A stretch of DNA of 64,000 bases from Sabellastarte sp. h YS-2021 (Eukaryota > Annelida > Polychaeta > Sabellida > Sabellidae). The stretch is from positions 21,387,464 to 21,451,463 of the forward strand of contig OZ024929.1 of NCBI GenBank assembly GCA_964017235.1. The letters run 5' to 3'. Under the pieces are notes generated by a model, which searched no databases, was not told where the DNA came from, and was given only the letters and a program-made list of their open reading frames with translations. The translations under genes were made by a program, and so were the position numbers. Below are positions 1-64,000 of this stretch, one piece after another (positions within the stretch are counted from its first letter, which is position 1; every line of letters starts with the position of its first letter).

Positions 1-142
1 CAGGATATGTCTATCCCAAGATGATCTAGAGTTTATTAGGTTTTGGTGGGTATTCAGTAATAACTGTTGCCATGGCAACACTTTTTAAAGATTTTTCCAG
101 GTCTTAAAGTTTGTGGGTGTTGCACAGCCTAAACCCTTGCAT
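1..142 (-). repeat. Dispersed repeat with X-box palindrome, inverted copy
   Basis: This is the reverse complement of the repeat unit found in tandem at 7775-8152 (shared text: 'ctctagatc', 'gtgcaggggtttag', 'tgtggaacacccaca'). It contains the perfect 16-bp palindrome TGTTGCCATGGCAACA at 65-80. That palindrome matches the RFX-family X-box consensus (GTTGCC-N-GGCAAC half sites). The unit is cut by the window edge. Confidence 0.75.
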
Positions 143-242
143 GGATGAATGACCTAAAAATCAATCAGGTTCTTTTTTTGACAAAATATGAAAACAAATA
201 AAAAAAAACTACAAGTGTATATCAAACAAAAAACTTTTAATG

Positions 243-757
243 TCATCAAATAACATGAAATTACAGTACATATTGACACATCAGTACACGTGGCTTGGCT
301 TTTGCTTTGGCAGTAAAAAAAAAAGAATATCCCTCCCAATTCTAACGTTATCCAATAACATGAAATTTACAGTACATATTGACACATCAGTACACGTGGC
401 TTGGCTTTTGCTTTGGCAGTAAAAAAAAAAGAATATCCCTCCCAATTTTAACGTAATCCAATAACATGAAATTTACAGTATATATTGACACATCAGTACA
501 CGTGGCTTGGCTTTTGCTTTGGCAGTAAAAAAAAAGAATATCCCCCCTCCCAATTCTAACGTAATCCAATAACATGAAATTTACAGTGTATATTGACACA
601 TCAGTACACGTGGCTTGGCTTTTGCTTTGGCAGTAAAAAAGAATATCCCCCCTCCCAATTCTAACGTAATCCAATAACATGAAATTTACAGTATATATTG
701 ACACATCAGTACACATGGCTTGGCTTTTGCTTTGGCAGTAAAAAAAGAATATCTACC
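243..757. repeat. Tandem array, five units of 105-108 bp
   Basis: The anchor 'taacatgaaa' recurs at 251, 356, 462, 570 and 675. Each unit carries 'cagtacacgtggcttggctt', then 'ttgctttggcagt' followed by an A-run. Length differences come mainly from the A-run and the C-run. Related single units in the opposite orientation lie at 2930-3065 and 5570-5700. Each unit contains a CACGTG E-box core, which is CACATG in the last unit. Open frames across the array are artefacts of the repeat. Confidence 0.9.
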
Positions 758-843
758 CCCAATTCTAACATAACAACCAAATCTAATTGGTTGTTGAAAG
801 AAGAAATGATTGAAATTATTAAAAGGGGGGAGATTTCAAGCAT

Positions 844-987
844 AATAATCCACCACTGGGTAGACACACTATGCAGAATTTACAGTCCGATTGACAATTT
901 AATGTACCACTCAAGCATTTTGTGCTACACTAAACTGCCAATCGGACTGTAAATTCTGTAGAATGTCTACCCAGTGATGGTTTATTA
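844..987. mobile_element. MITE-A copy 1 (144 bp, long inverted repeats)
   Basis: The terminal inverted repeats are about 55 bp. The left arm starts 'taataatccaccactgggta' and the reverse complement of the right arm starts 'taataaaccatcactgggta'. The inner part of both arms shares 'gaatttacagtccgattg'. There is no coding capacity. Copy 2 is at 1218-1375 and a half copy is at 3920-3980. The roughly 25 bp upstream (an 'aaaggggggagattt' stretch) are also shared between copies 1 and 2. Confidence 0.85.
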
Positions 988-1217
988 CAACTAGACTTTA
1001 CATCTAAAATGTATGACAACCTGTATTATAAGACACCATGCACAACTAAAAATTCTTTACGCACTACTAAATTGTGCACAATAATATATAAATATACCAA
1101 ATAAATTCCATCACTTTTTTGGATAATAATAATAATAATAAGTGTAAAACTTCACCCACTAATAATTCCCTCGCATAAAAAAAAAATGAAAATATTAAAA
1201 GGGGGAGATTTTAAGCA

Positions 1218-1375
1218 TAATAATCCACCACTGGGTGGACACACTATGCAGAATTTACAGTCTGATTGACAATTTAATATATCACTCAAGCATTTTTGTT
1301 TAGCCCTTTGTGCTACACTAAACTGCCAATCGGACTGTAAATTCTGCAGAATGTCTACCCAGTGCTGGTTTATTA
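1218..1375. mobile_element. MITE-A copy 2 (158 bp)
   Basis: It has the same arms as the copy at 844-987, with a 14-bp longer loop ('gtttagccctttgtgctaca' region). The arms pair over about 55 bp with a few mismatches. The 3' end abuts a degenerate SINE. Confidence 0.85.
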
Positions 1376-1382
1376 CACTACA

Positions 1383-1575
1383 TGGGCCATGACAGGGCAG
1401 TGGTAACACTTGACTCCCACCTGTAAGATTCAAACCCTAGACCCTAACATTGGTAATTTACTGGTGGTCGGCAGTTTTACAGTGCAGAACCTTAACCAAT
1501 TGTTTACCTCTGGCCCCTATCAAAAAACTATCCGTCATGATATGACCTATTACATTAAAAAAGCCCATGTAAGAT
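1383..1575 (+). mobile_element. SINE-1, degenerate copy
   Basis: It aligns along its length with the intact SINE-1 at 26546-26775: 'gggcagtggtaacact', 'gactcccacct', 'ggtcggcagttttacagt', 'tccgtcatgatatgacct'. The B box is decayed (attcaaaccct). It is an old copy without a clear A-rich tail. Confidence 0.7.
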
Positions 1576-1943
1576 AAAAATTATTATTATGAGAAATGAA
1601 CATAATTGTCTCTACTGAAAATAGTAAAGCTACCTAAAATATATAACCATTTATAACATAAAGCTACTCTTTTCTGATAGAACAAAGGGAAAAAAATAAT
1701 AACATTTTACTGTGAAATTAATGTGAATTCTTTGAATGTGAGCCCTTATGTGATGCCATTTCAGAATAATTTAGTATTGACCAGGATATTATGGTATAAA
1801 GCACACACAAATAAAAAAACTCTGTCTAGAAAAAACAATGTTTTCCAGTTTTTCTGTTTCCTGAAAAAATTATTTAAAAGAAAAGAAAATGTAAAAAAAA
1901 AAGAAATGCAAAAAGAAAAAAATTGCAAAAATAAAAATTTACT
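1576..1943. other. AT-rich, no gene seen
   Basis: This is an A-rich stretch downstream of the stop codon of the minus-strand gene at 1944-2881. It would hold that gene's 3' untranslated region. Nothing coding is supported. Confidence 0.5.
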
Positions 1944-2881
1944 TTAAACATCAATGCTACATTGGGAAATAGTATCACTGAGGCTCCCATTCAAAGAAGG
2001 AAAAGAATCAACTAATGACAGGTATGTATTCGTATCAATATTTATTAAGTCAGATTGCCCCGCAGATGCAACAGGACTCGAGGTCTGGGTGGTGTCTTGG
2101 ACTCTGGAAGGGCTGGAGGGGGTTGCCTCCCCATAAGTGTCCATTCTTATTGATTGTAAATGAACTTCATCATCATCATCATCTTCATCAACCATGCTTG
2201 TGAGATAGCACAATCTTGTGAAAAAATCTCGAAAAAGGATAAAAAAGACTACCAGAGGTATAACAATCATTACTACCATTGTTGGGAAGTGGAGCATTGC
2301 TAGGAGCCTCACTGTAGGGTCACCATCACTTCCATTGGTTCTATCATCGATTGTTTCTGGAATCTTTGTCATTTCTTCGCCTGAATATATACAAAAAAAA
2401 AATAACCAATTACAATCTATATATAATATGTAACTTGCACACACATGGAATGATTATAACTATTAACATTTATTATTTTGATGATGATGATAACTTGTAC
2501 ACATAGAATAATTATAACTATTAACATTTATTATTATGATGATGACTTTAAACATATCTCAAATATACCACATATTTTTTACCTCGTGTATATTCTAGCA
2601 CTCGAATGTCGTCGGGAATATCTTCAATATTATGTACAGTCCTTACAGAAAAGGGGGGCAAAGTTATCTTTTTTAATGAACGTAGTATAATATATTCAAC
2701 TAAATAGGTCTTGCATTATTATTATTATTATTTTTTTATTTCAAAAAGAAAAATGTGGAGTTTTTTTTCCCTCCCGCTGACTTTTTTTTGTATATAGTTC
2801 ATGATTTCACTTACCCGATATTGTTTCTGTCCCTTGAGCTGTCACCATATCGCTTTCTTCTAGACTCTTCAAAAGCTCCAT
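1944..2881 (-). CDS. Three-exon gene: small single-pass membrane protein, unknown family
   Basis: Exons, read on the minus strand, are 2881-2815, 2621-2583 and 2380-1944 (67+39+437 nt, giving 180 residues and TAA). The start ATG at 2881 opens MELLKSLEESDM. Exon 1 ends TCG-G before GTAAGT. Exon 3 follows a T-rich tract and TTCAG. The phases agree at both junctions. The middle 39-nt exon (IPDDIRVLEYTR) has AG/GT borders and symmetric phase 1, so the reading frame survives whether it is kept or skipped. Residues about 61-85 are a hydrophobic membrane segment (MVVMIVIPLVVFFILF core). An NGS glycosylation sequon lies before it. After it come R86/R91, a D-rich run (about 100-106) and a Ser/Thr-rich tail, so an N-outside, C-inside topology is likely. 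There is no signal peptide. The family is not recognised and the function is unknown. The middle exon is the least certain part. Confidence 0.68.
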
Positions 2882-2929
2882 GGTTTTAATTGAAAAAAGA
2901 GACTTTCTTTTCTTTTTTAGTGAAAATAC

Positions 2930-3065
2930 TATCGGACCTACTGCCAAAGCCAAGCCAAGCCACGTGTACTGATGATGACGCAAAAATGATGATGAATATC
3001 ATGCTTTATGATGCGTTAATAACCTTTATACGTCAAATAGGTTATGACATCACACAAAATGTCTT
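2930..3065. repeat. Dispersed copy of the 105-bp array unit plus flank
   Basis: The text 'ctgccaaagccaagccaagc' followed by 'cacgtgtactgatgatgacg' is the reverse complement of the units at 243-757. It continues into 'ttatgacatcacacaaaat'. The same order and sequence recurs at 5570-5700. This copy sits just upstream of the start codon of the gene at 1944-2881 and may overlap its promoter. Confidence 0.75.
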
Positions 3066-3433
3066 GTGACGTTATAACCAACAATATTAGGAATAGTGTG
3101 AAGAAAATTCATTTTTTCGTCATACTATCTAAATATGAGGAATTATTTTATTCAATATCTTCCTTCATCATATGCATGTGACAATATTGAGGGAGGAGAG
3201 AAATATTATTGTTGCAATCCAAGATCCTAGGCCATGATACAATAAATAACAAAATATCTTAATGCTGGCATAATCCCCCTTTTGTGAAAAAATAAGTGTC
3301 TTTTATGTAGACATAGTTTACATAGCCATACCATAGTGAAATAGCTCTATAAATAGAGCGGTAGAAAGTTAACATTACTTGTGTAGAAATTTTTTTTTCT
3401 TTTTGTATTATTAATATTATTTATGAAATAGAA
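3066..3433. other. No gene seen
   Basis: This is AT-rich sequence between the promoter side of the first gene and the ATPase fragment. Nothing recognisable was found. Confidence 0.4.
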
Positions 3434-3920
3434 ATGGATTGTCGATTGCAACACCCTTTCATTTGTATGGTTTCTGGGATGACTGGAAGTGGAAAAACGT
3501 ATCTCATATAACCAATTTTGCAACCCATGATTCACTCAATTTTCCCTCCACCAGACAGGATTATGTGGATCTATTCTCAAGATCAGCCTGTGTATCATGA
3601 AATAAAAAGAAACCATACCATGTATTGAATCTGTATGTGGCATACCAAAAAATAAGCTAACTCAAAAATCCCACTGAGAGTAAAAAAGGGGTAGTCAGTC
3701 AGAAGGGTGGTTTTCTGGGCCCACTGACATGCTTTGCTATACCTCTTTTGTCAAAACTCTTGCTGAAATGAAATGCTGTGAAAAAAGATGGTTCTGGTCC
3801 CCAAAGATCAATGCAATTTGCTACTGAAAACTCAGGTGCAAGATATCTCACCTGCTGCAAAAATATCTATCCACCTAGATGGCAAAATGTCTCGCTTATG
3901 AATGCAAGAAGGAAACAGGC
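3434..3920 (+). pseudogene. Broken P-loop ATPase, packaging-ATPase-like
   Basis: The ATG at 3434 opens a frame with HPFICMVSG followed by a Walker A motif, GMTGSGKT. It is cut by TAA at 3509-3511. The same frame continues with a Pro-rich 'PPPDRIMWIYS' strand, and later at about 3850-3910 with 'NIYPPRWQNVSLMNA'. The order (HPF-x-x-x-V-x-G-x-T-G-x-G-K-T, then PPP-x-R-I-x-W, then an N-[IL]-[FY]-P...-x-SLNA-like motif) is what I would expect for multi-copy P-loop ATPases of virus-like mobile elements in invertebrates. That family assignment is by eye. Several stops and frameshifts make it non-functional. The right end is cut by a MITE-A half copy. Confidence 0.5.
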
Positions 3921-3980
3921 TCTGTGGTCTGCCAATCAGACTGCAATTCTGCATAGTGTCTGACAAGTGCTAGATTATAA
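3920..3980. mobile_element. MITE-A half copy
   Basis: The text 'tctgccaatcagactgcaat' followed by a degenerate 'agtgtctgacaagtgctaga' matches the right arm of MITE-A. The left arm is missing. It truncates the ATPase remnant. Confidence 0.6.
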
Positions 3981-4351
3981 CTATTCTGATATGATAAGAG
4001 TTTACAATATTGAAGGACAGTGGCCTTGGCTGCCATATTGGTACAAATTTCATGGGTGCTGTAGGGTATGCCGATGATATAGTTCTCTTAGCTCCTTCAG
4101 TTATGTCTTTAAAGAAAATGCTACACATATGTGATAGATTTGGTGGTTCTTATGATGTCACATTTAATGTCTCCAAGTATCAGCTTATTCATTATAGTAA
4201 CAATAGGGATGAATTTAATGGGATTAATCATAATGATTTTTGTATAAAGAAATCAGCTTTTACTTATCATTTGTGTAATGTAATAGGACCTAATCCTAAT
4301 AAATTATATGATTTGGTCATAAATTTATCACCAGTTTCAATGGAACAAATG

Positions 4352-4587
4352 GGGGCCACGGTGGCAGAGTGGTAACACTCTCGCCTCCCACCTCTGAGGT
4401 CGGGGGTTCGATCCCTGTGACGGCCTTAAGTGGGAAAGCTGGTAGTTGCTTGCCGTTGGTCGGCAGTTTACAGTACACAACCCTAGCGAACTCTATGTAC
4501 TGGTTTCCTCTGCCCTTCCAACTACCCGTCGTGATATGACCTGTACAGTGTTGAAAGCGACGTAAAACCCCAAATAAAAAAAAAAAA
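4352..4587 (+). mobile_element. SINE-1, full copy with 15-bp target duplication
   Basis: This is a tRNA-derived SINE. The A box is TGGCAGAGTGG and the B box is GGTTCGATCC in the first 75 bases. The body contains 'ggtcggcagtttacagtaca', and the 3' domain 'gatatgacc...gtaaaaccccaaataaa' ends in an A-run. The target duplication TCAATGGAACAAATG is at 4337-4351 and 4588-4602. It inserted into the LINE remnant. Confidence 0.93.
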
Positions 4588-4808
4588 TCAATGGAACAAA
4601 TGTAATAATCAGAAAAGCCTCTGTGAATGTGAAATATCATTTATTTAAGATATTTTGTATGAACCTGTATGGCAGTCTTTTCTGGGATCTCAGTAGTGGA
4701 AAGTAACATCTTTTCATACTTTTTGACATAAATGTCTGAGGAAGTTACTCGATCTTCCTTACACTACACATGCTAGATAGATATACCATTAATTGTGAAT
4801 GATGTGCC

Positions 4809-5196
4809 TGTTGAGGCCCAATTACTTAGAAGAGTTGATAACTTTATGTGTAACGTGTCAGCTAGCACTAATTTTGTGTACTAAAATGGTTATAAATGGT
4901 ATAATATATCTAAAACTCTGAATCATATTACTTGCCATACTAATGTATCAATTAAAGTAATGTGTAATTCTAAATGTCAACTTTTAAAAATAGTGAGAGA
5001 TCTGTTGAGGCCCAATTACTTAGAAGAGTTGATAACTTTATGTGTAACGTGTCAGCTAGCACTAATTTTGTGTACTAAAATGGTTATAAATGGTATAATA
5101 TATCTAAAACTCTGAATCATATTACTTGCCATACTAATGTATCAATTAAAGTAATGTGTAATTCTAAATGTCAACTTTTAAAAATAGTGAGAGATC
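4809..5196 (+). repeat. Direct tandem duplication, 194-bp period
   Basis: The segment beginning 'ttgaggcccaattacttaga' occurs at 4811 and again at 5005. The two copies appear identical to the end of 'agtgagagatc'. It duplicates part of the LINE C-terminal region. The identity implies a recent event. Confidence 0.88.
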
Positions 5197-5569
5197 ACAA
5201 TACAATTAATGAAGAAGACTTAAAACATGTAGGAATTAAAGAATTTTTATACATGAGGGTCTTTAAAAATGGATGCTAAATTTTGTATGTACCACCTGAG
5301 ACACTAATTCACTTTTTATGTAGTTTATGCAACTTTCCTGTATATTTTTTATGTATAATTTGGGGCTACTTTATTCATCTGTATTACTATGTGTGTTTTT
5401 TTCATTTGTTCTTCTTTGTGTAATTAACCAACATCTATCAACTTTGTGCTTTGTAAGCACAATAAATAAATAACATAAATAAATAATGTAATAAAAAAGA
5501 TTTTTTTTCCTTTCCGCCAATCACCTACTGACACAAGAATGTCATATTAGAAATGGGGATATCAGAATA

Positions 5570-5700
5570 CTTTTATTACCAAAGCAAAGCAAAGCCATAT
5601 GTACTGATGATGTAAACATGAGAAATATTATGCTGTGATATGTTACGTTAATATGTCTTAATGTAATAGTTTTACCACATCACACATTAACTAGTAAAAC
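5570..5700. repeat. Dispersed copy of 105-bp array unit plus flank
   Basis: The text 'taccaaagcaaagcaaagcc' followed by 'atgtactgatgatgta' and, further on, 'catcacacatt' parallels 2930-3065 in order and orientation. Confidence 0.65.
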
Positions 5701-6022
5701 AAGAGTTTGGTATGCAGCATGTTAAAAAAGACTAATTATACAGGTTGCCATTTATTTTTTCACAAAATAGTGTACATTTATGATACCATTATTGGTTAAA
5801 TAAGTTGACAATATAATGTAATTTGATAGTAATTGACATCAAAAGTTTTGTTTGATATATACTTTTACTTTTTTTATTTGTTTAATATTAGGAGCCCCTT
5901 TGGAAAATTTGATTTTTAGGTCATTCTTGTTTTTTCACTGAGTGTCCTTGGTTAAGGATCAAAGAAGATTCAAACATATAATCGAAAATTGGTTTTAGGA
6001 CTGTCACAAAAAATTCTTCCAT
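5701..6022. other. No gene seen
   Basis: This is AT-rich sequence at the 3' side of the PC4-like exon. Nothing recognisable was found. Confidence 0.4.
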
Positions 6023-6709
6023 TTAGATTGATTCTGATTCAAAATTGAAATGTTCCTGACATTGTGTAGCATCATGTCCTGGTTTATCTTCAGAGTCGAG
6101 GATACAAGGTTCACAAGAATTTATTTCTTGATATTCTATAAATATCTTTTGACATGCTTTTATGAACTCCTCCCACTCCTGAAAATCAAGGGAAATTCCT
6201 TCACTAGTGGGGTATGTCTTCGCCAATGTGGATTTCCATAGCCGAATAGATATAGTCTTATAAGAACTGTTACATGAGACCAAAAAGCCTGATCCAATAT
6301 GATATTGACACAGAACATTCCTATTACCATTGAGAGTCTTCTTAATTGCCTGGCGTACAAATGCAATGTAATTTAGAATCACCACTATTTTCGGAGCATT
6401 CAGCTTAATCCCCTCATTTGTAACCTTGCCATTCCCCCACTCTTGGAGATGGATCTTCTCAACGCCTTTTGGTCCATTCAATGTAAGGTACTTTGTCCCA
6501 CCTAAGTGGAAAGACCTTTGAAATGGCTCAGTATTCATATTTTGCTCAATAACACCTTGCTCCCTCAGTGCTGTGTATGGAAGATTTGACAGATATGAAT
6601 CACTTGTATCATAGCTATTGCAGGCAAGAGCTGCTAGCTTCTTCAACTTACGAACAGCCTTATTATGTTTCTTACTTCCACTCTGACCAGCCTCAGCCAA
6701 TGTTTCCTA
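6023..6709 (-). CDS. Tandem PC4-like domain protein (one exon or pseudo-exon)
   Basis: This is an open frame of about 225 codons with no upstream in-frame ATG. It is bounded upstream by a stop just beyond a possible AATAG splice acceptor, so it may be an internal or terminal exon. An N-terminal basic stretch (SGSKKHNKAVRKLKKL) is followed by two similar blocks. Block 1 is FHLGGTKYLTLN..GVEKIHLQEW..NEGIKL. Block 2 is YHIGSGFLVSCNSSYKTISI..PTSEGISLDFQEWEEF. Each follows the PC4/p15 coactivator pattern F-x-[IL]-G-x-x-x-[YF]-[VL]-[ST]-[VL]...G-I-[SK]-L-x-x-x-x-W. PC4 domains bind single-stranded DNA and act with RNA polymerase II. The double-domain arrangement is unlike nuclear PC4, which has one domain and is about 127 residues. 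It may derive from a virus-like or mobile element. The domain call is by eye. Confidence 0.5.
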
Positions 6710-6799
6710 TTGATATTATAGATATTTCTGAAAAAAATAATAATAGGTATTCTCAGATCAGGAACAAAATATTTTTAAAATATTTAAAAAATATATTTC

Positions 6800-7774
6800 T
6801 GGCTAGGATTTGATCCTGGGAATTTCAGATCATATCTTCTGTGTGTATGAATTATGTTTCTACTTTCAGTTTCACTCCTTTGTTTATTACATTTATTTTT
6901 AACACCCCAATATTAAATAACAAAAAAAACCAGACAAAAAGACTAGAGCACTGCTGCAGTAGATATCTCTTACCTAAGGATCAGTAATGATGGAGATCTA
7001 AGGGAGATATAACACCTTTTAGTAAGATGACCCCACTTGAATTTAAATAAAGGGTCAAAGGTCAAATTCAACACTTGGAAAAAAAGTCTCAGGCCGTGAC
7101 TTTCTATAAGCTGTTTTCACATTCTGGACCCCTATAGGAGCAATGAAGAGTGAAAATATAAGGCCTTTATAATAAGATAACCCAATTTGACATTGAACAT
7201 GTGATATGGCAACCATTTTGTTTTTAAAACAAGGTTAAAATTACTATCATACTAGCTTTTCTAGCCATATATCTTTTGTGTTCAAATTTGATGAAGCTAG
7301 CTGTAATATTTCAAGATTTGGAATATCGTAATGATTTTTCAAACAATCGACTATAGTGGCCATTTTGTTTGTTCAAAATGAGGGCAAAATTTTGCACAGA
7401 CATATTTTCATAGCCATAAACATTCCAGTCATGATTGTTTTCAGATTTTATGTTATTATTATTATTTTTTGTAATGTCTTGGCTCTTACTGTTGTCCACT
7501 GTGAAATATGAAAATAGTGATAACATTGAATGTATGGATATAATTTTTCTTTCTAAATAAAAAATTTAAAAAAATAAAACATGATTTAAAAAAAAAAATT
7601 TAAATTTGTGCCCTGACCGGGGTTTTAACCCATGACCATCAGATGATATAGTTGAAGTTTGGCTTGTTTATTTATGATTAATTTTTTTGTAATGAAGGCA
7701 TAATAATTATAATAATAATAGATGTTAATGAAAAATAATGCAGTAAAAAATTAAAAGAAACTGTCTTCCACTGG
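6800..7774. other. No gene seen; AT-rich with scattered repeats
   Basis: A DR1-like nuclear-receptor motif (GGGTCAAAGGTCA) is at 7052-7064. B-box-like traces of old SINEs occur near 6795-6835, 7605-7630 and 7765-7780. No coding frame could be supported. Confidence 0.4.
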
Positions 7775-8152
7775 GATTTGAACACCAGAAAATTTGGTGA
7801 AAATCCGTGCAGGGATTTAGACTGTGGAACACCCACAACTTTAACGTAAAAAAAATCTTAAAAGTGTTGCCATGACAACAGTTATTACTGAATACCCACC
7901 AAAACCTAATAAGCTCTAGATCCTCTTGGTGTAAACATCCCCTGAAAATTTTGTAAAAATCCGTGCAGGGGTTTAGGCTGTGGAACACCCACAAAAATTA
8001 AGGCCAAAAAATCTTAAAAAGTGTTGCCATGGCAACAGTTATTACCATATACCTCTCAAAACCTAATCAGCTCTAGATCCTCTTGGGATAAACATTCCCT
8101 GAAAATTTGGTGAAAATCCGTGCAGGGGTTTAGACTGTGGAACACCCACAAG
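7775..8152 (+). repeat. X-box satellite, about 2.3 units of 156 bp
   Basis: The anchor 'aaatccgtgcagg' recurs at 7801, 7957 and 8114. Each unit holds 'tgtggaacacccaca', 'aatcttaaaa', an X-box palindrome and 'agctctagatcctcttgg'. The X-boxes are TGTTGCCATGACAACA at 7865-7880 (one mismatch) and TGTTGCCATGGCAACA at 8022-8037 (perfect). Family members also lie at 1-142 (inverted) and 24150-24530 (diverged). Confidence 0.88.
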
Positions 8153-8232
8153 CTTTATACCCTTAGACTGTGACATCACTCGTGGTGTCATCAAAAAATC
8201 AATACTATGATGATGTCATCATGAAGTCATGC

Positions 8233-8254
8233 ATGACATCACGCGTGATGTCAT
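8233..8254. repeat. Perfect 22-bp palindrome with CRE-like arms
   Basis: The core is TGACATCACGCGTGATGTCA with one more A/T pair outside. It lies in a stretch (8166-8256) rich in 'tgacatcac', 'gatgtcat' and 'tggtgtcat'. Confidence 0.8.
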
Positions 8255-8257
8255 ACA

Positions 8258-8440
8258 AGATGGTGGTGAGCAGTAATAGGGAATTTTAGGGAACTTTGTC
8301 AAAAAATATCTTGAGATGGGGTACCCAATACTCAGAATTAAGTGACCCCTCAATTTTTAACCCACTATTTTTAGATTTTATACATAAAAACACTATTCTT
8401 ACTATAAATTCACCCTTATGTAGCTCGTTATCTGGAGTCA
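8258..8440. repeat. Dispersed repeat shared with 53638-53800
   Basis: The shared order is: 'gatggtggtgagcagtaata', 'aattttaaccc', 'ctatttttagattttatac', 'aaacactattctta', 'ttcac'. The counterpart lies inside the MITE at 53472-53981. Confidence 0.65.
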
Positions 8441-8467
8441 TTATAATAATAATAATAATTATTATTG

Positions 8468-8628
8468 TAGTAATAAATACTGAGTGTGAGGGCGTTTGTT
8501 ACAGGATATACGCCCGGCAAAAATTCCAAATAATGCCAGAGCGCCGTTAGGCGCGAGGGCATTATTAAAGAATTTTTGCCGGACGTATATCCTGTAACAA
8601 ACGCCCGAGCACGAGGTATTTATTACTA
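8468..8628. mobile_element. Hairpin MITE, near-complete palindrome of 161 bp
   Basis: The left arm has 'tagtaataaatac', then 'gggcgtttgttacaggatat' and 'ccggcaaaaattc'. The right arm is the reverse complement: 'gaatttttgccgg', 'atatcctgtaacaaacgccc', 'gtatttattacta'. Even the centre (aataatgcc / gggcattatt) pairs. No protein is encoded. Confidence 0.85.
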
Positions 8629-8949
8629 TTATAAAGATCGGCCTATCTGGTTTCAAGAAACATGCCTTTATTTTGATGAGGTGAAACGAACAAGGACGCC
8701 GCCATATTGTTTTGAATGCATGATCGCTCTCGTAAAAGTAGACAATCTTACTACCGACACACAATCGAGCAATCGAAACAACACTTCCGTTTCTGAGCGG
8801 GCCGTTATTGGAGGTTTTACTCCGTGCTAATTCTATGCGCACAGACGGATTTTCGTTGACTGCGCACTTCCGGTCTTTATAATCACCATTATTATTGATA
8901 TTCTTCATGGATACCATATCTTCATATCTACTCCCCCTTGTTATTGCTA

Positions 8950-9385
8950 CAACCTGTCAATCATTATGATGTCACTGGTCATGTGTGACTGGCCAAGGAT
9001 CCCTCCCTTAGGCCCCGCCCACTACCTGTCCATCATTCGTCACATGACTGATGACGTCACTGGTCATGTGACTGGTCAGGGATTCCCCCTAGGCTCCGCC
9101 CACTACCTGTCAGTCATCCATCACGTGACCTGTGACGTCACTGGTCATGTGACTGGTCAAGGGAATTCCCCCTAGGGCCCCCTGCTACCTGTCAATCACC
9201 CGTCACGTGACCTGTGACGTCACTGGTCATGTGACTGGTCAAGGGATTCCCCCTAGGGCCCCCTGCTACCTGTCAATCACCCGTCACGTGACCTGTGACG
9301 TCACTGGTCACTAAGCTCCGCCTTCTACCTGTCAATCATCCGTCACGTGACTGATGACGTCACTAAGCCACGCCTACTCCCCAGT
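8950..9385. repeat. GC-rich satellite of 81-82 bp units with CRE and TCACGTGA sites
   Basis: Five perfect TGACGTCA palindromes lie at 9052, 9133, 9215, 9296 and 9355. TCACGTGA palindromes lie at 9121, 9203, 9284, 9343 and 9411. Each unit also holds 'ctggtcatgtgactggtca', 'ccccctagg' and 'ctacctgtcaatca'. The first unit is diverged (gatgtcact) and the last is 59 bp. CRE is the CREB/ATF site. TCACGTGA is an E-box of the MITF/TFE or USF type. Confidence 0.9.
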
Positions 9386-9393
9386 CACCTGAC

Positions 9394-9441
9394 CCGTTGC
9401 TATGCAACGGTCACGTGACTAAATACTGCAATCTGATTGGC
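9394..9441. promoter_or_regulatory. RFX-like inverted repeat, E-box and CCAAT box cluster
   Basis: CCGTTGC-TAT-GCAACGG (9394-9410) is followed directly by TCACGTGAC and then CTGATTGGCT (an inverted CCAAT box near 9432). Together with the CRE array just upstream, this looks like a promoter or enhancer. I see no TATA box or clear gene start downstream. Confidence 0.4.
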
Positions 9442-9652
9442 TCGCGCTATAGTGTCAGGACTATTCTTCTCACAAGCTAGATCAACATATCTGCATTGAA
9501 TTCCTCCACAAATATTTGTAACTGTAAATTCTGAAGAGCCCTATATTTTGCTGTTTGAATTTATTTTACCCGGTGTGATAAGCATACTGGAGAACAGTTC
9601 ATTGATGAACCTTGATGTAATTGTGTTGCTGTGTTTTCATGTCTGGGTCAAA

Positions 9653-10440
9653 TCATGGCCTGCCCGAAGGCTGGACTGTGGTCACTATGGTGGAGTGATA
9701 ATGAAGCTGTAGAATAAAAATATTGCAGGTTACAGGAATTTCATCAGTTTGAATCTTCCATGTAGCCCTCAATACCATATCGAAGATCATTAAACCATAT
9801 TCTGAGAGGAAGTCATGAACTGTCACAGGATCCCTGACAAGTTTAAGGAAGTTGCTTCCCATTACTCAAGTTCCTAAAATTCCCATCATGCCTTGCCCCC
9901 CCCCCCCCCCCCCCCTTCCAAAAAAAATAAATAACCAAATTTGAAGGGTTTATTTACTTCAACTACAAGGGCTTCCACTACATCCATCTCCTTGCCTTTT
10001 GGATTAGTCTTGTTTTCCCGAATACGAGTTGCTGCCTGGGTAATACAGATATTCCTTACTTCTTGGATTGGAGATAACACCATTGTCTAAAGAATATGGC
10101 TCTTAAAACCCTGCTGATTGGCAGGTTTTCTAAACGATCCAAGTACTGCCTGTCTAACACCGGGAGGTGGGTCAAAAATGCCTTCGGAAAATTGGCCAAT
10201 ATTGCCAATAGATTTGAGTGTTGTGTAACAGCTATGCCAAAAGAACCCAATCAGTGTCGCCTCTGCAGTTACAGCCTTAAACAATCTTCTCAGAACAAGT
10301 TATCAAGGGGTACACCAGTGGCTCTCAGATGAAAAAATGACCAAAACAGACTTGTTCCAGGACAGTGGAGGCAGGACAACAGATGCTGCGACTCAGCAGA
10401 ATCAAACAAAAAGTCCCTAAAAAGGGTCATCACAATTACG
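9653..10440 (-). pseudogene. Unrecognised minus-strand open stretches, probably a decayed gene or element
   Basis: Several protein-like frames follow one another on the minus strand: about 10290-10087 (GNIGQFSEGIFDPPPGVRQ..), 10083-9890 (MVLSPIQEVRNICITQAATR..) and 9862-9653 (MGSNFLKLVRDPVTVHDFLS..). The frames change between them, and a run of about 18 C residues splits the last two. I cannot assign a family. They could be exons or a broken ORF. Coding status is uncertain. Confidence 0.3.
9895..9914. repeat. Poly-C run
   Basis: An uninterrupted C homopolymer of about 18 bases. Similar T/G homopolymers occur at 13552-13589 and 22490-22525. Confidence 0.9.
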
Positions 10441-10449
10441 TAAACTAGC

Positions 10450-11752
10450 ATCACCTATATTTGATCTCAGTAATAGGGAGATGTATTTCCACTTGACCTC
10501 AATGTGACCCAACACATAAGCATGTATTCTTGACCAACATATATGCAGGATCTGATAAAGGTGCATGTATTCCTAAACAAAAAAAGTGGACCGTCTCCCA
10601 TCAACCAGATTAATTCTTTGCATTTCAAGTTCGTGGGAGCCAAAATAATAACACCTGTAACCAGGTGTTGTGCATTTCAGCTTCCACCAGCAAACACTAA
10701 TAAAATGACTGTAACCAGAAGTTTTGAATTTTATGTTCCGTCAGAACATTACTCACTGGCCAACAAGTATGGGCTGCCTCTTAAACATTAACTAATGATT
10801 GTGTAGCAAAGGAAAAACTTGTCACTCAACAGATTATATATAGTAAGATCCTGACACCCATTTTATGGACAAGAAAAAACAAGTCAAGAGATTCCACTAG
10901 ATATGAATAGATATGCGATTAGCTGTACTATGCAATAAAGTAAAACTGTGTTATCTTCAATTTATTAAGTGTACATCAATTAAAATGACCATATTATATT
11001 AAATATGTACCACATATTAAAGTACCAGAAAGTCCAGTAGTTAAATTGTAATAAAAAGTCCATAATAATAAGTATTTATATCACAAATTAATAGTTTCTA
11101 TATTGTGGGTGTGGCGTGTTCAGCACTGTTCTTCAAGGATCTCAATACAGGGGTGGGCACTGGGTGAGGATTTCAGAATGATTTATCCAAACCTGAAAAC
11201 TTAGAAATGCTCATGTAACTTATATGCCCTGAGGCTGACGGCTGTTATGAGGATTGGCAGTTGGTTGCAACGGTTGCTAATGAGATATTAAGGAGAAGGC
11301 TTATGGGTGGGCTGGTTCTTCATGCTCCACCTCCGTATTCTGTAATTTTGGGCTACTTGTGTCTCCTGGATCTCTTGAATCTCCTGAGTCTCCTCTATCT
11401 TGGGTACCAACGCTACTCTCCCAACCTTTTTTTCTTCATATATGGTTTTCAAAAGATACATATTGAAACAAAGATATCGAAATATGAAAAACGTGTGCTC
11501 CCCTCAGTGATATTGAAGTTCTGTTCCTATGCTAAGGAAGTCTTTTTATAGCCAGTTGTCATTGATTTGTGGTAGCAGCTGAGGCAAGAACCATTATGAT
11601 TGTTTGCTGTATCATAGTATCAATTCATTGGCCCCACCATCACTCCATGTTATTCTTCACACCTTCACAGTTAGTGGTAGCAAGCCCATAACACGTGAAC
11701 TTTGTGATAGGAACCTGCAGTCCTGTCTACACTAACCAGAATGACATCTTTA
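10450..11752. other. No gene seen
   Basis: Mixed-composition sequence up to the left end of Harbinger H1. Short open frames occur without recognisable motifs. Confidence 0.4.
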
Positions 11753-12248
11753 TGCAGGAGTTCCACTGGAGCCGACCCTGTAACCGACCCTACGACTCTA
11801 GGGTCAGTTGTAAAAGTCGTAGGGTTGTGGGGAAAAGGGTACAAAAATGCTGAGTAGGTTATGAAATCCTTGACAGGATGGTACAGTTACAGACAGGACG
11901 TGATGAGCATCCCAACAAGACATTGGGTCAGGGACGTTTTTTTGATCGGTCAGTCGTAGAAGTGCCATGACAAGCCCTAAACCCCTAACAAACAGACAAG
12001 CCATAAAGACAAACAGACAAGCCGGGAGCATGTTCCCGACCCTTGCCAACAGGACTGATTGTTTCTGTGAGTCGGTATCTATAGTCGGGATCCAGATTCG
12101 GGATCAATATCACACTGTGTAAAACACCCCCCTCCCCTGTGATGTGCCACTCATATCACACTTCAAAGATGACGGCAACACATCAAGAGCAACTGCTTGA
12201 TTATTTAAGGGTCCTTTTGTTTTTTATTGACTTGAATATGTTGTTATC

Positions 12249-12903
12249 ATGATTTCAAGACACAGAAGACAGCAGAACCCAGCACCTGCCCAGCCAGCAC
12301 CACTCCCACCACCCAGAAGGAGGAGGAAGCCACAGAATCTATGGATCATGCCTTGGATACTGCAGAGAGAGGAGAGAGGATGTTACAGAACACTCTTGGA
12401 CAAGCTAATCACTACTGACATACCAGGCTACAGAAACTTCACCGTTATGGAACCAGCATTTTTTTCACTTCTTCTGCTGGGGGATGATGCCTTTGCCTTT
12501 ATGCCTTGGCTGGTCAAGCCATACAGCAGACAACAACTGAGTAGAGAGCAGAGAATAGCTACCTACAGGATATCCAGGGGCAGGAGGGTGGACGAGAACT
12601 CATTTGGTATACTTGTTAAAAGATTCAGTTCAGGATGATGTAGACCACCATGGAGCAGAGGCCAAAAGTAGTGAGAGACATTGTGTTAACATGTGTGGTA
12701 CTACATAACATGTTGAGAAGCCATCAGGAACAGAAGAACCCACTCCAGCCGATGACATACAACCACCACAGGCTGACCAGGGGGAACAGGAACATAATGA
12801 GAACTTTAGAAACCCATTAAGAGAGGCCAGACATCAACGAGACCTACTGAAAGACTACTTCAACAACCTTGGGACACTGGCTGGGCAGGAGGGCAGAATT
12901 TAA
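12249..12903 (+). pseudogene. Harbinger transposase, internally deleted (H1)
   Basis: The start ATG at 12249 leads to a Pro/Arg-rich N terminus and '[19 protein letters not shown]', then '[18 protein letters not shown]'. It jumps directly to '[15 protein letters not shown]' and '[15 protein letters not shown]'. Compared with the H2 copy (minus strand, 43747-42171), the middle of the DDE nuclease is missing, including both catalytic Asp regions; only the Glu region remains. Frameshifts near 12620 and 12740 precede VVRDIVLTCVVLHNMLRS and the C-terminal LKDYFNNLGTLAGQEGRI, which ends at TAA 12901-12903. It would cut and insert the element if intact. A histone-type hairpin lies 33 nt after the stop. 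Confidence 0.85.
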
Positions 12904-12936
12904 GAAGACTGAGGGGAGAACATGTTGTCATCTATC

Positions 12937-12952
12937 AGTCCTTTTCAGGACT
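12937..12952 (+). terminator. Histone-type 3' stem-loop after the H1 transposase gene
   Basis: AGTCCT-TTTC-AGGACT has a 6-bp perfect stem and a UUUC loop, followed by ACC. It starts 33 nt after the stop codon. 'ccaagaac' lies about 15 nt downstream, where histone genes carry the purine-rich U7-binding element. The first stem pair is A-U where histones have G-C. Confidence 0.6.
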
Positions 12953-13537
12953 ACCGAAATAATCCAAGAACTTTTATTTAGTGAAATAACCCCAATTTTC
13001 TAACAATTTAATGCAAATTCAATTTCACCAAAAATAATCCCCATCACAAACATAAATCCCTCCTAAAATCATTTCTCCTAAAATTTAATATCAACTCATA
13101 CCGATTTAAACCCAGGTCCTCAATTTACAAAGTTCACATGCAATACCAACCTGACCTTGGTTTATTGTAAGAAAAAATAATCAGCAAATTATAAGAAAAA
13201 AACACCCAATTTTCATAATGAACTCTGCCCCAAATATCACAGGAAACACAATTTTGATTAAAAATTTTGTCTCCAAATTTAATAAAAAGAAATTTAAACA
13301 AAAATTTCAGAAACAAATTTGTACAAGGTGACAGTCCCAGTGTAACATTTTTAGTCACTCTGTCAGTCTGTCAGTCGCCCAATTATCAGTCATATCTTTC
13401 AATGTTTTTTATGTTGCACCACCGTCTGTTTTTCTGTCCCTCCAGACATTCCAAACAATCTACTTGTCTGAATGTTGGATTTCATTTAAATTATTGTTTT
13501 TGGAGGGATGTGGACTGGTGTCTGGATCTTTGTTTTA

Positions 13538-13571
<34 letters not shown>

Positions 13572-13819
13572 TTGGGGGGGGGGGGGGGGAATTTCCTTTT
13601 CAAATTATCTTTTTTGTTATTGGGGGGTGTTTTGTATTCTTAGGGGACATTGTTCAAAATTTTTTCATTTTTTGTGGTGGAACTTTATTAATATTTGTTC
13701 CACATTCACTCATTCCTTCACATAATTTTTTCGTGTATTTGGGGGAAGTGTAAGTGTTGGACAATGTGCTTTTTTTGGGGGGGGTGCAACAACAATAATT
13801 GTTTTTGGAAGGTTTGGGT
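12953..13819. other. H1 spacer between convergent genes
   Basis: The transposase side is C/A-rich (repeated 'caaatt', 'ataatccc'). A (TA)n-T(n)-G(n) low-complexity tract follows at 13538-13589. The MADF side is T/G-rich. The plus-strand open frames through the T/G tract are low-complexity artefacts. Confidence 0.6.
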
Positions 13820-13835
13820 GGCCCTTATAAGGGCC
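13820..13835 (-). terminator. Histone-consensus 3' stem-loop after the H1 MADF gene
   Basis: On the minus strand it reads CCAACC-GGCCCT-TATA-AGGGCC-ACCCA. This fits the metazoan histone mRNA element (GGYYYU stem, U-x-U-x loop, ARRRCC stem, CCAA 5' flank, ACCCA 3' flank). It begins 35 nt after the TAA at 13873-13871. Downstream, TTCCAAAAACAATTA matches the same position in H2 (34731 onward). Confidence 0.7.
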
Positions 13836-13870
13836 GGTTGGTGTGACTTGGTGCAGGCTGATCTGCTCAT

Positions 13871-15355
13871 TTAGGCTGACTTTGCTGGCTGGACTGTCTG
13901 GGAGGTCTTGACTGTTCTTGCCACTAGTGACGGTGCTGGTTGAAGTTGAGAGGGTAAAAATGGTTGAGTGTCAATGTGCTGGTACTGCAGTTTACTCGGA
14001 ATCCCTCCAAAGAGACTGGATAATCCAGAAGTGTTGTTGACTTTCCTCCTGTTGTGAAGCTGCAACTGAAGGTGGGTTGACTGTCTTCGTTGAACTCAAA
14101 GTGAGCATCAGCTGTCTGGTAGTCGCAGGCTGTTGGTCATCCACAACTAAATAAGATGTTGGCTGTGCTGACACTGATGCAGGCCCCTGCAGTTGCTGTA
14201 CTTTGGCAATCACTGTTGCAGGCTGTGTTGTGGCTATCTGTGTAGGCTGCACAACTTGTATGGAGACTGGTGGAGTATCTGGTATGGTGAGTATGTATTC
14301 ACATCCTGCTGTGGCCTGTGTTGCTTCTGGAAGTTGAAATGTGGTGACCTGTTGACTTGTTGTTACCTGTCTCTTGCATTCATCAGCCTTTTACTGTCTT
14401 TCACTGAGAAGTTTCACTGTCACATTCCTGAAAGTCAAAAAGTCTCGCTCCTCCAGGTGTTCAATCTCAGAGTGGAGATAGATGCAGAAAAACTGTCTTG
14501 GACTTGGAGTGGGGTCCTGACGTGCACCCAGAAATGTGGAAATCATCAACCTCATCTGCTGGAACTGATCTAAAACTGGATCCTCAGCAGTGGTGGTGGC
14601 GACTGCAGGTTGTTGTCATTTAGGACTGGTGTTCAAAGGCTGATGAATAACATCTGATGTCATGCTGATTTCCATTTCAGATTCAGTCTCTTGTGAACTG
14701 AAGTATCCGGAACTGAAGCTGTGGCTACAATGCAGAAGGTCTCAGTGGTGACTTGAATGCAGAAGACTTAGAAACTAGCTTTCTTCTGATGTGACCCCGT
14801 AGAAAATTGAAACTGTCCTTCAGCGTGGTCTGTCGTTCCGTGCTCTTCTCAGCTGCATGGCGTGACTTTGTCTGAGTGAGCTTGCCATATCTGTTACGTT
14901 GATTCTCGAACCACTTCTTGACAGTGTTGACAGTTAAGTTAATGGTAGCTGCTAGTGTCTCCCAAAGTCTTTCTTTCTTCTGCTTGTCTTTGAACTTGTT
15001 GTTGGTCTTGTTATAAAGTTCCTCGTGCTGTTTAATGAATGCCACGATGGCTTCTTTGTCTTAATCACTCAGGAAAATGGACTTCATTTGCCACTTCTTC
15101 TGTCTGGATTGAGTGAATTCTACATCAGTATCCGGGTCTATTCGTGGTCTCTTTTCTATCCTTTCCTAGCTGTCTTCCCTCCTCTCTCTCTCTATCCTCT
15201 GTCGTTTCCCTCTCCTCTTGCTGTCGCCTCTCCCTCTCATCCCTCTCTTCTCTCTCCATCCTTCTTTTCTGTATATCCTCAGCTGTATCTCCTAACTTGA
15301 ACTATGGTTGACTATCTCTGGGTACTTCAATCTTTCTCCTTCTGCCCCTTGGCAT
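13871..15355 (-). pseudogene. Harbinger second protein, MADF/SANT-like (H1), broken
   Basis: The ATG at 15355 opens a very charged Arg/Glu-rich N terminus (MPRGRRRKIEV). The DNA-binding domain follows: DKEAIVAFIKQHEELYNKTN...LWETLAATINL...VKKWFENQRNRYGKL, then FLRGHIRRKL. The tail is rich in Gln, Thr, Ser and Pro and ends QPAKSA-TAA at 13871. An in-frame TAA lies just before DKEAIV, and frameshifts break the tail. In PIF/Harbinger elements the second protein helps the transposase enter the nucleus and find the element ends. The counterpart in H2 is at 33456-34671. Confidence 0.8.
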
Positions 15356-15508
15356 GCTGATCAATTACATGTACAGCTTGTTGTAAAAAACAAAACTTAA
15401 ATTTTAACTTAAGCTAATTTACAAAAACATAAAAAACTTAAAATCAAAGCTGCACACCTGTTGTCTCTTGAAAACCCCAAATATACGCAGATTGTCTGCC
15501 GATTGGCC

Positions 15509-15516
15509 TTTTTATA
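15509..15516 (-). promoter_or_regulatory. TATA box with CCAAT element, H1 MADF gene
   Basis: The minus strand reads CTATAAAAAGGCCAATCGG. The TATAAAAA lies about 155 bp upstream of the ATG at 15355, so the 5' leader would be about 125 nt. Note that the CCAAT lies just downstream of the TATA here. Confidence 0.55.
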
Positions 15517-15844
15517 GCCACAGATTTGGAAACTGACAGGCCGTAAGAAGCAAAAATATTGCCGGCCTGTCAGTTACAGTTCCCGGCTTGTCTGTTAGTA
15601 TTACAGGCCTGTCGGTTACAGATCCCGGCTTGTCTGTTTCAGTTTACAGCCTGTCAGTTATCAAAACTCCTGACCCTGGGACCCAGTCGTGAAAAGTTAC
15701 CAACTGGCCTGGAAAGTTTACAGGCCTGTCAGGAACACTTACAGACAGGCCGGCTAAAGTTACCGACTGTACTGTAACATTTCCCGCACAGTCTGTTTGT
15801 CATCACCTGCATTAAAGAGATTAATTTGCCACTAATTATTATGA

Positions 15845-15995
15845 TTGGCTGGTAGTTACTTGCTGTTGGTCGGCAGTTTACAGTACAAAACCTTGACCAA
15901 GTATTTGTAATGGTTTCCTTTCCCCTCCCAACTACTCGTCTTGATATGACCTGTACAGTGGTGAAAACGATGTAAAAACCCAAATAAATAAATAA
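15845..15995 (+). mobile_element. SINE-1, 5'-truncated
   Basis: It starts within the body ('tggctggtagttacttgctg') and keeps 'ggtcggcagtttacagtaca' and the 3' domain 'gatatgacctgtacagtg', ending in AAATAAATAAATAA. The tRNA head is missing. Confidence 0.85.
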
Positions 15996-16089
15996 ATTAT
16001 GATTGGCACATAGATTCAGTTTGAGGTCAGTACAGCCAGGAGCACTATGGGCTTGGTGGCTTAGTACAGGTGATATATAAAACGACAAA

Positions 16090-16469
16090 TAATGAAATTT
16101 TCAAATATTAAAAAAATGCCATGTTATGAATAGACACAGTGGAGATTAGAGATGAAAAAATATGAGAACTTGTGTAGGTTATACTATAGGTGATGAAAAT
16201 TTTGATGGCATCAGCAGTTGTAAGAAATCTCCCCATTGGGACTTGGGCATAATATTTAATGGTACAAATAGAAAGTTTTTTGAGTGTTAGAGGGTGGAAA
16301 ATTTTGGGTATGGTCCCAGGCCAGGTTGTGGTGATTCTATCCTGGGATAATATACTTTACAGATGAACTCTTCTTCAGTCAGGAGTACATATAGGTACTG
16401 ACACTAGTTAGGGAGGTAAACCTGTGAGCACCTTCTCAGTGAGCAGAACTACTTTGAATTGTGTATTTA
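16090..16469. other. No gene seen
   Basis: Non-coding sequence downstream of the Reeler gene. No motif was recognised. Confidence 0.35.
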
Positions 16470-16775
16470 TACTCAGGACAATATCTCCATATACTACAGG
16501 ACTCAAAGCGCTATTTAACCCATCCAACTGCACAGGTACAGCCCCAACTCACAAGTAACTGACTTTATCCTAACTGAAAGATAGAGGCTCAAGGATGACC
16601 ATTCATCAACGTCCTTGAGGTTCTTTAGCCTGCCACTGGAGATAGGACCCAGTGACAGAGGACCGCCATTTTAAGTGGTCATCCAAGCCACTATGTACCT
16701 GCCTGTACCTGGGTTTGAACCCACGTCCTCTGAGTTCCTAGACAAGTGTGTTACCTGCTAGGCCAAAGTGCCAGA
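16470..16775 (-). mobile_element. SINE-3, tRNA-derived
   Basis: On the minus strand the head reads TGGCCTAGCAGGTAA (A box) and GGTTCAAACCC (B box). The body contains 'cagtggcaggctaaagaacc' and 'tatctttcagttagg', with 'tttgagtcctgtagtatatg' near the 3' end. A second copy without the head is at 24828-25015. Confidence 0.75.
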
Positions 16776-16953
16776 TAAACACTACTAGGGCGTTGCTTTA
16801 TACCACAGAAACCGGAAATAAACACTGACCATATAATATGGTCACAAAAATATGTGTGTGGTAGAATAACAAATACATAGATTATTATTGCTTTATTATG
16901 TTTCCTGTTTATATCCATCATTTTGGGCTGTAGTTGGTGTACCAGCTGTTAAC

Positions 16954-17017
16954 TCATGCTAAGGGTTCTGAGTCAATTTCGATGAAATACTCAACATAAA
17001 CTTGCACAACACTGGCT
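16954..17017 (-). CDS. Reeler gene exon 4
   Basis: The acceptor is T8-CAG before AGCCAGTGTT. It codes R/ASVVQVYVEYFIEIDSEPLA and ends TGA at 16956-16954. It supplies the last strand of the Reeler domain. Confidence 0.8.
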
Positions 17018-20000
17018 CTGAAAAAAAATAAGAAAACAACAATGTGACAGACTGTGTAGCCACCATCGGGTATAGCATATTCTGGCTCCCGTGCCACTTT
17101 TCTCTGCAGAAAAGGGTCCAGTATCAGTCATCATTTTGGTTGATAGTAACACTAAGCAATAGGACGGAAAAGCATAATATAGTATTTATTGCTCAACTAA
17201 TATGGTGTAGGTTTTGAAATTATGTTCCATTTTCAGTGCTTAATGTTATAGAATAATAATGTAATAAAACTTTGTCTTTAACACCAGTTTGAAGGTTTAA
17301 ATCATTCATTATCACTCAAAAATAATTGTTCACTTTAAATAAATTGTAGCATCACTGATGAATCAGAGATTCTCTCTCTAAGATCTGCCCACAACCTGGC
17401 AATATTTGCTTTCTTTTTACATTTGTCACATAACTCCATGCTGCCATCTGATGCACTGATCCTACAGAGGGAGCAAAATTCTTACCAGTGGATAACCAAT
17501 GTTGCACTGACATTACATCTGCTGGTTAAAAAGCCATTGGGGCGATGGTGGCTTCCAACATCCAACCAATAGATATGCCAACTATCTGGGTAGGTGAAAG
17601 CTTTTTTTTTTGTTTATGAGGTGTTTCCACTGGAACTGACCCTACCACCTCTAACCAACCCAAAAAGGTGAGTGGGGGATCAAGGCAATAAAAGTGTGGA
17701 AAAATGAAGGGTCAGTCAAACCTCCACAACAGGAAGTAATACATCCCGACTTGTCTGGATCCATCTCCAATTTTTCTATCCTGCCATAAACAAATATTCA
17801 CATCTGCCTGACAAAGTTGTGTTATGACTGTTTATTAGCTGCAGAGACAAGAAAACCTACCTGAAGATAACCCCATCAATTGTTTCTCCTTCATTCAGCT
17901 GCCACTCTCCTACGATTGTTGTTTTTGGATCATATGAATTGAAGTGACTCAGGGTGTTCCGTTCTAACGGTGGACAGTCCATGATCTTAGCTCTGGAAAC
18001 ACACCAAACAATCTAAGCAAACCGGAAAATTTTACTAAAGGAGCCAAGAACAGGGTGAAAGATATATATCTTTCCCAGGAGCATTTACATGTGTAAACAT
18101 TTCTTTAGATTGTATTTATTCAATTTATTCAAACAATTTTTAGGCTGGAAAGCAAATAATAGCTTAAGCATATAAAAAATATAGCATGAGAGATGCCGGT
18201 ATCCCCACAGCCTGGGGAAAAAGTTTTCAAAACCCCATGAGATATAGAAGTAGTGGAGCAGTACAAAGATCAGTAGTGATGTTAACTCTTGTGGACGCTG
18301 ACTACAAGTTTCTGTGTGCAAATGTGGGGAGCAATGGTTACCTTGGTTAATGAAGCCTTTCTAACTATCCGAGGAATATATCTTCAATTGCAAACTGTCA
18401 AGAGTAAGACGGGTGACGGAGAATGCTTTCAAGATCCTGTCCAATTATTTCAAATGCGTACCGACCTCAGTGGCACAAAAGCCACACAATATCATATCTG
18501 TGATTCTGGCTTGTGTCACTTTAAGCCTCTCTTACATCCCGTCGTACGTGTGTAGACACGTATGTGTGCTGCCTAAGTCGCCCTTAAGTTACCTTTGAGG
18601 CATTGATGCGTTTGTAGATATCCTGCGTGCAAGCAGAGGAAATGTGCATGCATATTTTCATTGCAGGGACTGTACGACCTTGATATTTTGTAAAAAACGC
18701 AAGTGTACCTTAAGTGTCCCTTGCAAATCAGCCGATTTTTCGCTGTAACCAGGACGTACGTGCACGTACGACGGGATGTAAGAGAGGCTTTACACAAAAT
18801 TATACTGACACGTTACAGGGCACAGCATCAGAGACAGACAAAGAGGAAAACGATCATAGGGACGTCCCAGGTGCCTGGAGACAAGGCAAAGTTCTGACTG
18901 ACCTGAGTGTCGCTGAACAGGGGAACAATGTGACATTGGCAGCCAAGAGAGAGACTTTTCTTGAAACATTATTATAATAACCTTTTTGGGGTTGTTCCAT
19001 GGCAGAATAATATTATCTAGTTCGTTTATGGATTTAGATTTATTTGTTGTTTTACGTCGCGTTCAACAGCCAGGGTCATATTGCGACGGGTAGTTTACAG
19101 GTGGAGGAAACCAGTGCATACTGCACTGTAAACCACCGGGCATCGACAAGTAACTACCAACTTTCCAACATGAAGCGCCCGGCCCGAGATTCGAACCGGT
19201 GGCCTCAGAGGTTGAAGGCGAGAACTCTAACCACTACACCACCGAGCCCCCTAGTTTGTTTATGGACTCTGATAAACTGTGTTGTTGGAATCTTGTTTGA
19301 AGAGGTCAAATCAAAGGTCACAACTAAAAATAGGTCACCAACTTCAGAAAACACTAAAAATCTCTGCAGACACTTGGCTGGGCTAAGTGTCATCTTGCAA
19401 AATATTGTCATGCTTACCAAAAGCCAACTTAAGAGGCCACATTAAAGTCTGAGGCAGTGAACCTCAGCATTGTCTTAATGTTAACTGGTCGATTGTAACA
19501 ACAGTTGAACTGTCTGTGCCAGCCAAGGGAAAAATACAGAAATATATTTATTAATTTTATTCATTTTACAACAATAAAAAGCACAAAATAAATAAAGAAT
19601 AATACAAATGTATAGAATGAAAAACAAAACATAGTTCAAATACAGACTGAAAAATCATAACAAAAGTAAACAAACATTAAGAAACTTAATACTGAGCAAT
19701 AATGCATAAGACAAGTGACAGAACTGAGCAATAATAAACATTCCTGAAATATATAAACAATAAGTAAACCAATGCAAACCTTAAGTATAAAAAATAGCCA
19801 AAGAGAAACAATAAAGAGAAAAAATAAGGAAGACGAAATAATAAAGAAAAAATAAACAATATTTAAAAATAAACAATAACAGAAAGTGACAACTAGCAGA
19901 ATTACCGACAAAAAGATAATATTTACAACGTATTTACAAAAAAAAACAGTTATTTACAGTAAGACCATCAGCAGTTACCAAGTTTCTTGAAGTATTACAC

Positions 20001-23000
20001 CTAAAATTAAACCAACAGTAGTACCAACAGCCAAATTTTAAACCCACACACAAACAAGACCAAAGGTACTACTGGCAGCAGTAAATGTCTGGTATGAGAG
20101 ATCAAAACGTACAAGTTAATTACAACCATTGGAACATGTCAGAAATAGGTATTTACAAGATACAAAGGCTCCAAAGAAAATATTTACAATCAGGCCAATA
20201 ATAAAATTAAAATGATAATAAGCAAGAGATACTAAAAACCCAAATCACTGTGAATTGTCATTACAAGGTTAGAGTCATAGGCTATTCAAACGAACAAAAC
20301 ATCAGCACCAAGTATAACGGAATCAATATATATATTTTTATATTTATATTTTGAATATATTTTGAGATTTTTTTAGCTTAGCAGCTTCACCGATTTAAAG
20401 GTACAATTACAGAGTTGCATTTTTAACCTGATGAAGGAGCTGAGCCTTTAAACCTCATTTTTGTAACATTTATTTTGTCACATACTTCTGGGGTTCAAGG
20501 CTTGGCTCCTTCATCAAGTTAAAAATGATGAAGGTTCTAAGTTAAAAAAATCTCAAAAATATATTTTTTCATTTCCAAAAAAAAAGTTACTACTTGATCT
20601 CTAGTAGGGTAGTTGGGGTTACAGGCAGAGCAGTGGTCCACCCATAAAGGAAACATTTCCAAGGTCTGTCAAAGAGTACTGAGACAAGATGTTTGGGTCT
20701 CTGTCAAAATGGTCCAGATCTCAGAACCAGAAGCCTGACTTGAGGTACCAGCTGTCAGAAGATAGGTCAACACATACTGCTGCAGCGGTCCATCCTCAAC
20801 CTGCTTGAGAGATGCAGACTGGCGTTATGTTCACGGGGCAAGCGCGGTAGCAATTACCGGTTGTCTTTAAGTTGCAACAGGAAAAGACAAAAAGTTTAAC
20901 AATTAAATTTATTTAACAATTAAAAATAATGATTACAGTCAACTGGTATGCTCTTAATAGTACATACAATGATACAAAATTGAAACCAATCTCACCTGGC
21001 CACTGTAATCGACAGTTAAGTTTGTCTACTGTATCCAGCAGTCTGTCCTGTGATGTATCCTGTAATCCATCCAATGTTCACTAACACAGATATCCGTATC
21101 TTGTGATCTGTTCAATATCCGATAACACAAAATGTTCTGGTCATGTGGTCCTTTCAGTGTCTAGTCACACAAAATGTCTGTATAAAGGTATTCAGAGAGT
21201 TTGTATGATTATGCTGTCCGCTTCAGAATAGGGACAATGTCCAAAATGCAGTAAATCCACTCTCTGGTCGATACACACACTATATTTAGAGGTAACAATG
21301 TCCACAATGCAGCGAATCCACTCTCTGGTATGTCAATGCACAATATACAAAGTACAGCAAATCTATCCAGACACTGTAGCCAGTTCGCTCCAGTAGGAGT
21401 TCAATCACAATGCAGAGAGTGCACAAAAAGTATATATCCACTTGATAGTACAATGTAGCTCTAAGATACAATTAGCCTTCTGTATAGCATGCGAATACTA
21501 TGTTCCTCTGTTTGTTTGTTTATTTTGGGTTTTACGTCACTTTCAACACTGTACAGGTCATATCACAATGGGTAGTTGGAAGGGCAGAGGAAACCAGTAC
21601 ATACAGTTCATCAGGTTTCTGTACTGTAAATCGCCGACCAACAGCAAGCAACTACCAGCTTTCCCACTTGAGGGCATGCCGGGAACCGAACCCCGGCCTC
21701 AGAGGTGGGAGGAGAGAGTGTTACCACTCTGCCACTGTGGCCCCCTTATGTTCCTCTGTGGTCAGGTGTACAGTCCTTATATAAGGTTATAGAAAGGGCC
21801 AGAAGCTTATAGAATGTTATAGAACTAACTTGAAAGCAATACCTGTCACCAGATTCACCAAGGAAGTTCTAGAACCTATAGGGTTCCCCAAATCTATTAA
21901 TAGAACCACTGAGGTCAGCCCAGAGGGATCCCCCCAGTCTATAAATGGGTCATTACTACATAACACACAAACGAATCTATAACTCTATTACCTTATATGG
22001 TAATATATAGATATAGATTAAACAAGCTTAGATTAAACAATGCACTGGCACAGTGTCCATATATGTAACACTGGTTAGTGAACTTCGTGATCATCTGGTA
22101 AGACTGGATGGGTGGATCTACTTCAAAGATGCCTTAATCAAAAGGCACCAGAACCTCTTCAAGTCAGGAGTAGAAGCAGACAATGTAATGTCTTCTGCAT
22201 AGGTTTGTTGCCAGTTTTCAAGACATTCAGAATCTCTGGATTTATTACTCAACGCAGGGGGTAACTGGTTAACTGATCCCACCAGAACTTCTTCAGCAGG
22301 ATCATTGGGTACAGCAGGAAGCTGAGCCCAATTCTTCTACTGGTGCACTCTGAGTACTAACTGGTTTCAACTGAAAGTGCAAACAAAAAAAAACATGCAT
22401 TTAACTAGGTGTCACCATAGACAGGACCAGGTCACATTTTCAATAATTAGTCTGCAGGAAGAATATGGTTGTGACAGTTCCATCTTTTTTTCTTTTTTTT
22501 TTGGGGGGGGGGGGGAGGGGGGGCACTGTACAATACAACAGCATAATATACATTATGCAACAGTAAAGCTTAACATAAACATCAATTGCTATTTTTTTCA
22601 CTTTTTCTAATTTTTACTTTTATGTATATATATATATTCTAATGTTTGACTAATTACTTTGCAGAAAGCAGTACTTTTTACCTGTAGTTAATAGATAGAA
22701 ATACAGTTTTAATACTTAAAGAACAAATCTGTTGACTGGGAGTCAGAAAATGTGTCACTCAAGAAACTGAAGCTTCTGCAGCATCTCTTAGTCAAGGTCA
22801 ATCAACTCCCTTGTCCCACATCCCCAGACCTGTGGCCAGTCAACTTTCTGAAGCGAGTACTACTGTTCTTCCACCACACCTGCAGGTCTTCTACTGTAAC
22901 AGCAAAACAAACACATGTAAATAGGGTTACTGTCACATTATTCACTACATATCTAATACAAGTATACATACGTACTTATTCTCACATTTATTACCTCATT

Positions 23001-26000
23001 AGCACATAGATTAATCTGAGGGTATGCATGACAGGCAAGTCCCCATTTATTACTATATCATTTTGCATTTACACATATGTTGGTCACACACCCAGTTTTG
23101 GGACCGAATTTAATGTATATCATGGGGGTACACAGATTTACAGGCACAAAAAAGGGGTTACAATTGTTAACAGTGCATTAAACATTTTTAAAATTTCTTT
23201 ACAGAATTAAAAAACTCACCAATCATTTCCACCTAGGCTGTTTTCATGGTCAAAAGCCGACACCTTTTGTGAGTGTTTCTGTACTCTCTCAGCCCTTTCC
23301 GGTAAAGACATGGTGTTTCTCTAATCCAAGCTATTAAAGCATCTTTCCTCTAAGCAGACATCACTGGCTTTGCATGCCCTATTTTCTTGTCAGAACTTTC
23401 TTGTGATAGAAGCCTCATCAGGCTGTTCAGGAGTTGCCAAGGCATCAACAATGTCACTAGTTGAATCATTATTATCACTCACAACCAACTGGCACGTGTT
23501 TCGCTGTGTAGATTTCTTCTTTGTCTTATCGTGTTAGGTAATACTTACAAGAGTTCAATCACAAAATAAAAGTCACTAATATAAAATAATAAAAGTTTAT
23601 TCCAGCTCCAAAGTTACCACCACGGTTTCCAAAAATGGCCACCTGAATGAATATGTGTCTATCAGTGAGCATACTCTATTTCCAAATAAGATTGTTGTGT
23701 AGTTCAATATTTTACCTCCCGGAAATCTTCAACAACCGCATTGTCACAAAAGCATTGCCTTCACTCACCTTCAGATACCATATTTACACTTATGTAACAG
23801 TAGCAAATATGAAGCTTGACAGTGACTGACAGGTCCCCAGCATCGATAAAAATGCCATTAAAAGTGTGTAACCTGCAGTCCCCATGTGCCAACAGTAGCC
23901 ATCTAAATTGCTAAAAAAATTGCACGGTTAGCTACTGGCAGGGGCTGACAGACACAGTTATGGGGAGGGTGGTAGTACTGACAAAGGGCAGTGAACGATG
24001 GTGACTGATATTGGTATTTTCACAGAATACTCGAGGAATGGGACAGTGGGCCACTGTTTGACAAGTTGGCAAATGGACACAGGTGAATAGTCAAATGACA
24101 GGGATGTTTTACCCAATGAGTACTATTGCTGGGTGTACTGCCTGTAGTATAAAAGAGGAAGTATTGTCGGATTCAGATCCACTTAGGTTGAGCATATCGT
24201 AGAAATCTGTGCATGGGTTATGGTTGTGGACCCCCCCACACACACACAAAAAAAAATTTAATATCCTAAACTCTGAAAAGCTTACTCCCCACAACCTAGT
24301 CAGCTCTAGATCGTCTTGGGTTGAACATATCCTGAAAATTCTGTGAATATCCATATAAAGGTTTAGGCTGTAAGAACACCCACAAATCTTAAGACCTAAA
24401 AATCTTAAAAGCATTGCCACTGCAACAACTGTTGCTAGATACTCCTCAAAACCCAACTATCTTTGGATATTCCTGAGCTAAACATATCTTGAAACTTTGG
24501 TAAAAATACATCTGTGGGTTTAGTCTCTGAAACAATATTATCGTCAGATACCATTTGTTCTTATAAATATCAATTCTGTTGGACTCACTTGGATTCGTCA
24601 TATGCAATAAATGTCCCCATTGCGTCAAGACTATCAGGTCTCCTGGCCTGAATCATGAAGCCTTTGTATGGATAGGCATCTTCCCGGCCTTCTTGTGGTC
24701 TGAGGGTAACTGAAAAGTAGAGGTCACATGTATTCATGACAGATGGGAAAATATAAACAATGTACAAATATGGGTCAATCAACTGGTTTTTAAAAAAATT
24801 TTCTTTCTTTTGTGTACGATATATATTTACTAAACCCCGTATCTCGTTTACCACAGGACTCAAACTGCTATTTGACCCATTCCAACTGGTATAGCCCAAC
24901 ATCTACTGACTTACATTCCCTAACTGAAAGACAGAGTCTCATGGTTGTCCAGTTAACACCATCTCTGGGGTTCATTAGCCTGCCACTGTTGATGACAAAG
25001 GACCGACATTTAAGTCAAATCAAAGTTTGAATCAAAATTAGGCTAACCTTTTGGAAACTAAATTCACAGTAGGTGATAACAGGAGCTAGGTAAATATAAC
25101 AAGTAGGAACAAAATATCATGGGAAACATACAGTACATCTGTGAATGATCACCTGAATGTGATAAAATTGTATGTAAAGAAGAACAAAACATCAATAGCT
25201 GCTTATTGAAAAAGACATGTTCAGAGCGCATTGCTTATCTCTCTTCATCACAAGATCATAACATCATCCAATACTTTAACGACAGCTAGGTCTGCCTTCA
25301 ACAAGAGGTATTAAATTGTGTCCCTGTTTATACGAGTTACCATTATGTTTGACCTAATGTTATGAGAAAACAATAAAAGTGAATTTCTGTTAAATATATA
25401 ATGAACATCAGTTTAACTGTCATAAATTTTCTATTAATACATTTTTTGTTCAGTACATTCTTTTAGTGTGAGTGAGGTAAGCCTCCAATCCACAGGGCAA
25501 AAACAAATGGCTATTTCATTAATTTGATCTAGATCTGTTTCAGCAGCCAAATTCTGTGGCAATTAAGAACACTATCTGTCATGTCATGTTAGAATTAAAA
25601 ACCTTCACACCACAATGCACCACGGTTTAGGCTGGTCAAGCGTTGATAATGCAGCCAATACCAGTCTCACTATGTTAAAGTGGACTGCTACCCGGTGTAA
25701 CACAATATCTTTTTATCCCCATCATATCCTGTATCCCCTCAGTGAGGAGGTGTGATGGATGGGATGAGTATAAATATCAACACAGCTGGAGAGCATCAAG
25801 TTGTCATTGTTTGGTGGTGATTGTTCACAGTCAGACAAATCAACTGTCTCTCTCTGTTTAACTTAATTATTGAACCACATGGCCAAATTTTTAATAGACA
25901 ATAAAAAGATGTTTAGCTTTTAGGTTTGAATGACAAATCCAAACCTACATTATTGACATTATTGTACCCCGCCCCATATCGTCACAGGAACTGGGAATTA

Positions 26001-29000
26001 TAACCGTGCAGTCCATATTTAGTATCTACAAGTGACTATTTCATTACAATTTTAATGTTAAAATAAAAAACACTACAAAAATACATTTATATTCCAGACA
26101 TTGGGTCATTTAATGAATAACCATAATGAGTGGAGCGAAAATGCAAATGACATAAATATATAAAAGGGGATACAAAAGATGACAGTCCTACTTTCCATAT
26201 TTTGTGTCCCCACACACTTTGTGGGAGATATATCAGCCAATGAAGAGACTTCAGATGCGATTAAGAGAAAATGGGTGAATTCATAAAACATATATATTGG
26301 GCATACTATTTTGATTACTGTCTAACTGTGAGATTTAAGACATGTATATAAAAAGAAATTCAAAATAAAAGGAGTGACAAGACAACTATAATTGTTTTAA
26401 TTGGTTACAAGAGCAGGATACAAAACTGTTAAAATGTACTAAAAAGAGCTACATTAAAATACTAAACTACCATCAACCAGGGACTGGGAGGGAAGAATTA
26501 AAGCATTTTAAGGTGAATGCACTTCAACTTTCAAGATAATAATGAGGGGCCATGGTGGCAGAGTGGTAACACTCTCGCCTCCCACCTCTGAGGCCGGGGT
26601 TCGATCCCTGTCATGGCCTTAAGTGGGAAAGCTGGTAGTTGCTTGCCGTTGGTCGGCAGTTTACAGTACAGAACCCTAGCGAACTGGATGTACTGGTTTC
26701 CTCTGCCCTTCCAACTACCCGTCGTGACATGACCTGTACAGTGTTGAAGGCGACGTAAAACCCCAAATAAATAAATCAAGATAATAATGAACTGGGAGAG
26801 GTGCCAGCTTATACCCCATTCATACTACAGGCATTATCCCCTGTGGTAGTCTGCTTTTGGTAAAACGCCCCTGTCCTTTAACCATCATCCAAGGTTTGTA
26901 TGCAACCATGTAATGCTGTGCCAAACGCAGTAAACATTACAAACGTTTTTTAATGTTTATAAACCTAACTATGAACAGTTTATTTAAGGTTTAAAATGAT
27001 GGGCTCCTAAACATTTGCCTATAAACATTTATCAATGTTTAAGCATAAATGTTTATAAACGCTAATACATAAATGTTTATAAACGTTTGTACACCATTTA
27101 AGAACTACACTACCCTTTATAGGTTCAAGTATCCAGCATAATTCAAGGGAGAATGTAAACAAACGTCATTTTATGAATAATTACCCTGTTTACATCAATT
27201 TAACCTTGTAAAGTGGTCTATGATATTCTATACTTTTATATCTCTACTTGGAATTCAATGATGGCTTCAAACAATAGCGATACAGCAAGATATACTGACA
27301 GAAATATTTCTTCAGTTTCTCTTCAAAATGGTTGTGCTGATATCATCATCCAAAATAAAAATGAGTTTAAGATATTCTTCACTCTTGGTAAAACGTTTAA
27401 AAATGTTTTTAAACATTTATATACCAAACTCATATTGCTGAAACATTCATGAAACCATAATATTGAATAATAATGAAAAATTCGCCAACAAAAATGTAAA
27501 CTTCGCCAACAATAATGAGAACTTTACCAACAATAATGAAAACTTCACCAACAACAATGAGAACGTCACCAACAATGAAAACTCCATCAATAATGAAAAC
27601 CTTACCAATAACAATGCAAACTTCACCAACAACAATGAAAACTTCACCAATAATAAGAACGTCGCCAACAATGAAAACTTCGCCAACAATACTGTAAACT
27701 TCACCAATAATGAAATATTTGCCAACAACAATGAGAAGTTTGACGACAATGCTGTAAACTTTGCCAATAATGAATAATTCGCCAACAATGAGAACTTCAC
27801 CAACAATACTGTAAACTTTGCCAACAATGAAAACTTTGTCAACAATAATGAAAACTTTGCCAACAATGAAAACTTCACCAATAATGAAAACTTCACCAAC
27901 AACAATGTAAACTTCGCCAACAACAATGAAAACTTTGCCATCAACAATGTAAACTTCATCAACAACGATGTAAACTTCACCAACAACAATGAAAAGTTGA
28001 TCAACAACAATGTAAACTTCATCAACAACAATGAAAACTTCGCCAACAACAATGTAAACTTCATCAACAATGAAAACTTCGCCAACAACAATGAAAACTT
28101 CACCAATAATGTAAACTTCCCCAATAATGAAAAATTCACCAACAACAATGTAAACTTCGCCAACAACAATGTAAACTTCATCACTAATGAAAGTTTTGCC
28201 AATAACTAAAACTTCACCAATAATGAAAACCAATTGTGCCCAAGGTGTATTCCCTAGTCCCAACTCACTGTAGAAACAGGGGAGGTGAAGACATGTGATC
28301 TCCAGCAAACTGCTGACAAAGCCAGAGGAATTTAGAAATTTAGACAAGGGGTCAAAGCCAGGGCAAAATTGGCATGTTTTTTGTGAGGAAAATGAAATGG
28401 CCTTTGGAGAAAGAAAATGTAAATTATAGTGTAATGGATATATAGAAGGGTTTGAGAATGATCATACTGTACAGTTTACAGTATGAAGAGGTGCCATTTG
28501 GAAGAGGTTCAGATGCGAATAGAACACAATACACATAATCATGCAGATCTCAGATCACATGCAAACATGAGTTCCCAATGAACATGCGCCACCAGGGCAC
28601 AGCAAACACGAGTTTTGCTGTGTCCAGACAAAGCTCATATAAGAATCTGATGAACACCCTGCAAGGTATGCTGTGTCTAAAAGCACTTAATCCAATGTGA
28701 CACAGTAAACAAGCTTAGAAAGAACAAAGGAAGTGCCATAAAATGGTGCTAAAAAGTAACAAGCAGTCCATTATAAAACATGGAATGGAGCCTGATTTAT
28801 TTCCAGATTGCAGTGCCTTATAAAAGTAGAAGCCCTGAGATGCAATCAGCAATTTTGAAAGATTTTGAAATAGATATTTTCACAAGCTAAACAAATCCAA
28901 TACCCTGTTCACATGCTAGCTGAGATGTATTTATTTATTTAGGTTTTAACATCACTTTCAACACTGTACAGGTCATATCACAGGTAGTTGGAAGGGCAGA

Positions 29001-31172
29001 GGAAACCAATACATATAGTTCGTCAGGGTTCTGTACTGTAAACTGCCAACCAAAGGCAAGCAACTACCAGCTTTTCCGGACAAGATTTTAAAGGTCAAGG
29101 TCACTATGGTAAGGTCAAAGGTCAAATCAAGGTCACACAATGCCGTTGCACACTTACACCCCCCAACCAATGTTCCTACCAAGTATCAACTTCCTACACC
29201 TTATAGTTTATGAGAAACTTCCTGGACAAACTTTTCCCTTTGACCGCCCGCCCGCCCATCCAGACACCATGGGTGAAAACAATACCCTGACAGCCATTAA
29301 GGGCTGTGGGGTAAAAACTCTCAGACAATTGCTACATAAAGGAAATAAATCAGGGTCCATTCCATGTTTTTAATGTACCGCCTGTTACTGTTACCCCCGT
29401 TCCCCATTCATAAAATCAGAGTTCATTCCATGTTTTATAATGGACCGCTTGATACTATTTTTAGAAACACTTTTCATCATTGTTGGCGAAGTTTTCATTG
29501 TTGGCAAAGTTTACAGTGTTGGCAAAGTTTACATATTGTTGTTGAAGTTTGCATTATTGGCGAAGTTTACTGTTTCCATTCACAGAAAATAATATGATTA
29601 AACAAACATAACACTATGGTGGCTCCAATACGCTTTCGTAGCATACAGACCTCGAATGGTAGTTGAAGGACAGGGGCATTTCCCCAAATGCCTATAACCA
29701 TGAATTATACCACCTGTATTGTGAATGCTACTACAAATGCCTTGGAGGCGGTTCCGTCACCTCAGAAAACCTGTAACCCAAGACATATCACCTGTACTGT
29801 GAATGGAGCATTATAAAATAGAATCAAGACCTGTAGTTGGGTAAAGTGACAAGGAAGGGGATCGATGGAAGAAGTAGGTTGAGTTCATTTTCATGGACTG
29901 TCTCTAACTGACTGATTTGTTATCAATTACCACACGAATTTCTTCAACATTGACCAGACTGGACATACATTGGCTTCTACTTATTTATTTGGGTTTTAAT
30001 GTTGCTTTCAACATTGTATAAGTAATATCACGACAGGTAGTTTTATGGGCAGAAGAAAGAAGTTCATACAGTTGGTCAAGGCTCTGTACCTTAAACTACC
30101 GACCATTGGAAAGAAACTACCAACTTTCCCACATAGGAGTATGGAGTTTGAACCGCAGACCTCAGAGGTGGGAGGAGAATGTGTTAGCACTCCACCACCA
30201 TGGCTTATACATTATCGTCTAAAGGCTGATGTTATTGTATTGGTCAGAACGGACCACTGAAGATATCTATAAATCTTATGCATATCAGTACAATTTTATA
30301 TATATATATTTTCATATGGGGCAAAAGGAATAAGTGCTGCACTGACTCGTGGTCTAAACATTATCAAAAAATATTTCTATCAAACAGTTTTATTTGATGT
30401 TTAGTTTTTTCTCAGTTTGTTATTCTTGTTTTGCGCAATGATGTATCCATATATAGTTAAATCTATCGAACAAGCATTTTAAATATTGTACAGGGAGTTA
30501 AAAAAATTATTAGTATAATTACTATTCTATCTACATTTTCAATTTGATCCATATTCTACTAAAGTGATGAAAGCCTGAAAGAATTTTTTAAGTGATTCCT
30601 ATTCTTTCTATTTAAACACTTTAGCTATACTTTGCCTATGATGTTCCTAAGATTTGGATTGATCTCCCTGATAATGTACATAGTGTAACATCTATTGCCA
30701 CCTTCAGGAAAAAAGCTTAAAACTTGCCTGTATGCAAAAGCCTATCTGCCATAGCCTTCCCATCACCCCTGTATCTTCTTTGGTATTCCTTGGCTATGTC
30801 ATTGGACTTACGGTTTCCACCTTGTTTATGTTCAGTTGCGCCTTGGAGTCTCTCAATAGAGGGAGATTAAGTGCTATAAATGTCCACATTAGATTAGATT
30901 CTGATTACCTCTTAAAACATACGGAAATGCAACTTTCCTTCTGAAGTGAAAACAATACAGGAAACAAACTCTTCACCTCTATATGTGACTTCGTCCTCAA
31001 GTAATTCCCAAACCAGCTCATAGGGTGGGTCATCCATGGGCACGTTTGGTGTCAGAAGAGTACTGTAGTGGGAAGGTTCCAAAGTGTAGCAAGCTGATTG
31101 GGGTGGGCCAAATGGCTCTGCATCAAGCAATAATGGGTAAAGGAACACAGTCGCAACAATGAAGAACAGCAT
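16954..31172 (-). CDS. Reeler-domain secreted defence-type protein, four exons
   Basis: The coding exons are 31172-30959, 24709-24589, 17992-17861 and 17017-16954 (214+121+132+64 nt; 176 residues). Phases match at all three junctions. The ATG at 31172 opens a signal peptide (MLFFIVATVFLYPLLLDA). The Reeler pattern follows: PFGPPQSACYTLEPSH, DDPPYELVWELL, TYRGEEFVS/FTLRP, YKGFMIQARR (about 86-95), IMDCPP (C118), GEWQL, GVIFRASVVQVYVEYF. Reeler proteins of about 150-180 residues are secreted haemolymph or defence proteins in insects and molluscs; the domain also occurs in reelin and FRRS1. The introns are 6.2, 6.6 and 0.8 kb and full of mobile elements. The exon 1 donor (CCT|GTATTG) is weak but restores the domain. 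The alternative AGAG|GTGAAG at 30976 also keeps frame and would drop GEEFVS. Confidence 0.82.
17018..17616. other. Reeler intron 3, unique sequence
   Basis: Nothing else is recognised up to the Harbinger end fragment at 17617. Confidence 0.4.
17617..17745 (+). mobile_element. Harbinger left-end fragment
   Basis: TTA|TGAGGTGTTTCCACTGGA followed by 'actgaccctacc' matches the left ends of H1 and H2, including the TTA flank. 'cccgacttgtctgg' matches the H1 subterminal motif. The right border is unclear and no gene is present. Confidence 0.6.
17861..17992 (-). CDS. Reeler gene exon 3
   Basis: The acceptor is TGTTTCCAG and the donor TTCAG|GTAGGT, both strong. It codes K/AKIMDCPPLERNTLSHF ... TTIVGEWQLNEGETIDGV-IFR, with the conserved Cys and the GEWQL/VIFR motifs. 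Confidence 0.85.
17993..18521. other. Reeler intron 2, first part
   Basis: Short open frames only, with no recognised feature. Confidence 0.35.
18522..18792. mobile_element. MITE with 30-50 bp inverted repeats
   Basis: The left arm has 'taagcctctcttacatcccg' then 'tcgtacgtg'. The right arm ends 'cacgtacgacgggatgtaag' then 'agaggcttta'. The length is 271 bp with no coding capacity. The interior is rich in ACGT (cgtacgtg, acgtatgtg). Confidence 0.8.
19033..19250 (-). mobile_element. SINE-4 with 16-bp target duplication
   Basis: On the minus strand the A box is TGGTGTAGTGGTTAGAG and the B box GGTTCGAATCT. The 3' domain 'aatatgaccctggctgttga' is shared with SINE-2, and 'actacccgtcg' and 'gacgtaaaac' with SINE-1. 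The flanks are CTAGTTCGTTTATGGA (19017-19032) and CTAGTTTGTTTATGGA (19251-19266), a duplication with one mismatch. Confidence 0.88.
19500..20410. other. A-rich intronic sequence
   Basis: Strongly A-biased plus strand with recurring 'aataaacaat', 'atttacaa' and 'aaaaataa'. The minus-strand open frames are Phe/Leu/Val-rich artefacts of this bias. No feature is supported. Confidence 0.5.
20416..20527. repeat. Hairpin element, 28-bp arms
   Basis: 'tttttaacctgatgaaggag' (with ctgagcctt) pairs with 'aaggcttggctccttcatca' (with agttaaaaa). The loop is about 55 bp. It is probably a small MITE. Confidence 0.65.
20540..21498. other. Intronic, with a short direct repeat at 21230-21345
   Basis: 'acaatgtccaaaatgcagta' and 'acaatgtccacaatgcagcg' are each followed by 'aatccactctctggt', about 65 bp apart. 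Otherwise nothing is recognised. Confidence 0.5.
21511..21746 (-). mobile_element. SINE-1, full copy with 12-bp target duplication
   Basis: The reverse orientation has all SINE-1 parts, with the tRNA head ending 'gccactgtggccccc' on the plus strand. The target duplication TATGTTCCTCTG is at 21499-21510 and 21747-21758. Confidence 0.93.
21780..22139. other. Intronic, no gene seen
   Basis: Contains paired 'ttatagaatgttatagaact' type phrases and AT-rich sequence. Confidence 0.35.
22140..23510 (-). pseudogene. Decayed MADF/SANT-like gene with retained intron
   Basis: The minus-strand exon ending at 23220 reads RKDALIAWIRETPCLYRKGL then REYRNTHKRC, preceded by a Ser/Thr/Asp-rich stretch (KKKSTQRNTCQLV). 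The donor is ATTG|GTGAGT. The acceptor TTACAG|TAGAAG begins exon 2 at 22893: VEDLQVWWKNSSTRFRKL then TGHRSGDVGQGS. The phase is consistent. These are the MADF helices of the Harbinger second protein or of domesticated relatives. TAG and TGA stops interrupt both exons. Further coding-like sequence (ENWQQTYAEDI) lies near 22190-22290. It lies inside Reeler intron 2. Retention of the intron argues against a processed copy. Confidence 0.55.
22486..22525. repeat. T/G homopolymer tract
   Basis: A T-run followed by a G-run with one interruption. Confidence 0.85.
23511..24149. other. Intronic, no gene seen
   Basis: No motif or repeat was recognised. Confidence 0.35.
24150..24530 (+). repeat. Diverged X-box satellite, about 2.5 units
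   Basis: It is in the same order as the 7775-8152 units: 'agctctagatcgtcttgggt', 'gaacatatcctgaaaattct', 'ggtttaggctgtaagaacac', 'aatcttaaaagcattgcca'. The X-box has decayed to 'attgccactgcaaca'. It ends just downstream (gene sense) of Reeler exon 2. Confidence 0.65.
24589..24709 (-). CDS. Reeler gene exon 2
   Basis: The acceptor is CTTTTCAG before TTACCCTC and the donor CCAA|GTGAGT, both strong. It codes TLRPQEGREDAYPYKGFM then IQARRPDSLDAMGTF; KGFMIQAR is the diagnostic Reeler block. Confidence 0.88.
24828..25015 (-). mobile_element. SINE-3, truncated
   Basis: It matches the body of 16470-16775 ('accacaggactcaaactgct', 'ctaactgaaagacagagtct', 'agcctgccactg') and lacks the tRNA head. Confidence 0.65.
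25016..26530. other. Reeler intron 1, no gene seen
   Basis: About 1.5 kb of AT-rich sequence in which no repeat family or coding frame was recognised. Confidence 0.4.
26546..26775 (+). mobile_element. SINE-1, best copy (230 bp), 15-bp target duplication
   Basis: The A box is TGGCAGAGTGGTAAC and the B box GGTTCGATCC. The body has 'ggtcggcagtttacagtaca' and 'tactggtttcctctgccctt'. The tail is 'gtaaaaccccaaataaataa'. The target duplication TCAAGATAATAATGA is at 26531-26545 and 26776-26790. Confidence 0.95.
26925..27110. repeat. AT-rich repeats of AAATGTTTATAAACG
   Basis: 'aatgtttataaac' recurs about four times between 26955 and 27085, partly as inverted pairs ('aaacattt'). The motif echoes at 27390-27425 and, loosely, at 44810-45400. 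Confidence 0.6.
27463..28209. repeat. Minisatellite of 18/21-bp units (AACTTCGCCAACAACAATGAA)
   Basis: About 38 units of 15, 18 or 21 bp, with every length change a multiple of three. On the plus strand one frame reads NFANNNENFTNNNVNF throughout, with a single stop at 27775-27777. On the minus strand a frame (VGEVFIV) is open from 28347 to 27430. It lies in an intron of the minus-strand Reeler gene. A small array of the same unit in opposite orientation lies at 29475-29575. It is most likely an expanded simple repeat rather than a gene. Confidence 0.85.
28210..28925. other. Intronic, no gene seen
   Basis: No motif was recognised. 'attccatgttttataatgga' near 28768-28790 (as its reverse complement) resembles 29420-29440. 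Confidence 0.35.
28929..29072 (-). mobile_element. SINE-1, head missing
   Basis: It starts (plus strand) 'atttatttatttaggtttta' and keeps 'cactgtacaggtcatatcac' and 'ttctgtactgtaaactgcca'. It stops before the tRNA part, at 'agcttttcc'. Confidence 0.85.
29085..29320. repeat. DR1-containing dispersed repeat
   Basis: AGGTCAAAGGTCA (29112-29124) is a perfect DR1, flanked by two TCAAGGTCA extended half sites. It then has 'agtatcaacttcctacacct' and 'caccatgggtgaaaacaata'. It is the reverse complement of the satellite unit at 60690-61590. Confidence 0.75.
29475..29575. repeat. Small inverted copy of the 18/21-bp minisatellite
   Basis: Five to six units of 'ttggcgaagttttcattg' type, in the opposite orientation to 27463-28209. 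Confidence 0.75.
29982..30203 (-). mobile_element. SINE-1, diverged full-length copy
   Basis: The head (plus strand) is 'ttgaaccgcagacctcagag' then 'gtgttagcactccaccacca'. The 3' domain is 'ttgggttttaatgttgcttt'. It is more mutated than the copies with target duplications. Confidence 0.8.
30608..30896 (+). mobile_element. CR1-like LINE 3' end fragment
   Basis: It codes PKIWIDLPDNVHSVTSIATF then RKK-LKTCLYAKAYLP, the C-terminal end of a CR1-like ORF2. It then has 'ttgcgccttggagtctctca' and the tail 'agattagatt'. The LINE at 47735-50252 has the equivalent 'ttgcgccttagagtctgcct' and 'agaatagaat'. It lies 63 bp from Reeler exon 1. Confidence 0.75.
30959..31172 (-). CDS. Reeler gene exon 1 (signal peptide and start of domain)
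   Basis: The ATG at 31172-31170 is the best start, because the hydrophobic signal sequence begins there. The frame is open upstream for about 50 codons but without a signal. It codes PPQSACYTLEPSH and the PPYELVWELLEDEVTYRG stretch. The chosen donor is at 30958/30957; the alternative is at 30976. Confidence 0.75.
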
Positions 31173-31322
31173 TTTGTTGTTGGATTTTTTAAACGAATTT
31201 ATCCACAGTGTTGAATAAGGCAATGTAAATACCCACGCTCTTGTACTAAAATGCGTTGTAGAAATAGTTTCAACAGGACATGAGTAATCAAGCATTTGTA
31301 ACGAGATATATCCCTTACACAA

Positions 31323-32062
31323 GATAACGCTGATGATACAGCTGCTGATAAGACTTTGTCGCTAATTTTAGAAATATATTAAGAACAACAGTTAAGTACA
31401 GAATAAGACCACAAATTTAATTGTTCATTTTGGATTTAATGAAATCTGACTGCAGGGTTTTCTTTTCTATTTGGAATTATTATAACAATTTGGAAAATTG
31501 GTATATTTTTGGTTATTTGTAACTAATCATTCAAAATCTTGAAGATTGTATTTGATGCGTACCCAACATTATATTATGTATAGAAATTTACTAAAAGGCA
31601 ATTCTTCCTTGTGCTTGTTAATAGTAACATCTGAAATATATTTTACATGCCATCATAATCCTTCGTGGGTAATGCTATCATTTTTCTTATTGCACAATGT
31701 CTCGTATCATTTTGGATAATGATAGAGACACCGAATACATGTGTTCATTCCCATGAATAAAAGGTTAACAATTATTATCAGCTTAGTATCATTTTGTTTT
31801 CTTTTTTTTGTGGATCTCTTTAAATGACAAAGATAAGAAATGAAAAAGACTAAAGGATGGTGCTTTACTCTCATTTCAACAGCTATAGGTTCATATTGGG
31901 CCAAACCATGAATATCTCCCACAGATTTCCCTGAGTTGTATTCAGACTCAGATGACAGAGGTGACAGTCAAGTAACTGTATGGGCAAACACAGAGCTGTA
32001 AAAGGTTTATCCGAAATGACATTTATTATTTACAATCAAACACAAAGGTCAAGGTCGGTGTT
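31323..32062. other. Upstream of the Reeler gene; no other gene seen
   Basis: The 5' flank of the Reeler gene is in this stretch. I could not place a TATA box with confidence. Confidence 0.35.
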
Positions 32063-32212
32063 TTATGGTGGTTTTTTTATTTGTTTCCTGTTTATTAGCC
32101 AGGGTGATATTGGGATAGGTCCTCAGCATTGCCGCTTTTGTCGAACCCACACACCAAGGTTGCTGGGATTAGATGCCAAACCTGATTACCCACTAGGCCA
32201 CTGAGAATCTCT
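32063..32212 (-). mobile_element. SINE-2, diverged copy
   Basis: It shares 'agccagggtgatattgggat', 'aggtcctcagcattgccgct' and 'gattagatgccaaacctg' then 'ccactaggccactgag' with the intact SINE-2 copies at 38350 and 50991. Confidence 0.75.
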
Positions 32213-32219
32213 GTATTTT

Positions 32220-32658
32220 AGGTAAAATAACGAAGTATCTTTGTTATTTGTTTATGACTTTTTTGTGAGTATTTAGAGAGTGCTGTGATTAGTTTATTGA
32301 TGGAATTATATGTTTATCAAAGCGGGATACTCTTTGTAGAATCTACCTAGTCCTTGTATATTCATTATTTGGTCATGTCCCCTAATCTTTTATCAATTTC
32401 ACAAGCAGGTGCCAAATTTCGGTTTGATGACAAAACTTGTACAAATTACAAGTTCTCTCTTTTGGAAAGAGAACGATATATCTAATAAGTACAGGTTTAT
32501 GTATGTAAAATGAATATAGAATCAAATTGTTCGTACATGTTGTATATTCTACTATTTTGCCCCTGACTGTATGTTGCAAAAGTTCCAGTTTTTATTTGTT
32601 AACAAAGAACCAAAATATCTGCTTCCTGCTTAGTTCAGACTAGGCACAATAAAATAAC
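32220..32658. other. No gene seen
   Basis: AT-rich flank up to the left end of Harbinger H2. Confidence 0.35.
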
Positions 32659-33269
32659 TTATGTGGGTGTTCCACCACACGACTAAGCTTCCCGATTAAG
32701 GGATTTTTGTAGTCGGTTTCAAAAATTTGCTTAGTCTCAGGCATTCTGTATGGATCGGTAGTTGTCGGTTGGGGCCGTGAGAAATATCAAACATGTTATT
32801 TCTCATGACCCAAACTGATTCTTATTTCCCGCCGTCAACAAAATGTCCAGTCTCAGGCTTCCTCAGGCCTCCTCAGACCCAAATTTATACAGTCCTATGT
32901 TGTCTCAGGCTTCCTGAGACCCTTAGTCCCAGACGTCCGTAGCTTAGTCCAAGGATGCCTGATGTCAGTCCCCAACGTATAACAGATCTTTGAAGTTTCA
33001 TGCGTGTGAAAAGGAATTGGATTCATTAGTCCCGGGAAGCTTTAGACCATCTCAGGTGTCCTGCGACTAAGAAATCTGGGACTAAACCCAGACTAAGAGA
33101 AGCCGATCCGAACCGATCAAAGCCGGCCTCCTCAGGCCACCTGGGACCACACAAATTTAGTCTGCGACAGCCTGAGGATGCCCCAGGAGGCCTGGGACTA
33201 AGTACTGATTAAGTATCGACTCTTTTCGGGCACTTGAAACCAAAAAGAGGCAATGAGGGGATCTGGGAC

Positions 33270-33304
33270 TATATAAGCGACCACGCACACACTTTCTGTG
33301 TTCA
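33270..33304 (+). promoter_or_regulatory. TATA box and initiator, H2 MADF gene
   Basis: TATATAAG at 33270-33277 is followed 34 bp after its first base by an initiator-like TCAGACT (A at 33304). The leader to the ATG at 33456 would be about 150 nt. Confidence 0.6.
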
Positions 33305-33455
33305 GACTGGTTGGCTACTGAGAGACGTGTGTCACTTTTCTGCTTAGGGGTTTTCAGTTTTTTACATTTTACATTTTACTTAAGTTAGGCCAAATTTAAC
33401 AGTTAGGAGACACATTTTAGATTTTTTACCTTTTTTGTGATATTCACTGGAGTTA

Positions 33456-34671
33456 TGAGGAAAGAGAAAGGAGGAAAGAGAAGAAAGAAAAAGATAGAGT
33501 AGAGGCAAGTGGAGAGGGAGAAGGAAGGTGGAGAGATGGAGAAGAGGACAGAGGAAAGGACAGAGGAGAGGACAGAGGAGGGGACAGAAGAGAGGATACA
33601 GAGGAAGGATTAGAAGTTACTGAGGAAGCTTGCAAAGAAGTTGAGAGGTTGAGGAAGAATCAGAGTGCCACTCAGCAGCCAAGAGAGCCAGGGTTTGTGC
33701 TACATTCACTGACCGCAAAGAACATGCCATTGTAGAGTTTGTGAAGGAGCACCCAGAGCTGTACGACAAGGAGCATGGACTTTTCCACGACAGGCAGAGG
33801 AAGGAGGTTCTCTGGGCAGAAATCTCTGCAAAACTGAAGCCCCAGCCTTTTGATGTTAGAAGGTGGTTTGATTCCCAGAGAACTCATTATGGCAAGCTCT
33901 CCAAGCAACAGTCTGGCCAAGCCCCAAGGGAGATGACCAAGAGACAGTCCTGGGTCTACCAGCAGATGGGTTTCCTTAAGACCCACATCAGACGCAAGTT
34001 AGCCAACAGAAGCTCTGGGTTTGAGGCCAGTCCCAACAAAATAGTAGAATATACCAGCACACATGAAGAATCTTGTGGATCTACTACTGATACAGAACAT
34101 CTTGAGTCCAGTGTCCTGAGGGAGAGTAGGAGTCAACCAATACTTACATCTACACCAGTTTCTACAGATTCCAAGATACTCGAGTACTTTGACCAGATGA
34201 GGACACTGATCTTAGGTTCCTGCAGCAGAAGTCAGACAGGCAGCCCTTCTTTGACTACGTGGCATCAGAGGCTGGAAAAATGACCCAAGAGGAGTTTGAG
34301 AGCCTCAAGGGCAGGATTTTTAGAGACACTCATAGATGTCAAGTACTACCCAAGAGATCAGCCACTATTACCAGAGTCACAGAAGGTCGGGATTCTGCCA
34401 ACAACCACTCAACAGATGTCTATTTCCACTCAGGCAGCAGCAGGCAGCAGGCAGCAGTTCCAGCAGTTACGTCTACTACACACCCAGCCCCACTGGCTTT
34501 GGAAACCCTCCATCAGTGGTCACAGTACAGGACGAGGGCAGCAGGCACAACTTAAGTGGAATACTAAGCTACCAGATCTAACAGCAACACAGAGCAATTG
34601 AGCAGCCTCAGCAGCATCTCTACACCATCACCACCACAGCACCGCCTCAACAGCAGCAGCCTCCTCAGTAG
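33456..34671 (+). pseudogene. Harbinger second protein, MADF/SANT-like (H2), broken
   Basis: The ATG at 33456 opens MRKEKGGKRRKKKIE and a TAG, then an Arg/Glu-rich stretch. The DNA-binding domain is AIVEFVKEHPELYDKEHG, RKEVLWAEISAKL, DVRRWFDSQRTHYGKL and MGFLKTHIRRKL (about 33730-34010). A Gln/Ser/Thr/Pro-rich tail follows, with a frameshift near 34230. It ends PPQQQQPPQ-TAG at 34669-34671. The domain order is the same as the H1 gene at 15355-13871. It likely partnered the transposase when intact. Confidence 0.8.
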
Positions 34672-34703
34672 CCAGCCAGTCCGGATGGGTCTCGTTCCCC
34701 CAT

Positions 34704-34720
34704 AGACCCTTTTCAGGGCT
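34704..34720 (+). terminator. Histone-type 3' stem-loop after the H2 MADF gene
   Basis: AGACCCT-TTTC-AGGGCT: four inner pairs, one bulged A, two outer pairs and a UUUC loop. It starts 33 nt after the stop. TTCCAAAAACAATTA at 34731-34745 equals the sequence after the H1 MADF hairpin. The bulge suggests decay from a perfect hairpin. Confidence 0.55.
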
Positions 34721-34998
34721 GACTAAATATTCCAAAAACAATTAATAGCTGCATGCTGTTCAAATTCCCCTCCCAAAAGATAACAGTTTAGTACAAATAC
34801 TTATCACAACACAAAAAGAAAGAAAAAAAGCCCAACACCCACACCACCCAAACATGAAACAAAATAACCCATGGTAATACACATAACAGAAAGCCACATA
34901 AAAATAGATAAAGGAACTATGGCCAATAATCTGCCCATGGGCAGATTGTAGCTTAAAATCCATGGGATTGGTTTAAATCTGTAATAAAAAATATCCAA

Positions 34999-35318
34999 CA
35001 CTTACACCATCCCTAGAGTTAAAGATATTATACTATCACATAGCCAAAAAGTTTGTTGGTTAGGTGACTTATGTTTGGTAATGGTTGGGTTATTTGGAAC
35101 AAGCACATCTGATTGTTTTTGGAATATTTGGTAGTCACCATCCCTAGAGTTAAAAGATATTATCTTATCACAAAGCCACCAACAAACAAACAGAGAAACC
35201 CAATACCAAACTTAAGCCCCAACCAACAAACAGACAAACCCAATAGCAATAATAACCCCAACCAACGAACTGACAAACAATTTTGCAAACATAACTCTCA
35301 ACAACCAACAGTCAGATG
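34999..35318. repeat. H2 spacer: short duplication and CCAACAAACAGACAAACCC repeats
   Basis: 'ccatccctagagttaaa' occurs at 35010 and 35140. At 35170-35310, 'ccaacaaacagacaaaccc' type units repeat. Their reverse complement (ttgggtttgtctgtttgttg) fills 41455-41650 on the other side of the inserted LINE. Confidence 0.7.
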
Positions 35319-35815
35319 TCCCCCTGTGGGTACAAGGAAGTAGAATACTGTTTGCTGTGGGTTGCGATCCGCGTCACTGGAAGAGAGGGTCCTGGCTGTT
35401 GAGCCAATACTTTGTTGCGGCACTGTGGAAGCAATACACAGCTTTGGCCTCAATTTCACTTAGTCGGAAGGTTAAGATGGCCTGGCTTAATCAATCGGCT
35501 GGTAGTGCCAAGCCCTAGTGCTCCAAATAAGTGATGGCTTGTTGATTCTAATGGTTTTTTACAGTTGTTCTTGATTGTTGTATTGTGCTGGTGTTTGGTT
35601 TGTGCTTTTGTTTGGAGTATCTAGAAGGCGGCTGCTCACTTTTGAGTTTATTGAGTATACTGTTAATGTATCTCTGATATCAGTGTGCAGGGCTCAGCTC
35701 CACACTATTATGATATCCCCTTGTTGGGCTCGAAGGGTGGGTGGAGAACATTGGCAATGAATAAATACTATAACATTATGGCTGCACAAAATACATTAGA
35801 ACTTCGCCTGATTTC

Positions 35816-36940
35816 ATGACTTCGAACTTGGATTCTGTTCAGATTTGTACATGGCCGCGATTTCTGTTAGTAAAAGGTACAGACAATGAGAGACCTCTGT
35901 CAAAACTGTCACCATTTGCTGTAAACAAGGCCATTGTTGCTGTTCTTGGGTCTGATCCCTTTAATATGAAGAAATTAAGGAATGGAGACATCTTGGTTGA
36001 ATTAGACAAGGAAAACCAAAGCAGCAAACTATTGAAAATGACCAAACTGAACTTGACTATGGACAATGTTATCCCCATCACTGTAACACCACACTACAGC
36101 CTGAACACAAAAAAAGGGGTCATTAGATGCCCAGATATAAAAGACTGTTCTGATGAGGAGATATTAGATGGACTTTAAGATGAAGGTGTCATAAAGCTGG
36201 ACAGGATATTGGTATTTAGAGATGGACAAAGGAAACCAACAGGGACATTTATATTAACATTCCAAAGTCAGACCTTGCCAAAATACATCAGGGTGGGTTA
36301 CTACAGGGTGGCTGTGTCGCAATTCATCCCAAATCCCATCAGATGCTATAAGTGTCAAAAGTTTGGTCACACTAAATTCAACTGTAGGAAAAATGAAGTT
36401 TGCAATAAATGTGTGAAAGAAGATCATACAGACTCTCAAGAATGCACGAATGAAGCAAAATGAGTCAATTGCCAAGGAAACCATGCCTCTAATAATAAAA
36501 CATGTCCAAAATGGAAAGAAGAAAAAGAAATATAAAGAATCAAGGCAGAAAGAAGAATTTCATACACAGATGCCAAGAAACAAATGGACATAGTTAATTC
36601 TGTGAAAACAACGCATGCCTAAGCAGCTGCAGCAACTAAATCTGTGGTGAAAACAGTGAATGTAGAAACACAAACAGAAATGACTTGGCCAGAAGGCACA
36701 AAACAACCAAAAAAGTATGCAGTGGAGAAACAGATTAATAAAGGGAATAAAACCAGTGTATCAAGTCAGACAAGTGCATCTCAAAATGACCCTATAAAGT
36801 TGAAAATAAGCCAGAGGAAAGTATATTTGAGCAAACAACATAAAGGATCTAATGACCCAATTACACAATGCAACAAATATGATGCATTAAGTGATAGTGA
36901 CAGTGACATGAGTGTCAAAGAATCCCCAATCACAAAATAA
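35816..36940 (+). pseudogene. I-clade LINE ORF1 (gag-like), broken
   Basis: It codes an N-terminal RRM-like region (ICTWPRFLLVKGTDNERPLS start, GVIRCPDIKDCSDEEILDGL end). CCHC zinc knuckles follow: CYKCQKFGHTKFNC, CNKCVKEDHTDSQEC and a third partial one (CQGNHASNNKTC). The C terminus is Lys/Ser-rich and ends TAA at 36938-36940. In-frame stops lie at 36176, 36461, 36533 and 36619. ORF1 proteins bind the element RNA in the transposition complex. Confidence 0.82.
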
Positions 36941-36971
36941 CAAGGGCGGCGTGGCAATAAAAATGTAAATA

Positions 36972-39900
36972 ATGGAACCAAACAAAAATAAAAGTATACT
37001 ACAGTGGAACTGTCGTGGCTTTAGGCCAAATTTTGAAGAAATTAAAAATTTAATTTCCAATTTTAGACCCTACATTTTAGCACTGCAGGAAACTCATTTT
37101 AAATATACAGATAATGTACATATTAGAGGAATTGATCATTATTTTAAAACTTGTATGTCTGAATTAAAGTAGATGGGAGAGCCACTGGTGGCTGCTCTAT
37201 TTTTGTTAAGAAAAGTATACCTCATGAGGTACTTGAGTTAGATACAGAACTGCAGGCAGTTGCTTTAAAAGTATCTCTACATAAAACTATGACTGTATGT
37301 AATGTATATATTCCACCACATTCTAATGTTGCACAAAGTGATCTTGATAATCTAGTCAACCAGTTACCTGCACCTTTTCTATTTATTGGAGATTTTAATG
37401 CACATAGTGATTTATGGGGTTATTCCTCATCTAATAGTTTAGGCAATAAGGTGGAACATCTTCTTGAATCCTCTAATATTTGTTTGCTTAATGATAAGTC
37501 ACCTACCTACTTTCATCCTGCATCAGGTTCATTCACTTCAATAGATTTGTCTTTATGTTCTGCATCTGTTGTTCTTGATTTTCAATGGCAGGTCCATTCA
37601 GATCAGTGTGGTAGTGACCATTTTCTTATTTTTATTGATATAGTTAAGAGTATGCCAAAGGACAATGTTCCTCGTTGGAATCTAAAAAAGGCCGATTGGC
37701 CAAAATTCAAACTTCACTGTTCTTTGGATATCAATAGACAGAGTTTTACTGATATAACAGAAAAGTTTCCTGCATTTTTAAATAAATTAAGTGACAAAGC
37801 AACAAAATGTGTGCCAAAGTCAACTGGACAGTCCACTGGTATCTACAAACCATGGTTCAACAGTGAATGCAAAAAAGCTGTTAAAGCTCGTCAAAATGCA
37901 ATGGATAAATGCCGTATAAATCCTACATCAGATAACATAAATGAATATAAAAACTGTCGAGCTAATGCTCGTAAAGTAATTAAAGAAAATAAAAGGAAAT
38001 CATGGCATGAATATGTATCAAAACTAAATGTAAAAACACCAGCAAAGAAGGTATGGGAAATGATCAGAAAAATAAGTGGCAAACAAAGTAACACCACAAT
38101 ACACCATCTAGAAAATAATGATGGGACAAAAATAACAGAAAAAGTGGATATAGCAAATAGGTTGGCCCAAGAAATCAGCAAAAATTCTAGCAGCAACAAT
38201 TACCGTACAAAGTTTCAAAAATATCAAGAGAAAGCTGAAAAAGAACACTTGGATTTTGACACAGACCACTCTGAAAACTGAAACCATTTACCATTAGAGA
38301 ACTATTTGATACTCTGGAAAAGTCTCATGACACAGCCACTGGTCCAGATCAAAGTCAAAGTCAAAGTTGGGGTTTAACGTCCAATTCAACAGCCAGGGTC
38401 ATATTGGGACAGGTCCTCAGCATTGCCACTTGTGGGACTCAAACCCACAGAGGTGACAGCCTATGATTAGATGCCAAACTTGCTAACCACTAGGCCACCG
38501 AGGACCCTCGCCACTGGTCCAGATGAAATTCAGTATCAACTGCTTAAACATCTACCAAGAGACTCACTTATGCTGTTACTTGATATATTGAATGATATAT
38601 GGGCTTCAGGTAAAATTCCTGAATGCTGGAAAGAGGCCACTGTAATACCTATTCCTAAACCAGGCAAAGACTCAAAAAACCCGTCCAATTATCGCCCCAT
38701 ATCCCTGACAAGCTGTTTATGCAAAACCATGGAAAGAATGATTAATACTAGATTAGTTTGGTTCCTTGAGAAAATAATATTCTAACAAAATATCAACGTG
38801 GTTTTAGAAAAGGTCGAACTACAACAGACCAATTAATAAGACTTGAATCTTTTATTCGAGACTTATAAGGCAACCATGTAGTCTCTGTATTTTTTTATTT
38901 AGAAAAAGCCTACAATACTGTTTGGAAATATGGTGTTATAAGAGATCTACATAAAGTAGGCTTAAGGGGGTGAATGCCTATGTTTATTCAGAATTTTTTA
39001 AGCAACAGAGTTTTTAGAGTTCGTTTAGGGTCTGTCTATAGTAATATACATGAACAAGAAATGGGTGTCCCTCAAGGCAGTATCCTATCTGTTACTCTAT
39101 TTATTTTAAAGATCAACAGTATTGCTGATGTGATTCCAGCTAGCTTTGAAAAGTCTCTTTTGTTGATGATTTCTCAATTACTTGTTCTTCTAGAAATATG
39201 GCTTCAATAGAAAGGCAACTTTAGTTGTGTTTGAATAAGGTAGAAAAATGGGCTGATGAAAATGGTTTTAAATTTTCTAAAACCAAAACTGTTTGCATGC
39301 ATTTCTGTAACAAAAGAAAAATTCATCCAGACCCAACATTGACAATATATAATTCACAAATCCCTGTTGTTTCACAAACTAAGTTCCTTGGTGTTATATT
39401 TGACAGTAAACTGAATTTTAAGGCACACATTGATTATATTCGTCAGAAATGTAAAAAAGCCATGAACTTACTGAAAGTAGTTGCCAAAATGGATTGGGGA
39501 GCAGATAGAAGTGTTTTATTGAGACTTTATCATTCATTTGTCCATTCTAGATTGGAATATGGTTGTGCTGTTTTTAGTTCTGCTCGAAAGTCATATTTTA
39601 AGAAATTGGAACCCATTCAAAACCAAGGCTTAAGAATATGCCTGGGAGCCTTCAGGACTTCTCCAATGCAAAGCTTGTATGTTGAGGCAAATTAACCCCC
39701 TTTATATCTCAGGTTTGATAAGTTATGTGTTCAATATGCTTTGAAATTGAGAAGTAATCCTGACAATCCAGCTTATGATGTTGTTTTTAACCCCCAGTAT
39801 TATGATCTGTATGATAAGAAACCATCTGCAATAAGATCTTTTGGGCATCGTGTAGAGGAAGATTTGTCTGTTGTCTGTCCTCAGCTGGATCTAATTCAGA

Positions 39901-40844
39901 CTATGTCTTTGCCAGATGACCCACCCTGGACTATACAGAAACCTCACATAGACTTATTTCTCACCCATCAAAAAAAACATCTTGGTGATGATTGTATGTT
40001 TCAAAGTCTATTTGCTGAGTTAAAAAGTTATTACTCTGACCATATGGCTGTATATGCTGATGGATCAAAAACAGAAAATAGGGTTGCGGCAGCTGCTACA
40101 TCTGATGGCCTCAGTGCCCAAGTCAGACTTCCTGGCAATGCTAGCATATTCACAGCTGAATTACAGGTTCTTAAAATGGCTTTTAATATTGTTAAAAATT
40201 ATGATGGGGATCGTTTTATCATATTCACTGATTCTTTATCTAGTCTTCAAGCTCTTGATAGCAACAACTGTGATCATCCTTTTATTCAAGATATCTTAAA
40301 ACTTTTTAATGATTGTTTGTTAGTGAATAAGAAAGTTGTTGTAGCTTGGATTCCAAGTCACGTAGGCATAAAGGGCAATAAAAAAGCAGACGAGCTTGCC
40401 AAACAGGCCTTGAATTTTAATGTTTTAGACTTGAAAGTCCCCTATACAGACTTGAAAGTGAATGTAAATAGTGTTTTTAAACAAAAGTGGCAAGCTCAAT
40501 GGAATGCGTGTCCTGATAACAAACTATTTCAAATAAACCCTACAGTAGGAGATTTTTATGTTTGGACGGGTTTATCTCGTAGGGAGAAAATAGTTATCAC
40601 TCGAGCCCGTATAGGACACACCTATTTCACACACAGTTATCTGTTGAAAGGTGAAGATATGCCTTGGTGCATTCCATGTCATTGTCCTGATACAGTCAAG
40701 CATATATTATTAGACTGTATTGACCTACTTGACACTAGAATTAAATATTACAGAAATATAAACTCAATAAAAAATTTATTTAATGAAAATATTTTTAATG
40801 TCATCAATTATTTAAAAGAAGTTGGTTTGTTCAAAAAGTTTTAA
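36972..40844 (+). pseudogene. I-clade LINE ORF2: endonuclease, RT, RNase H; broken
   Basis: Endonuclease: SILQWNCRGFRPNFEEIKNL and ALQETH, a stop and shift at about 37170, then GDFNAHSDLWG and GSDHFLIF. RT: NYRPISLTSCLCKTMERM, RGFRKGRTTTDQLIRLESF, MGVPQGSILSVTLF; the catalytic block is FVDDFS in a shifted frame at about 39155. RNase H (39741-40844): YADGSKTENRVAAAA, FTAELQVLKMA, FTDSLSSLQAL, WIPSHVGIKGNKKADELA, then a CCHC-like tail WCIPCHCPDTVKHILLDC. The last 367 codons are uninterrupted; upstream parts carry several stops. Confidence 0.88.
38350..38509 (-). mobile_element. SINE-2 in the LINE ORF2, 15-bp target duplication
   Basis: GCCACTGGTCCAGAT occurs at 38335-38349 and 38510-38524. On the minus strand the A box is TGGCCTAGTGGTTAGCAA and the B box TGGGTTTGAGTCCCACAA. 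The 3' domain is 'aatatgaccctggctgttga' then 'cgttaaaccccaactttgac'. It splits the conserved ATGPDEI block of the RT domain. Confidence 0.95.
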
Positions 40845-41249
40845 TTAATTTATTTTGTTCTTTGTTCTTCATGTTAATTTATTCTGTAAAATCTAGTCTT
40901 GTATAATATTGTGATAGTTATATTTTGGTTTTTAATTCATTCTTTTTCTTGTTTATGTTTTTCTAGTCTCTCTATAAAATTATATTGTAATATTCAAACT
41001 CCATTATTATTTTTATGTTTTATCTTATTTGATGTTCTTTTTTTACTTTTGTAGTATACTTATCTTTTTTGTCTTTTAGTCAACTTCAATATTTCGTGAT
41101 TTGGTTTTTTCCCAATCATTGTGTATTTGTATATATTTGTTTGTTGTAAATATTAATTAGTGTATTTATTATTTTATTTTTAGTGCAGTATGACACATTT
41201 GTGTTTTTGCACTGAAATTTTAATTATCTATCTATCCAACAGTCAGATG

Positions 41250-41454
41250 AACCATATTGTAAAGAGAACCATTTGGGTGGTTATATTATCTAAATATCCT
41301 TGAAGTGGAATAATAAAAATTAATTTTGAGATTTGCAATAAAGGAAAACATTTCAGCTTCAGTTATTTTTCCAGAATAAAAGCCAAATGTAAATGAAATT
41401 AGGGTGTAGCTTTCAAAATATATGCAATATTTATTTCAGGTAGCAAGTTATGTT
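41250..41454. other. H2 spacer, no gene
   Basis: AT-rich remainder of the Harbinger H2 intergenic spacer after the LINE insertion. Confidence 0.5.
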
Positions 41455-41655
41455 TGGCATTGGAATTGTCTGTTTGTTGGTGGGTGGACATTGGGTTTGT
41501 CTGTTGTTTTTGGGAATTATGTTTACTACTGGGTTTGTCTGTTTGTTGGGTGACTTATGTTAGGCATTGGGATTGTCTGTTTGTTGGGTGGGTGACTTTT
41601 GTTGGGCATTGGGTTTGTCTGTTTGTTGGGTGGGTAACTTATGTTGGGAAATGGT
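41455..41655. repeat. H2 spacer tandem repeat, TTGGGTTTGTCTGTTTGTTGG
   Basis: Four to five irregular units of about 48 bp with 'gggtttgtctgtttgttggg', 'tgacttatgttgggcattgg'. It is inverted relative to 35170-35310. Confidence 0.75.
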
Positions 41656-41683
41656 TGTAATATTTGGAACAAGCAGATTTTTG

Positions 41684-41701
41684 GTAGTCCTGAAAAGGAT
41701 T
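41684..41701 (-). terminator. Histone-type 3' stem-loop on the H2 transposase side
   Basis: The minus strand reads AATCCT-TTTC-AGGACT-ACCAAAAA. It is the same hairpin as after the H1 transposase (AGTCCT-TTTC-AGGACT-ACC), with one stem mismatch. The distance to the stop cannot be judged, because a 411-bp insert breaks the transposase C terminus. Confidence 0.5.
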
Positions 41702-41750
41702 GGTTATTAATTCTGAAAAGTGCCAGGCCACCGCTCCCTCATTATTGAAG

Positions 41751-42161
41751 AAAAAGGAAAATTTCAAGTTTCAAAATTCAAAAATGTTCAAAATTATTTG
41801 CATATATACATGAATATATTTAAGTGTTTCAGCAAAAAGGAAGAATGGTTTAAACAATTTTACACACTAACAGAAAATATACTGATTAATTTATATAAAA
41901 CAAAAATCTATAAATAGACTTAAACAAACCATATTGTAATGTATGCACATTAAAGACTTTAACTATTTTGAATAAGTATTAAAACTAAGTTGTTAAAATA
42001 TTGAAGTTGTTAAAAAATATTGAAGTGTGAAAAATTACAGTTGGCCTATTATTGTGAACTAGTCATACTGTGCATGATATGCACTGTACAGCACTTGATG
42101 GGGGGTTGGCTACCCTACCAAGTGCTTGTAAAAAAAGGGTAAAAAAATGTGTGGAAAAAAT
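41751..42161. mobile_element. Unidentified 411-bp insert with 10-bp flanking repeat
   Basis: ATTATTGAAG lies at both 41741-41750 and 42162-42171. The frame of the transposase (LKDYFNN) runs up to one copy and diverges inside the insert. The insert is AT-rich with an inner hairpin (agcacttg ... caagtgct, about 42090-42128). The family is unknown. Confidence 0.55.
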
Positions 42162-42170
42162 ATTATTGAA

Positions 42171-43747
42171 GTAGTCCTTGAGGTAATCCCTCAGTCTTTT
42201 GGCTTCTCTGGCAGGGTTTCTGTCATGGCCACCATCAGCAGCACCACCAATCAACTGACCATCACCAGGCACATCATCATCATCATCATCAACAGGCTGT
42301 TGACCACCATGTTGACCTTGATACTGGCTTCTCAGTATGTTGTGCAGAACCACACAGGTCAAGACCACATCCCTAAATGTTTCTGGGGGTTGTTCAATAG
42401 TGGTCATCATCACTCTGAATCTTCAGACCACATTTCCCCTACTTCCTCTGCCTTACTTTCTGCTTTTAGACAGCACCTATTGTTATGATGGGTGTTTGGG
42501 TGAATTGCTGCTTGAGATAAAAAATTTAGGTTCAAAAATCTAAATTATAGGGTTCAAATATAATTACTAGTTATTGGGAGGGGGTTACTCCTGATGCTTA
42601 CTCCTCAAGGAGCACACATATATATTGCAATTGCACAGGTATATTAATGGTGCCCTTGCAATTGCAATGTCATCACAGGAATTACACTATTTACGTGTTA
42701 TGCATGATAATGGACTCTTGTAGTCAGTGACACTACTAGTTATGATGGACTGTTATATGTATATAGACTGCTATAAATCTACTATATAATGCTTACAAGA
42801 ACATTTTAGATGATATTAGAATAAAAAGCGGGGCAAAAGCGTTCTCAACAACTCTCCTGCCCCTTGATATTCTGTAGTTGGCAATCCTTTCCTCTCTGGT
42901 TAACATCCTTCTGCCATAGGATTTCATGAGCCAGGTCTTCAGGGCAAACGCATCATCTGCCAGGATGAAGTAGGGGACATCTCGACCACCCTGGGTTATA
43001 GGTGCTGGGTCAGGGAAGCCTATGCTGCCATCGTCAAGCTTCCTCTTCAGGTGACAGGTATTAAATATCTGGGCATCTGAGCAAGATCCAGCTGTACCCA
43101 CATCCACCCATCTGAACTTGTACTGTCCATCAACCAAGGCCAACATTGCTATTGAAAAGAATCCCTTATAGTTGTGGTATAGGGCTCCAGAGTTCTTGGA
43201 TTTCATCAGGGCCACATGCTTGCCATCAAGGACTCCCAGGGCATGTGGAACATTCCACCTGATCCTGTTTCCAGTTCTTTCCACTCATCTGGAGTAGTAG
43301 GACATCTGAGGTACTCTCTCGTGAACTCATCCTGGATGGCCCTGCAGACCTCTGGTAGAAACTTGGAAATGGTGGATCTTCCAACAACTGACAGAATAAT
43401 GATGTGTATGACCCTCCAGTGGCCAGATATCTGATGGTGAGGGCTAACTTTTTCCCAACACTGATTGGAGCTCTGTAGTTGGTGGCCTGCCTGGCTAGAC
43501 ATGGTTCCAGTCTGGTCTTTATCATTTCAAAGGATTCTGGGGTCATCCTCATGAAATTTGTGAATCCTGGAATGTCTGTGGCATACAGTTCAGCCATAAT
43601 GTTGTGGTAGGCCCCCCTCTCCTCTCTCTGTAGTAGCCATGGCCTGACCCACATGTTGTGCCTTCTTCTAGGTCTCTGTCTGGCTGGTGGTAGTGGTGGT
43701 GCTGCTGGTTGTGGTTGCTGTGGTCGACGTAGAAATAGCAAATACAT
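42171..43747 (-). pseudogene. Harbinger transposase (H2), broken
   Basis: N terminus: a Pro/Gln/Arg-rich stretch, then MWVRPWLLQREERGAYHNIM. Middle: TDIPGFTNFMRMTPESFEM, LALTIRYLATGGSYTSL, VGRSTISKFLPEVCRAI. DDE nuclease: [12 protein letters not shown] (first Asp), [11 protein letters not shown] (second Asp), [13 protein letters not shown] and [13 protein letters not shown] (Glu). The C terminus FRDVVLTCVVLHNILRS lies beyond a DIRS fragment inserted at 42434-42822. There are frameshifts near 43400 and 43240. It aligns with the deleted H1 copy at 12249-12903. All three catalytic residues can be read, although the frame is broken. Confidence 0.88.
42434..42822 (+). mobile_element. DIRS 3'-end fragment inside the H2 transposase
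   Basis: About 389 bp match the reverse complement of 45897-46287 at roughly 96 percent by eye. The fragment starts in the last codons of the tyrosine recombinase (SPTSSALLSAFRQHLLL) and runs to the same outer end ('gatgatattagaat'). It cuts the transposase between VVENAF and the VVLTC block. Confidence 0.88.
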
Positions 43748-43814
43748 CAGTATATGTAACTATATGTAATCCTGCTGTGTTCCTAGAAAACTAATGATGA
43801 TTACATCCCGGAAT

Positions 43815-43825
43815 TTATATATATA
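43815..43825 (-). promoter_or_regulatory. TATA box of the H2 transposase gene
   Basis: GGGTATATATATAAATTC on the minus strand lies about 70 bp upstream of the first transposase codons (43747). Confidence 0.4.
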
Positions 43826-44072
43826 CCCAGAAAATCCAGTTATTTTGCAACACAAGAATCAGCCATCGTGATCTGGGGAAGACTGAGAAGCCTCAGGATG
43901 CCTGAAGAAGCCGGGACTTAATCGGGAGTTAGTCAGGGCTTAGTCCCAGGAGGCCTGAGGTGTCCTGGGACCCAGTCGGTATGTCTATGACAAGATCGTG
44001 GTTCAAACCAACCAGAAGAATGGCTTAATCGGTTCTTAGTCCCAGAACAGTCAGGGACTGTGTGGAGCCTCA

Positions 44073-44800
44073 AAATACACACTCTGGTCCCAATAGGCAT
44101 CAACCAATTCGTGTGATTCTTCATAGATATTATTTGGACCAAAATGCATTCAGTAGTCCCCCGTTTTCTTTTTCTTTCCTGTTTGAAAAAGATGGTTATC
44201 ACAATGCTGTGACTGGCCCAAATGTAAAAATACTTCACAAAAACAACAGGGTGTGTAATTAATTAAGTGACCTCCAATTTGTGTAATGAGGCTGGTTTTA
44301 TTTGTGATTGTTAAATTTATAATTTGGAGCGTCAGGCTTTCTTACAGAATTTTGAAAAAACAAATCTCAATATGGTCACTTCATGTTTGTCTTCAGAATA
44401 ATTATTTATTTGCATACTGCAGAAGTGTCGCAAAAATATGGCAGTTTTTTGTTGAAACTATTTGGTACAAGAGAAATGATGTTGTTACAGCAAGAGTATT
44501 AAAGTACTACACTAAATTTTGTAAACTCAAATTATTTAAGGTGATAAATAAGCCTATCTAGAGGCTGGATATAAAACCTTGATGTGTATTAACTTTTAAT
44601 AATAATGAATCGATCACACCAATAATGTGAAAATTGTAAAGTTTAAAGATTAAGACCCTTTCAACAACTAAACAAGGTTATTACTTGTGTATGTAATACA
44701 ATTTGCTGTATTTATTACATTCTTGTGAAATTAGCTTTAGTTATAAAAATCTATAACTGCATTACCGTGCCCTACGCCCATTAATAAATAACTCAAGAAG
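44073..44800. other. No gene seen
   Basis: AT-rich flank of Harbinger H2 with no recognised repeat. Confidence 0.35.
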
Positions 44801-45896
44801 CTGAAGTTTGTCTGGAAACGTTTCTTAAACATTTAGGTAATAGTTCAAGAAATGAAGGTTATGCTGGAAATGTTTTCAAACATTCATCATTTAATATGTG
44901 ATAAATAGCATACATAAGATGCTTAAACAACATTCAATGACAATGTTTTTAAATATTTGCTCTGAAAACATTTTACTAAAATACTGGTTTTCATACCAGT
45001 CATTTAAAAATATTTTCTATAAAATATTTTGACAACATTTTATCTCAAATGCAATGTTTAACAGTACAAATTGAATGGGAATACGATTTTTATGCCCATA
45101 TCTTGCAATTTTGGACATAAAAATAATATTTTCATTGGTGAGAAACCTAAAATTATAGAGGTATAATTTGGTTTCTGACCCCAATTAAGGTTCATATTAA
45201 TAAGCAATTTGTAAAATAACTATTTCTGTATTTTACTGTTCATTTGTAATGTTTTCTAACATTTGTCATTTAATATTTAACAAACGGCATACATAAAACA
45301 TTTGAAACCTTGTATTATAAATGGGGTTCTTACTCATCATTTTTTAAAACTTTACCGAATATTCAAATGTTTGCAAACATCAGAAATGTTTATTGGGAAC
45401 ATTATCTTTATTGTTTGTTAAAATATAGCAACAGGTAAAACACATACATTCCTTGACCCCAGGTGACCCTGTGTCAAATAAAGGTCACCACCTGTCAGGT
45501 CCAAGATGAAAACAGTTCCCAATTCACAAAGCCAGGCACTTTAAACCATTCTTATCAATGAGAAACCACTAATGCACAGGACCCTAGGTGTCACAATGAC
45601 ACCAATGGCCACGGTCATATCAAAGGTCACAGAGGTCAAATCTGAACAAGGCCACAGAAGGTACCTACTGGTAAAGGTCATAAAAGTTGATAGTGAGAGA
45701 GGCCATAAAATGGGCCCACTCTGTAAAACCAGCAATGCAGAAGCCAACACTGGCCAAACCTGCACAGGCAGCACATGAAGCAGTATTAACAAGGTCATAG
45801 GCCAGGTGACATCAACCTGGCTTTCACATTGGTTAATAATGTACAATAAGAATACCCAATGGGTTTTATATATTTATTTACAATAACTTAACACAC
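44801..45896. other. AT-rich with AAACATTT repeats, then AGGTCA half sites
   Basis: Variants of 'aaatgttttcaaacatt' recur between 44815 and 45400. From 45460 to 45700 there are at least six AGGTCA or AGGTCAC half sites, including 'aaggtcacagaggtca'. No gene can be supported. Confidence 0.45.
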
Positions 45897-46230
45897 ATTC
45901 TAATATCATCTAAAATGTTCTTGTAAGCATTATATAGTAGATTTATAGCAGTCTATATACATATAAGAGTCCATCATGACTAGTAGTGTCACTGACTACA
46001 AGAGTCCATTATAATGCATAACACGTAAATAATGTAATTCCTGTGATAACATTGCAATTGCAAGGGCACCATTAATGTACCTGTGCAATTGCAATATATA
46101 TGTGTGCTCCTTGAGGAGTAAGCATCAGGAGTAACCCCCTCCCAATAACTAGTAATTATATTTGAACCCTATAATTTAGATTTTTGAACCCAAACGTTTT
46201 ATCTCAAGCAGCAATTCACCCAAACACCCA

Positions 46231-47170
46231 TCATAACAGTAGGTGCTGTCTAAAAGCAGAAAGTAAGGCAGAGGAAGTAGGGGAATGTGCATGTATATAA
46301 CGCCAGACTGTGTCTGACACCCACGTCCCCTGAGATTTTATAGCTTCCACAGGAACCCCATGGTTATATGCCCAGGAGGCGCCAGACCTCCTAAATGTGT
46401 GAAAGGTATACTCATCATTTTGCAGGCCGAGGAGCACCAGCACCCTCTTCAGATGCTTTCTGACCATGTTATCTGTTAATGGTAGTACTGAATCATGTGT
46501 ATGAGTAGCAAAAAGTGGATCGTTATCAGATCCAAGGACAAGTGCAATCATTGCTTTAAGTGCTGTGACTGGACAAAGGGATGATCCAGGAAGAAAAGAA
46601 ACCCTAACAGTAACAATTTTGTCCCTGATATGGATGGCTTCTGTGGATGAAAAAATTACATCCCCTCTAGCTAAGCGTCTAATGTAATCATACTGAGCTC
46701 TACTATGTGGAACAATTTTTGACAATCTCATAAATGAGAAAAAAGCCAACAAATAAACAGTGGTAAACACATGAGGATGTTCTATATAAGTACAAACTTG
46801 CACAGTCTCAGAAACAATGTGTTCAGTAAAAATAGGGGTATTTCTAAGGTGCAAGGGTCTATTCAACTTTAGTACTTTGATAAAGTACTGAATCTTCTGG
46901 TCTTTAAAGATAGTAGTAGGCAAGTCATATAATATAAAGAAAGCTCTGAGAGCCGCCATATAGTTACTGATACTGGCCACTTTACAGTTCTGTGAATGGA
47001 GATATTCCATGAAAGTTAACATTACAGAAATATCTACCTGTTGCAGTGACCCGGAAACCAAAGAAGTCATGAAACATCCTCGAGTAACATCTCTGAGTAC
47101 CTGGTCTGAAGGCTTCAAACAAACGTCCAAATGCCCTGATGGTCAGCTGAGCTATCACTGGAAGAGGACC
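46231..47170 (-). pseudogene. DIRS tyrosine recombinase, one frameshift
   Basis: The N-terminal part (IRAFGRLFEAFRPGTQRCYS) is in another frame from the 299-codon remainder; the shift is near 47050. The catalytic arginine is in FFSFMRLSKIV. The H-x-x-R box is YTFHTFRRSGASWAYNHG. The last block is GTWVSDTVWRYIHA, with the likely nucleophile Tyr. This enzyme integrates circular DNA copies and makes no target duplication. The gene ends FRQHLLL-TAA-type at about 46231. Confidence 0.85.
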
Positions 47171-47175
47171 TACAA

Positions 47176-47734
47176 CTATATATCATAATTTAGACATGTT
47201 AAATCAATGTGTGTGGGTATCCACTGAGGACAAGTTATATATTGGTTAAGTTTAGGATAGGAATCTTCATCAAATTTAAATCTAGATAACAAATCTGCCA
47301 CTGCATTATCTCTGCCAGGAATGTGATCTACCTGTAAAGTGATGTTATACAATGAGGACAATAACCATATATTTCTGGTGTGTCTGGCTAATACCTTGTC
47401 CTTCGTCTTGCCAGAAGCAAGAACTTCATCCACTGCCATATTATCACATTGAATTCGAAACTTTCAATTATTCCACTGATTTGCCCATATCTTGAGAGCC
47501 ACCAAAACATTTAACATCTCTAGATGGACTATTGCATTGTTCTGAAAATCTTTAGGAATGGTAGGGCATACCATTGTCGACCATAAACACCCCCTAAACC
47601 TGTTAAACAGGCATCAAGACATAAATCAGCTGATACTGGTCTGACATCATAAAATACAACCCCATTGAATTGTCTTAGGAATAAAGAAAACCAGTTGAGG
47701 CCTTTAAAAATTCGTTAGATAAGAATATAGTATC
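47176..47734 (-). pseudogene. DIRS RNase H domain
   Basis: The minus strand reads LNWFSLFLRQFNGVVFYD then SADLCLDACLTGLGGCLW. Further on come MAVDEVLASGKTKDKVL and NITLQVDHIPGRDNAVADLL, the usual end of RT-linked RNase H. The upstream join to RT is cut by the CR1-like LINE. Confidence 0.78.
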
Positions 47735-50252
47735 ATTATTGGCATTATACCTCTAATCTTGCCCAAAATGTTAATAAAGCTACCCACTTGCATGGTCATA
47801 CACTGGATCTGATACTTAGCCCAAGCGATTCCTCCTTTGTCAGTAATGTGACAGTTGGGGAAATGGTCTCAGATCATGCACTGGTGAAATGTCATTTGGA
47901 TTTTGCATGCCCTGCAGTACCGAAGGTTGACAGTATTTCTTACCGCAGGTACCATAAAATCAATATGAAGAGCTTTTGTGAGGATCTTGCAAACACATCC
48001 TTTGTCACATCTCCTGCTATAGTGGCTGCAGACCTGTATGACCAGTATATTCGTGACCTTGGTGGTGTGTTGGACAGGCATGCACCATTGATTTGTCGAA
48101 GAGCTAAGAAAACACCAGCTGGATGGCTGTCAGATTCTTACCGTAGGGCCAAATCTCTTAGGCGTCAATTTGAGCGCATGTGGCGTAGGGATAGGTCACA
48201 GTTGAGCAGAAGTAGATTGCGCAGACAGATTGCCCGGGGCAATGCAATCATAAATAGAGACAAGGCTGAATACTATAGCACCATCATTAGTGATAACAGC
48301 CGTGACCCAAAGAAGTTATGGCATACACTTCGTCAAGTCCTCAATAGTGGTCAAGAGAGTACTCTCCCTCCTCATCAGTCTGAGAAATCCTTAGCAAACA
48401 AATTTGCTTCCTTCTTTCATAAAAAAATCAAAAGGATTCGTGATATTTTCACAGCCTCTTCGGCAAGTGTCATATCACCCATGTGTACACCTCCCAACCT
48501 ACCTTCCTTCAATGAGGTCTCGGAGGACGAGGTACTAAAAATCATCAAAAATTCCCCTACAAAATCATGTCTTTTAGATCCAGTCCCTACTTTTCTTTTG
48601 AAAGATTGTGTGGAAATTTTACTCCCGTCAATTACAAAACTTGTCAATCTGTCATTGGCTGAGGGTGTATTTCCTCAAAAATTCAAGAAGGCAGTTGTCA
48701 CTCCTCTCATTAAGAAAGCATCACTTCCAAATGAGGATTTGCAAAATTATCGACCGGTATCAGGACTATGTTTCATGTCAAAATTGGTGGAGCGCGTAGT
48801 TGTTAAACAGCTCATGCAACATATCAACAGTAACAATCTTGATAATCCTAGGCAATCTGCATACAAAAGTTGTCACTCCACAGAAACCGCCCTGCTGCTT
48901 ATCAAAAATGAGATCCATCTCTCACTATCACGGGGCGAGCCTACTGCATTGGTCTTACTGGATCTGTCAGCTGCGTTCGACACAATTGACCACCCGACTC
49001 TTCTTAATTGTCTTAAATCATGGTTTGGTGTGTCTGGCACAGCCTTGAAGTGGTTCACGTCCTATCTCAGCCACCGTTTCCAGGCAATTAAAATTGGGTC
49101 AACCCTCTCTGATTTGCATGAGCTGTTGTTTGGAGTACCACAAGGCTCCGTCCTTGGTCCTCTGCTGTTCTCCTTATACACCACTCCTTTGAGTAAGGTT
49201 ATTGGAACGCATCCTGACATCAAATACCACTTTTATGCAGACGACACGCAGTTGTTTATTCATATCTCTCACAAAAATGCAGCCCTGGCTTTTAACAAAC
49301 TGAATTCTTGTCTTCTGGATGTTCAAAAATGGATGTCGTCAAGTATGCTCAAACTAAATCCTGACAAAACAGAGTTTATCATCTTTGGATCCCATGCACA
49401 ACTCAAGAAATTAGATCCCTATCTCCCAGTTAAGATATTTGGTAATTTCATGCATCCTGCAGTTGTTGTTAAGAACCTTGGTGTCTGGTTTGATGCTAAT
49501 TTTTCCTTTGCTAACCATGTCCGCAATATTTGTAAGACATGCTTCATTCAAATTCGTGATCTCAGGCGGGTTAGAAAGCACTTGACTGATGAGGCTGCTA
49601 TCCTGGCAGCTAATGCCTTGGTGAGCAGTCGCCTTGATTACTGCAACTCTCTCTTCAGGAGTCTGTCCAGTCTCAATATGCGTAAACTACAGTGTATTCA
49701 AAATACACTTGCCAGGATTGTCACAAACTGTAACAAATACACGCGGGCATCTCCTATTCTCAAATGACTCCATTGGCTCCCAGTTGAATCTCGCTGTATC
49801 TTCAAAACTGCCACTCTAGTTTATAAGTTTCTTCACAGTGGTCATCCCAGTTACTTTGGTCCTCTTCTGCCCACTCGTTGCGGAAGATATAGTACAAGAT
49901 ACAACCATCCAGATAAAAGGTTCCTGGAGGTTCCTCAATTCTGTCCATCTGTACATAAATCCAAAAATCACTTTGGCCACAGCTTTGCTTTTGATGCCCC
50001 CACAATCTGGAATCATTTGCCTAATGAGGTACGTTCTACCCCAACTCTCACCTGTTTCAGGAAAAGGTTAAAATCATATCTCTTCCACAAGGTATTCCCT
50101 CCTTAGCATACACTCTATCCGGCGTCTCCGTGGTACTGGACTTGGCAACGGCTATGGACAGATGATTTCTTAAACTTGATTTTTGGTGTTGCGCCTTAGA
50201 GTCTGCCTTGCAGAGATTAAGCGCTATAAAAGTACAGAATAGAATAGAATCA
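47735..50252 (+). mobile_element. CR1-like LINE, 5'-truncated, one nonsense codon
   Basis: It starts inside the endonuclease (NKATHLHGHTLDLILS). RT blocks: NYRPVSGLCFMSKLVERVVV, LLDLSAAFDTIDHPTLL, GVPQGSVLGPLLFSLY, and the catalytic YHFYADDTQLF. The single in-frame TGA at 49765-49767 interrupts ILK-LHWLPV. Otherwise the frame is open to TAG at 50104-50106, after LKSYLFHKVFPP. The 3' end has 'gcgccttagagtctgccttg' and the AGAATAGAATAGAAT tail (50236-50250). The target duplication could not be fixed. Confidence 0.88.
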
Positions 50253-51540
50253 TCTCTAAGCAGAGTTAGCATATGGTTAAGAAACACCCCAGCTGGCTTG
50301 ACACATTTACATATGTATAACAATGAGCCTAGCAAGGACTGAGGTTGTCTTTTTGAACAGAGCCATTTAGTATGCCATTCATGACAAGATTGTATTATTT
50401 CTTGTAACTTAGCCGGGGGTATGGACATGGTTCTATCTTCAGTGTTAATAAGAATACCTAAGCATACAACTGATGTAGAAGGTTCAACTAATTTCTTAGG
50501 ATTAATCTTCAAACCTAACTGATGCAATAGGTCAGAAAAAAGGCAAATGACTTGTGAATATTAGATGGTAAGCCACAGTACAAGAAAATCATCCACATAG
50601 TTGTATAAATCAGGAAAACCATTCTTATTCATGATAAATCAGATGCTGTCTGCCACTTTTTAGAAGAAAGATGACCCATTTCTGTACCCAAATGGGACCA
50701 CTGGATCGATATAATAATCCCCCATGTTTAAGCCCAACAAGTCAATATCTCCAGGGTCCACTTTAAGTTGTTGAAAAGCACAACTAATATCTATTTTATA
50801 GATAAGGGAACCCGGTCCTAACTGGAAAATTCTGTCGACAATTTGATCCACAGAGGATAATTCAAAGTAAACTTGCTATTCAAATAAATATTTTTCTGGA
50901 CCCCATCATTAACAGAAGCCCCACAGAGCCAACTAAGATCAACAATGGTACGACACCAGTGAGAGTCAGGCTTGTCTCTAGTCATAAAAGAGGTCCTCGG
51001 TGGCCTAGTGCTTAGCAAGTTTGGCATCTAATCATAGGCTGTCACTCTGTGGGTTCGAGTCCCACAAGTGGCAATGCTGAGGACCTGTCCCAATATGACC
51101 CTGGCTGTTGAACGGGATGTTAAACCCCAACTTTGACTAGTCATAAAAGGACTGACATGTAAATTAATAGGTTTGTTTTTAAATGGGCCTAGAATAGCAC
51201 CATGTTGAAGCTCCTCCTGTAAATAATGATTCACATGTTCTTCATAATCTTTTGCTGATTTATGGTTATCTTCCACAGAAATTAATTTGAAAGATCTGTC
51301 AAAATCTGAAGGAAATCCGAATTCCAGCAAAACCACCAACTGATCATCCCAATAATCCACTAAGAAACGTCTCCAGTTAACAATATTGAGGTTGGTAGCA
51401 AATGGAACCCGGATTCCCATATAATTGGGAAGACCTGATTCACATACCCTTTTGTGAAGCAAGAGAGGGTCATTCATTACAGAATTATGAGTTGGTGGAC
51501 CAGTATATATAACAGTATAGTCCCAAAGTTTGAACCTAGT
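50252..51540 (-). pseudogene. DIRS reverse transcriptase region
   Basis: Minus-strand blocks: LQHGAILGPFKNKPINLHVS, then (after the SINE) MTRDKPDSHWCRTIVDLSW, GASVNDGV, YKIDISCAFQQLKVDPGD, YYIDPVVPFGYRNGSSFF, the catalytic LYNYVDDFLV (about 50590), then LGLKINPKKLVEPSTSVVCL and FLNHMLTLLRDDS. This is the DIRS-family RT order. A frame change near 50640 and the SINE break it. Confidence 0.82.
50991..51136 (+). mobile_element. SINE-2, intact copy (146 bp) with 13-bp target duplication
   Basis: CTAGTCATAAAAG occurs at 50978-50990 and 51137-51149. The A box is TGGCCTAGTGCTTAGCAA and the B box GGGTTCGAGTCCCACAA. The tail is 'gttaaaccccaactttga'. It lies in the DIRS RT. Confidence 0.95.
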
Positions 51541-52830
51541 TGTGCAGTACATTCGGGCAATGGTTTAAGTATAGATCCATTTACTTTATCAAAAGCTTGA
51601 AAACTATCAAAATCACTTTCCTGCTGCAACTGCTCAAGCCTAGCCTGTTCATAAAGTTCACTGCAAAATTTGTTCCAGGGATTAACCTTAGATATGCTAT
51701 CATTACTTTCTATTATAACAGGAGAAAGTTGACTCTGGTTTTTACCAGTATCATGCACATACAATGGTTTCAAAGACTCAAACCTACCATGACAAGGGAC
51801 TAGATCTACTGACCTATATGTGTCATAGATAGTTTGTGATTTCACATCCTGATGTACCAATTTCTGGACATTTTGTGTCTGTACATTGCTATGTTTTGTG
51901 AGTTTGACTTTAGATTTCACCTTGTGACCTGTGTGACCTACAATGGAATTTTTATTTTGGTCATCAAGTTCTTGAGTGTCGAATTGTTTCAGAGGATCAA
52001 ACCTATTATGGCAAGGGACTGGGTCCACTATATGACCTCTATACACTCTTTTATGTACACAAGGAGACTTACCTGGCTTTGAGGGAGTGACTTTGTTATG
52101 TACTTGGTGGACTTGAACTTTTGACAATGTGGTAGCCTTACTTTTATGAGCTAATGTCATGAGTGAGGAAGTACTCTTACCTTTAATGGGTGAAGTTTTC
52201 AGTACCTCAGCAACTGACTGCCTGGGATCAACAGGCCTACACATATTGCTCATACTTAACTAATGTTTCCATACATGAGATGGGACACCATATTGAGACA
52301 CAGTACTTGTGTTTCTACCATTGGTGATTCTAGAACCATAAGCTTGAGAACTGGAAGAAGTAGGCAAGTTGTCCTGGGTAAAGCCTTTATTAATTAAGGT
52401 TATCATCCTGACCTAGCTGGAAGTTACTAGTTTTATCTTTATTAATAAAGGCCACACCCAGGCTTATTCGTTTTTTGAATTCTTGTGCCTACATTCAATA
52501 GCACTGGATTTGCCCTCATGAGCAAAGCAAGTGCTGCAAATGTGCTTGTAATAAACATCTCTAGTCTCATGATGTTTTTGATGTGAACAAGACACATCAT
52601 TGTAATATACGCATGGCATGGCTTTTGTAACTTTGGCTTGAGTTTGACCTTGATCTTGAGTTTGACCTTGGAATTTTTTACTTCTTTGATATGGAGCAGA
52701 AGATTGGTAATCATTGGTATGTTTCTGGGCATTTGCACGTCTGACTCTGTCTATTTTTTCAGTTTCTGACCAATTGGCTAGCTCTCCCTGCTCCATACGA
52801 CACAACAAAATGGCATGGCTGGCTTTAGCT
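51541..52830 (-). pseudogene. DIRS gag-like ORF
   Basis: The N-terminal part (about 52830-52440) has MLCRMEQGELANWSETEKID then a Cys/His array: PCVYYNDVSCSHQKHHET, HICSTCF, ECRHKNS. That arrangement is typical of DIRS ORF1. The second part (52253-51541) is a long Lys/Ser-rich frame (MSNMCRPVDPRQSVAEVLKT) with repeated 'LVPCHGRFESLKPL' / 'VPCHNRFDPLKQF' blocks. A frame change lies near 52260-52440. Confidence 0.65.
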
Positions 52831-53045
52831 GATTGCTAAATCAGTGGCGTCATCTAACAACGCTATCACATAATCAAGCATACAATCTTTTGATTCCTCA
52901 CATTTTTCCCCTCTCATAGTTCTAAAAATCCAGCTTTCCATTAAGTTATGTTCAACTAGTTGCAATTGACGCAATCTTTATTACTCCCAAAGAAACCATA
53001 TTCATGTGGCCATTTGACGCATTGTATGGTGTAACATGGTTATAC

Positions 53046-54755
53046 AGAAGCCAAACTTGATGATTTTGTCAATCCTACAATTGGCGAAAGCCCAACTTAG
53101 GATCCTATATTTGGCTACCAATCTTAATACTGGCTGGCTCTGTTTAAGGCCATCTTAAGATGAGAAATCTTTAATGGGACATTTTGCAGTAATTATGATG
53201 CTTTGAAACAATAACTATTAGAAAACTTCAGAGTAAATATTTTATGTATATTTTGCTTTGTGTGTTCTATAGATATTATGTATGTAGTATTTAATGTAAT
53301 CACCCCTGTGAACAATCAATTTTACCAGCCATAGAGAACTAGGTAAGACATATGAATTAAATTGTATAAATTTCTGAATTTGAAACCAGTAGATCAGTTG
53401 ATAGTATGATATTTATCTTTATATATGCAAGTAATATAGAGCACTTGAGTATATGGAGCAAAATGTGAATTATCCCAGATAGCATGCCGCCGTCGGACCG
53501 ACGTTGGCTGTTGGTCGCAAGGTCGGCAGATTTTGCCGACGTTGGGCCAACGTCTGACTGCCAACCACAACTCTGGTTATATATCTCTACATTTTGCCGA
53601 CGTTGGGCCGACGTTGGGCCAATGGTGGATTTTTATTCAAGATGGTGGCGAGCAATAATAGGGGATTTTGTGAAACTTAGTAAAAAATTATTTATTATGG
53701 TATGTCTAAAAATCATATTTCAGTGAGCCCACAAATTTTAACCAACTATTTCATAATTTTAGAAATAAAAATAACATTCTCATTACAAATTCACACTGAA
53801 AAAGTTGTTTATGGACAATCTGATTGGTTGATGCCATACAATGAGTAATTTTTTTTCGGTGGCTTGCCGACGTTGGGCCAACGTTGGGCCGCCGGTCAAA
53901 AAGCCGTTGGGCCAACGTCGGGCCAACGGATGTGCCGACGTTGGCCCGACATTGGCCCAACGTCAGCATGCTATCTGGGATGTGTTCACTCCCAATTCCC
54001 AGTCTTGTAGCAACTGCTTTAAAGACTATGTACAAGGCAAAAGGTAAGCAAAATATATGTAAGATGTTACAGTTTAAGGTATTGCCCTGTCCAAAAGTGA
54101 CTATAATCAGGCTTAATGGATTAAATGCAATCAACTTATCGTCTGTAAAGACAGTAGCAAATCAACTTAAAAAGAATGGCTTCCTATTATCATGGTCTGT
54201 GATAATTAGTTAATAATTAGTTAACTGGCTATACTCAGGCCGTATGTTGCTTGGGTCCCTCTATCTCCCCATGTATTTTATGTTGATTTGTTCACTCTCT
54301 TCATATTTAAGCTTTATTGGCCTCTGGTCAGGCAGTAAATGACAGAACCATAGAGGTACATGCCCCAAATGTGAAATAATAAAGGGAAGCAGCAGTCAAA
54401 TTTAATAAAATGTCAAATAAAATTCCCCATAGTTTGAAAAAGGTTTGGAATGGGGAATTAATGTTTTATTCACATTTTGTTGAATTCACTCATGAAAAGA
54501 TTTACCATAAACTTTTCCTAAATATTTTTTCTTTAAAACTTAGGAAAGATTGCAAAATTTAATTCAATTGTGCTGATAAAAATGTAACATCTTAGGATGG
54601 GCTTGCCAATCTTAAGATGGGTTAACCTGTCCTAGACTATCTTAAGATTGGCTGGCCAATCTAAGGATCGGTAGCCAAACTAAGGAACCTAAATTAGGCT
54701 AGAGACAATTTTAACATTGGCCAGATCGTAAGCTTGGTTTCAACAGTTTTTGACA
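53046..54755. mobile_element. Decayed 1.7-kb element with 100-bp inverted repeats
   Basis: The left arm has 'gaagccaaacttgatgattt', 'gcccaacttaggatcc', 'ttggctaccaatctta', 'ggctggctctg', 'catcttaagat'. The reverse complement of the right arm has 'gaaaccaagcttacgatctg', 'agcctaatttaggttcc', 'ttggctaccgatcctta', 'ggccagcc', 'aatcttaagat'. The interior holds a nested MITE (53472-53981) and no clear transposase. Confidence 0.6.
53472..53981. mobile_element. MITE with 15-bp perfect inverted ends and GCCGACGTTGGGCC repeats
   Basis: ATCCCAGATAGCATG at 53472-53486 and its exact reverse complement at 53967-53981. Both subterminal regions are built from 'gccgacgttgggccaacgt' repeats in opposite orientation. 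The centre (53638-53800) matches 8258-8440. The open frames (PNVGPTSA type) are repeat artefacts. Confidence 0.88.
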
Positions 54756-55206
54756 AATCATTGGTTTTGTTGCGTGCTCAAAATCATAATTAATCAATAT
54801 TTTTTTAACTCTCAGTAATGTTAATGAAACTTGCATAATATCCAAACAACTTCAGTTGTCGTTTAGTCATAGATCACTGCATGAAAATGTGAAGAAAACA
54901 ATGAAAAATTCACGTTTCTGTTCAACAAATCAGGCGTTAAGAAATTTAAAAACCGCGTAAGAACAGGGCAAAATGTAATCGGTCAATTTCAAATTTAGAG
55001 CAAACCAGACGGATACTCTATTATCGCCCAAACATGTCCTCGGTTGCAAGAGCTTTATTGTAGAATTTACTGTTGAAACTTAACAGCGCAACATATTACA
55101 TGTAACATATTACATTACTTTAACACGTTCTTTATGCATAACACTGTTTTCTATAACATAGAAACACCATACATGTACTGTACAGCATTTCATGAGCCTT
55201 GGTTGT
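54756..55206. other. No gene seen
   Basis: AT-rich spacer between two inverted-repeat elements. Confidence 0.4.
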
Positions 55207-55214
55207 GTAATTAC

Positions 55215-56213
55215 TTAGACCGAGTTTCTGTCCCGTCGCCAATTGTTATTGATCTGTTTATGGACACAATGGCGAGGGACAGAGTTCCCATGTACTTGAT
55301 TTCTGTGTAAATCTCAAAATATGGGAAATTATTTCATTTACTTTAAAAAAAGTAATTATTATGTCCATATAGCCGTATCCGGTTTACAGTACATATGCTG
55401 TTAAACTAAACTGCTTTTACGAGCCAGGAATTTCTTTTGTAGATAACTATGTAATGTTGAAGGTTTGTTTATATTTTAAAACAGGTTAAAATACTTGCAT
55501 ATCAGTTTAGTTGGCATTAGACCGAGTTTCTGTCCCATCGTGCATTGCTGTTGATATTTTTGATGGTATGCAATGGCGAGGGACAGAGTTCCCATGTACC
55601 TGTTTTCTGTGTAAATCTCGAACTATGGGGAATTATTGTATTCACTTTCATAACTCCTTGTTATGTCTATTATAGCTGTATCCAGTTTACAATACATATG
55701 CTATTAAATTAAACTGTTTTAGAAATAGAAGCCAGGAATTTATTTTGTAGATAACTATGTAATGTTGAAGGTTTGTTAACATTTTGAAAATTGGTTGAAA
55801 TATATACATGCCAGTTTGGTTGGCATAAAATATATGTGAACGGCACATATACATACCTTAAAGAAACTAAATAACACTTTATACTTGTGGTAATATGTGT
55901 ACAAATATGCCGTCCAAAATTTACACAAAAAACAGGTACATGTGAGCTCTGTCCCTCGCCATTGCGTCCATCAGTATATCAATAGCAATTGGCGACGGGA
56001 CAGAAACTCGGTCTAAATTGGCATTAAATATTAGTGAACAGCACATATACATAAGTTAAAGAATTCAAATAACACTTTATACTTATTGTAATATGTGTAC
56101 AAATATGCCGTTCAAAATTTACACAGAAAACAAGTACATGGGAACTCTGTCCCTCGCCATTGTGTCCATCAACGTATCAATAACAATTGGCGACGGGACA
56201 GAAACTCGGTCTA
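55215..56213. mobile_element. Foldback element, 1 kb, two-fold repeated arms
   Basis: 'agaccgagtttctgtcccgt' occurs forward at 55217 and in variant form (tgcattgctgttgat) at 55519. It occurs inverted at about 55992-56014 and 56190-56212. Each is paired with 'atggcgagggacagagttcc' or its reverse complement. The nearly 8-bp flanks GTAATTAC (55207-55214, 56214-56221) suggest an 8-bp target duplication, although that octamer is itself palindromic. No coding capacity. Confidence 0.8.
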
Positions 56214-56244
56214 GTAATTACTCTACTACTGTACTGTAGTACTG

Positions 56245-56465
56245 TACTGCTCCGCCAGTGAAGTTCGTCACCCCAGTGAAGTTCGTCACCTGCATTTTAT
56301 GACAATATTAAAGAATTTTTGCTGTCCAGTTATGAGATATATGTGTACCTTGCTTTTGAAAGAAGCTATTTCATTTATTTAAATGTGAATATTGCATGTC
56401 CTTGAACGTTTTTATGGCAGGTGACGAACTTCACTGGGGTGACGAAATTCACTGGCCGACCAGTA
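56245..56465. mobile_element. Hairpin MITE-B copy 1
   Basis: The left arm 56254-56293 (gccagtgaagttcgtcaccc then cagtgaagttcgtcacctgc) pairs with 56417-56456 with one mismatch. Outer flanks 'tactgctccg' / 'cgaccagta' extend the pairing. Each arm contains an internal duplication of 'cagtgaagttcgtcac'. Confidence 0.85.
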
Positions 56466-56978
56466 GAAATCAATATAATAAATACAAATTATATGTACCT
56501 GCATATTCTGTACATTGATGTTGGTGGCATTTTGGAGGTGGCGTTATGGTTTGGTGGCGTTCTGACTGGTTTCCTTGGGGCTTATTCGATTCACTACAAT
56601 CTACAGAATTCCGTGGGGTTTCCTTACAACATTTTATTAATAGAAATGTTGCTTAAAAGTCAAATAATTTATGTGAAACTTTGTTTAACCCAACTACCTT
56701 AATAAGGCTTATAGTTTGTATGGGCCGAGTTTGCAGGGGGCCGACTTTGAAATGGGCCGAGATGACCAGATTCCATCCAAAGTGATCTTTTCTATTCGAT
56801 TGGGGCCTCTCGTGCAACTAAAATCATCACACCAGGTACCAAGTGATCCTACTAGAGAGACTAGACTTAGACTTAGATCATGGTCCATATTACCAAGTGA
56901 TCGTGAATTGAATAACCCTATTGTATACAAAAGTGCAAGAGTCTGCCTTTGCAGAGATTGAGCTCGGTAAAAGTGTAC
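56466..56978. other. No gene seen
   Basis: Short frames only. 'gagtctgcctttgcagagat' near 56939 resembles the CR1-like 3' region. Confidence 0.4.
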
Positions 56979-57211
56979 ACGGGTGGTCACAATTGTGTCC
57001 GGTTCATAATTGTGTCATTTAATTTTTTATTGAACGTGAATGCACTCAGTTTGGGGATTTAGTTCAATTTTTAAAATTTTCATGAAATAAAATCAATCTC
57101 AATGAGGATAATTTGAAAAAAATATTTACAGTTCTGGATGTAACATTTTAAAAATAGACTCCAATAAAAATTGGACATTATTATGAACCGGACACAATTA
57201 CGACCACCCGT
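56979..57211. mobile_element. MITE-C with 38-bp inverted repeats
   Basis: The left arm is 'acgggtggtcacaattgtgt' then 'ccggttcataattgtgtc'. The right arm is 'attatgaaccggacacaatt' then 'acgaccacccgt'. It abuts the start of MITE-B copy 2 at 57212. Confidence 0.85.
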
Positions 57212-57436
57212 ACTGCTCAGATACCCAAGTTCATCGCCTACCCAAGTCCGTCACCTGCCTTAAAACTGTTAACAACATTCATTGATTCAATACTGATACG
57301 GAAACAAATGAAACAAATACTAATAAAAGCAATTATTAACTTCACAAGGAAAATAATTGTGAGGTGCTTTTAAAATTGTCCAAAAATGCAACTGGTGAAC
57401 TTGGGCAGGTGACAAACTTGGATATAGCTGAGTAGT
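57212..57436. mobile_element. Hairpin MITE-B copy 2, diverged
   Basis: 'actgctcagatacccaagtt' and 'catcgcctacccaagtccgt' on the left, 'gaacttgggcaggtgacaaa' and 'cttggatatagctgagtagt' on the right. It has the same layout as 56245-56465. Confidence 0.65.
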
Positions 57437-57519
57437 AATTAAGAACAGATGAAATAGAATGTTTGTGAAAAGTCCTTTTAAATACAATTAATTGTGATGG
57501 CACAAACCAATTAGTGAAG

Positions 57520-58320
57520 GGATCATATATCAATATTTCAATATCGATCAATATGTCTTTATACATTTCAATATCGATACTAAAAGTGTTAATTTCAATA
57601 ATCGTTTCCAGCACACACCAGGAAGAATTTTCAAAATAGTGTTGTAGTTTATCAGTTCCCTGTAGTTTGATCATCAATATTTATGCATTAAAAGACTTAC
57701 TTTGAGATTTTTTGTGAAAATTAATTACTTTTATGCACAGCTTGTAGTAATGGTATTGTTTATCGATATTGAAATATTTATCAATTCACGCCAAGTATGC
57801 TGATATCGATAATGCAGGGTACAATATCAATATCAGAATATAGGATTTAATAGATGAAATTAAGCTGTTTTCCATTCAAATAAAGTACAAAATTTAAAGA
57901 ATATATTAATTTTTATATCATTTTTGTCAACTTTCACTTATCGCTAAAGTGGAAACGCCATATTTGTTTACATTTCGGGAAACTACTAAAATTTGCGAGA
58001 AAGTTTGGAAGGTCTCTCTCTGAAAACATCTACGACCCGATATTTCAATATCGATCTATACGCAAAGCAAAAAGTATAGTTTGATATCGATACAGATATT
58101 ATTATTCGATACCAACACTAACAGCTTGTATAACATTCATGGCCAGTTTTGTTTATTTGTTTATCTTGTATGTTAGCAAACAAATTTTTGATAACTCGAG
58201 GATCAGTAGGTGCAAAATGTTGCATTTTACGGTGTGAAATGATATTTCAATATAGATCGATATGCAGAGCCAAGTTAGAGTTTGATATCGATATTGAAAA
58301 TGCATTTCAATCCCTGCACT
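57520..58320. repeat. AATATCGAT / TATCGATA-rich region
   Basis: More than a dozen ATCGAT cores occur, many in 'atttcaatatcgat' and 'gatatcgata' contexts. The 58030-58110 block (atttcaatatcgatctatac ... tttgatatcgatacagat) recurs at 58235-58305. Confidence 0.6.
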
Positions 58321-58520
58321 AAAACCAATACCATTTATGTCCATTCTTCTAAAAAGAGACTGAAGAAAATCAAAATCTACTGCTTTTTGTTCCACTTGGT
58401 TAATAACGTGTTCATTAGAATTCTTACAGATGTGACTTTTAACCCACAAATTAAAAGTATCCCTTTGAAGCATTTTATGTTGACATTATTTTTAAAATGT
58501 AGTGTAATAATACTTTTATT

Positions 58521-58553
58521 ATCTCCCGCCGGGCTTTAGCCCGGGAGGGAGAT
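58521..58553. repeat. GC hairpin in AT-rich flank
   Basis: 'ctcccgccgggct' and 'agcccgggagggag' pair around a TT centre, followed by GTGTGTGCGTGCGTGC. It looks like the tip of a dispersed repeat. Confidence 0.6.
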
Positions 58554-60374
58554 TATAAAATGCATCCTGTGTGTGCGTGCGTGCAGGGGTGTGTGCGTTA
58601 GTGTGTCACGCAGATTTCTCCAAAACTGCTACAGCTACAGTCTACAGATATTTTGTAAGTTAATTGTCCTAATGAGATACAGCCCAGGGTTTCTGAGATA
58701 CAGCCCAGACAAGCTTTTACCGACCGCCCACCTATCAGGATACCATGGGTGAAAATAATGTGCGACATGCTTTGCATGAAGATATTTTGGAATGGAGTTT
58801 AACAAGAAATACAGACACCGAGCTGGACAAGTTATTTGCACAGTCAAGTTTTTGCACCTCCATTAACAGCTATGATCATACTGGGACAGGACAATCATAT
58901 GTTTTCTCTAATTGGAAATTTGTGAACCCATGACTCCAGAAGTGACAGCTCAGTACACATGGTTACCTTGGCGCTGCTTTACTTCTACAACTATTTTGTT
59001 ATTTTCCCCTTCAACGTGCAAACATAACTGAGTGAAGATAAATGGCGTTTACCCATTTCAACATTTTTTGAACATTTTTTCCAAAATATTGAAAATGTGC
59101 TTTTAGTGTAAAAGTTGTCAGAAATGGCTTATATATCATAATCTCAGTATCCTTACATCAAAACCAATTGATTTATACCACATAAAGCCAAATTTAGTCA
59201 TTTACCTACTAGTTTAATTCAACAGGAAAGTCTTGTGCAAATCACGGCTTTAGACACAAGTAAAATACAGCCAACGTAACCATGTCTACCAAGTAAATAA
59301 ATCCCAAACTTGTTAACCACTATGACAACATGGTTAGAAGTGGCCATATTTTATATATGTTATATTTAGTGTACTATATGTGTGAAATCAGCGTGTTTAC
59401 TGAAAATTTCAGTAAATACGCATATTTACTGTTTTTTGGTCCAGTAAATAGTACTAAATACGCATATGTTCTAAAATCACCACAAACACTTTATATCTTT
59501 AAAAGTTGGGTGTTATCTGCTATGCCTTCATATTAACAGTTAATATTTAAAAGTTTAAATGGCTTTGTCATATTCAAAGCTTGATACTTGTTTACAATTC
59601 AGCACTGGGATAACTATTTTACATCACTTTATAATCTCAAAAGCAGTTGCATGTGATACATGATACAAACTTGTAATATATATATTTTTTCATCTAAAAT
59701 AAATTGTGATGTAAATTGACAAGTTTATAATTTTGAATATCCAATTATTTGTCAACTTATGATACTTTATGTGTAAGGAAGAACAAGCAAGGCGATGAGA
59801 TTAAGATATTTTCTTGTTCAAGAACTGAATATAACTGTAGCTTTAACAACATATTTCTTTTCTAAAAGTCACCAATAAAATTTAGATCTGCAATTAGGGT
59901 TAAATAAGATCTCCCTTTAATGTTGTCCCTTTAATAGAGGAAGCCCTTAATAGAGGAAGCCACACTCTAACCATAGATGCCTTAAAAGGGATTAACTCCC
60001 TCTGAAAGACTATGATGAAATCCAATTGGGGACTGGCTAGCCTTTTCATTGTTTGTAACAATTCTTTGATCAAGTAACCAGTACCTACATTAAAGTCATT
60101 ATATCTACCAGAAAATAGCAAAATATTAAGTCTTAATCAAAATAAAATAAAGAAACCACTTACTGATAATCTCTTGTTAGCAATAGATTCTTGAAGAATA
60201 CATAATGCAGACTTATTTGGGTATAAATCATTTTTGCTTTAAAGTTTATTATAAGGTAAAATTTCTGTTGAATGAAATCAGTAAACTTGTGAAATAACGC
60301 AGGTTATAAATTATAGGGAATACTGGTATTTACTGATTTCCCATATTTACTGTAATATATATATATAAGATAGT
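58554..60374. other. No gene seen
   Basis: A short piece of the DR1-satellite family lies at 58640-58765 ('ccatgggtgaaaataatg'). The rest is AT-rich and unrecognised. Confidence 0.4.
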
Positions 60375-60480
60375 AAATATTGTGTAGAAGGTTGATAATT
60401 GTTAGGGACAGTGGGTGAGGGTGTAGGGGTACAATGTAACGGTCTGATCCAGTTTTGACCTTTGACCATGTCGTAGTAGT
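60375..60480. repeat. Single diverged DR1-satellite unit
   Basis: 'gtagaaggttgataattgtt', 'agggtgtaggggtacaatgt' and TGACCTTTGACCA at 60456-60468. Confidence 0.6.
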
Positions 60481-60682
60481 ATTGATCTTCAAATTTTTTT
60501 TCAAGCTATATCCAGTGAACACTTCATTTAAATAAATGGAATAGCTGCTTTTGACAGCAAGGTATAGTTGTATGTTGAAAGTTCACAGTAAAAAAGTTTC
60601 AATATTGTCATAAAGTACAAGTGAAAAACTTCACTGGGGTGACAAACATCTCTGGCTGAGTGGTATGATCAGTTTTATTACC

Positions 60683-61595
60683 TCACAGTCCTTAAAGGCT
60701 GTCGGGGTATTGTTTTCACCCATGGTGTCCGGGTTGGAGGCCGGGTAGTGGGAAAAAGTTTGCCTGGGTTGCATCTCACAAACCATAAGGTGTAGGAAGT
60801 TGATACTTGGTAGGGACATTGGTTTGGGGAGTGTAGGTGTGCAACGTTATGGTACGACCTTGATTTGACCTTTGACCTTGCCGTAGTGACCTTGAATTTG
60901 AAAATCTTGCCTGGGCTATATCTCGGAAACCGTAAGGTGTAGGAAGTTGATACTTGGTAGGGACATTGGTTCGGGGGTGTAGGTGTGCAACTTCATGGTG
61001 TGACCTTGATTTGACCTTGCCGTAGTGACCTCGACCTATAAAATCTTGTCTGGGCTATATCTCCAAAACCGTAAATTATAGGAAGTTGATACTTGGTAGG
61101 GACATTGGTTAGGGGTTGTAGGTGTGCAATGCTATATTGTGACCGTGATTTGACCTTTGACCTTGCTGTTGTGACCTTGACCTATAAATTCGAATCCGGG
61201 CATTATCTCCTTTACTGGAAGTTGTAGGAATTTGATACTTCGTAGGGACATCGGTTAGGGGGTTGTAGGTGTGTAACGCCATGGTACGACCTTGATTTGA
61301 CCTTTGATCTTGCCAAAGTGACCTTGACCTATAAACTTTTGTCTGACTATCCCTGAAACTGTAAAGTGTAGGAAGTTGATACTTGGTAGTGACATTGGTT
61401 AGTGGTTGTAGGTGTACAACAGCATGGTGTGATCTTTATTTGACCTTTGACCTTGTCATAGTGACCATGAGTTTTAAAATCTTGTCCAGGCTATTTCTTG
61501 GATTCCGTAAGGTGTAGAAGGTTGACACTTGATGGGGACATTGGTTAGGGGGTGTAGGAGTGCATCATGGTGTGACCTTTAACTTTGGCTACCAA
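60683..61595. repeat. DR1 satellite, about six 145-bp units
   Basis: The anchor 'gtaggaagttgatacttggt' (with variants) lies at about 60791, 60938, 61078, 61223, 61367 and 61512. The DR1 motif TGACCTTTGACCT is at 60866, 61151 and 61441; one-mismatch or deleted forms lie near 61006 and 61298. DR1 is the binding site of RXR, HNF4 and COUP-TF type receptors. Each unit also has 'cttgccgtagtgaccttga'. Confidence 0.85.
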
Positions 61596-62099
61596 GGTGT
61601 GTTCACCTACCATATATGAGATATCTTTCTCTTATGACAAAGATAATGGATAACTGATTATTATACTTATACATAATTGTGATATTTCCACTAAAAGCTA
61701 TTCTCCAGTTAATAAATTTTACAGTCTCATATTTTTAGCTTACTGAATTGTCTTGTTTTAAAACTTAAACCTTACACACATTTTCTTTCTCTTGGATGTT
61801 ATTTTGTCTACTTTAACATTATTTGGACCTTTATATAACTGACACTGCTAAGAAAGTATCCTGATCTTTGTACTGTTTCATTACTTCTGTATCTTGTGGT
61901 GTTGAAAACTATTTCCCCAGGCTGTGGGTTGCGGGTATCCCTGATGCTACTTTAATTATCTATGATGTGGTAAACTTGTTTTCCACCTGAAAGTATAAAT
62001 CTTTTTAAAACAAGGCCAAAAGGTGTTTTGGTCCCCTAGCGCGAGCGCAAAGCCATCAGAGACAAGAGTAGTGCACTAGAATTTGCGAAAGTCTGGGGA
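61596..62099. other. No gene seen
   Basis: AT-rich, unrecognised. Confidence 0.4.
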
Positions 62100-62230
62100 T
62101 ACAAAGAAATTCCAACTGAGACACATCCACAGCTGGTCTAGATCTCAGGTGGTCACCCATCCAAGTACTAACATAGCCCATTGCCGCTTAACTTCAGTGA
62201 GCAGATGAATACTCATCACGCTGCGGCACA
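62100..62230 (-). mobile_element. 5S-rRNA-derived SINE head
   Basis: The minus strand has 'tctgctcactgaagttaagc' then 'ggc', followed by 'tgttagtacttggatgggtg' and 'accacctgagatct'. This is the 5S rRNA internal promoter (A box, intermediate element and C box region). It differs from genuine 5S at many positions and lacks the 5S ends. Confidence 0.78.
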
Positions 62231-62689
62231 ATTGATGAAAAACCGGAGACAAAATATAAAAGTGATCTGTAAATTCATGAGCTCTTTCGAGGCTCGCGCT
62301 TAAAAAGTGAGTGTGGGTGCCAGTAGGTACACCGTCATGAATTGGTCCACCACTGCCCCATTTATTTTTTATGAACAGAACCAAATAATAGTGTAATTAA
62401 AATAAAATGTTTGTAAAGACAAGTTAAAATTGGTTTCTGGAGCAAAGATTAAGTTTTTGTCTGTTAATAAAGGTTAATTTTTGTCAGAAATGGGCATTTT
62501 TTTTGTTAAAATTCCCATTTTTGTCTTTCAGGACCACTGCCATAAAATTCTTATTACCCCTGGCCAAGAAATTTATGTTTGGGGGTGCATTTATTTGTCT
62601 GCATTCACAATTACTCTAAAACTAATGAACGGATCATTTTGTGGGTGTAGCTTGAACAATATATTCTCGCCAAGCACCTGTACCTTGTA

Positions 62690-62860
62690 GCTTCCAAGAT
62701 ACAGCTTGGACAAGATTTTGAAGGTCGAGGTTCACTATGGCAATGTGTAAGGTCAAATAAAAGTCATACCATGCATATCATTGCACACATAAGGCCCCAA
62801 CCAATATCCCCACCAAGCGTCAACTTCCTAAACATTATTATGTTCAAAATATAGCCCGAG
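62690..62860. repeat. DR1-satellite family, degenerate copy
   Basis: 'caagattttgaaggtcgagg', 'aaggtcaaataaaagtcata', 'ccaaccaatatccccaccaa' and 'gcgtcaacttcctaaacatt' follow the order of 29085-29320. Confidence 0.6.
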
Positions 62861-64000
62861 CAAGGTTTAAATAATCAATATTCGCATCTACACACGCAAA
62901 GTGATCTACCCACTAATATGAACTTCCTATACCTCATGGTTTCTGAGAGAGTCACCCTAAAAATAAATACCATTATTTTGATACAGACAGAGAAAATGGC
63001 CTATTTTTTTACTAAAACTCCCAAATACCTGCTAGGTTTAGTTTATACCTTTGCAAATATTTGAGATAACTATAGAAAAGATGTATTGCTAGAACAACAA
63101 TTCACATGCACTAATATTTATTGTTTTGGGACAGGGTTACCAATATCGATGTCTAAAGACATTTTAAGTAAAACCGTAAACTTACACTGCAAATGTTTGA
63201 AACAAAGCATAAATCTGAAAAAATTGTACACTTTATCTTGCGTTTTTTGCTGTTTTTGATGTAGACTTTATTTGGTAAAGTTCACTTCCTGTGAGCGTTA
63301 GGGGATATGTACTGGAACACAAATGTTTTCAGTATCCTTCATGGCCAATATTGAAATATTTTTGCATTCAATATTGATATCAACATTATCCACAACTATT
63401 TATCCACTAACAAGCACTCATTCTGGCTTTTGTTTTAAAAAAATCCATTACAAATAGGGGAGATGTTGTCAATTTAAGGAAGAGTTTATTAAGCGTCCCG
63501 CAACGCTTGTTTGTGTATGGGAGAGCTTCCGGCTCCGCCGGCTCCGCCGGCTCCGCATTTTGTTTTCCTTATAACTCTGTCACCGTTAGGCGGATTCTTT
63601 TCAAATTTGGCAGGTTTAGGCAGTAGCCCTGGGGAATTTTTTTGAATATGCTGCAGTGACATTTCAACCAATCAGAGAGGTCACATGACCAAAAATGTCT
63701 TTTCGATGGGGAAGCTTGTCCGGATGATAACTTGAAAGGAATTTTATCAATTCACCTGAAACTTGGCAAATACATTCATTCTATTAAAATCTGGAAATCA
63801 TTAGATTTTGGCATTGATTGGTCAAGAAATGGCCGAGTAATTAATGATTAATTAATCATTACGAATTTTCCAAATAAGGAAAACACAAAAATGCTTATAT
63901 CTCGAAAACCGTGCTAGATAGAGCGATTTCGACGAAATTTTTGACCCACAGGGTATCTCTGCGGAGTAGTTTTCCCAATTTTCACAAAATTTTTGTCTCG
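62861..64000. other. No gene seen; GGCTCCGCC microsatellite at 63528-63556
   Basis: 'ggctccgccggctccgccgg' lies in an otherwise AT-rich stretch. No coding frame could be supported up to the window end. Confidence 0.5.

Follow-up and report, generated by a model that had tools for sequence, protein, structure and literature searches.

Do both genes of a DNA transposon end in replication-dependent histone 3′ processing signals, and is this a feature of one decayed copy or of a lineage? The histone stem-loop element leads, via SLBP and U7, to non-polyadenylated, S-phase-restricted mRNA, and the downstream element is removed from the histone pre-mRNA by cleavage. The question was raised by Harbinger H1, a whole, decayed PIF/Harbinger element at 11753..15811 of the window, i.e., the stretch of 64,000 nucleotides analyzed here. 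Its borders were set by the ends TGCAGG/CCTGCA, which are alike over 6 bp only and have TTA on both sides (11750-11752 and 15812-15814), and by limits of homology, which lie ≤7 nt from both termini for the relative L040 and ≤6 nt from the right end for L045. Alignment with a second Harbinger of the window (H2) and tblastn to L040 and L046 revealed the remnant of a DDE transposase gene on the plus strand (12241..12903), with an internal deletion, a frameshift, and the stop codon TAA at 12901-12903. The opposing minus-strand remnant (13871..15355; TAA at 13873-13871) contains many stops and encoded a MADF-like, DNA-binding protein; relatives of this gene (L035, L034, and L049) match Pfam PF10545. 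The hairpins that the earlier note had placed behind both genes of H1 are indeed there, but both genes are broken by stops and frameshifts.

On the transposase side, the stem-loop AGTCCT-TTTC-AGGACT-ACC (12937..12955, stem 12937-12952, plus strand) follows the TAA after 33 nt; its assignment is based on Rfam model RF00032 (Histone3) and on an exact count of the 19-mer. On the MADF side, GGCCCT-TATA-AGGGCC (13820..13835, minus strand, ACC at 13819-13817) follows after 35 nt. Sequence and RF00032 confirmed both as histone-type stem-loops located 3′ of the respective TAA. The MADF-side hairpin, which had been claimed to be a metazoan replication-dependent histone element, scored 34.9 bits over 13795-13840 (gathering cut-off 34; E = 2.3e-6 for the whole 64 kb). 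The transposase-side hairpin reached 27.4 bits over 12932-12977, which is below the cut-off (E = 0.0013 for the whole window and 2.5e-5 within a 1.2-kb stretch). At both sites the match covers the full model, including the downstream element. A strict motif scan, devised with the motif already known, found two sites in the window and none in 60 Markov resamplings. The purine-rich stretches noted 10-15 nt downstream are CCAAGAAC at 12964-12971 (plus strand) and CCAAAAAC at 13808-13801 (minus strand), each starting 11 nt past the stem.

Comparison with the host's own H3, H2B, and H1 genes showed that their 3′ ends share with the window's elements both the 11-nt spacing and the two types of downstream element. 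The transposase-side element CCAAGAACTTTTATTTA (12964..12980, plus strand) is of the same type as that of the host H2B gene (TCAAGAACTTTTATTTA), and the MADF-side element CCAAAAACAATTATT (13794..13808, minus strand) is of the type found in the H3 and linker-H1 genes (CCAAAAACAATTAAT). The stem lies 33-34 nt from the stop codon in host histone genes and 33 or 35 nt in the window. Further features in common with the RF00032 element are the 6-bp stem, the 4-nt loop carrying U as its first and third nucleotide, and the ACC. The host histone stem is GGCTCT/AGAGCC, whereas the Harbinger stems are AGTCCT/AGGACT (transposase) and GGCCCT/AGGGCC (MADF), and here the signal ends transposon genes. The main family departs further from the histone pattern on its transposase side, with the downstream element at 10 nt and often two or three tandem stem-loops, of which only the last has ACC and the downstream element after it.

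Histone-type-ended Harbingers are a far larger phenomenon than one element and form a very abundant family. The transposase-side 19-mer occurs exactly at 3196 genomic places and the MADF-side 19-mer at 1966, with no occurrence of either when read backwards. Pairing was counted on C1 up to 51.64 Mb, where the lists of places for both 19-mers overlap. Of the 58 MADF-side sites there, 46 have a transposase-side site facing them at a distance of 410-1388 nt (median 1040), compared to about 0.67 expected, and none of the 58 has a partner stem-loop in any non-facing arrangement. In a protein search, 7990 candidates were scored, and 2637 of them were relatives at E ≤ 1e-20. In the viral collection, we found neither a relative of the transposase (three pattern stretches, none confirmed) nor a stretch with the stem-loop motif. 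In an RF00032 search of the own genome, 75 out of 382297 first-look candidates received a score, each of them above the cut-off, compared to none above it in 14 prokaryote control genomes. Of these hits, 32 lie in one array (C4:31.445-31.509 Mb), where all 19 examined are linker-histone gene ends. Of the 43 hits outside the array, 27 were examined: 25 are located at Harbinger proteins (L031-L050, i.e., 20 of 20 dispersed regions, L002-L005, and L010), one at an H3 gene, and one (L009) has a MADF-type stem and no protein match among the matches listed.

The cut-off was reached by the MADF side only, with up to 43.6 bits in relatives. For the transposase side, we used a motif-blind sample of 20 loci spaced evenly through the transposase hits. 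The strict motif was present in 16 and an RF00032 match in 17 (21.6-31.7 bits, all below 34), and the remaining three elements are broken or deleted at the position of the stem-loop. Family members lacking the hairpin, which the earlier note had named as evidence against itself, were thus not the rule: 17 of 20 elements chosen by their transposase have it. By the strict scan, one stem-loop is missing in several copies among L031-L050, the transposase-side one being absent from, e.g., L034, L042, L047, and L049, and the MADF-side one from L040. Within the window, H2 (transposase region 41686..43760, minus strand; DDE_Tnp_4 match in 43284-42796, 78.3 bits) has a stem-loop of the same type as the transposase side of H1, AATCCT-TTTC-AGGACT-ACC from 41701 (minus strand), with one mismatched pair. 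An insert sets it apart from the transposase reading frame, its downstream element is damaged, and Rfam gives this stem-loop no score.

The elements share with PIF/Harbinger transposons the two-gene layout and the DDE_Tnp_4 and Myb/SANT-like MADF domains, and may also share terminal inverted repeats (TIRs) flanked by TWA or ATA. The DDE_Tnp_4 match reaches 113.3 bits in L039. Single open frames span the transposase (436 aa, L039) and the MADF protein (339 aa, L035), and both convergent genes are apparently intronless. As an exact 12-mer TIR search was noisy, the termini were searched instead. TIRs are present in the relatives, with TTA or TAA as almost every flank; in the eight relatives with both ends found, the flanks are equal in four (TTA, TTA, TAA, and ATA), which is no better than free choice between TTA and TAA, and TTA versus TAA in the other four.

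Between families, the 966-nt spacer aligns only at two stem-loop islands, the MADF-side island being partly a selection effect because the compared loci were found by RF00032. On the transposase side, substitutions per site amount to 1.0% in the stem-loop and 2.4-8.1% in the flanks, with higher values farther out. Harbinger stems differ from the host histone stem by paired changes, and stem covariation was 0.380 compared to 0.201 after shuffling (0 of 500), in rows drawn from scans that require part of the motif. Uncompensated stem changes, a further observation that would have spoken against the proposal, were largely absent, as 98.4% of stem cells are paired, a value that in part reflects the scans from which the rows were taken. 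Most of the paired changes mark differences among three lineages, namely transposase side, MADF side, and host, so independent compensatory events are few. A G at stem position 7 is kept in 39 of 42 distinct rows; base-specific hydrogen bonds of SLBP are reported to involve this G only (PMC10388802).

We also searched for the U7 gene and for poly(A) motifs. None of the 20 matches of the Rfam U7 search identified a U7 gene in the genome, all being sub-threshold, and bacterial and archaeal control genomes likewise gave matches below the cut-off. The five matches examined were rejected as U7, since they belong to a dispersed repeat that shows no complementarity to either type of downstream element. 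AATAAA/ATTAAA motifs occur downstream of both hairpins in AT-rich spacer. The earlier note had counted polyadenylation at such a signal against its proposal; the signals are there, and transcripts may be polyadenylated. The motifs as such are uninformative.

These motifs enter into two other explanations. An ancestral Harbinger might have captured the 3′ end of a histone gene, which then spread but stayed idle, with mRNAs polyadenylated at the downstream AATAAA. Capture fits the bounded similarity to host 3′ ends, which in most cases sets in with the stem or close to it and extends to about 40-66 nt past the stem start. In addition, a distant relative (L038) has AATAAA, and the strict scan finds no hairpin after its transposase. 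Idle passengers should decay at the pace of the spacer, however, and we therefore regard this course as unlikely: the islands are kept between families with otherwise unalignable spacers, the stem-loop has a low substitution rate, the two stems are differently paired and neither is like the host stem, and the signal stands behind both genes at a histone-like distance. The stem-loop could also be used without U7 cleavage, SLBP aiding the export, storage, or translation of polyadenylated mRNAs, e.g., in oocytes or cleaving embryos. Besides the downstream poly(A) signals, Slbp-mutant flies offer a parallel, as their polyadenylated histone mRNAs retain the stem-loop (PMC2781718). The downstream element, which is lost on cleavage, is nevertheless conserved as well, in both host histone types, so this possibility appears slimmer still.

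Short palindromes inside a DNA transposon might instead act as DNA, e.g., as cruciforms or transposase-binding sites, their likeness to histone signals being due to chance. This is very improbable given that ACC and the downstream element are strand-specific, on the coding strand and after the stop, that the RF00032 matches span the full model, and that none of the 58 sites lies near a partner in another arrangement. Finally, the elements could merely lie within or beside histone gene clusters and the signals be the host's own, as for the 32 of 75 scored RF00032 hits in one histone array. Genomic counts and TIRs led us to reject the hits as host histone neighborhoods, and there is next to no chance of this for signals that are enclosed by TIRs (flanks TWA or ATA) and whose stems, specific to the transposon, recur thousands of times.

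We thus favor, with a probability of about 0.8, the reading that a large PIF/Harbinger lineage ends both convergent genes with replication-dependent histone 3′ processing signals and uses SLBP and U7. Its basis is the anatomy, copy number, convergent pairing, island conservation, paired stem changes, stem G, and identity of the downstream elements. In the proposed mechanism, SLBP would bind the stem-loop and the U7 snRNP the downstream element of the transposon pre-mRNA, which would be cut between the two without polyadenylation; SLBP would then mediate export and translation. The 5′ end of host U7 is predicted to be complementary to CCAAAAACAATTAAT and/or CAAGAACTTTTATTT, and two U7 variants would explain the two types of element. 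If both mRNAs are cut by this pathway, they would therefore be linked to S phase or to cells rich in SLBP, and transposase and MADF protein would be made together and solely in settings of SLBP abundance, such as S phase, cleaving embryos, and the germ line. Of the original interpretation, the histone-type hairpins, their being borne by the family behind both genes, the paired stem changes, and downstream elements equal to those of host histone genes held up; U7/SLBP cleavage, mRNAs that lack poly(A), confinement to S phase, and a benefit to transposition, including a gain from movement close to replication forks, are inferences.

In the parts of the literature that we searched, we found no description of histone-type 3′ ends in PIF/Harbinger elements. 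A 2009 paper treats the stem-loop as exclusive to histone mRNAs and reports no evidence that SLBP acts beyond histone production (PMC2781718). A stem-loop can occur together with usable poly(A) sites farther downstream, as in histone genes of the Slbp-mutant flies of that paper; those genes encode histones, whereas the Harbinger products are a transposase and a DNA-binding partner. It is somewhat more likely than not that this transposon lineage draws on the histone pre-mRNA machinery, with thousands of copies, both genes under SLBP/U7 control and synchronized with replication, and transposase messages with one to three tandem stem-loops, which would make it the first abundant natural non-histone user of this pathway. 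If true, a family with the stem-loop on both genes in thousands of copies would break the histone-only rule, illustrate a way for mobile elements to couple production of their proteins to S phase, and supply naturally varied stems and downstream elements for work on SLBP and U7. It would also make an old question testable, namely how cut-and-paste elements profit from replication timing.

Element H1, a decayed PIF/Harbinger transposon at 11753-15811 with a TTA copy at each end, carries both of the hairpins that the earlier note had placed behind its convergent transposase and MADF genes, with stems starting 33 nt past the transposase TAA and 35 nt past the MADF TAA. The MADF-side hairpin had been described as fitting the metazoan histone element, and this was confirmed by a score of 34.9 bits to the Rfam histone 3' stem-loop model RF00032 (gathering score 34), the sole gathering-level match in the 64-kb window among 4227 Rfam families searched. 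The transposase-side hairpin scored 27.4 bits, under the cut-off (E-value 0.0013 across the whole window). On both sides, the alignments ran from end to end of the model, including the downstream element, i.e., the purine-rich stretch where U7 snRNA would pair. Both genes of H1 are broken, and its homology to L040 ends within 7 nt of both element termini, that to L045 near the right end. Among intact relatives, L039 encodes a DDE_Tnp_4 protein (113 bits) and L035 a MADF protein (44 bits). Termini of these Harbingers read TGCCCCTGTTCCACC and TGTGGGTGTTCCACC, flanked by TTA, TAA, or ATA; in eight elements with both ends located, the flanks were identical in four and TTA versus TAA in four, a split that falls short of demonstrating exact target-site duplication.

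A second Harbinger, H2 (41.7-43.75 kb, minus strand, DDE_Tnp_4 match), has AATCCT-TTTC-AGGACT-ACC behind its reading frame, which received no Rfam score in the window search. An insert at about 42160-41740 (minus strand) parts the transposase 3' end of H2 from this stem-loop. Regarding other features of the window, a Phage_integrase-type recombinase (minus strand) adjoins a reverse transcriptase (plus strand) at 46234-49764, possibly a tyrosine-recombinase retroelement; LINE-like pieces with endonuclease (Exo_endo_phos_2) and RNase H domains lie at 37289-40844; and a 5S rRNA-like match at 62121-62239 (minus strand; 32.4 bits, under cut-off) is perhaps a 5S-derived SINE.

The RF00032 search of the genome (1.786 Gb, 647 contigs) returned at least 75 matches, a lower bound because only 75 of 382,297 first-look candidates were scored, all 75 exceeding the cut-off. 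In 14 prokaryote control genomes, no RF00032 match exceeded the cut-off. One array accounted for 32 of the 75 matches, at 1932-bp spacing with one larger gap. All 19 array loci retrieved (L012-L030; contig C4:31.445-31.509 Mb) are tandem 1932-bp units with canonical linker-histone 3' ends, and L012 encodes PF00538. The 20 dispersed loci retrieved with flanks (L031-L050) all sit at Harbinger proteins among the tblastn matches listed; in four of them (L042, L045, L047, and L048), the similarity is to the MADF part alone. Five more loci (L002-L005 and L010) also lie at Harbinger proteins, the match in L007 belongs to an H3 gene adjoining an H2B gene, and L009 has a MADF-type stem with no protein match among those listed. 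This locus-by-locus assignment covers 27 of the 43 matches outside the array; of the other 16, four lie in a cluster at C2:27.6-27.7 Mb.

A strict motif scan of the dispersed loci detected the MADF-side stem-loop in 19 of 20, the exception being L040, where it was detected by Rfam only. The transposase-side stem-loop was found in 14 (L031, L032, L033, L035, L036, L038, L039, L040, L041, L043, L044, L045, L046, and L050); altered forms occur in L037 and L048, and the scan found none in L034, L042, L047, and L049. Since these loci had been selected via the stem-loop, a motif-independent sample was drawn, comprising 401 nt at the expected 3' end of 20 loci taken in even steps through 150 scored transposase matches. 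Here, 16 of 20 loci had the strict motif with the downstream element, so that the hairpin proved to be shared by other family members, as the earlier note's reading implied. RF00032 matched 17 of the 20, every one below 34 bits (21.6-31.7); of the remaining three, L051 is broken within the stem, whereas in both L052 and L067 the 3' end of the transposase is missing. Genome-wide, the exact 19-mers AGTCCTTTTCAGGACTACC (transposase side) and GGCCCTTTTCAGGGCCACC (MADF side) occur at 3196 and 1966 places, respectively, with zero for either reversed pattern. Along contig C1 to 51.64 Mb, the span of the first 100 transposase-side places, 46 of 58 MADF-side places face a transposase-side place at 410-1388 nt (median 1040). 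No MADF-side place sits within 3 kb of a transposase-side one in any other arrangement; about 0.67 would be expected there by chance. Of six scored transposase matches on this part of C1, four are followed by the 19-mer after 333-389 nt, and two are without it.

The 966-nt spacer of H1 was compared with 44 loci, including 20 host histone loci (19 from one array) and several near-identical or overlapping transposon loci. Outside the H1 family, the matches were confined to two islands, 12936-12971 and 13794-13839, each comprising stem-loop and downstream element; a few extend somewhat beyond them, as far as 12909 and 13844. Because the loci were found via RF00032, selection accounts for part of the MADF-side island, which does not apply to the transposase-side island. 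On the transposase side of the main family (26 copies, collected allowing up to two mismatches), substitutions per site amounted to 1.0% in the stem-loop, 1.4% in the downstream element, and 2.4% at the end of the coding region. The stretch directly upstream, which includes the extra stem-loops, had 4.0%, and that directly downstream 6-8%. The MADF side gave 0.4% and 3.5% for stem-loop and downstream element versus 8-11%, values biased by the RF00032-based choice of its 13 copies.

Compensatory stem changes, a point raised by the earlier note, were assessed across 46 aligned 3' ends (42 distinct). Of the stem cells, 98.4% were paired, and covariation was 0.380 versus 0.201 when shuffled (0/500); the three double-changed pairs (pairs 1, 3, and 4) and six further pair types were not above shuffles. 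The scans behind most rows demanded that five of the six pairs be intact, that T-A close the stem, that loop positions 1 and 3 be T, and that ACC follow, so only changes at the remaining pairs are informative, and these separate essentially three lineages. Of the 42 distinct ends, 39 have G at stem position 7, the exceptions being the transposase sides of H2, L038, and L040; according to PMC10388802, SLBP, the stem-loop-binding protein, requires G at this position and forms base-specific hydrogen bonds nowhere else.

The main family carries one, two, or three tandem stem-loops on the transposase side (23-nt unit), with ACC and the downstream element after the last only. Doubled or tripled forms were seen in L031, L035, L036, L039, L043, L044, L050, L056, and others; on the MADF side of L046 (4883-4930, plus strand), an AGTCCT-type stem-loop precedes a GGCCCT-type one in tandem, with ACC after each. 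A distant Harbinger in L038 (2788-3920 and 4981, minus strand; DDE domain 39% identical) keeps the MADF-side hairpin. On its transposase side, the strict scan found no hairpin, and AATAAA motifs occur directly past the stop and about 250 nt further.

The 3' end GGCTCT-TTTC-AGAGCC-ACC is shared by the host H3, linker-H1, and H2B genes, one of the three stop-to-stem distances being 33 nt and the other two 34 nt, with a downstream element starting 11 nt past the stem (CCAAAAACAATTAATA in H3 and linker-H1, TCAAGAACTTTTATTTA in H2B). The former type is also present on the main-family transposase side (10 nt) and on the Harbinger MADF side, in most cases 10 or 11 nt past the stem, the latter on the transposase side of H1, L040, and L045 (11 nt). 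Similarity between transposon and host mostly begins at or near the stem and stops about 40-66 nt past its start, with a few alignments running further upstream. These limits would fit either capture from the end of a histone gene or selection to pair with U7.

In the histone pathway, as described in PMC5636114, U7 pairs with the downstream element, and the transcript is cut between the stem and this element and is not polyadenylated. The messages of both Harbinger genes probably take this SLBP/U7 route. We keep its RNA steps as an inference because the Rfam search found no U7 snRNA in the genome and poly(A) motifs occur downstream of the hairpins. Loci L071-L075, considered as U7 candidates, were rejected as a dispersed repeat (24.7-31 bits to the Rfam U7 model, below cut-off). 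In partially covered open-licence literature, titles and abstract openings gave no description of histone-type 3' ends on transposon genes. If both messages are processed as histone messages are, the transposon messages would be restricted to S phase or to other states in which SLBP is abundant.
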